Shown here piece by piece: positions 1 to 29,459 of a stretch of DNA of 29,459 nucleotides. Each line of letters starts with the position of its first letter. Within the stretch, counting starts at the first letter, position 1. The DNA is from Candidatus Auribacterota bacterium. Lineage in GTDB: Bacteria; Auribacterota; JAFGBW01. The DNA lies in assembly GCA_016932965.1 (NCBI GenBank), contig JAFGBW010000224.1, positions 1-29,459 on the forward strand, written 5' to 3'. A program made the position numbers and the translations under genes. The notes under the pieces were generated by a model, which saw nothing but the letters and a program-made list of their open reading frames with translations, was not told where the DNA came from and did no database searches.

Positions 1-157
1 TCAGATACCCCATCCGAAGATGCATGAACGGCGTTTTGTTCTGATCCCTCTGGCGGAATTAAATCCCCGTGCCAGGCATCCGGTGTTTAATAAAACGATT
101 AACGAGTTGATCAATGCTCTGCCTCTGAAGGCAGAGGAAAGAATGAAAAAAATATGA
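1..157 (+). CDS. folK: HPPK (folate biosynthesis), C-terminal fragment
   Basis: This is the last ~51 codons of 6-hydroxymethyl-7,8-dihydropterin pyrophosphokinase, which transfers pyrophosphate from ATP to the pterin in folate synthesis. The reading frame enters from the left edge (first full codon at base 2) and ends with TGA at 155-157. The visible segment contains IPHPKMHERRFVLIPLAEL, matching the family's conserved C-terminal IPHPRMHERRFVLxPLAEI motif. The start lies outside the window. The stop overlaps the panB start as ATGA, so the two are likely translationally coupled. A folK-panB-panC order is a known arrangement linking folate and pantothenate synthesis, since PanB needs methylene-tetrahydrofolate. 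Confidence 0.9.
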   Translation, partial: QIPHPKMHERRFVLIPLAELNPRARHPVFNKTINELINALPLKAEERMKKI

Positions 158-996
158 AAAGCCGTTCATTTCATTTCTCATGCAGTGATAAACCATCACC
201 ATGTAAAATGACCATCCCTCATATTTTAGAGGCAAAAGGGATCCGCAAACTGGTTTGCACGACTGCCTATACCTTCACGTTGAGTGAACTCGTATCGGAT
301 GTGGGATTGGATATTGTCCTGGTAGGTGATTCGCTTGGCACGGAAATACACGGATATAAGAATACCGTTTATGTAACTCTGGATGATGTGATTTATCACT
401 CGAAAGCAGTGGCGCGGGCTAATCAAAATTGTTTCATCGTGGGAGACATGCCTTTTCTCTCCACGGAGGTTTCCGTAGAAGAAACACTTAAAAATGCAGG
501 CAGACTGATTCTGGAAGGGGGAGTAGATGCGGTCAAAATCGAAGGGGGATCTAAAAAGGCTTCCCTCATCTCAGCCCTGGTGGAGGCAGGCATTCCTGTC
601 ATGGGGCACCTGGGGCTTCATCCCCAGAAAATTCTCCAAATGGGCAAATATTCTGTGCAGGGAAGACAGAAAGAAGATAAAAAAAGGCTGGTTCAGCAAG
701 CCAAGGCCCTTGAAAAAGCCGGGATTTTTTCTCTGGTATTGGAATGCATTCCATCCTCTCTTGCCAGAACCATCACCCAGAGTATATCTATACCCACTAT
801 CGGAATAGGGGCTGGAAAATACTGCGACGGACAGATCCTGGTTTCCACTGATATTTTCGGCCTCCGTCCGCAGTTCAAGCCCAAATTCGTCAAAATATAC
901 GCGGACATTCATTCTGTCATGAAAAAAGCTCTTAACGACTATAAAAAAGAAGTGATGGAAGAGATTTTTCCGGATGACGAACATAGCTATAAATAA
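154..996 (+). CDS. panB: 3-methyl-2-oxobutanoate hydroxymethyltransferase
   Basis: Cytoplasmic ketopantoate hydroxymethyltransferase, first step of pantothenate synthesis, using 5,10-methylene-THF. At 280 aa it is slightly longer than the usual ~264. Visible motifs are LVGDSLG with metal ligand D59, GDMPF with D98, VKIEGG with K128/E130, VLECIP, and GIGAGKYCDGQILV. These correspond to E. coli D45, D84, K112/E114 and the downstream active-site loop. The usual N-terminal TAYD reads TAYT (T40), losing a conserved Asp that is not a metal ligand. The start at 154 overlaps the folK stop (ATGA). An internal ATG at 208 would remove 18 residues and better fit family length, but has no visible Shine-Dalgarno site. 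panC follows after 246 bases. Confidence 0.95.
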   Translation: MKSRSFHFSCSDKPSPCKMTIPHILEAKGIRKLVCTTAYTFTLSELVSDVGLDIVLVGDSLGTEIHGYKNTVYVTLDDVIYHSKAVARANQNCFIVGDMPFLSTEVSVEETLKNAGRLILEGGVDAVKIEGGSKKASLISALVEAGIPVMGHLGLHPQKILQMGKYSVQGRQKEDKKRLVQQAKALEKAGIFSLVLECIPSSLARTITQSISIPTIGIGAGKYCDGQILVSTDIFGLRPQFKPKFVKIYADIHSVMKKALNDYKKEVMEEIFPDDEHSYK

Positions 997-1160
997 TGAG
1001 AATTCAGGAGTCAGAATTCCGTTTTGAAAAAATGGACACCCCCTAAAGAAAGTTTACTGAGATCTGCGCTCAAAAGGATGCTCCGTAAATGTTTTTTCAG
1101 CCATTTCCTCCCTGCAAGCATAGGAATTTACGGCTGGCGGATTCAGCTTATGTCGAAATA

Positions 1161-1203
1161 AAATCCTGAGAATCCTGTCTAAAATTTTTTTTCTATTTCG
1201 TGG
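1161..1203 (+). repeat. degenerate half-copy of the intergenic repeat seen at 3952-4091
   Basis: The panB-panC gap contains AATCCTGTCT-AAAA-T(8) followed by CTATTTCGTGG. This resembles the 3' half of the structured repeat upstream of rimO (AATCCTGTGTGAAAAT(7) then CGTG...TTCGTG). The match was made by eye and is imperfect. The rest of 997-1242 shows no gene or clear signal. Confidence 0.4.
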
Positions 1204-1242
1204 TTTAAAAAATAGAAAGCATTCAGTTAAAAATAGATCGAT

Positions 1243-2094
1243 ATGAAAATCTTTAAAAATCCCGGATCATTTCAGAAATACTGCCTTTCTGTAAAAAAGA
1301 AGGGCACAGTGGGTTTTGTCCCGACCATGGGTTGTTTGCATGAAGGCCATTTGTCTCTCATCAGAAAATCAAAAAAAACATGCAACAAGACTGTCGTGAG
1401 CATTTTTGTCAATCCGATTCAGTTTGGACCCAAGGAAGACTTTCATCGTTACCCCCGCCCGCTGAAAAACGATCTGTCCTTATGCCGCAGGGAAAAAGCA
1501 GATGCAGTTTTTATTCCGGAAAACAAGGGCTTCTATGGAGATGATTTTTCCATCCATATTCAAGAGACAAGGCTGAGTTCGGGATTCTGCGGAGAATTCC
1601 GACCGGGGCATTTTTCAGGCGTTCTCACGGTGGTGGCAAAATTATTGAACTGCAGCCAGCCTGATTATGTTTTCATGGGCCAAAAGGATTACCAGCAATG
1701 CTTAGTCATCAGGCGGCTCATGCAAAATCTGAATTTTCCGGTTACACTCATGATGTGTCCTACAGTCCGTGAAAAATCAGGGCTGGCCATGAGTTCCAGG
1801 AACCAGTATCTTTCCCCCACAGAGAAAAAAGATGCAGCCCTTATTCACCAGGCTCTCAGAAAAACACAACACTCATACCGGCAGCAGACAGCAAAGTTCA
1901 GGGGGAAAAAATGGAAGCAATTGAGAAATGACTTAAGATCCATGCTCCGCCGCATTAACAATTTTGTTCCCCAATACGTTGAAATAGTAAACGCCGAAAC
2001 GCTGGAGAAGCCTGATAATAAAACAGAAAAAACAGTGGCCTTGATTGCCGGTTTTTTGGGGAAGACACGACTCATAGATAATATTATATTATAA
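1243..2094 (+). CDS. panC: pantothenate synthetase (pantoate--beta-alanine ligase)
   Basis: ATP-dependent cytoplasmic enzyme joining pantoate and beta-alanine, the last step of pantothenate synthesis. The 283-aa length is normal. The nucleotidyltransferase signature is present as PTMGCLHEGHLSLI, with HxGH at residues 33-36. Also present are VSIFVNPIQFGPKEDF, the ADP/pantoate-binding MGQKDYQQ and the KMSKS-equivalent REKSGLAMSSRNQYLS. The C-terminal domain is intact and ends with the family-typical ARLGKTRLIDN-like GFLGKTRLIDN. ATG is preceded by a weak, AT-rich leader without a clear Shine-Dalgarno. It follows panB on the same strand; whether they are co-transcribed across the 246-base gap is uncertain. 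Confidence 0.95.
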   Translation: MKIFKNPGSFQKYCLSVKKKGTVGFVPTMGCLHEGHLSLIRKSKKTCNKTVVSIFVNPIQFGPKEDFHRYPRPLKNDLSLCRREKADAVFIPENKGFYGDDFSIHIQETRLSSGFCGEFRPGHFSGVLTVVAKLLNCSQPDYVFMGQKDYQQCLVIRRLMQNLNFPVTLMMCPTVREKSGLAMSSRNQYLSPTEKKDAALIHQALRKTQHSYRQQTAKFRGKKWKQLRNDLRSMLRRINNFVPQYVEIVNAETLEKPDNKTEKTVALIAGFLGKTRLIDNIIL

Positions 2095-2111
2095 AAGAGG
2101 GCTTGGTCATG

Positions 2112-2146
2112 AGTATGCATGGTTCATGCTAATTGGAAAGCATACT
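2112..2146. other. small inverted repeat downstream of panC
   Basis: AGTATGC (2112-2118) and GCATACT (2140-2146) form a perfect 7-bp stem around a 21-base loop. No T-run follows, so a terminator is not supported. The surrounding 2095-2315 gap otherwise shows only a good Shine-Dalgarno (GGAAGGAG near 2299-2306) for the next gene. Confidence 0.25.
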
Positions 2147-2315
2147 GCCGCTTGACATAACTGGCGCAGGAGGGGTGGAAGATTTTTGATCCTTGCACCG
2201 GGAGGAGAATTATATTTTTTAATATGCAATGACTCGGGATTTTCAGCCCTTTTCTCATCTAGGTTTCGAAAAACTTATACGGGAAAGAATGATGATAATG
2301 GAAGGAGTATAAATC

Positions 2316-2708
2316 ATGTCCCGTGAACTCGAAGATTTTGAAATCAGGTCAAAAGTCCGGGCACTCTTAGTGAAATACTGGTTTGATACGGCTGATCTGA
2401 GTATCGGGGTACATCACGGAAACGTGACTGTGTTTGGATCATTGCAGGAAAGCTCTAACCTGGGCGCTGGGGAAGGAAAGAAATCCTCTTCAGAAATCAC
2501 CTCTTATGAGATGGATGGCTTGGGGGACATGAAAGAAATCAAGACCACCAAAACAACAAAGACAATAGAAAAGGAAAATATCATGGATAGTATTTCCAAG
2601 CGGTTGTTTCTGGTTGAAACAGAAATTTCTGAACTCTCGGGGGTCCGGAGCGTCAATTTTGAATTTCATAATTACATTCAAAAAGGGAAAAACTGGGTGC
2701 GTACATGA
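2316..2708 (+). CDS. BON-like domain protein of unknown function
   Basis: 130-aa soluble protein with no signal peptide. Residues ~8-45 (IRSKVRALL...LSIGVHHGNVTVFGSL) look like the first half of a BON domain: helix, then strands with the V-x-V-x-xG-x-V-x-V-x-G pattern. Residues ~98-118 (FLVETEISELSGVRSVNFEF) look like its closing helix and strand with the GVxxV motif. Between them is a ~50-residue low-complexity insert rich in Ser, Lys and Thr. BON domains elsewhere bind phospholipid or act in envelope proteins, usually after a signal peptide, which is missing here. A strong Shine-Dalgarno (GGAAGGAG) supports the ATG. The stop overlaps the next gene as ATGA, so the two are likely co-translated. 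The domain call is by eye; the function is unknown. Confidence 0.6.
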   Translation: MSRELEDFEIRSKVRALLVKYWFDTADLSIGVHHGNVTVFGSLQESSNLGAGEGKKSSSEITSYEMDGLGDMKEIKTTKTTKTIEKENIMDSISKRLFLVETEISELSGVRSVNFEFHNYIQKGKNWVRT

Positions 2709-3937
2709 TCTGGATCAATCAGGTATTATCGGATTTCGCTGGAAAGACTTTGAAAAATCTCCTGAATGAGACTCCTTATCCGGATTTTTATAATTTATAC
2801 GGGATATTTCAGGCTGAGCAGGAACAATATGAAAAAGCCAAGGAGTCTTTTCAAAAAGCCATTGATATCAATAAATATTACCTGCTCCCCCGGTTGAATT
2901 CACAATACATTGGCATGGTATCCGGGAAGCCATCTCTAAACGATATCCCTGTTAAAATGATCCTTGCCACCCGTCCTTTAGTGGAAACCCAGCTGCTGGC
3001 AGTGGAACTCCTCCTTATGGAAGATCGCATAAAAGAGGCCAGTCAGATTCTTGAGAGAATTCTGAAAATTTCATCCGATTATCCTGAAGTATTTCTCCTA
3101 AAAGGAATAACCTTGGTTTTTTCCGGCAAAAAAAAACTGGGTGAGAAGGAAATCCAAAAGGCCTGCCTGATATCAAACCACGTCAGGGAGAGAACAGCCT
3201 TTTATTTGAAGAGAACCCGCCTTGACCGGGAAAACGGAAAAGAAATATTGAAGGATCTCTTGCATCGGGCGTATGTGATGCCTCTTCTGACTGAAATGAC
3301 CGGATTTTGCGCATCCCGGGGAAATTACGTGCTGGCAGGCAGATTTCTTGAAAGGGCCAAAGAGAGCAATCCGGATTCACCCTCTTTTCTGAATCTCCTT
3401 GGCGATCTTGCCTGTTCAACAGGAAATAAAAAGGAAGCAGAAAAAAATTATCTCGTTGCTGATAAAAGAGACCCCCGGTGCGCGTATGCGGCTATCAAAC
3501 TTTCTTTTCTTTATGGAGAAAAGGGAAAGATTGACAAAAGTCTCTCTGTTCTAAAAAGAAGCGCGCACATGAATCCTCTCTATGCGGATCTGCACTCCTA
3601 TTTAGGTGAAGCCTATATTGCTAAAAGAAAATTCACCCTGGCAGAAAAACATTTTAAAAAATCCCTTTCTATCAATCCTCGATACAGCAAAGCGTGGATG
3701 AACCTCGCTGAGTTATATGAGAATATGAAAAAATGGGATGGAAGCTTTAAAGCCTGCTTGAAAGTGGTTTCGATCGGAAGACAGACCCCCCGTTTCTTGG
3801 TTGAAATGATCAAGAGGACCTTTCAAAAAAGCTCTTTTTCCAAGGATAAAACACTCCTTCAGGCTATTGAAGAATATAAGAAAGCCAATGAACATCCCGG
3901 CATAGAAAAACTTATGGAAATAATTAAAATATCTTAA
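2705..3937 (+). CDS. TPR-repeat protein of unknown function
   Basis: 410-aa soluble protein made mostly of tetratricopeptide-like helix pairs. The clearest are near residues 28-57 (EQYEKAKESFQKAIDIN), 225-255, 262-290, 295-325 (LGEAYIAKRKFTLAEKHFKK) and 328-358 (MNLAELYENMKKWDGSFKA). The middle (~95-210) is degenerate but still alpha-helical with repeat spacing. No signal peptide, membrane segment or catalytic motif is seen, so it is probably a scaffold or assembly protein. ATG overlaps the preceding stop by 4 bases, so it is coupled to the BON-like gene and the two may work together. The gene is followed directly by the structured repeat at 3952. Confidence 0.75.
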   Translation: MIWINQVLSDFAGKTLKNLLNETPYPDFYNLYGIFQAEQEQYEKAKESFQKAIDINKYYLLPRLNSQYIGMVSGKPSLNDIPVKMILATRPLVETQLLAVELLLMEDRIKEASQILERILKISSDYPEVFLLKGITLVFSGKKKLGEKEIQKACLISNHVRERTAFYLKRTRLDRENGKEILKDLLHRAYVMPLLTEMTGFCASRGNYVLAGRFLERAKESNPDSPSFLNLLGDLACSTGNKKEAEKNYLVADKRDPRCAYAAIKLSFLYGEKGKIDKSLSVLKRSAHMNPLYADLHSYLGEAYIAKRKFTLAEKHFKKSLSINPRYSKAWMNLAELYENMKKWDGSFKACLKVVSIGRQTPRFLVEMIKRTFQKSSFSKDKTLLQAIEEYKKANEHPGIEKLMEIIKIS

Positions 3938-3951
3938 TAAATCCAAAAAGG

Positions 3952-4091
3952 AATTTAGACAGGATGAACAGGATTTTATTTCGCCATCAGCGAACCTTAT
4001 AAATCTATCCTGTCTGAATTTATTACCCTTCGGCGAAACCGAAGTTATCCTGTCAATCCTGTGTGAAAATTTTTTTCGTGTTATTCGTGTG
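3952..4091. repeat. structured intergenic repeat with nested inverted repeats
   Basis: AATTTAGACAGGAT (3952-3965) is matched by the near-perfect reverse complement ATCCTGTCTGAATT (4007-4020; one mismatch in 14). Inside is a small TTCGC/GCGAA hairpin (3980-3984/3990-3994). After it lies CTTCGG-CGAAA-CCGAAG (4028-4044), then ATCCTGTCAATCCTGT and a tail of T's with CGTGTTATTCGTGTG. The element fills almost the whole TPR-rimO gap and has no coding potential. Its wording (GACAGGAT, AATCCTGT, TTCGTGTTATTCGTGTG) matches my recollection of a short dispersed repeat seen in unrelated environmental genomes, but copy number here cannot be tested. Confidence 0.7.
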
Positions 4092-4119
4092 ACTCATGGT
4101 TAATAAACAGCTTATTCCA

Positions 4120-5442
4120 ATGAAAAACAACCCGCCTAAAATAGCCATGATCTCCCTGGGGTGTCCCAAAAACAATGTGGATTCTGAATTTCTATTAGGA
4201 AAATTGTATCAAAGAGGTTTTGACATGGTGCAACACCCCTTGGAAGCGGACGCAGTCATCATCAACACCTGCGGATTCATTGAACCTGCGGTCAAGGAAA
4301 CACGGGATAACATTAAAGAAACTTTAGCGTTAAAAAAAACTAAGCCGGATCTTCGGATCATTGTGATGGGATGTTACGTATCCAAAGGAACGGAAAAATG
4401 GGAGAAAACTTATCCTGAACTGGACGGGATTTTCCCGCTCGGCAGTCATGACAGGATAGTCAAACGGCTCCAGGAATGTTTTTCTTTCAATCAAGGTATG
4501 GCTCCGACATTATCCTGCGGTGAACACGCACGGCCTGTCGCCACCACATTGTCTCATTTTGCTTATTTAAAAATAGCAGAAGGATGCAACCGTCATTGCA
4601 CGTTCTGCACCATACCTAGTATACGCGGGAGAACGATCTCAAAATCCATTGAGGATTTGACAGCAGAATCCAGTTATCTGGCGCAGCGTGGAGTCAAGGA
4701 ATTAATCCTGATCGCCCAGGATACGACCTCTTATGGAATCGATCGTTATAGAAAACCTGCTCTTTTGGATTTATTGAAAAAACTCGTGCGCATTTCCGGA
4801 ATCCAATGGATAAGATTGCTGTATGCCTACCCTGAACATATAGAAAATGAACTCTTGAATTTCATTTTAGATGAACCGAAAATGGTTCATTATCTGGATA
4901 TGCCGATACAGCATTCTCATGAAAAAATACTGAAGCAGATGGGCCGTTCCGGAACAGCTTCCTGTTATAAAAGCGTTTTTACAGCTTTACGCTCCGCGGA
5001 TAAAAATTTTTGTCTCCGGACAACGGTCATGACAGGCTTCCCCGGAGAAACAAGAAAAGAATTCGATCATCTGTTGAACTTCATAAAAAAAATAAAATTC
5101 GATCGCCTGGGGGCATTCAAATATGTCAGGGAAAAGGGGACATCATCCTATTTATTGTCCGGTCAGCTTGATAAGAAAGAAATGGAAAAACGCCGGGAAA
5201 TACTGATGCTGGAACAGCAAAAAATTCATTTTGTAAAAAACGCATCCTGGGTGGGAAAAAAAATAAAGACCCTTGTTGACGTAGTAAAAAAAGAGGGTTT
5301 TTACCAGGGAAGGACTTTCAGGGACGCCCCGGATATCGATGCGATGATTGATATAAAAAGCTTAAAAAAACTTTATCCCGGCTGGATCGGGGAGGTGGAA
5401 ATCACCTCTTCTCAAGAATACGATCTTGAAGGAAGGGTGTGA
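4120..5442 (+). CDS. rimO: ribosomal protein S12 methylthiotransferase (radical SAM)
   Basis: Radical-SAM methylthiotransferase that thiomethylates a conserved Asp of ribosomal protein S12. The N-terminal MTTase domain has SLGCPKN, NTCGF and GCY cysteines for one Fe-S cluster. The radical-SAM motif is EGCNRHCTFCTIPSIRGR (CxxxCxxC), and PGET plus a C-terminal TRAM-like region follow. SLGCPKNxVDSE is diagnostic of RimO over MiaB. I place the start at 4120 because the domain begins five residues later, as in relatives. An in-frame ATG at 4096 would add 8 residues but lies at the edge of the intergenic repeat. Neither has a clear Shine-Dalgarno. The substrate, S12, is encoded at 27788-28186 and carries the target Asp. 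Confidence 0.95.
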   Translation: MKNNPPKIAMISLGCPKNNVDSEFLLGKLYQRGFDMVQHPLEADAVIINTCGFIEPAVKETRDNIKETLALKKTKPDLRIIVMGCYVSKGTEKWEKTYPELDGIFPLGSHDRIVKRLQECFSFNQGMAPTLSCGEHARPVATTLSHFAYLKIAEGCNRHCTFCTIPSIRGRTISKSIEDLTAESSYLAQRGVKELILIAQDTTSYGIDRYRKPALLDLLKKLVRISGIQWIRLLYAYPEHIENELLNFILDEPKMVHYLDMPIQHSHEKILKQMGRSGTASCYKSVFTALRSADKNFCLRTTVMTGFPGETRKEFDHLLNFIKKIKFDRLGAFKYVREKGTSSYLLSGQLDKKEMEKRREILMLEQQKIHFVKNASWVGKKIKTLVDVVKKEGFYQGRTFRDAPDIDAMIDIKSLKKLYPGWIGEVEITSSQEYDLEGRV

Positions 5443-5495
5443 TCGGCAACAAAACCTTACCGGTCCGGTCGTCTTTGCGAGAAACACCTTTCAAT

Positions 5496-5525
5496 TTATT
5501 TTAGGCATTTATTTCTGGTTATAAT
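5496..5525 (+). promoter_or_regulatory. candidate sigma-70 promoter for the ThyX-like gene
   Basis: A perfect TATAAT lies at 5520-5525, about 70 bases before the TTG start. The -35 region is poor (TTATTT at 5496-5501, 18-base spacing). Its position in the only sizeable gap upstream of the ThyX-like/gmd group makes a promoter plausible. Confidence 0.35.
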
Positions 5526-5580
5526 ATGATAAAAGATTAATAAAATATCATTCTATATTCTGTATTTGAAAACTAAACAA

Positions 5581-5585
5581 AAGGA
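5581..5585 (+). promoter_or_regulatory. Shine-Dalgarno site supporting a TTG start
   Basis: AAGGA sits 8 bases before TTG at 5594. The nearby ATG at 5589 runs into a stop after two codons (ATG AAT TGA), so TTG is the best start in frame. Confidence 0.6.
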
Positions 5586-5593
5586 ATAATGAA

Positions 5594-7219
5594 TTGAACT
5601 TTAAAAGTTCAGAACTTTTCAACGAATATGAAATCAAACTGCTGGCCCCGTTTGTGACGAATACGGATCAGTCCATTTTTGCCTTAAAAAATCTGCCTGA
5701 GGTCATCAAAGGCGCCCTGTTTTCCCGATATTCCCGTTCAAAACTGGGATTACGTTCCTTACTATTAAAGGAGTTCATCTGCTCCGCTGAGAGCGGGTTT
5801 AATGAAATGGCCAAGAATGTCTCTGACAAGGAAATATTCAAGGAAGACTATATTAAAAAAGCTCAAGACTTCTATGACAGGGTGCTGGATGGTTACGGAG
5901 ATGACTCCATAGGAGAACTAGGCGGAGCACACCTGGCCCTCGAAGACATTTCCATTTTAGCGACCAAAGTTTTGGAAGATGCCCGAATTGGCGGATCCCC
6001 TCTTGAAAAATCAACCCGGTACATTTATTTTGATGAAAAAATCAATGGCGATTACCGTTTTCTGAAAGAACCTGTTCTCATGGATTCCCCCTTCAAGGAA
6101 CTGTATCTTTCCACGTGCCGTTTCCTCTTTGACACCTATTCCTCTCTGGTGAAACCTCTGAGCAGCTATGTAGAAAAGATGAATCCTGCCGAAACAGATC
6201 CGGTTTCGCCGGCTTATAAAACTTCCGTGCGAGCCAGGGTCTGTGATTCATTGCGCGGATTATTACCTACTTCCACTCTCACCAACATGGGCATTTTCGG
6301 CAACGGACGTTTTTTTGAGTCTCTGCTGCAGCGGCTTTCTGTTTCGAATTTACAAGAAATTCAGGAGATCGGTAACAGGGCATTTCAGGAACTTCAAAAG
6401 GTCGTTCCTTCTTTTATCCGCAGAGCGGATTCTTCTCACCGCCATTATACCTCCTGGTCCGAATTCTTTCATAAGCAGGAAGCTCATTTGAAACAGGCCG
6501 CGGAAAAAATAATAGTGTCTCTTCACGAACATACCCCCCCCTCCTTAGAATCGGTCCGGTTAACGGATCATGACAAAGACGCCGAATGGAAAGTGGCAGC
6601 CGCTCTTCTGTATCCTCATGTTTCTTTTTCTTTATCCGAGCTCAGGCAACAAATGCACTCTTCCTCCGGATATAGATGGAAGGATCTTTTCCAAACTCTT
6701 GCCAATGAGAGGCAAAATAGGAGGCATAAACCGCCCAGGGCGCTCGAACATGCTGATTACACCTTTGACCTCTTGGCGGACTTCGGCATGTTTCGCGATT
6801 TGCACCGCCACCGCATTCTGACTCAGGAACGCCAAAAGCTGTCCACTTCATTAGGATATATGGTTCCTGAGGATGTTCTGATGTCAGGACTGGAAAAACC
6901 CTATCGCAGCGCTTTGGACCAAGCGGCCTCAGCTTATGAAAAAATCAACGTTCATTTCCCCCATGAAGCCCAGTACGTGGTTCCTCTTGCATACAGGATT
7001 CGCTGGTATTTCAAGATCAATCTCCGGTCGCTGATATGGATGTGTGAATTACGCTCCATGCCGCAGGGGCATATCCATTACAGAAAAATGGCTCAGGAAA
7101 TAGCGAGAAAAGTGATGGAAGTGCATCCCGGCTTTATACCGTTTTTTAAATTTATGGATTTTGATGATCATGCTTTGGGGCGTTTGGATCAAGAAAAGAA
7201 GAAGGGAAACAAAAATTAA
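5594..7219 (+). CDS. tandem ThyX-like protein (divergent flavin-dependent thymidylate synthase family)
   Basis: 541 aa, about twice the ~220-250 aa of ordinary ThyX, and apparently two ThyX-fold halves. The C-terminal half is clear: ALEHADYTFDLLADFGMFRDLHRHR (~383-407) aligns with the ThyX strand-helix ending in RHR (405-407). NLRSLIWMCELR (~476-487) aligns with the dUMP/FAD-binding RSLxxFLxLR. The N-terminal half is weaker: GDDSIGELGGAH (~102-113) aligns with GHxSxxEH, and SPLEKSTRY (~135-143) with the SxxExSxRY end of the signature. The C-half reads RHRILTQERQKLS, so the canonical RHRxxSxNxxSxRY Ser is lost; residues of one signature appear split between halves. The family (COG1351-like) is recognised; whether it makes dTMP is unknown. 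Start is TTG with a good Shine-Dalgarno. gmd follows after 15 bases. Confidence 0.75.
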   Translation: MNFKSSELFNEYEIKLLAPFVTNTDQSIFALKNLPEVIKGALFSRYSRSKLGLRSLLLKEFICSAESGFNEMAKNVSDKEIFKEDYIKKAQDFYDRVLDGYGDDSIGELGGAHLALEDISILATKVLEDARIGGSPLEKSTRYIYFDEKINGDYRFLKEPVLMDSPFKELYLSTCRFLFDTYSSLVKPLSSYVEKMNPAETDPVSPAYKTSVRARVCDSLRGLLPTSTLTNMGIFGNGRFFESLLQRLSVSNLQEIQEIGNRAFQELQKVVPSFIRRADSSHRHYTSWSEFFHKQEAHLKQAAEKIIVSLHEHTPPSLESVRLTDHDKDAEWKVAAALLYPHVSFSLSELRQQMHSSSGYRWKDLFQTLANERQNRRHKPPRALEHADYTFDLLADFGMFRDLHRHRILTQERQKLSTSLGYMVPEDVLMSGLEKPYRSALDQAASAYEKINVHFPHEAQYVVPLAYRIRWYFKINLRSLIWMCELRSMPQGHIHYRKMAQEIARKVMEVHPGFIPFFKFMDFDDHALGRLDQEKKKGNKN

Positions 7220-7234
7220 AGGAGTGTTTGAATC

Positions 7235-8275
7235 ATGAAATCCGCATTGATTACGGGAGTCACGGGACAGGATGGATCCTATCTCGCTGAATTTTTACTA
7301 CGGAAAGGCTATGCTGTCCACGGGTTGGTGAGACGTTCCTCCACATTCAACCGGTCCAGGATTGATCCTATCATTCGTTCAGGCAAAACGAACTTTCATC
7401 TGCATTACGGGGATCTTTCTGATTCCAGCTCTCTGAACCGGCTGATAGAAAAAGTGGCTCCTGATGAAATTTACAACCTGGGTGCCCAGTCTCACGTGGG
7501 AATCAGTTTCCACATTCCTGAATATACAGCTGATGTAACTGGTTTGGGAACATTGCGACTTTTGGATGCCATTCGTGAGACAAAGATCCCTGCGCGGTTC
7601 TATAATGCTGCGACGTCCGAATTATTCGGCAAGGTCAAGGAAATTCCCCAAAAAGAGACCACTCCTTTTTATCCCAGGTCGCCTTACGGCTGCTCGAAAC
7701 TATTCAGTTACTGGATCACGGTCAATTACAGGGAAAGTTACAATGTCTTTGCGTGCAATGGGATATTATTTAATCATGAGTCCCCCAGGCGTGGGGAAAA
7801 CTTTGTCACACGCAAAATCACCCTCAATCTAGCCAGGATCAAATTAGGAAAACTGGACTGCTTTTTACTGGGAAACCTGAACGCAAAAAGGGACTGGGGT
7901 TATGCCCCGGATTATGTGGAGGGCATGTGGATGATGCTGCAGCAGAATAAACCCGATGATTATGTACTGGCTACGGGAGAATCTCATTCTGTCAGGGAAT
8001 TTGTCACGGCTGCGTCAAGGGTACTGGGAATAAACATCACCTGGTCCGGAAAAGGACTGCATGAAAAGGGTGTAGATAAAAGTACGGGAAAAACCATTGT
8101 GGCGATTGATCCAAAATTTTTCAGGCCTGCAGAAGTGGATTATTTAATAGGAGACATTTCTTATGCCAGAAAAAAATTAGGATGGGTTCCAAAAACCTCT
8201 TTTGATGAGTTGGTGAAAATCATGGCTGATGCGGATTTGAAGGTTGTTGAAAATGAATCAGGCGTGAGAGAATGA
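7235..8275 (+). CDS. gmd: GDP-mannose 4,6-dehydratase
   Basis: NADP-dependent short-chain dehydrogenase/reductase converting GDP-mannose to GDP-4-keto-6-deoxymannose, the precursor of fucose, rhamnose and perosamine sugars for surface polysaccharides. The Rossmann motif [12 protein letters not shown] (8-19) and the Gmd-specific [13 protein letters not shown] are present. So are the [10 protein letters not shown] active-site strand, the catalytic YGCSK and [16 protein letters not shown]. The 346-aa length is normal. A Shine-Dalgarno (AAGGAG) precedes the ATG. No GDP-fucose synthase (fcl) or perosamine synthase sits beside it; instead its stop overlaps a lipoprotein start (ATGA). Confidence 0.95.
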
Positions 8276-8763
8276 CGGTTTCGGTCAAATCCTATTTCAG
8301 CTTTCTTTTTATTTGTTTAATTCTTTCCGGTTGTGTAAGTCTGTACAGAAAAGATTCTTTTCCTCATTCCGCAAAGCCTCAATGGATCAAAAAGAAAAAC
8401 GCTCATTATTTATTTCTGATCACAACAGGTTATTGTCCCTGTCAGAAATGCACAGGTTGGAAGAGAAATTGGAAACTCCAGCCTGTTTATAAAAAAGGTC
8501 CCCTTCGGGGAAGAAAGAAAGAGGTGGGCATCACTTCAGACGGAACGAAAGCGATAAAAGGTGTGATTGCCGCAGATATCCATTTCTATCCTTATGGAAC
8601 AAAAATGTATATCCCTGAATATGGAGTGGGCGAAGTTCATGACACTGGAACAGGCATCAAAGGCAAATATCACATAGATTTATTTTTTCCCACACACAAG
8701 GAAGCTCTAAAATGGGGGCGAAGAATGCAAACGATTGAAATTTGGAATGAAAGCAATTCGTAA
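8272..8763 (+). CDS. 3D-domain lipoprotein (putative cell-wall enzyme)
   Basis: 163-aa envelope protein. Residues 1-21 form a lipoprotein signal with lipobox LSGC (C21 lipidated). [12 protein letters not shown] (~52-63) is a Cys cluster of the kind found in many 3D-domain proteins. The 3D (Asp-Asp-Asp) domain follows: [40 protein letters not shown], with D103, D124 and D137 as the three expected acidic positions (numbered by eye). The fold is shared with the C-terminus of MltA lytic transglycosylases and Rpf-associated proteins, so peptidoglycan cleavage is a reasonable inference. It is coupled to gmd by ATGA overlap. Confidence 0.8.
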
Positions 8764-8883
8764 CGCCTGACGCATAACGAATCGTCACCAATGGCTTTAT
8801 TATCTGTTGCAAAACTCTGTCATGCCATGTAATATTCCTTCTCAATATACTTGCTCATTTGCTTACTGGAAAAAAGAAAACAA

Positions 8884-9486
8884 ATGGAAGCCATAATCAA
8901 ATATTACAACATGCTTGTTGATCTGGGGCAGCGTTCGGGATTGCCCAAAGAAAGCGCCATGGCCATTCCGATATTTGCATCTCTTTTGATATTGGCTGTT
9001 ATCCTTCGTTGTCTGATAAAAGCCTTTTCATCCGGAAAAAAATCTAAAACCGCTTCAACATCTTCAACCCCTCTTCCTTTAAAGCCTAGCTCCTATATCT
9101 CCCATACCCCGTTTGTTTCCGCAGAAAGCTCATCCGATCACCGGATTGCTTTACGCCATTTTGACAGGATTGAAATGAATCTCAAGACCACTTTCAAAAC
9201 AGATGTTAATCCAGATATAGGAAAAAGCTGCAGTGTACATGATGTCAGCTTGTCCGGTTTATCCTTTATTGCCGAAGAGAAGCTCGAAAAGGGAACCCGG
9301 GTGCGTTTATTGCTTCCCAACCTGGATAAAAAATCCGATTCAAAAGAATTTATCGTATCAGGCGAAGTGGTCAGGATCAAGCCATTGGACAAAAAAGAAA
9401 AAAGGATAGAATACGGAATACGGTTTTTCCATTTATTGCGACGGGAATCTGAACTGCTTAATTTAGTGATCGCAAAATACAAATGA
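8884..9486 (+). CDS. membrane-anchored PilZ-domain protein
   Basis: 200 aa. One transmembrane segment (~26-46, AIPIFASLLILAVILRCL) and a low-complexity Ser/Thr/Lys linker precede a cytoplasmic PilZ domain (~95-200). Recognisable PilZ elements are the basic lead-in (LRHFDRIEMN), CSVHDVSLSGLSF with the D-x-S-x-x-G motif, GTRVRLLLP, SGEVVRI and YGIRFFHL. PilZ domains bind cyclic-di-GMP through RxxxR and (D/N)xSxxG; the second motif is intact, while the first reads RHFDR and is plausible. The likely role is a c-di-GMP-responsive effector at the inner membrane. I use ATG 8884; a TTG at 8851 would add 11 residues but has no ribosome-binding site. Confidence 0.8.
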   Translation: MEAIIKYYNMLVDLGQRSGLPKESAMAIPIFASLLILAVILRCLIKAFSSGKKSKTASTSSTPLPLKPSSYISHTPFVSAESSSDHRIALRHFDRIEMNLKTTFKTDVNPDIGKSCSVHDVSLSGLSFIAEEKLEKGTRVRLLLPNLDKKSDSKEFIVSGEVVRIKPLDKKEKRIEYGIRFFHLLRRESELLNLVIAKYK

Positions 9487-9504
9487 AAAGGTAAATATAA
9501 ATCT

Positions 9505-10203
9505 ATGAGGAAACAGACCGTTGCTTTTATTGTGTTCTGCTGTTTATTCAGTCCGGTTCTGCTTGAGGCAGATGATGCCCTCGACTCGCTCATCTCTTTG
9601 GCATCAAAAGTTGTCGAAGACATTCAGGCATCACCTGACAATTTTATTTCATCGGAATTGCTGAAAGAAAGCACGGCCATCGGTATTTTTCCGAAGGTAT
9701 TAAAAGGCGGATATATCGTTGGAGGCCAGTTTGGAAAAGGAGTCATTAGTTATCGGGACCCGGAATCCGGAAAATGGAGCCCTCCGGCTTTTTTTAAATT
9801 ATACGGGGGCAGTTTCGGGCTTCAGGCAGGATTGGACCAGGTTGATCTAATACTGGTTTTTACTGAGGAAAAATCTTTTGACGATATTCTGTCCAAAGGA
9901 ATGAATGTGGGGGTAAACATATCCGCAACAGCAGGGCCTGTTGGCAGGGAATTTCGCCATGAGAATGTCATGAAACTCAGATCCAGCGGGGCGATTCTAT
10001 CTTATTCCAGATCCAAGGGATTGTTTGCCGGAATCGCTTTTGAAGGTGCAAAAATAAATTTTGATTATGAAAGCAGCAAAGAATTTTATCAGGATGCCTA
10101 TGATGTAAGAATGATCCTCAAAGAGAACGAAGTTGAAAAGGTCCCGGAAACGGCATTGGAACTGATACGAACCCTCGCCAAATACATCGGGAATAAGACA
10201 TGA
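9505..10203 (+). CDS. secreted SYLF (Ysc84-like) domain protein
   Basis: 232 aa. A Sec signal peptide (hydrophobic AFIVFCCLFSPVLL, likely cleavage after LEA near residue 22) is followed by one SYLF domain. Recognisable segments are AIGIFPKVLKGGYIVGGQFGKGV, SPPAFFKLYGGSFGLQAG, DLILVF, GVNISATAGPVGR and GAILSYSRSKGLFAGIAFEGA. SYLF proteins bind lipids or phosphoinositides in eukaryotes; many bacterial members are periplasmic and of unsettled function. The gene lies 18 bases after the PilZ gene and overlaps the next gene by 4 bases (ATGA), suggesting one operon. Confidence 0.88.
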   Translation: MRKQTVAFIVFCCLFSPVLLEADDALDSLISLASKVVEDIQASPDNFISSELLKESTAIGIFPKVLKGGYIVGGQFGKGVISYRDPESGKWSPPAFFKLYGGSFGLQAGLDQVDLILVFTEEKSFDDILSKGMNVGVNISATAGPVGREFRHENVMKLRSSGAILSYSRSKGLFAGIAFEGAKINFDYESSKEFYQDAYDVRMILKENEVEKVPETALELIRTLAKYIGNKT

Positions 10204-11303
10204 TCATTGAAGTAGAAAAGGAATATCAGAATACCCTTGTCGAAATCAATGAAATCATCCGTTCCAAGGGATGCCGACCTGAGGTCTTACATGGTGATTT
10301 GTATAATGTCATTGCAGTTGAAGGGGATGCCAGTCAGCTTGACTGTGATTTTTTTGAATCCTTTCCCGGAGTGGTGCGTGCCTGGAGAATTTCCTCTTCC
10401 TATAAGACGATTGCCAGGAAGGTAATTGGCCCTGAACATCAAAAAGTCGAAAGGGAAAGGATAAAAATCATCGTTCCCGGTATGGATGGCAAAGAGAGAA
10501 TCATTGGAGACGATCATTATACTTTTATCGCTGGTCCTTGTACTGTAGAAAGCTACGATCAGTTGGCCCGAATTGCAGACAGTTTGGCAGCTTTAGCTGA
10601 CCGCTATAACATCCGTCACCGGATGATGTTAAGAGGGGGTGCTTTCAAGCCCAGGACCAGGCCGTGGGATTTCAGAGGGTTGGGATTTGTTGCTATTGAT
10701 TATCTAGACAAAGTAAGGGAAAACACTGGATTGCCTTATGTAACAGAAGTCATGGCCGTGGAACAGGTGGCAGATCTTTCCGCAAGAGCCGATATGCTTC
10801 AGATTGGAACCAGAAATTATCAGAATTTCAATCTTCTGGAAGCGGTTGGCCAAACATCCAAACCTGTTTTATACAAAAGAGGTGTTGCAGCGCCCTTGGA
10901 GGAATGGTTGAGTGCCGCTGAATATATTGCCATTCATGGAAATAAAAATATCTTACTATGCGAGAGAGGGGTAAAATCCACAACACATGGAGATTACAAT
11001 CGTTCTCATATAGACTTTGATGTCATCCGCGCCATTAAGGAAAGGACCATTTTACCTGCTGTAATAGATCCAAGCCACAGCGCTGGATTTGCAGAACTGG
11101 TTCCGTATCAGTTTTGTGCTGCGACTGCCTATGGAGCCAATGCCACTATCGTGGAGGTAATTTCTGATGATATTGACCGCCGAGTGATTAAATGCGATGC
11201 CCGTCAGGGAATACGGCTAAAAGTGTATGAAAAACTGATTCAATATCAGCTGAAACAGGAAGAACTGGTTATTCCATTCGAAGATAGGACTAAAGAAAAA
11301 TAA
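10200..11303 (+). CDS. DAHP synthase family enzyme, type I-beta-like with N-terminal regulatory domain
   Basis: Related to 3-deoxy-7-phosphoheptulonate synthase, the first shikimate step (PEP plus erythrose 4-phosphate). At 367 aa it has an N-terminal ferredoxin-like domain (~1-70) as in Thermotoga DAHPS, then the TIM barrel. Barrel motifs are FIAGPCTVES (metal ligand C114), LRGGAFKPRTRPWDFRGLG, GTRNYQNF, KPVLYKRG, LLCERGVKS and DPSHSAG (H293). The C-terminal metal region normally reads EVHPxPxxAxxDG. Here it is EVISDDIDRRVIKCDARQ, with E319 and D333 three residues further apart and the HP lost. The usual TRNTLD loop reads NRSHID. The fold and metal-ligand set are retained, so an aldol-type PEP condensation is likely, but the exact substrate is uncertain. 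The start overlaps the SYLF stop. Confidence 0.8.
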   Translation: MIIEVEKEYQNTLVEINEIIRSKGCRPEVLHGDLYNVIAVEGDASQLDCDFFESFPGVVRAWRISSSYKTIARKVIGPEHQKVERERIKIIVPGMDGKERIIGDDHYTFIAGPCTVESYDQLARIADSLAALADRYNIRHRMMLRGGAFKPRTRPWDFRGLGFVAIDYLDKVRENTGLPYVTEVMAVEQVADLSARADMLQIGTRNYQNFNLLEAVGQTSKPVLYKRGVAAPLEEWLSAAEYIAIHGNKNILLCERGVKSTTHGDYNRSHIDFDVIRAIKERTILPAVIDPSHSAGFAELVPYQFCAATAYGANATIVEVISDDIDRRVIKCDARQGIRLKVYEKLIQYQLKQEELVIPFEDRTKEK

Positions 11304-11460
11304 TCTTGCCTATTTAATAATAAAAGGTTAAATTATTTTGTTTACATTTAAACTTCGTCAAATTGTTTTTTAAAAAGAAACAATATGTTACAAAATTTAT
11401 TATTTTTTTGTTTTTGTGGTTGATGATATTCATAAAAAAAATAATGATAAGAAGAATATA

Positions 11461-11490
11461 TTTACATAATATTCTGCAAATGAATATGAT
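11461..11490 (+). promoter_or_regulatory. candidate sigma-70 promoter for the pilin cluster
   Basis: TTTACA (11461-11466) and TATGAT (11485-11490) have 18-base spacing and one mismatch each to consensus. They sit about 28 bases before the first prepilin start. The flanking gap 11304-11518 is very AT-rich and also holds an ATTGTTT/AAACAAT inverted repeat (11362-11368/11378-11384), possibly the end of the upstream transcript. Confidence 0.45.
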
Positions 11491-11518
11491 ATAACTATAT
11501 AAAAACAAGGAATAAAAT

Positions 11519-11977
11519 ATGCTTAAACTCACGAGTATGAAAAAACAAGGATTTACACTTGTAGAAATGATGATTGTACTTGCTATACTAGGATTATTAC
11601 TGGGATTAGGCATACCTGGTTTTCTCAGAGCTAGAGACAGGGCAAGAAGGGATACCTGTGTTAATAATTTAAGAATGATAGAGCATGCGAGTGATCAATA
11701 CAGAATTGACAATAACATGGCGGTGACGGCATCAACCAGAATCACCTGGTTATGGCCATCGAGTTCAGCTTCTGATGTTAAAGATGTCTCTTCTTATATC
11801 AATCGCCAGTTATTTTGTCCTTCACGAGGAACGTATAAAGGCGGCACCAATGCAGGTGGAGTCCCCACTGATGATTCACTTGAGGCAAATGCGGTACCGC
11901 ATTGCGTCACACCATCCAACAGTTCAACGATCACTGCGCCAATGCCGGATTTCCGTCATGAAATTTCAAACAGTTAA
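11519..11977 (+). CDS. type IV prepilin / pseudopilin-like protein 1
   Basis: 152 aa. An 11-residue leader (MLKLTSMKKQG) ends at the prepilin peptidase site G|FTLVEMM, with the conserved Glu at +5. A hydrophobic helix follows (VEMMIVLAILGLLLGLGIPGFL), then a short globular domain. It would be cleaved and N-methylated by PilD-type peptidase and assembled into a type IV pilus or type II secretion pseudopilus. The globular part shares the WP...SYI.RQL.CP...Y....C outline with the next two genes but is longer and ends in a Ser/Pro-rich tail. The Shine-Dalgarno (AAGGA) is well spaced from ATG 11519; ATG 11537 is a less likely start. No pilus ATPase or peptidase is encoded nearby. Confidence 0.85.
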   Translation: MLKLTSMKKQGFTLVEMMIVLAILGLLLGLGIPGFLRARDRARRDTCVNNLRMIEHASDQYRIDNNMAVTASTRITWLWPSSSASDVKDVSSYINRQLFCPSRGTYKGGTNAGGVPTDDSLEANAVPHCVTPSNSSTITAPMPDFRHEISNS

Positions 11978-12012
11978 TTAACATAATAACAAGGAAAAGA
12001 AAGGAGACACAT

Positions 12013-12387
12013 ATGAGAAAAATAAAAGGTTTTACGCTGGTCGAGATCATGATTGTAGTGGCTATCTTAGGATTGCTCATCGCAATCGGAGTACCAGGCT
12101 TTTTAACAGCGAGAAATAAAAGCCGAAACAGGACAGAAGGCGCGAATCTGAAAGCCATAGCGGATAATATTGCTTCTTATGGCGTCAATGAAAGACAGTC
12201 CGTAGATGTCATTCTGCGTTTATGGCCGTCAGCTTCCACGATTTCTGATCCGGGCTCCTATATCAGGAGACAGCTTTTATGCCCGATCAATAAAGTGGCC
12301 TATTCAGTTGATAATGCCACCAATATTGGTTCCTGTACAGTCCATGGTCTTGAAAGCATGGTCGCTGCAAGATTGGGAGGAGAATAA
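12013..12387 (+). CDS. type IV prepilin / pseudopilin-like protein 2
   Basis: 124 aa with a 6-residue leader (MRKIKG) then FTLVEIMIVVAILGLLIAIG, the classic class III signal with Glu at +5. The first 35 residues are identical to prepilin 3 and the whole protein is about 78% identical (97 of 124 by eye), so the two arose by tandem duplication. Conserved features are the RLWP...SYIR.QLLCPINK.AY block and two Cys in the mature domain (LLCP and GSCT), which could form a disulfide as in other short pilins. A strong Shine-Dalgarno (AAAGGAGA) is present. A terminator follows the stop, so this is probably the end of a two-pilin transcript. Confidence 0.88.
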   Translation: MRKIKGFTLVEIMIVVAILGLLIAIGVPGFLTARNKSRNRTEGANLKAIADNIASYGVNERQSVDVILRLWPSASTISDPGSYIRRQLLCPINKVAYSVDNATNIGSCTVHGLESMVAARLGGE

Positions 12388-12409
12388 TATCACTATTATT
12401 CTCGAACAA

Positions 12410-12444
12410 AAGGTGCTTCCCCTATCAGGGAAGCACCTTTTTTT
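12410..12444 (+). terminator. strong Rho-independent terminator between pilin genes 2 and 3
   Basis: AAGGTGCTTCCC (12410-12421), loop CTATCA (12422-12427) and GGGAAGCACCTT (12428-12439) form a perfect 12-bp stem. An uninterrupted T-run follows to 12444. Partial read-through would make the downstream pilin a less abundant product of the same transcript. Confidence 0.88.
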
Positions 12445-12474
12445 ACGCAAGTTATTCACCCAAGGAGGGAAAAC

Positions 12475-12849
12475 ATGCGAAAAATAAAAGGTTTTACACT
12501 GGTCGAAATCATGATTGTGGTGGCCATCTTAGGCTTGCTCATTGCAATCGGAGTGCCTGGTTTTTTAACAGCAAGAAATAGAAGCCGAAACAGGACTGAA
12601 GGCGCAAATCTGAAAGCCATCACAGATAATATTTGTTCTTACGGCATCAACAACAGACAGCCTTTGGATGATATCATTCGTCTATGGCCAACCGTTTCCA
12701 CTATTTCTGATCCTGAATCTTATATCAGAAAACAGTTGTTGTGCCCGATCAATAAAACAGCTTATCAGATTGATTCAGTAACCAATTTAGGTTCCTGTAC
12801 CACTCATGGTATGGACAGCACGATTATCGCAACTTTGGGTGGAGATTGA
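12475..12849 (+). CDS. type IV prepilin / pseudopilin-like protein 3 (duplicate of 2)
   Basis: 124 aa with the same leader and first helix as prepilin 2. Differences concentrate in the globular part: an added Cys at residue 54 (NICSYG versus NIASYG), ICSYGINNRQPLDD, and a changed C-terminus. The LLCP and GSCT cysteines are kept. Shine-Dalgarno AAGGAGGG is close to consensus. It lies after the 12410-12444 terminator, so it needs read-through or its own promoter, which I could not identify in the 30 bases between. The TGA stop abuts the stop of the opposing glycosyltransferase gene (TGATCA). Confidence 0.88.
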   Translation: MRKIKGFTLVEIMIVVAILGLLIAIGVPGFLTARNRSRNRTEGANLKAITDNICSYGINNRQPLDDIIRLWPTVSTISDPESYIRKQLLCPINKTAYQIDSVTNLGSCTTHGMDSTIIATLGGD

Positions 12850-14523
12850 TCAGGATTGACAAGCCGAATGCGGGATGCGGCTTTCCAAAAAATAAATATT
12901 TTGTCTTGCTTCCGCAAGATAAGGATTGTAGAAGCGTGCCATCTTCAATTGAGATAACGCTTCCGAGTACTTTCCCTGTAAAAAATATAGATCACCAAGA
13001 TTAAAATAGGCCTCATAACATTCTGAAGAAGCCTGAATGCAGTGCTTAAAATATTTTTCTGCATCATCTAATTTCCCCTCTTCCTTGAAAAGAAGCCCTA
13101 AATTATTCAAAGCCTCTGCATACCTTTCTTTTCTTTTGATAGCCAGTAAATAATATCTTTTTGCTTCTTTTTTGATTCCAAGCCGATGGAAATACAATCC
13201 CAAATGAAAATAAAATTCTTTTGACGGATATCCATCTGGCAATATGTAACCCCAGTGTCTCCAGGCAGAAAGTATCTTCTTCTGTTCATGGTAGATAGAA
13301 GCAAGACAAGAATGGGCCAACGAATTCGACGGGGAATATTGTAAGGTATGCCTCCACAATGTGATTGAATCACGCCAATGATCTGCTTGCATCAGACTGA
13401 GTAAGGACCAGAGGAAAATAAAGAACGGCATCACTATTTTAAGCCAGAGTTTTGGAAGCGCCCCTATCCATGCCGCAGAAATACCAATCAAAGGCAAATA
13501 CATGTACCTGTCTGCCATCGATTGTGTTCCAAAGGGAATGATACCGCATACAGGCAATAGGAATATTACATATACCCATCCTCCCCAAAAAATCATAGGA
13601 AATCGTTTCTTCTGTTTCCATAACCAAAAAAGAATCCATACTATAAGAGGGCCAAAAATAATGCTCTCGATTAAAAATAATTTAGTTATGCAAAAAGGAT
13701 AAAAGGGGATCAAAGGATAGGGGACCAATATTTTGATTATGTATAATCCATAGGATTGAAAAATGTTTAGCATCCGGGCATCCCATGCCCGTTCCACTTT
13801 TGCTCCTGCTTGAAACTGAAAATAATAAGTGATGCCGGTAAAAATCAAAGCAAAAATAAAAAAATGGATCTTTTCCAAAAATAGAAGTTTATACCTCTGT
13901 TTTTGCCATCGTTGTAACGGCCAAAAATCCAATAGTAAAAAAATGATGGGCAATACAACGGCAGACGGTTTAGCCATGAGGGCCAAAAAGAAAAACAGAC
14001 CCGACAGGATATGCTTTCTGTTCTGGGATTCCGAGCAATAAAACAAACACGCAAAGAGGGAAAAAAAACTGCTCAACAGGCCCTTCCTTTCTGCCAGCCA
14101 GGCCACGGATTCCACATGCAAAGGATGAATGGCAAAAATAGCTGCCACTAAAAAACTAATCCAGTCATCACCTGTCATTTTTTGGAATAATAAGTATAGA
14201 ATCAGCGTGTTCCCCATGTGTAAAATCAGGTTCAGACCGAAATGATAAAACATTTCAGTTCCAAAAAGCTGAATCATAATCAGATGACTCAACCATGTGA
14301 GGGGGATCCAATTTCCATCAATACCTGTTGTGAAAGCCCAAAATAAGGAGTGGCTGTTCAATCCGCTTCGGACAACAGGATGTTCCATATACAAATCATA
14401 ATTGATCGGCGTATGATATAATATTTTCCCGAAAACTGCAAAAATCAGGACAATCAAAAATGAACAGGCTATCATACACGAATAACGCATTGATATCGGT
14501 TCTGATCTTCTCGTGGCATCCAT
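12850..14523 (-). CDS. TMTC-like membrane glycosyltransferase (GT-C fold) with TPR domain
   Basis: ~557-aa inner-membrane protein. About ten hydrophobic segments cover residues ~15-380, followed by a TPR domain (~385-545) with clear repeats (ALNNLGLLFKEEGKLDDAEKY, AYFNLGDLYFLQGKYSEALS). Diagnostic of the bacterial TMTC-like family are NWIPLTWLSH, the HPLHVESVAWLAERK loop, KPSAVVLPIIFLLLDFWPL and MADRYMYLPLIG. Relatives are thought to transfer a lipid-linked sugar to proteins. The usual first-loop acidic pair (DDxxYV) reads NYDLYMEHP, so only one Asp is in place. A TTG nine bases upstream is possible; I use ATG 14523. It is convergent with the prepilins; a role in their glycosylation is only a positional guess. 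Confidence 0.82.
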   Translation of the reverse strand: MDATRRSEPISMRYSCMIACSFLIVLIFAVFGKILYHTPINYDLYMEHPVVRSGLNSHSLFWAFTTGIDGNWIPLTWLSHLIMIQLFGTEMFYHFGLNLILHMGNTLILYLLFQKMTGDDWISFLVAAIFAIHPLHVESVAWLAERKGLLSSFFSLFACLFYCSESQNRKHILSGLFFFLALMAKPSAVVLPIIFLLLDFWPLQRWQKQRYKLLFLEKIHFFIFALIFTGITYYFQFQAGAKVERAWDARMLNIFQSYGLYIIKILVPYPLIPFYPFCITKLFLIESIIFGPLIVWILFWLWKQKKRFPMIFWGGWVYVIFLLPVCGIIPFGTQSMADRYMYLPLIGISAAWIGALPKLWLKIVMPFFIFLWSLLSLMQADHWRDSITLWRHTLQYSPSNSLAHSCLASIYHEQKKILSAWRHWGYILPDGYPSKEFYFHLGLYFHRLGIKKEAKRYYLLAIKRKERYAEALNNLGLLFKEEGKLDDAEKYFKHCIQASSECYEAYFNLGDLYFLQGKYSEALSQLKMARFYNPYLAEARQNIYFLESRIPHSACQS

Positions 14524-14733
14524 TAATAACAAAACCTGCAGGTCTTGATTGTCTTTTTCATTAATTCCTCATTATTCTCAAAAACGGTTTCAATGCGTCT
14601 ATTATTACAGGATCAGTTGGATTTAATTTTGAATAGTAACATACTTGTTGAAATTCTCTATCAGTTTCTTCAGAAAAGATTATAATGATTCAAAAAAAGT
14701 ACAGCCAAACACCAGTGATTGGATAACTACATC

Positions 14734-15156
14734 ATGAAAATCGGAATAGATCTACATGGAGTGATTGATGTTTATCCGGAACTCTTTTCCAAATTAAGCA
14801 GTCATTGGGTGAAACTGGGACATGAGATTCATATTATCACGGGAAAAAGCCATGAAGAGGCTTATAAAGAAATCCTTTCAAACCAGATGATTTTCACGCA
14901 TTTTTATTCAATATTTGATTATCACCAAAGCAAAGGCACCCCCATGGAGAAGAGAAATAGCGGCTGGTGGATGGATCAGACGCTCTGGGATCAAAGCAAA
15001 GGCGAATATTGCACTCGGGTTGGAATACGCCTGCATTTTGATAATGATCTCCATTATGCGAAATGGTTTCCCTCTGACTGCACCTTTATCTGGGTCAGAA
15101 GAAAAGGATTTGAGAAAGTTTTTGAGTTGTTTCAACCTTCACTTTATCTCACATAA
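14734..15156 (+). CDS. small HAD-like protein of unknown function
   Basis: 140 aa, cytoplasmic. It opens with KIGIDLHGVID, a HAD-superfamily motif I (DxDGxxx) in which the second Asp is His. IHIITGKSHEEA resembles motif II (Thr after a hydrophobic strand), and HFDNDLHYAKWF resembles the acidic motif IV. The cap domain is minimal. The general acid/base Asp+2 of HAD phosphatases is missing, so activity is uncertain. ATG 14734 places the motif at residue 3; a TTG at 14719 would add 5 residues. A TATAAT at 14681-14686 lies upstream without a convincing -35. The gene stands alone between the divergent glycosyltransferase and the ferredoxin. Confidence 0.65.
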   Translation: MKIGIDLHGVIDVYPELFSKLSSHWVKLGHEIHIITGKSHEEAYKEILSNQMIFTHFYSIFDYHQSKGTPMEKRNSGWWMDQTLWDQSKGEYCTRVGIRLHFDNDLHYAKWFPSDCTFIWVRRKGFEKVFELFQPSLYLT

Positions 15157-15190
15157 ATAGATGGTTTTGTATTGTCAGTAATCATCTATT
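15156..15190. other. inverted repeat between HAD-like and ferredoxin genes
   Basis: AATAGATG (15156-15163) and CATCTATT (15183-15190) form a perfect 8-bp stem with a 19-base loop. It begins at the HAD-like stop codon. No immediate T-run follows, so it could be a weak terminator or an operator. Confidence 0.35.
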
Positions 15191-15246
15191 AGGCTATAAA
15201 TTTCTTTTTCTGATTATCAAACCTCTTTAATAAGGAGAAATGACCC

Positions 15247-15477
15247 ATGGCCGACATCAATAATGTCTGGGAAGATAATGCCCCGGGAACGTGGTATGTA
15301 GATAAAAACTGTATTTTATGCGGACTATGTAAAGATGTGGCTTCCGCCAATTTTAAAGATGCTGATAGTGGTGATCACGCGATCGTCTCTAAACAGCCTG
15401 ATACTGACGAGGAGAATAAAGCCTGTCAGGATGCCATGGAACAATGTCCGGTCGAATCCATAGGAAATGACAGATAA
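15247..15477 (+). CDS. single [4Fe-4S] ferredoxin
   Basis: 76-aa acidic electron carrier. C22, C25 and C28 (CILCGLC) plus C67 (EQCPVESI) are the expected four ligands of one [4Fe-4S] cluster. The second-cluster cysteines of 2[4Fe-4S] ferredoxins are absent, and the intervening loop is short and acidic, as in Thermotoga or Desulfovibrio-type monocluster ferredoxins. C60 lies in the position that forms a disulfide in some relatives, but no second partner Cys is evident. A strong Shine-Dalgarno (AAGGAG) is present. No redox partner is encoded adjacent, so the partner is unknown; radical-SAM enzymes such as RimO would need such a donor, but that link is only possible. Confidence 0.92.
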   Translation: MADINNVWEDNAPGTWYVDKNCILCGLCKDVASANFKDADSGDHAIVSKQPDTDEENKACQDAMEQCPVESIGNDR

Positions 15478-15555
15478 CGGATTGTCTTTGCTGAAAGATG
15501 GCGGACATTTCCCGCTTTTTCTTTCCTATCCGATTTTTACAGCAGTAATGACATC

Positions 15556-17040
15556 ATGAAAATTATACCAATTCAAGATGGGGTGGACTCTGTTTCCGGA
15601 GGATGCAAAATCCTATTTTTTACAGTTGAAACTGTTCATTCATTTATAAAAAAGAATAATAAAGACCACGATCTTGTCATCGGTGTTCTTCGTGAAAAGA
15701 TATTCACCGGTGAGAAAGGGAAAATCTCCGTCATATATGGGACCCATCCGGATGAAATCACCCTGCTTGCCGGATTGGGTGAAGAAAAACACCTCTCACT
15801 TTCCCTAATCAGAAAAATTGCCGCTGTCGCAGCAAGAGAAGCAAAAAAACAGAAAAAAAAACAAATCTGTCTTCAAGCTATTCCTCCTTCAGGCTCCCTT
15901 ATAAGAACAGATGAATCCAAATTGATCCAAGCCCTTTTAGAAGGTTTCATCCTCGCAACGTATGAATTCAGCAAATATTCCACGGAGAAACAATCCCTTC
16001 CTTTTGATCTTATCTTATGCAACGTAAAAAAGAATTATTCCAGCCTGATAGAAAAAACAAAAATTCTATGTGAAGGTGTTTTCTTTGCCAGGAATTGGGT
16101 CAATGAAAATGCCAGTCTCAAGACACCAGCCAGACTGGCTTCTGAAGCTAAAAAAATAGCACTAGAAAATAAGCTCTCCTGCACCGTGCTGGATGAAAAG
16201 TCCCTGCAGAAATCAGGATGTCATCTTCTTTGCGCTGTGGGACAAGGGGCAGTTCATCCACCCCGGCTTGTTTTTATTGAATATAGGGGGGCCCCATCTT
16301 CTAAAAAAAAGATTGCCCTTGTTGGTAAAGGCATCACTTTTGATTCAGGCGGATTGAACTTAAAAACGAGTGGTCATATAGAAGACATGAAACTCGACAT
16401 GGCCGGTGCGGCCGCGGTATTAGGAACATTAAAGGCACTTTCCCGCCTGAAGATCAGGATCAATGTCATCGGAGTCATGGCCTGTGCCGAGAACGCAATA
16501 GGGAGCCGTTCTTATAAACCTGGAGATATCGTGAAGGCCTTTAATGGAAAATATGTGGAAGTCTTGAATACCGATGCCGAAGGCCGGCTTATCTTGGCTG
16601 ACGCTTTATCTTATACTGAAAAATATTACAAGCCTGATATGATGATTGATCTGGCGACCCTGACTGGAGCTGTTATAGTTTGTCTTGGACATCATTACGC
16701 CGCTCTTTTGACAAAAGACAAAAAACTGGAGGAAATAATCATTCAGTCAGCGGAAGAGACCGATGAAAAAGTCTGGCCGCTTCCCCTCACAGAACCTTAT
16801 TCAGAAGAAATGAAAAGTGATATTGCGGATATAAAAAATATCAGTAAAAATAAAAATGCAGGTACCATTACTGGCGCGGTATTTCTAAGCCATTTCGTGG
16901 AAAAAACAAGATGGGCTCATGTGGACATAGCTGGAACAGCCTGGAGTCCTGATGAACATGACCTGATACCGAAATATGCAACCGGCTTTGGAGTTCGTCT
17001 CTTAACGGATCTATGCTCCCGCTTGGCAAAGCAGTTTTGA
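15556..17040 (+). CDS. pepA: leucyl aminopeptidase (M17 family)
   Basis: Cytoplasmic dinuclear-metal aminopeptidase removing N-terminal residues from peptides; the 494-aa length is typical. The C-terminal catalytic domain has every expected ligand: K258 and D263 (GKGITFDSGG), D281 (KLDMAGAAAV), and D340 and E342 in the family signature NTDAEGRL. Catalytic K270 and R344 are also in place. The spacing matches E. coli PepA exactly (K270/D275/D293/D352/E354 there). The N-terminal domain is less conserved, as usual. ATG follows TGACATC without an obvious Shine-Dalgarno. Some PepA proteins also bind DNA, but nothing here shows that. Transketolase follows after 53 bases. Confidence 0.95.
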   Translation: MKIIPIQDGVDSVSGGCKILFFTVETVHSFIKKNNKDHDLVIGVLREKIFTGEKGKISVIYGTHPDEITLLAGLGEEKHLSLSLIRKIAAVAAREAKKQKKKQICLQAIPPSGSLIRTDESKLIQALLEGFILATYEFSKYSTEKQSLPFDLILCNVKKNYSSLIEKTKILCEGVFFARNWVNENASLKTPARLASEAKKIALENKLSCTVLDEKSLQKSGCHLLCAVGQGAVHPPRLVFIEYRGAPSSKKKIALVGKGITFDSGGLNLKTSGHIEDMKLDMAGAAAVLGTLKALSRLKIRINVIGVMACAENAIGSRSYKPGDIVKAFNGKYVEVLNTDAEGRLILADALSYTEKYYKPDMMIDLATLTGAVIVCLGHHYAALLTKDKKLEEIIIQSAEETDEKVWPLPLTEPYSEEMKSDIADIKNISKNKNAGTITGAVFLSHFVEKTRWAHVDIAGTAWSPDEHDLIPKYATGFGVRLLTDLCSRLAKQF

Positions 17041-17093
17041 GTTGCCGTTATCATTATGACAGGGTCTTTTAATTAGAAAGGAATATTAATTCT

Positions 17094-19070
17094 GTGATCA
17101 AACTCAATTGTTCTTCAAACCCTCTAAATTCCTCTGAATTACTAACATTGCAGAAGATGTGGAGAGAAGCAGTGGAAGATATCCTCAACTGCACCACTCT
17201 TGCCACCTGTGGTCATCCTGGGGGTTCCATGTCTTCCATCCATTTTTTACTAGTCCTGTACGGATTGGCTAATGTGAGACCTGAGTCTTTTCAATCAGTA
17301 GAAAGAGACAGGGTCATCATCAGCCATGGGCATATTTCTCCCGGAACCTATGCTGCCCTGGCCCAGTTTGGTTTTTTCCCCAGAGAAGAAATGGTTCTCA
17401 ATTTCAGGAAACTCGGCTCCCGTTATTCAGGTCATGTCGAAACCGGAGTCCCCGGCGTGGAATGGAATACAGGAAATTTAGGACAGGGGATTTCAGCAGC
17501 ATGCGGTATGGCTCTAGCTGGGAAACTGAAAGGCTTGCCTTATAAAACCATTGTCTGCATGGGCGATGGAGAACAGCAAAAGGGCCAGATTTCCGAAGCA
17601 AGACGGTTTGCCGTAAAATATAAATTAAACAATTTGATCACGATCATTGACTACAATCAATACCAGATCAGCGGAGCCATTCATGATATCATGCCGCAGG
17701 ATATCCCCGACAATTATCGTTCAGACGGATGGAATGTGCTGGAAATCAAAAACGGCCATGATTTTCAGGATATCTATGCAATCCTCTGTAAGGCCTGGAC
17801 CAACCAGGTGGAAAAAAAGGATCACCCCACCATGATTCTGGCTCATACAAAGATGGGTTATGGTGTTTCTTTCATGGGGGGGATCAATGATTTTCACGGG
17901 AGATCTTGCACCATTGAAGAACACGCCAAAGCTTTTAATGAACTGGGATTTTCAAACCGGATAGAAGAACTCAAAGAAAAAAGAAAAAACCTGCCGAAGA
18001 AATCCGCCTCCCCCAATCCTGTTTTACCTGTCAAACTGAATCTCGATCCGGGTGTTCCCATCCTTTATGATGTGAACGTATTCACTGACAACCGTTCAGC
18101 TTTCGGAGCTGCCCTCGCAGACCTGGCAAAAATAAACAATTTCTCTCCTGAAAAAACAAAAATAGTCGGAATTTCCTGTGATCTCGAAGGATCCGTGAAA
18201 ATGAACGCCTTTAAAAAAACAGATCCCAAGCATTTTTTTGAAAGCGGAATCCAGGAACATCACGCTTGTGTTATGGCCGGCAGCCTTTCCAAAGAGGGCT
18301 ACCAAGTGTTCTTTTCCACTTTTGGGATGTTTGGAATTGATGAAGTCTATAACCAGCAAAGATTAAATGCCTTCAACAATGCCAATCTGAAAACCGTTTG
18401 CACACATCTTGGACTAAACGTCGGGGAAGACGGGGCCACACACCATTGTATCGATTATATCGGTTTGCTTCGAAACATTTATCATTATTCCGTCTTCATC
18501 CCAGCCGATCCCAATCAGACGGATCGTGTCATCAGATATGTGGCACTCCATTACGGCAACTTTTTTGTCGGTATGGGACGCGCTAAGACTCCTGTGATCA
18601 CAAATAATGAAGGAAAAGCTTTTTTCGGAAATGAATATACTTTCATTCCCGGCAAAGCCGATATTTTAAGGAATGGAACGGATTTGACCGTCATCACAAT
18701 GGGGCCATTGGTGGAACCTGTGCTGAAAGCCGCTGATCAATTGGCTGAAGAAAAAAAAATGAATGTCCGGGTATTGAACTGGTGTTCAGTGATCCCTTTC
18801 GATAGAGAGGCTCTCATTGATGCTGCCAGAATGACACGTGCCATATTGACAGTTGAAGACCATCATGTTGAAACCGGCGTGGGCAACATGGTCGCAAAAG
18901 TCATGGCAGAAGAAAGGCTATGCTGTTACCTGATGCATTTAGGCGTTTCCTGTTTCAATTGCTCAGGCTCGACAGAAAATTTATACAGAGAAAATCATTT
19001 AGATAAAGATTCCATCAAGGAAAAAATGCTCCTTATACATTCAATGAAAACCCAGGAAAAACCATCATGA
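17094..19070 (+). CDS. tkt: transketolase
   Basis: 658-aa thiamine-diphosphate enzyme transferring two-carbon ketol units in the pentose phosphate pathway. The N-terminal half holds TCGHPGGSMSS, SHGHISPGTYAAL, TGNLGQGIS and the TPP motif GDGE (157-160) ... N188. The middle holds the catalytic-Glu segment GIQEHHACVMAGSL and FSTFGMFGIDEVYNQQR; the C-terminal transketolase domain ends the protein. All three domains are in one chain, although several motifs (HPGGS, SHGHISPG) are closer to split/DXS-like forms than to E. coli TktA. Start is GTG with Shine-Dalgarno AAAGGA. The stop overlaps the apgM start (ATGA), so the two are coupled. Confidence 0.88.
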   Translation: MIKLNCSSNPLNSSELLTLQKMWREAVEDILNCTTLATCGHPGGSMSSIHFLLVLYGLANVRPESFQSVERDRVIISHGHISPGTYAALAQFGFFPREEMVLNFRKLGSRYSGHVETGVPGVEWNTGNLGQGISAACGMALAGKLKGLPYKTIVCMGDGEQQKGQISEARRFAVKYKLNNLITIIDYNQYQISGAIHDIMPQDIPDNYRSDGWNVLEIKNGHDFQDIYAILCKAWTNQVEKKDHPTMILAHTKMGYGVSFMGGINDFHGRSCTIEEHAKAFNELGFSNRIEELKEKRKNLPKKSASPNPVLPVKLNLDPGVPILYDVNVFTDNRSAFGAALADLAKINNFSPEKTKIVGISCDLEGSVKMNAFKKTDPKHFFESGIQEHHACVMAGSLSKEGYQVFFSTFGMFGIDEVYNQQRLNAFNNANLKTVCTHLGLNVGEDGATHHCIDYIGLLRNIYHYSVFIPADPNQTDRVIRYVALHYGNFFVGMGRAKTPVITNNEGKAFFGNEYTFIPGKADILRNGTDLTVITMGPLVEPVLKAADQLAEEKKMNVRVLNWCSVIPFDREALIDAARMTRAILTVEDHHVETGVGNMVAKVMAEERLCCYLMHLGVSCFNCSGSTENLYRENHLDKDSIKEKMLLIHSMKTQEKPS

Positions 19071-20254
19071 AATATGCCTTGATTATTCCGGATGGCATGG
19101 CAGATTATCCCATCCATTCTTTAGAGGGGAAAACACCCTTGGAAGTGGCCCATACTCCTTTTATGGATGAAGCAGCAGCTATGGGGGAAATCGGGCTATG
19201 CTACACCACTCCGAAAGGACTCCATTCGGGTTCTGATGTATGCATTCTATCGCTGCTTGGATATGACGCGCAATCCTCTTATTCAGGCAGGGCACCACTG
19301 GAAGCGGCCAGTCTTGAGATTTCAATGGAGCCTCAGGATGTTGTGATGCGCTGCAATTTGATTCATGTCAATGAAAAAGAAGAAATCCAAGATCATTGCG
19401 CAGGTCATATTACCACTGAGGAAGCTCGGCCTTTGATTGAAGCACTCCAAAATGAATTAGGCTCTGATTCATTACGATTTCATGCTGGAGTATCTTACCG
19501 TCATATCCTGGCATGGAAAAACAAGCCTGGTTTTGACTACCACTCAGTTCCTCCTCATGATGTTCCCGGAGAGCCTATAAAAAAACATCTGCCCAGCGGA
19601 AAAGACGCGTCTTTTTTGACGGAACTCCTTTTCAAATCAAGACGAATCCTTGAAAACCATCCCGTAAATTTGAAAAGGAATAAAAAGGGGAAACTGACCG
19701 CCAACAGCATCTGGCTTTGGGGAGCCGGATATAAGCCAACGATGGAAAAATTTAAGGATAAATTCGGACTGTCAGGCTGTGTTATTTCCGCTGTGGATTT
19801 GATCCGCGGGCTTGGCAAATTACTGGATCTCAATATCATATCTGTTCCGGGGATCACGGGTTATTTTGATACCGATTATGAAGCCAAAGGCCGATATGGA
19901 ATCGAATCCTTAAAACAGAATGATCTCTTGATTATCCACATTGAAGCCCCTGATGAAGCCGGCCATATCGGGAATGTCCAAGAAAAAATACACTCTATTG
20001 AACAGGTGGATCGGTATATCGTGGGTCCGATTTTACAATATTTAAAAAATGAAAAGGATTTTCGTTTACTCATTTCACCTGATCATTATACTCCTATTAA
20101 TAAAAAAACCCACACGGCAGATCCGGTACCTTTTCTGCTTTGCAGACAGGGAAAGCCTCATCAAAATGCGCTATACAATGAAAAAGAAGCAAAAAACAGC
20201 AGGCTGGTTTTTAAAAAAGGGTATGAATTGATGCCTTATTTTTTATTTAAATAA
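19067..20254 (+). CDS. apgM: cofactor-independent phosphoglycerate mutase, archaeal type
   Basis: 395-aa alkaline-phosphatase-superfamily enzyme interconverting 3- and 2-phosphoglycerate. Visible are the N-terminal metal motif IIPDGMADYP, the TPLExAxTPxMD segment, the catalytic-Ser region SGSDVCILSLLGYD, APLEAASLEI, LWGAGYKP, and the C-terminal metal ligands HIEAPDEAGHIGN and SPDHYTP. This ApgM type is common in archaea and patchy in bacteria, replacing the ~510-aa GpmI or dPGM. It overlaps transketolase by 4 bases; together they link pentose phosphates to lower glycolysis. Confidence 0.93.
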   Translation: MKYALIIPDGMADYPIHSLEGKTPLEVAHTPFMDEAAAMGEIGLCYTTPKGLHSGSDVCILSLLGYDAQSSYSGRAPLEAASLEISMEPQDVVMRCNLIHVNEKEEIQDHCAGHITTEEARPLIEALQNELGSDSLRFHAGVSYRHILAWKNKPGFDYHSVPPHDVPGEPIKKHLPSGKDASFLTELLFKSRRILENHPVNLKRNKKGKLTANSIWLWGAGYKPTMEKFKDKFGLSGCVISAVDLIRGLGKLLDLNIISVPGITGYFDTDYEAKGRYGIESLKQNDLLIIHIEAPDEAGHIGNVQEKIHSIEQVDRYIVGPILQYLKNEKDFRLLISPDHYTPINKKTHTADPVPFLLCRQGKPHQNALYNEKEAKNSRLVFKKGYELMPYFLFK

Positions 20255-20327
20255 AATCAGGAATTCAGCAAAAAAAAACAGATAAGAAATTAACGTATTA
20301 TCTATCAAAAAAAATAAGTGTACAGGG

Positions 20328-20356
20328 TTGCGATATGAATATCTTCTTGTTATCCT
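20328..20356 (+). promoter_or_regulatory. possible promoter upstream of mreB
   Basis: TTGCGA (20328-20333) and TATCCT (20351-20356) have 17-base spacing, with four of six consensus bases each. They lie in the 148-base AT-rich gap before mreB. Weak, but placed where a promoter is expected. Confidence 0.3.
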
Positions 20357-20402
20357 ATGTATTCTTGGTTTTCAATTCTATTTAATTTAAAGGGATTATA
20401 TC

Positions 20403-21440
20403 ATGTTTGATTTCATAGGCGGTTTGTTTTCCAAAGATATGGGAATTGACCTCGGAACCGCAAATACGGTTGTTTATGTTCGCAATAAAGGCATCGTACT
20501 GAGTGAGCCCTCAGTCGTAGCAGTTCAGGAAGGGACCAATAAAGTATTGGCCGTTGGCGAAGACGCTAAAGCCATGCTGGGCAGAACACCCGGCAATATC
20601 GTTGCCATCCGGCCATTACGTAATGGCGTGATAGCTGATTTCGAAATCACGGAAGCCATGTTGCGCCATTTCATAAAAAAAGCCCATGGAGAATCCTCCC
20701 TGTTTCAACCAAGACCCAGAATTGTCATAGCGGTTCCTTCCGGCATTACAGAAGTAGAAAAACGCGCCGTAGAGGATTCGGCTCACAACGCGGGAGCCAG
20801 AGAAGTCTATCTCATGGATGAACCGATGGCAGCAGCCATCGGAGTCGGTCTCAAAGTGGAGGATCCTTCTGGAAACATGATTGTGGATATTGGCGGCGGG
20901 ACAACAGAAGTAGCGATCATATCTCTGGCCGGCATCGTCTCAAAAAAATCAGTCCGTGTTGCCGGTGATGAGTTAACGGACGCGATTGTTCAATACATCA
21001 AACGAACTTACAATCTTATGGTCGGTGAAATGACCGCGGAAGCTATTAAAATCAAAATCGGGTCTGCTTCCCCTTTGCCTGAAGAATTAAGCATGGAAAT
21101 CAAGGGGAGGGATCTGATCACAGGCCTTCCTAAAACCCTCACGGTAAATTCGGAAGAGATCCGAGAGGCGCTTTCTGAAACCATCATGGCTATTGTGGAG
21201 GCTGTGCGGATCACGTTGGAACATTGCCCTCCTGAAATTTCAGCGGACCTGGTTGACAAGGGACTGTGGTTAGCGGGCGGCGGTGCGCTTTTAAAAGGCA
21301 TAGACAAACTCCTCATGGAAGAAACGTCTCTCCCCATCACGATTCCAAATGATCCCCTTTCTGCCGTGGCTCTGGGCAGCGGAAAAGTCCTGGAGAACTT
21401 GAATATTTTAAATAAAATGGTTTCCCCAGGCACCCGCTGA
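20403..21440 (+). CDS. mreB: rod shape-determining actin homologue MreB
   Basis: 345-aa bacterial actin that polymerises under the inner membrane and guides lateral-wall synthesis. The phosphate-1 motif is GIDLGTANTVVYV. Connect-1 and phosphate-2 are seen in MDEPMAAAIGVG and NMIVDIGGGTTEVAIISL, and the adenosine motif is LAGGGALLKGID. Length is normal. Shine-Dalgarno AAAGGGA precedes the ATG. The N-terminal FDFIGGLFSKDMG could form the membrane-binding amphipathic helix of Gram-negative MreB. mreC and mreD do not follow; a DUF374 acyltransferase comes next after 219 bases. Confidence 0.97.
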   Translation: MFDFIGGLFSKDMGIDLGTANTVVYVRNKGIVLSEPSVVAVQEGTNKVLAVGEDAKAMLGRTPGNIVAIRPLRNGVIADFEITEAMLRHFIKKAHGESSLFQPRPRIVIAVPSGITEVEKRAVEDSAHNAGAREVYLMDEPMAAAIGVGLKVEDPSGNMIVDIGGGTTEVAIISLAGIVSKKSVRVAGDELTDAIVQYIKRTYNLMVGEMTAEAIKIKIGSASPLPEELSMEIKGRDLITGLPKTLTVNSEEIREALSETIMAIVEAVRITLEHCPPEISADLVDKGLWLAGGGALLKGIDKLLMEETSLPITIPNDPLSAVALGSGKVLENLNILNKMVSPGTR

Positions 21441-21490
21441 AAGCGGATGAATCCGTCGGCTGCTAAAGTTTGTTGAAAAAGGGTAAAATT

Positions 21491-21541
21491 TGAGGAAACT
21501 TATCTCATATAAAGACAAAATTGTTTTCCTCACTCTTTTTT
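21491..21541 (+). terminator. probable Rho-independent terminator after mreB
   Basis: TGAGGAAAC (21491-21499) pairs with GTTTTCCTCA (21523-21532, one bulged T). A T-rich run (21535-21541) follows. The loop is long (23 bases), so confidence is moderate. A 10-bp palindrome ATGATATCAT lies just beyond, at 21549-21558. Confidence 0.45.
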
Positions 21542-21659
21542 ATGATTATATGATATCATGATCTTTTTTCACCGAAGTAAATTTTCTTTATTTTTACTCC
21601 TGCTTTGCACCACAATGCCTTCGTACCTTTCTAGCTACTTTCTATAAAAGGTCAGATAA

Positions 21660-22313
21660 ATGACGTTCTGCTTAAATCATTTTTTTGAGAACCTTATTTC
21701 ATTTTTTTGCTGGCTGTATATTCATCTGGTTGCAATCACTTCAACAATCAAAGTAGTCGGTTCTCAGAAAGACACCGATTTTCTCAAACAAAAAAAACCC
21801 TTCATTTATGCCTTTTGGCATAATCGTCAATTTTTTCTCACTTATCTAAGAAAGAATATCCCTGTTCATGTGCTGGTTTCGCAGAGTAAAGACGGTGAAT
21901 ATATCACCAGAACCATGAAATACTTTGGGCTCAAAACGGTACGCGGATCGTCTTCCAAAGGTGGAGTCAGTGCCTTGATTCAATTGATACGTCTCTTACG
22001 GTCCGGACATATTCTGGGCATAACGCCGGATGGCCCAAGAGGTCCGGCCAGAGAAGTACAACCCGGAATCATTCATCTGGCTCAAAAAACGGGGTATCCT
22101 ATCATTCCTATTTCCTATGATGCCCGGAGAAAAAAAGTATTTAAAAGCTGGGATGAATTCATTGTTCCCTATCCATTTAATCAGATCGTTTATTCCGTTG
22201 GTGAACCGATACTCATCAATAAAGAAGAAAACATTACTGCTTCAGCCGTTAGAATAAAGAATGCAATAAATGAGGTCTCGAACATGGGAACATTAGTATT
22301 GTATGAAAAATAA
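21660..22313 (+). CDS. DUF374 lysophospholipid acyltransferase-like protein
   Basis: 217-aa inner-membrane-associated protein with an N-terminal hydrophobic anchor (~8-30). The DUF374 signatures are AFWHNRQFFL (H54, the acyltransferase motif-I His), VSQSKDGEYITRTMKYFGL, RGSSSKGG and ITPDGPRGPAREVQPGI. The family belongs to the LPLAT/PlsC superfamily and is found mainly in bacteria with an outer membrane, where a role in lipid A or membrane-lipid acylation is assumed but seldom shown. It lies after mreB and overlaps the next gene by 11 bases. Confidence 0.88.
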   Translation: MTFCLNHFFENLISFFCWLYIHLVAITSTIKVVGSQKDTDFLKQKKPFIYAFWHNRQFFLTYLRKNIPVHVLVSQSKDGEYITRTMKYFGLKTVRGSSSKGGVSALIQLIRLLRSGHILGITPDGPRGPAREVQPGIIHLAQKTGYPIIPISYDARRKKVFKSWDEFIVPYPFNQIVYSVGEPILINKEENITASAVRIKNAINEVSNMGTLVLYEK

Positions 22314-22902
22314 CTATTTCAATCATTTCTTAAAAATATCAATGAAAAACCATCAAAAATTTATATTCCTGCAACAGGGCATAAACCTTTTCCTTCTGTT
22401 ATTCTTCATGTTCCCTGCTATCGCTGAAACCCTGCAGGAAATAAAGGAAATAACCGGATATCAAAGTCGCATCCGTCCGGCAGGAGGAAAAAAAATACTG
22501 GGGGATTTTCATATCGAAGATGTCCGGATCAAAAAGAAAATGCACCCCATGATCACATGGACTTCTCCTAATGCAAAAAAAGTGAAAGTTAAAGTCTTTT
22601 TGTTATTGAAAAAATATCCTACGGATACAGGCAAACTTATCTGTTCTCAAAGAACTTTTCAAACATCTAAAGGAACCCATGTTTGCTATGTTTTAATAAA
22701 AGACTACTATTTCATGTCCTGGGGGAAGATAGAAAAATACTTCGTGGAAATACGGAATCAGAACCACGTCGTTGCCTCAAAAGAATATCCTTCTCACATA
22801 AGGACGATCAAACCTGATGAAACTCTCTGGCATGAACGGACTCCTGACGGACAATTCCACATGTATTCCAGAAAAACAGACATTCTGCCCATAGAAGATT
22901 AA
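22303..22902 (+). CDS. secreted protein of unknown function
   Basis: 199 aa. A hydrophobic stretch (~27-42, INLFLLLFFMFPAIA) ends in a good signal-peptidase site (AIA|ET). The mature part is basic and beta-rich: ITWTSPNAKKVKVKVFLLLKK, HVCYVLIKDYYF, YFVEIRNQNHVVASKEYPS. It could be an Ig- or fibronectin-like periplasmic domain, but I recognise no family. ATG 22303 overlaps the acyltransferase by 11 bases. ATG 22342 gives a more typical 13-residue n-region and is an equally possible start. Two mature Cys (SQRT upstream and HVCY) may pair. Confidence 0.6.
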   Translation: MKNNYFNHFLKISMKNHQKFIFLQQGINLFLLLFFMFPAIAETLQEIKEITGYQSRIRPAGGKKILGDFHIEDVRIKKKMHPMITWTSPNAKKVKVKVFLLLKKYPTDTGKLICSQRTFQTSKGTHVCYVLIKDYYFMSWGKIEKYFVEIRNQNHVVASKEYPSHIRTIKPDETLWHERTPDGQFHMYSRKTDILPIED

Positions 22903-22909
22903 CCCGGAT

Positions 22910-22928
22910 TAGAGCCGACTCTATTTTT
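22910..22928 (+). terminator. weak terminator-like hairpin between convergent genes
   Basis: TAGAG, loop CCGA, CTCTA, then five T's, in the 48-base convergent gap. The 5-bp stem is short, so this is tentative. Confidence 0.3.
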
Positions 22929-22950
22929 CCATCGGAGAGAACCATTTCCA

Positions 22951-23910
22951 CTATGAAAGATTGGTTTTAAACCATTGCAGTGTTTTTTCAATCCCCTCAG
23001 TCAGGGAAACTTCCGAATTCCAATTAAAATATTTTGCTGCTTTGCCGCAATCGATATAGGTTTTCAAAATTTCCCCTTTTCTGGCCGGCTCATAAATAGG
23101 AGGCAGATCGGATTGAAGCAAATTTTTTAAAATCAGATATATCTCGTTTACAGAGCTTCCTTTTCCAGTTCCAATATTAAAAATCGGATCCACAAAGTGA
23201 CTGATGGGTTTATCAAAAGGATTGAAGTTAGAAACAAACAAATTGGCCCGAACAACATCGCCAACATAAATATAATCCCTCAATTGTTCGCCTGATCCAA
23301 AGATACGGACAGGTTTATGGTTAAGCATCTGCCGGATAAAAATGGACAAGACACCCGCTTCTCCTGTTTTTCCCTGGCGCTCTCCATAAACATTTCCATA
23401 TCGGAGCACAGTATAATTCAAACTATAAACCTGATGATATAGATAGAGATAATGCTCCACCACATGCTTTGAAACACCATACGGAGAAATGGGATTAATG
23501 GCATGAATTTCCTCTGCCGGAAGCTCTTTATCATCTATTTCTCCGTAAACCGCCCCTCCCGATGAAATAAAAATAAATTTCTTAACTCCTGATGCAATGG
23601 AAGCTTGAAGCAGATTCAGGGAGCCTAAAATATTCACCTCCGCATCAAAAACCGGTTCTTCGACTGCCAGTCTGACATCCATCTGCGCAGCATGATGGTT
23701 TACCAGATCAAATTTTTCCACCATAAACAAATCCTGGATATTTTTATTGTCACGAATATCCATTTCAATAAAACAAGCCTTTTTATGAAGATAAGTCTTA
23801 TCCCCTGTAGATAAATTATCAATCACGTATACCTGATGCCCCTCTCGGATATAGGCATCAACAACATGCGAACCAATAAAGCCCGCCCCACCTGTCACAA
23901 GGATTTTCAT
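22951..23910 (-). CDS. NAD-dependent sugar-nucleotide epimerase, GalE-like
   Basis: 319-aa extended short-chain dehydrogenase. The Rossmann motif is TGGAGFIGSH (G7, G10, G13); D31-N32-L33-S34-T35-G36 is the NAD-binding turn typical of GalE. NHHAAQMDVRLAVEEP, the catalytic SSGGAVYGE (S117) and YGVSK (Y144, K148) follow, then LRYGNVYGERQ and the FGSGEQLRDYIYVGDV substrate loop. It most likely interconverts UDP-Glc/UDP-Gal or the N-acetyl or uronic forms; the exact sugar cannot be read from sequence. Shine-Dalgarno AAAGGA is good. It lies 62 bases after the histidine kinase on the same strand, so it may be co-transcribed with the regulatory pair. Confidence 0.9.
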   Translation of the reverse strand: MKILVTGGAGFIGSHVVDAYIREGHQVYVIDNLSTGDKTYLHKKACFIEMDIRDNKNIQDLFMVEKFDLVNHHAAQMDVRLAVEEPVFDAEVNILGSLNLLQASIASGVKKFIFISSGGAVYGEIDDKELPAEEIHAINPISPYGVSKHVVEHYLYLYHQVYSLNYTVLRYGNVYGERQGKTGEAGVLSIFIRQMLNHKPVRIFGSGEQLRDYIYVGDVVRANLFVSNFNPFDKPISHFVDPIFNIGTGKGSSVNEIYLILKNLLQSDLPPIYEPARKGEILKTYIDCGKAAKYFNWNSEVSLTEGIEKTLQWFKTNLS

Positions 23911-23972
23911 GAAGATCCTTTCTTTATCATTTGTTTATTTCTCAACCAGCCATTTATGAATAGCATTCAAAT

Positions 23973-25139
23973 TCACACAGAAGGCAAAAGGATTTTAAAA
24001 GTAGTACCCTTCCCTTCCTTTGTTTCAACAAAGATGTCACCATTGTGGGATTTAATGATGCCGTAACTCAAAGACAATCCTAATCCTGTTCCCTCTCCGG
24101 GAGACCGAGTGGTAAAAAAGGGATCAAATATTTTATTGAGATGGGTTTCTGGAATGCCGCATCCGTTGTCTTCAATTACCACTTCCACACCGGGAGAGTC
24201 TTCCGAAGTGCTGATCCGTGTTAAAACAGTTATATATCCCTGTCTTTCAGCAGGAACTGCCTTGATGGCATTGATCAGGATATTCATAAACACCTGCTGC
24301 AATTGGATGGGATCTCCCAAAATAAGAGGCAAAGGATTGGCATAGTGCATTTCAAAACGGATTTTATCGAGATTCATCTGATTGCGGATGATCTCAAGAG
24401 TGTCAGCCAAAACCACATTCACGTCAATTTTTAAAAATTCGATGGGGGAACTGCGTGAAAATCGCAATAATTTCTCTATGATGACCTTGCACCGCTGAAT
24501 ATCGCGCACCATGAATTCCATGTATTTGCAGTATAATGCTGCGTCTTCGTTCTTTTCGTCGACTTTCCCCTTCATTTTTCCAAGCATAAATTGGGAATAC
24601 CCCAGGATCCCGCCTATCGGATTATTCAGTTCATGAGCGATTCCTGCCGTGAGTTCTCCTACAGCCGCCAGCTTCCCTGCCTGAATAAGCTGATTATGGA
24701 TTTCCTCGATTTCCCTGGTACGGGTGAGAACTTTCTCTTCTAACTCCTTCGAATAGCAGCTCATTTCCTGTTGCTTTTGTATAAAAAAATCATTCATTTT
24801 TTTAAAAGCAAACGATAATTTCCCCAATTCATCCGGAAGATCCAGTAAGGGAACATCTGAAAAATCGCCATTTGAAATCCGGGTGGCAGCATCTTCCAAT
24901 CTTTTTAAAGGATCCACCAAAGATCGAAGAAATATCCAGTGAAAAACAACACTCACGCCCAAAATGACCGCAAATAGCAAAAAAAGAGCTGGAGTAATCG
25001 GTATCCAATCCAGTCGAAAATAGACAGGTTTTGCAATAAAAAAAATGCTGAGCGTCAGACAAGCGAACAAAATAAGAAAAAATAAAACAGCTGTTAGCTT
25101 TAATCTAAGATGGCATCGGATAGAATTTAACAGCAACAT
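23973..25139 (-). CDS. membrane histidine kinase, NtrB/AtoS-like
   Basis: 388 aa. Two transmembrane segments (~14-36 and ~48-70) are separated by only about 12 residues, so there is no periplasmic sensor. A HAMP linker (~70-122), a coiled coil (~122-150) and HisKA (IAHELNNPIGGILGYS, H169) follow. The ATPase domain has the N-box (NILINAIKAV), G1 (VIEDNGCGIPE), F-box (FDPFFTTR) and G2 (GEGTGLGLSLSYGI). The GELTAGIAHELNNP wording is typical of kinases that pair with sigma-54 activators. It starts 6 bases after the activator gene without a visible Shine-Dalgarno, so it is likely translated by coupling. The signal is probably sensed in the membrane or cytoplasm. Confidence 0.93.
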   Translation of the reverse strand: MLLLNSIRCHLRLKLTAVLFFLILFACLTLSIFFIAKPVYFRLDWIPITPALFLLFAVILGVSVVFHWIFLRSLVDPLKRLEDAATRISNGDFSDVPLLDLPDELGKLSFAFKKMNDFFIQKQQEMSCYSKELEEKVLTRTREIEEIHNQLIQAGKLAAVGELTAGIAHELNNPIGGILGYSQFMLGKMKGKVDEKNEDAALYCKYMEFMVRDIQRCKVIIEKLLRFSRSSPIEFLKIDVNVVLADTLEIIRNQMNLDKIRFEMHYANPLPLILGDPIQLQQVFMNILINAIKAVPAERQGYITVLTRISTSEDSPGVEVVIEDNGCGIPETHLNKIFDPFFTTRSPGEGTGLGLSLSYGIIKSHNGDIFVETKEGKGTTFKILLPSV

Positions 25140-25145
25140 GAGCGG

Positions 25146-26129
25146 TTAGGACATATGTCTGGGATTGTTCTTTTTATCTGGTTTCTTTAGGTCGTATTCC
25201 AGAATTTTCCTGTTTAATCTGGGCCTAGAAATCTGAAGCAATCTGGCTGCTTTAGATTTATTCCATCGGCAATGTTGAAGGGTCCGTAGAATATGAGTTT
25301 TTTCCATATCGTTCAGGGAAAATGATTCCATCGTCAATATTTTTTCCGTTGAGCTTTTTTCATTCCCCAACTCTAATCGTAATGGGATGTCCTCGAGCCA
25401 GATCATGTCTTTCTCACAAAGTGCAACAGCTGTCCGTACCACATTTCTGAGTTCTCTGACATTGCCTTTCCAATCATGATTGACTAAAAAATTCAAGGCC
25501 ACATTAGATATCCCCTTTATTTTTTTCCCAAAATCAGTGGAAAACTGCTTAATAAAACTCTCAAGCAGGATAGGAATGTCCTCTTTTCTTTCCCTTAAAG
25601 GAGGGATTTCCATAGTGATTTCACGAATGCGATAGTAAAGATCCATTCTGAATGAATTTGTTTCTACCTTTTCAATGAGATTTTGATTGGTGGCACTCAC
25701 AACCCTTACATCTACATTCACAACCTCTTCCCCGCCGACCCTGATGAATTGTTTGGTTTCAATAGCTTGAAGTATTTTGGCTTGTGCGGAAAGATTCATG
25801 TCACCAATTTCATCCAGGAAAAGCGTTCCTTTGTGGGCCAATTCAAATTTTCCTTTTCTTTTCGCATAGGCGCCAGTGAATGCACCCTTGTCGTGTCCGA
25901 ATAATTCCGATTCCAACAGGGATTCCGGAATGGCCGAACAATTGACAGAAACAAAAGGCCCACTTTTTCTGGTGGAATTGTCATGAATGGCCATGGCTAA
26001 AAGATTCTTACCAGTCCCATTTTCACCGGTAATGAGAACGGAAATATCAGATGTAGATATTTTTTTTGCGACCTTGATTACAGAAAGAAATTTTTCATTA
26101 GCTGTAAGAATCTGACTGAATTCAATCAT
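25146..26129 (-). CDS. sigma-54-dependent transcriptional activator lacking a receiver domain
   Basis: 327-aa AAA+ enhancer-binding protein. Walker A is GENGTGKN (35-42), the sigma-54-contact loop is GAFTGA (82-87) and Walker B is TLFLDEI (102-108). The sensor/arginine-finger segment is FRMDLYYRI, followed by PPLRERKEDIP. A Fis-type HTH (WNKSKAARLLQISRPRLNR, ~289-307) ends the protein. The AAA+ domain begins about six residues from the start, so there is no receiver or PAS domain, as in PspF. That is odd next to a histidine kinase, which would normally phosphorylate a receiver. No upstream in-frame extension or fragment of a receiver is seen in the 97-base gap before it. Confidence 0.93.
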   Translation of the reverse strand: MIEFSQILTANEKFLSVIKVAKKISTSDISVLITGENGTGKNLLAMAIHDNSTRKSGPFVSVNCSAIPESLLESELFGHDKGAFTGAYAKRKGKFELAHKGTLFLDEIGDMNLSAQAKILQAIETKQFIRVGGEEVVNVDVRVVSATNQNLIEKVETNSFRMDLYYRIREITMEIPPLRERKEDIPILLESFIKQFSTDFGKKIKGISNVALNFLVNHDWKGNVRELRNVVRTAVALCEKDMIWLEDIPLRLELGNEKSSTEKILTMESFSLNDMEKTHILRTLQHCRWNKSKAARLLQISRPRLNRKILEYDLKKPDKKNNPRHMS

Positions 26130-26188
26130 GGAAATCCTTTTAACTTCCTCTTGACCTAAACCAGATTAGTAAAAATAAGATGGAATGA

Positions 26189-26216
26189 ATTATTTCAAAA
26201 GAGAGGAGAACGTCAA
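26189..26216 (-). promoter_or_regulatory. candidate sigma-70 promoter for activator-kinase operon
   Basis: Read on the minus strand: TTGACG (26216-26211), 16-base spacer, AATAAT (26194-26189), five of six matches in each box. It lies just after the queA terminator and about 60 bases before the activator start. No -24/-12 sigma-54 site was found here, so self-activation through sigma-54 is not evident. Confidence 0.45.
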
Positions 26217-26217
26217 T

Positions 26218-26246
26218 AAAAAAGAATTATTCTTTACAATAATTCT
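26218..26246 (-). terminator. Rho-independent terminator overlapping the queA stop codon
   Basis: Minus strand: AGAATTATT (26246-26238), loop GTAAAG, AATAATTCT (26231-26223), then six T's (26223-26218, one shared with the stem). The stem is perfect over 9 bp but AT-rich. The queA TAA stop lies inside the 3' arm. Confidence 0.55.
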
Positions 26247-27273
26247 CGAGCAATACCGCATCTCCATAGGAAAAAAACCGCATTTTTTCTCGGATAGCCC
26301 GAGCATAGATTTGTCTAATGAATTCCACGCCACTAAAAGCGCTGACTAGCATCAACAAAGTGGATTTTGGCTGGTGAAAATTAGTGATCAGACGATCGCA
26401 GCTTGACACTTTTTTGGGAGGATAAATGAATAGATCCGTATGTCCTTTGTACGAATGGAAACGGTTATGTGAAAAACAGGTTTCCAATACTCTTATACTG
26501 GTCGTACCAACCGCTGTTAATCTGCACCCTTTCTCCCTGGATTGATTCAAGATTTCCGCTGTTTGAAGAGATAGTTCCATCCACTCCCGATGCATGATAT
26601 GAGAAGAAGGCTCTGCTGTATTAACAGGCAAAAAAGTCCCGGGTCCAATATGAAGTAAAACATCAACGCACAAAACTCCCTTTTTCTTTAATTGCGTCAA
26701 CAATTCATGAGTAAAATGAAATCCAGCAGTCGGAGCAGCGGCTGATCCTATCCAAGTTGAATACACGGTTTGATAACGGGATTCATCCTCTTCCATTGAA
26801 TCGGTATTTTTTCTTCTGATATAGGGGGGAAGAGGAACCCCGCCATATTTTTGAAGCATTCTCTGAATATCGATTGATTTTTCAGTGATAACAGTCCCAA
26901 AATAATCTTTTTTCTTCTCCAGGATGACAGAAATGCTTTCAGTTAAATCCAAAGCGTCCCCTTCCTTGAGTCGCCTTATATTTTTTATCATCACATCCCA
27001 TCGTCTTGCGTCAACAGGCTCCACAAATAGCAGTTCATGCTTTATACCTGTTCTCCTGCACACGGCATTCATTCTGGCTTTCATGACCTGGGTGTTGTTC
27101 AGGATCAACACATCGTTCTCATCAAATAAATCAACGATTTGTCTAAAAGGGAAAATGCGCATGTTCATGGACGGAACAAGGATTTTCGCGTCTTCCCGGA
27201 AATGGGACGGATGTTGCGCGATTAGTTCAGACGGAAGCGTATAATCGAAATCAGCGGTCGTATAGGTGTTCAT
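26227..27273 (-). CDS. queA: tRNA preQ1(34) S-adenosylmethionine ribosyltransferase-isomerase
   Basis: Cytoplasmic enzyme adding the epoxycyclopentandiol ring from SAM to preQ1 at wobble position 34 of Asn, Asp, His and Tyr tRNAs (queuosine pathway). At 348 aa it is normal. Family motifs are FDYTLPSELIAQHPSHFRED, NNTQVMKARM, PLPPYIRR, YQTVYSTWIGSAAAPTAGFHF, LHIGPGTFLPV, TAVGTTSIRVLET and TDLFIYPP. It follows rpsG after 32 bases that are almost entirely one hairpin, and has no visible Shine-Dalgarno. No tgt, yajC or secD follows, unlike the common queA-tgt-yajC arrangement. Confidence 0.96.
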   Translation of the reverse strand: MNTYTTADFDYTLPSELIAQHPSHFREDAKILVPSMNMRIFPFRQIVDLFDENDVLILNNTQVMKARMNAVCRRTGIKHELLFVEPVDARRWDVMIKNIRRLKEGDALDLTESISVILEKKKDYFGTVITEKSIDIQRMLQKYGGVPLPPYIRRKNTDSMEEDESRYQTVYSTWIGSAAAPTAGFHFTHELLTQLKKKGVLCVDVLLHIGPGTFLPVNTAEPSSHIMHREWMELSLQTAEILNQSREKGCRLTAVGTTSIRVLETCFSHNRFHSYKGHTDLFIYPPKKVSSCDRLITNFHQPKSTLLMLVSAFSGVEFIRQIYARAIREKMRFFSYGDAVLLENYCKE

Positions 27274-27274
27274 G

Positions 27275-27306
27275 ATAAATTTTTGCTTTTTTCGGCAAAA
27301 ATTTAT
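27275..27306 (-). promoter_or_regulatory. perfect 12-bp hairpin in the rpsG-queA gap
   Basis: Minus strand: ATAAATTTTTGC (27306-27295), loop CGAAAAAA, GCAAAAATTTAT (27286-27275), then C and the queA ATG. It spans from the rpsG stop codon to one base before queA. No T-run follows, so it is not a standard terminator on this strand. It occupies the place where a queA ribosome-binding site should be. Confidence 0.6.
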
Positions 27307-27776
27307 TACCAGCGATAATGAGCAAAGGCACGGTTTGCCTCGGCCATCTTATGTGTTTCTTCTCTTTTTTTGACTGAAATTCCGGTATTATTGAAGGCAT
27401 CCAAAAGCTCATTAGCCAATTTTTTCTTAAAAGAGCCTGTTCCCCGTTTTCTGGCATTCCAAACGATCCATCTCATGGCTAAAGCATTTCCCCTTTCAGT
27501 TGTCACCTCCATCGGAACCTGGTAGGTTGCTCCTCCAACCCGTCTGGATTTAACTTCCAAAAGCGGTCTCACATTGCTGAGAGCTTTTTCAAAGGCGGAT
27601 AAACCTGTTTCCTTTGTCTTTTCAGATAACATATCCAGAGCGGAATACACTATTTTTTCCGCGATGGCTTTCTCACCTTGTATCATGGCCACATTGATGA
27701 ACCGATTAACAAGATAATGGTTATAGATGGGATCCGGAGAAACCGGCCTTTTTATAGCTCCTCTTCGACGTGACAT
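27306..27776 (-). CDS. rpsG: 30S ribosomal protein S7
   Basis: 156-aa primary 16S rRNA-binding protein that nucleates the 30S head. It opens [19 protein letters not shown] and contains [43 protein letters not shown] and ends [19 protein letters not shown], all standard. Shine-Dalgarno GGAG overlaps the rpsL stop (TAGGAG), 11 bases after rpsL. In most bacteria fusA and tuf follow; here queA does. Confidence 0.98.
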
Positions 27777-27787
27777 AGTTATAACTC

Positions 27788-28186
27788 CTATTTCTTTTTT
27801 GCTCCCGCTTCTTTGGGAATTTCTTTTTTACTCCCGTATTTGGAACGGCTTTTCTTTCTATCTGCCACACCTAAGGAATCCAGCGCTCCTCTTACTATAT
27901 GGAAACGAACTCCGGGTAAATCCTTCACACGTCCCCCACGGACCAATACAAGAGAATGCTCCTGTAAATTATGCCCAATACCAGGAATATAAGCTGTGAC
28001 TTCAAATCCATTGGTCAGACGCACCCTGGCAATCTTTCTCAAAGCGGAATTGGGTTTCTTCGGAGTCATGGTTTTTACCTGAACACAAACTCCCCTTCTT
28101 TGAGGACACTGCGTCAATGCCCTGTTCTTTTTGGCTCGCAGAACACGAATTCTTCCTTTACTGATTAATTGGTTGATGGTGGGCAC
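27788..28186 (-). CDS. rpsL: 30S ribosomal protein S12
   Basis: 132-aa decoding-centre protein. It opens [11 protein letters not shown] and has [20 protein letters not shown], with K43 and K44 at the usual streptomycin-resistance position (Lys, so wild-type). [11 protein letters not shown] places D89 as the RimO methylthiolation target. The C-terminal tail is short and Lys-rich. The start is GTG, with AAGGAGG 6-7 bases upstream inside the end of rpoC. Cell location: ribosome. Neighbours rpoC (2-base gap) and rpsG form the usual beta'-str operon order. Confidence 0.98.
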
Positions 28187-28188
28187 CT

Positions 28189-29459
28189 TTACTCCTCCTT
28201 GCCTTGTTCTGAACCGGATGTCTCTGTCTCATCTTGAGAAAAAATCGTTTTTTCACCTTCTTCTTCATCAAGAATGTCTGAATTGAGATCCAAATCTGTT
28301 AGTGTTTTTTCACTTTCAGAAATCAATGTTTTAACCGATTCTATATTTAAATCTTTTTCTTCTTTTAATCCCAATTCCAAAGCTCCCTTCTCATAACGCA
28401 ACTCTTTTATTCCATGAAACCCTGTTCCAGCCGGAATAATATGGCCCATGATCACATTTTCTTTGAATCCTAAAAGTTGGTCCACCCTTCCATTTGCCGT
28501 TGCGTCAGTTAAAACCCTTGTTGTTTCCTGGAAAGAGGCCGCTGAAATAAAGCTATCCGTGGCCAAAGAAGCCTTTGTAATCCCCAATAGCAATGGAGTC
28601 GCTTCAGCCGGTTTTCCGTTCTTCTTCACCACTTTCTGATTTTCTATATCAAAATCCAGTCGGTCTATGATGTCATCAAAGAGGAAACGGCTGTCGCCGG
28701 GATCCGTGATTCTCACCTTCCTAAGCATCTGCCGGATGATGATTTCAATGTGCTTGTAATTGATGCTCACTCCCTGCAGTCTGTATACTTCCTGAATCTG
28801 ATTTAAAAGATATTCCTGAAGTTCCTTGATTCCGCCTACAGACAAAATTTCCTGCGGGGCAACCGGGCCTTCCGTGAGCTGCTGCCCCTTTTTGACATAA
28901 TCGCCTCTGTAAACAGTCAAATGACTCCCAAAAGATATCAAATGCTCCTCTTCCACTCCTGTTTCCGGATCACGAACAATCACCCGCCGCTTCCCCTTGT
29001 AAGGGTCGCTGAATTCGACAATTCCGTCAATTTTGGCGATTTCTGCTGCATCCTTGGGATAACGAGCCTCAAACAGTTCGGCCACCCTGGGAAGCCCCCC
29101 TGTGATATCTTTCGTCTTGATGATTTTTCTCGGCGTCTTTGCCAGCAGACTTCCTGCGATGATTTTCTCCCCCTGATTCACCACAATATGAGCAGCCGTC
29201 GGAATAGTATAGTAAGCTAGAGGTTCTCCGCTTTTTTCATCGCGAATAACGATCTGGGGATGCAAATCCTCCTTGTGATCCACTACGATCATCTCAAATA
29301 ATCCCGTGGATTCATCCATTTCGTTTTTCACAGTGATCCCTTCCACTACATCATGAAATTCAATCATTCCATCCCGCTCTGACAGGATCGGCACATTATA
29401 AGGATCCCATCTCACAAACACCTGGTCTTTTTTCACCGTTCCATAATTAGGAATAGAAA
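28189..29459 (-). CDS. rpoC: RNA polymerase beta' subunit, C-terminal part
   Basis: About the last 422 residues; the frame runs off the right edge, with codons reading SIPNYGT upstream of a chance GTG at 29436. Recognisable RpoC segments are [27 protein letters not shown], a SBHM-type insert, VHYKHIE-like [28 protein letters not shown] and [33 protein letters not shown] follows. The extreme C-terminus is an acidic Glu/Asp/Ser tail of about 50 residues. The active-site NADFDGD motif lies outside the window. It ends 2 bases before rpsL. Confidence 0.97.
28193..28200 (-). promoter_or_regulatory. Shine-Dalgarno of rpsL inside the rpoC 3' end
   Basis: Minus strand AAGGAGGA sits 6 bases before the GTG start of rpsL and fixes that start. 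It lies within the last codons of rpoC, consistent with coupled translation. Confidence 0.8.

Follow-up and report, generated by a model that had tools for sequence, protein, structure and literature searches.

Can a protein that carries the catalytic signature of the flavin-dependent thymidylate synthase ThyX whole in neither of its two halves still be a thymidylate synthase? The question is raised by an open reading frame at positions 5594-7219 of the forward strand of the window, the whole 29,459-nucleotide stretch of Candidatus Auribacterota DNA analysed here. The frame encodes 541 residues with two Thy1/ThyX domains, and the contiguous ThyX signature is absent. A preliminary description had offered two readings: a tandem protein that combines complementary half-signatures in a pseudo-dimer, or a flavoprotein with another reaction. 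The product is very likely a Chlamydia-type tandem flavin-dependent thymidylate synthase whose two halves share composite sites and which would be the sole visible dTMP route of the cell. As predicted from its sequence, it would have an ordinary enzyme activity in an unusual architecture, with no new reaction.

The TTG start and the length of 541 residues noted at first reading were both confirmed. The start is plausible because AAGGA, a probable Shine-Dalgarno motif read at 5581-5585 of the forward strand, lies 8 nt before it, and because the ATG at 5589 is out of frame relative to the thyX frame and runs into a stop after two codons.

The claim of two ThyX-like halves in 541 residues is borne out by Pfam matches, profile alignment and fold. 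Pfam Thy1 (PF02511) matches the protein in two stretches at 144.4 bits (gathering score 24.8), and in the genome scan the C-half (92 bits) and the N-half (55.9 bits) each exceed the 24.8-bit cut-off. Both halves were resolved by alignment profile and fold search, not by single-sequence search. Compared as single sequences, the halves show hardly any similarity (blastp E 1.2), and phmmer of the window protein alone against the PDB gives weak matches to the C-half only (E 0.005); compared as profiles, the halves align with an hhalign probability of 97.5 (E 6e-12). AlphaFold2, given the window protein and 31 relatives, produced a model with a mean pLDDT of 88.6 and a pTM of 0.86. In VIA-align, residues 317-526 of the model (6542-7171, forward strand; Pfam Thy1 at residues 325-512) superpose on T. 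maritima ThyX with a Z of 17.4 over about 190 residues at 2.2-2.4 Å, and residues 20-283 (5651-6442, forward strand; also matched by Pfam Thy1) superpose on M. tuberculosis ThyX with a Z of 13.9 over 205 residues at 3.0 Å. These matches to ThyX chains argue that both halves of the modelled protein are ThyX domains. The PDB chains matched are all 216-270 residues long, with no tandem ThyX structure among them; by PDB titles, the fold matches include 3ge9 and 3fnn from C. glutamicum and 4p5a and 4p5b of PolB, a UMP/dUMP methylase. The NCBIfam thyX equivalog TIGR02170 scores the window protein at 63.6 bits and a Chlamydiaceae tandem at 56.4, both below its cut-off of 87.9; three other tandems score above it (96-140).

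The canonical hallmark, a single domain with a contiguous RHRxxSxNExSxRY, is here divided over two halves. The motifs read earlier are present at the residues reported: R405-H406-R407-I-L-T-Q-E-R-Q and R478-S-L...E-L-R487 in the C-half, and S135-P-L-E138-K-S140-T-R142-Y143 in the N-half, where D129-A130-R131 (5978-5986) replaces RHR in the alignment to ThyX. The division was followed through 115 distinct tandem ThyX proteins and 26 single-domain ThyX proteins at the positions of R78, H79, R80, S88, R90, Y91, R147 and R174 of T. maritima ThyX; the numbering of the reference sequence was checked at 16 known positions. The window N-half keeps S140, R142 and Y143, the equivalents of S88, R90 and Y91, which lie in the dUMP-binding and catalytic set E138-K-S140-T-R142-Y143 (6005-6022), together with R221 (6254-6256), the equivalent of R147. 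The C-half keeps the FAD- and dUMP-binding R405-H406-R407 (6806-6814), the equivalents of R78, H79 and R80, and R487 (7052-7054), the equivalent of R174, for which a part in dUMP activation is known. Each set is found in its own half only: the N-half has L248 (6335-6337) at the site of the catalytic R174, and Q411-E-R413-Q-K415-L416 (6824-6841) is the degenerate counterpart of S-x-R-Y in the C-half. All of these features lie on the forward strand.

The same division runs through the tandems as a class. R78, H79, R80 and R174 are each retained in 115/115 C-halves, and N-halves retain S88 and R90 in 115/115, R147 in 114/115 and Y91 in 113/115. The complementary set is complete in 112 of the 115 tandems and the reciprocal set in none; all eight residues are present in every one of the 26 single-domain proteins. 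Reciprocal positions are mostly lost: most N-halves have L, C, M, F, A or S at the R174 site, and C-halves usually have P, H, L, D, E or G at the R90 site. A further position, equivalent to T55 of T. maritima and Ser71 of M. tuberculosis, through which another subunit contributes an FAD contact in canonical ThyX, is S105 in the window N-half (5906-5908, forward strand); it is S or T in 114 of the 115 N-halves and Arg in 84 C-halves. Since the eight key residues (S140, R142, Y143 and R221; R405, H406, R407 and R487) are all invariant across 13 diverse tandems, the pattern in the window protein lies far beyond chance. The preliminary description had called the signature split or altered. By these alignments it is split, the residues being partitioned between the halves, and the notion of random alteration falls away.

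For canonical ThyX, the UniProt/HAMAP annotation places R147 and S88 on one subunit. The canonical site lies between subunits: in the M. tuberculosis enzyme, subunit A supplies RHR and Arg199, subunit C supplies Ser105, Arg107 and Tyr108, and subunit B adds Ser71 and Arg190 (PMC6514825). T. maritima R174, S88 and Y91 take part in activating dUMP and transferring the methylene group (PMC8316439). The residues held by tandem C-halves match the A-type set exactly, and those held by N-halves match the C-type set exactly. The proposal of complementary half-signatures in a pseudo-dimer is strongly supported, because the partition in 115 tandems, the ThyX fold predicted for both halves and the known make-up of the canonical site all agree with it. 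Two ThyX domains are fused, and each has retained only the part of the catalytic set that the other has lost, such that an N-half and a C-half would have to come together to make a catalytic site. From this we infer the quaternary structure and the number of sites. C-halves would stand in for canonical subunits A and D, and N-halves for B and C. Two tandem chains paired in this way would form a pseudo-tetramer in which two composite sites are live, one C-half and two N-halves contributing to each, and the other two sites are dead. Canonical enzymes such as T. maritima TM0449 and the M. tuberculosis FDTS have the fold and, in total, the eight residues in common with the window protein. They differ in being homotetramers of subunits of about 220-250 residues, each with all eight residues and with four equal sites, whereas the tandem spreads the eight over two fused domains and is predicted to have two sites per dimer.

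An alternative without shared sites would make the C-half catalytic alone, with a relaxed S-x-R-Y segment, and leave the N-half a structural or regulatory role. The stronger Pfam score of the C-half (92 against 55.9 bits) and its retention of RHR and the R174 equivalent are in keeping with such an arrangement, but the N-half equivalents of S88, R90 and R147 are as invariant (114-115 of 115) as the RHR of the C-half, the corresponding C-half positions vary freely (P, H, L, D, E or G at the R90 site), and a merely structural domain would not retain precisely the dUMP-binding residues. We regard this alternative as very unlikely.

Genome content also bears on function. The source genome, a draft of 300 contigs, is 92.6% complete. 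The check for thyA or a canonical thyX suggested earlier detected neither: a PF02511 scan of this 92.6%-complete genome found no second Thy1 protein, and ThyA, dihydrofolate reductase (PF00186) and thymidine kinase (PF00265) were likewise not detected in it. Tandem ThyX occurs in 76 of the 384 bacterial genomes sampled. ThyA co-occurs with it in 0 of the 76, against 19.8 expected across the 384 genomes, a comparison uncorrected for kinship of genomes, and 74 of the 76 lack any Thy1 match beyond the two of the tandem itself. The tandem would make dTMP from dUMP with FAD, NADPH and methylene-tetrahydrofolate and would be the only visible dTMP route of the cell; another synthase could sit in the missing part of the genome. 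Separately, ThyX is absent from 18 of the 44 genomes of the phylum to which the window belongs. In a wider set, some ThyX-less genomes (among them G103, G244, G090, G234 and G075) have weak ThyA-like matches only, of 30-76 bits over profile positions 80-225 in frames of 250-600 residues, possibly representing divergent ThyA.

The closest link to a studied enzyme runs through Chlamydiaceae. Griffin et al. in 2005, as cited in PMC8316439, reportedly dealt with the catalytic mechanism of C. trachomatis ThyX. Judging by the Chlamydiaceae genome G296, C. trachomatis itself presumably has the tandem form. G296 was taken as Chlamydiaceae because it encodes the chlamydial major outer membrane protein at full length (PF01308, E 2e-230). 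Its tandem ThyX (L069, 529 residues) shares 51% identity with the window protein across 521 residues and has the same N-half and C-half residues, down to D-A-R in place of RHR; like the source genome, G296 is without ThyA. It differs in belonging to another phylum, and its sequence has diverged from that of the window protein by about half. The C. trachomatis enzyme itself was cloned and served in an assay of NADPH oxidation (PMC3498832). As the sole detectable synthase of its genome, with a 51%-identical Chlamydiaceae relative and with the C. trachomatis enzyme assayed, the window protein very probably has thymidylate synthase activity.

The reading as a ThyX-derived flavoprotein with another reaction, such as that of another nucleotide methylase or an NADPH oxidase, holds that the signature was lost once dTMP synthesis was no longer the job of the protein. 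Neither half has the whole signature, and relatives with the ThyX fold and other roles exist (PolB, 4p5a and 4p5b; C. glutamicum, 3ge9 and 3fnn). Every catalytic residue is nevertheless kept once per chain in 112 of the 115 tandems, no thymidylate synthase besides the tandem was detected in the source genome, ThyA never accompanies a tandem in the 76, and a close relative is of the Chlamydiaceae type. Residue retention and the status of sole synthase led to the rejection of a different flavoprotein function, which has little probability left and, of the two readings first proposed, is the one that finds no support. Placement among proven enzymes with conserved catalytic residues, which had been named as a finding that would tell against the initial proposals, was largely observed; it speaks against another reaction and not against the pseudo-dimer. 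That the frame is a pseudogene or an assembly chimera is highly improbable: the assembly is a draft of 300 contigs and the gene has chlamydia-like proteins as its nearest relatives, which the gene of an order-mate does not, but the 541-codon frame is intact and preceded by a ribosome-binding site, its key residues are all in place, the genome is otherwise without a detectable thymidylate synthase, and relatives of similar length are 51-52% identical over the full length, for which reason a chimera was rejected.

With the tandem thymidylate synthase as the preferred reading, its relatives indicate how widely the architecture is spread. Tandems range from about 450 to 590 residues in total, a range that includes the window protein. 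They also occur in Microcystis phages, in the Tunturiibacter phage Tunturi_5 and on dozens of contigs from IMG/VR, many longer than 200 kb. The phage proteins Ma-LMM01 gp020 (Microcystis phage) and Tunturi_5 gp50 (PHROG 36506) have the same architecture and residue split and are annotated as thymidylate synthase; they differ in being phage-borne and only 25-26% identical to the window protein. The IMG/VR relatives were found by pattern scans with sub-alignments A2 and A3, alignment A1 being too diverse; IMG/VR scans with P0001 alone or with single phage or bacterial proteins returned nothing or no relatives. Two tandem frames in bacterial genomes (G294:C18:29507-30871 and G322:C76:2250-3641) contain one internal TAA each and may be split genes or sequencing errors.

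Identity to the chlamydia-like tandems L069, L072 and L009 is 51-52%, and in the tree the window protein clusters with L069, L072, L087 and one IMG/VR contig (support 100/99). The tandem of the order-mate G001 is 22% identical and placed apart. Grouping with chlamydia-like tandems and away from that of the order-mate suggests that the window thyX was probably acquired by horizontal transfer. A second form, here named type II, accounts for 18 of the 115 tandems (for example L043 and L144) and has the same complementary split; its N-half motif is SHPxYNSEQVSQRY, its C-half motif DSQDQRHRMTP, and it forms a separate deep clade (support 100, starred). Type I N-halves, type I C-halves, type II N-halves and type II C-halves are each a starred clade. 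All N-halves group together, as do all C-halves, yet these two groupings reach a support of only 82-83, for which reason one ancient fusion behind types I and II is favoured on the tree and no more than that; type II tandems could also stem from a convergent second fusion. Tandem ThyX is probably a large and ancient class (76 of 384 genomes and many large phages) with subfunctionalised halves and obligate composite sites, forming a two-site pseudo-tetramer whose two dead sites may be kept for regulation or stability, the roles of the halves having been fixed once before types I and II diverged or twice convergently.

ThyX is an antibacterial target, and inhibitor design uses canonical ThyX structures. 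In bacteria with tandem ThyX, including Chlamydiaceae, two non-equivalent domains would together form the pocket and the number of sites should differ, and a solved tandem structure would be informative, as none was found. Probable thymidylate synthases escape notice when the RHRxxSxNExSxRY motif, or the NCBIfam cut-off, is used to find them. Because ThyX sites are already built between subunits, fusion would have split the residues along an existing line, making the tandems a clean natural example of subfunctionalisation in a homo-oligomer with shared sites. The half-site architecture is the interesting part, the activity itself being already known. No description of the half-site split was found in the literature searched, and Griffin et al. 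(2005) or Leduc et al. (2004) may contain one.

Elsewhere in the window, positions 11519-12849 hold three adjacent prepilin-like frames, with N-termini GFTLVEMMIVLAILGLL / GFTLVEIMIVVAILGLL, that form a small pseudopilin gene cluster. Two of the three are nearly identical at the start.
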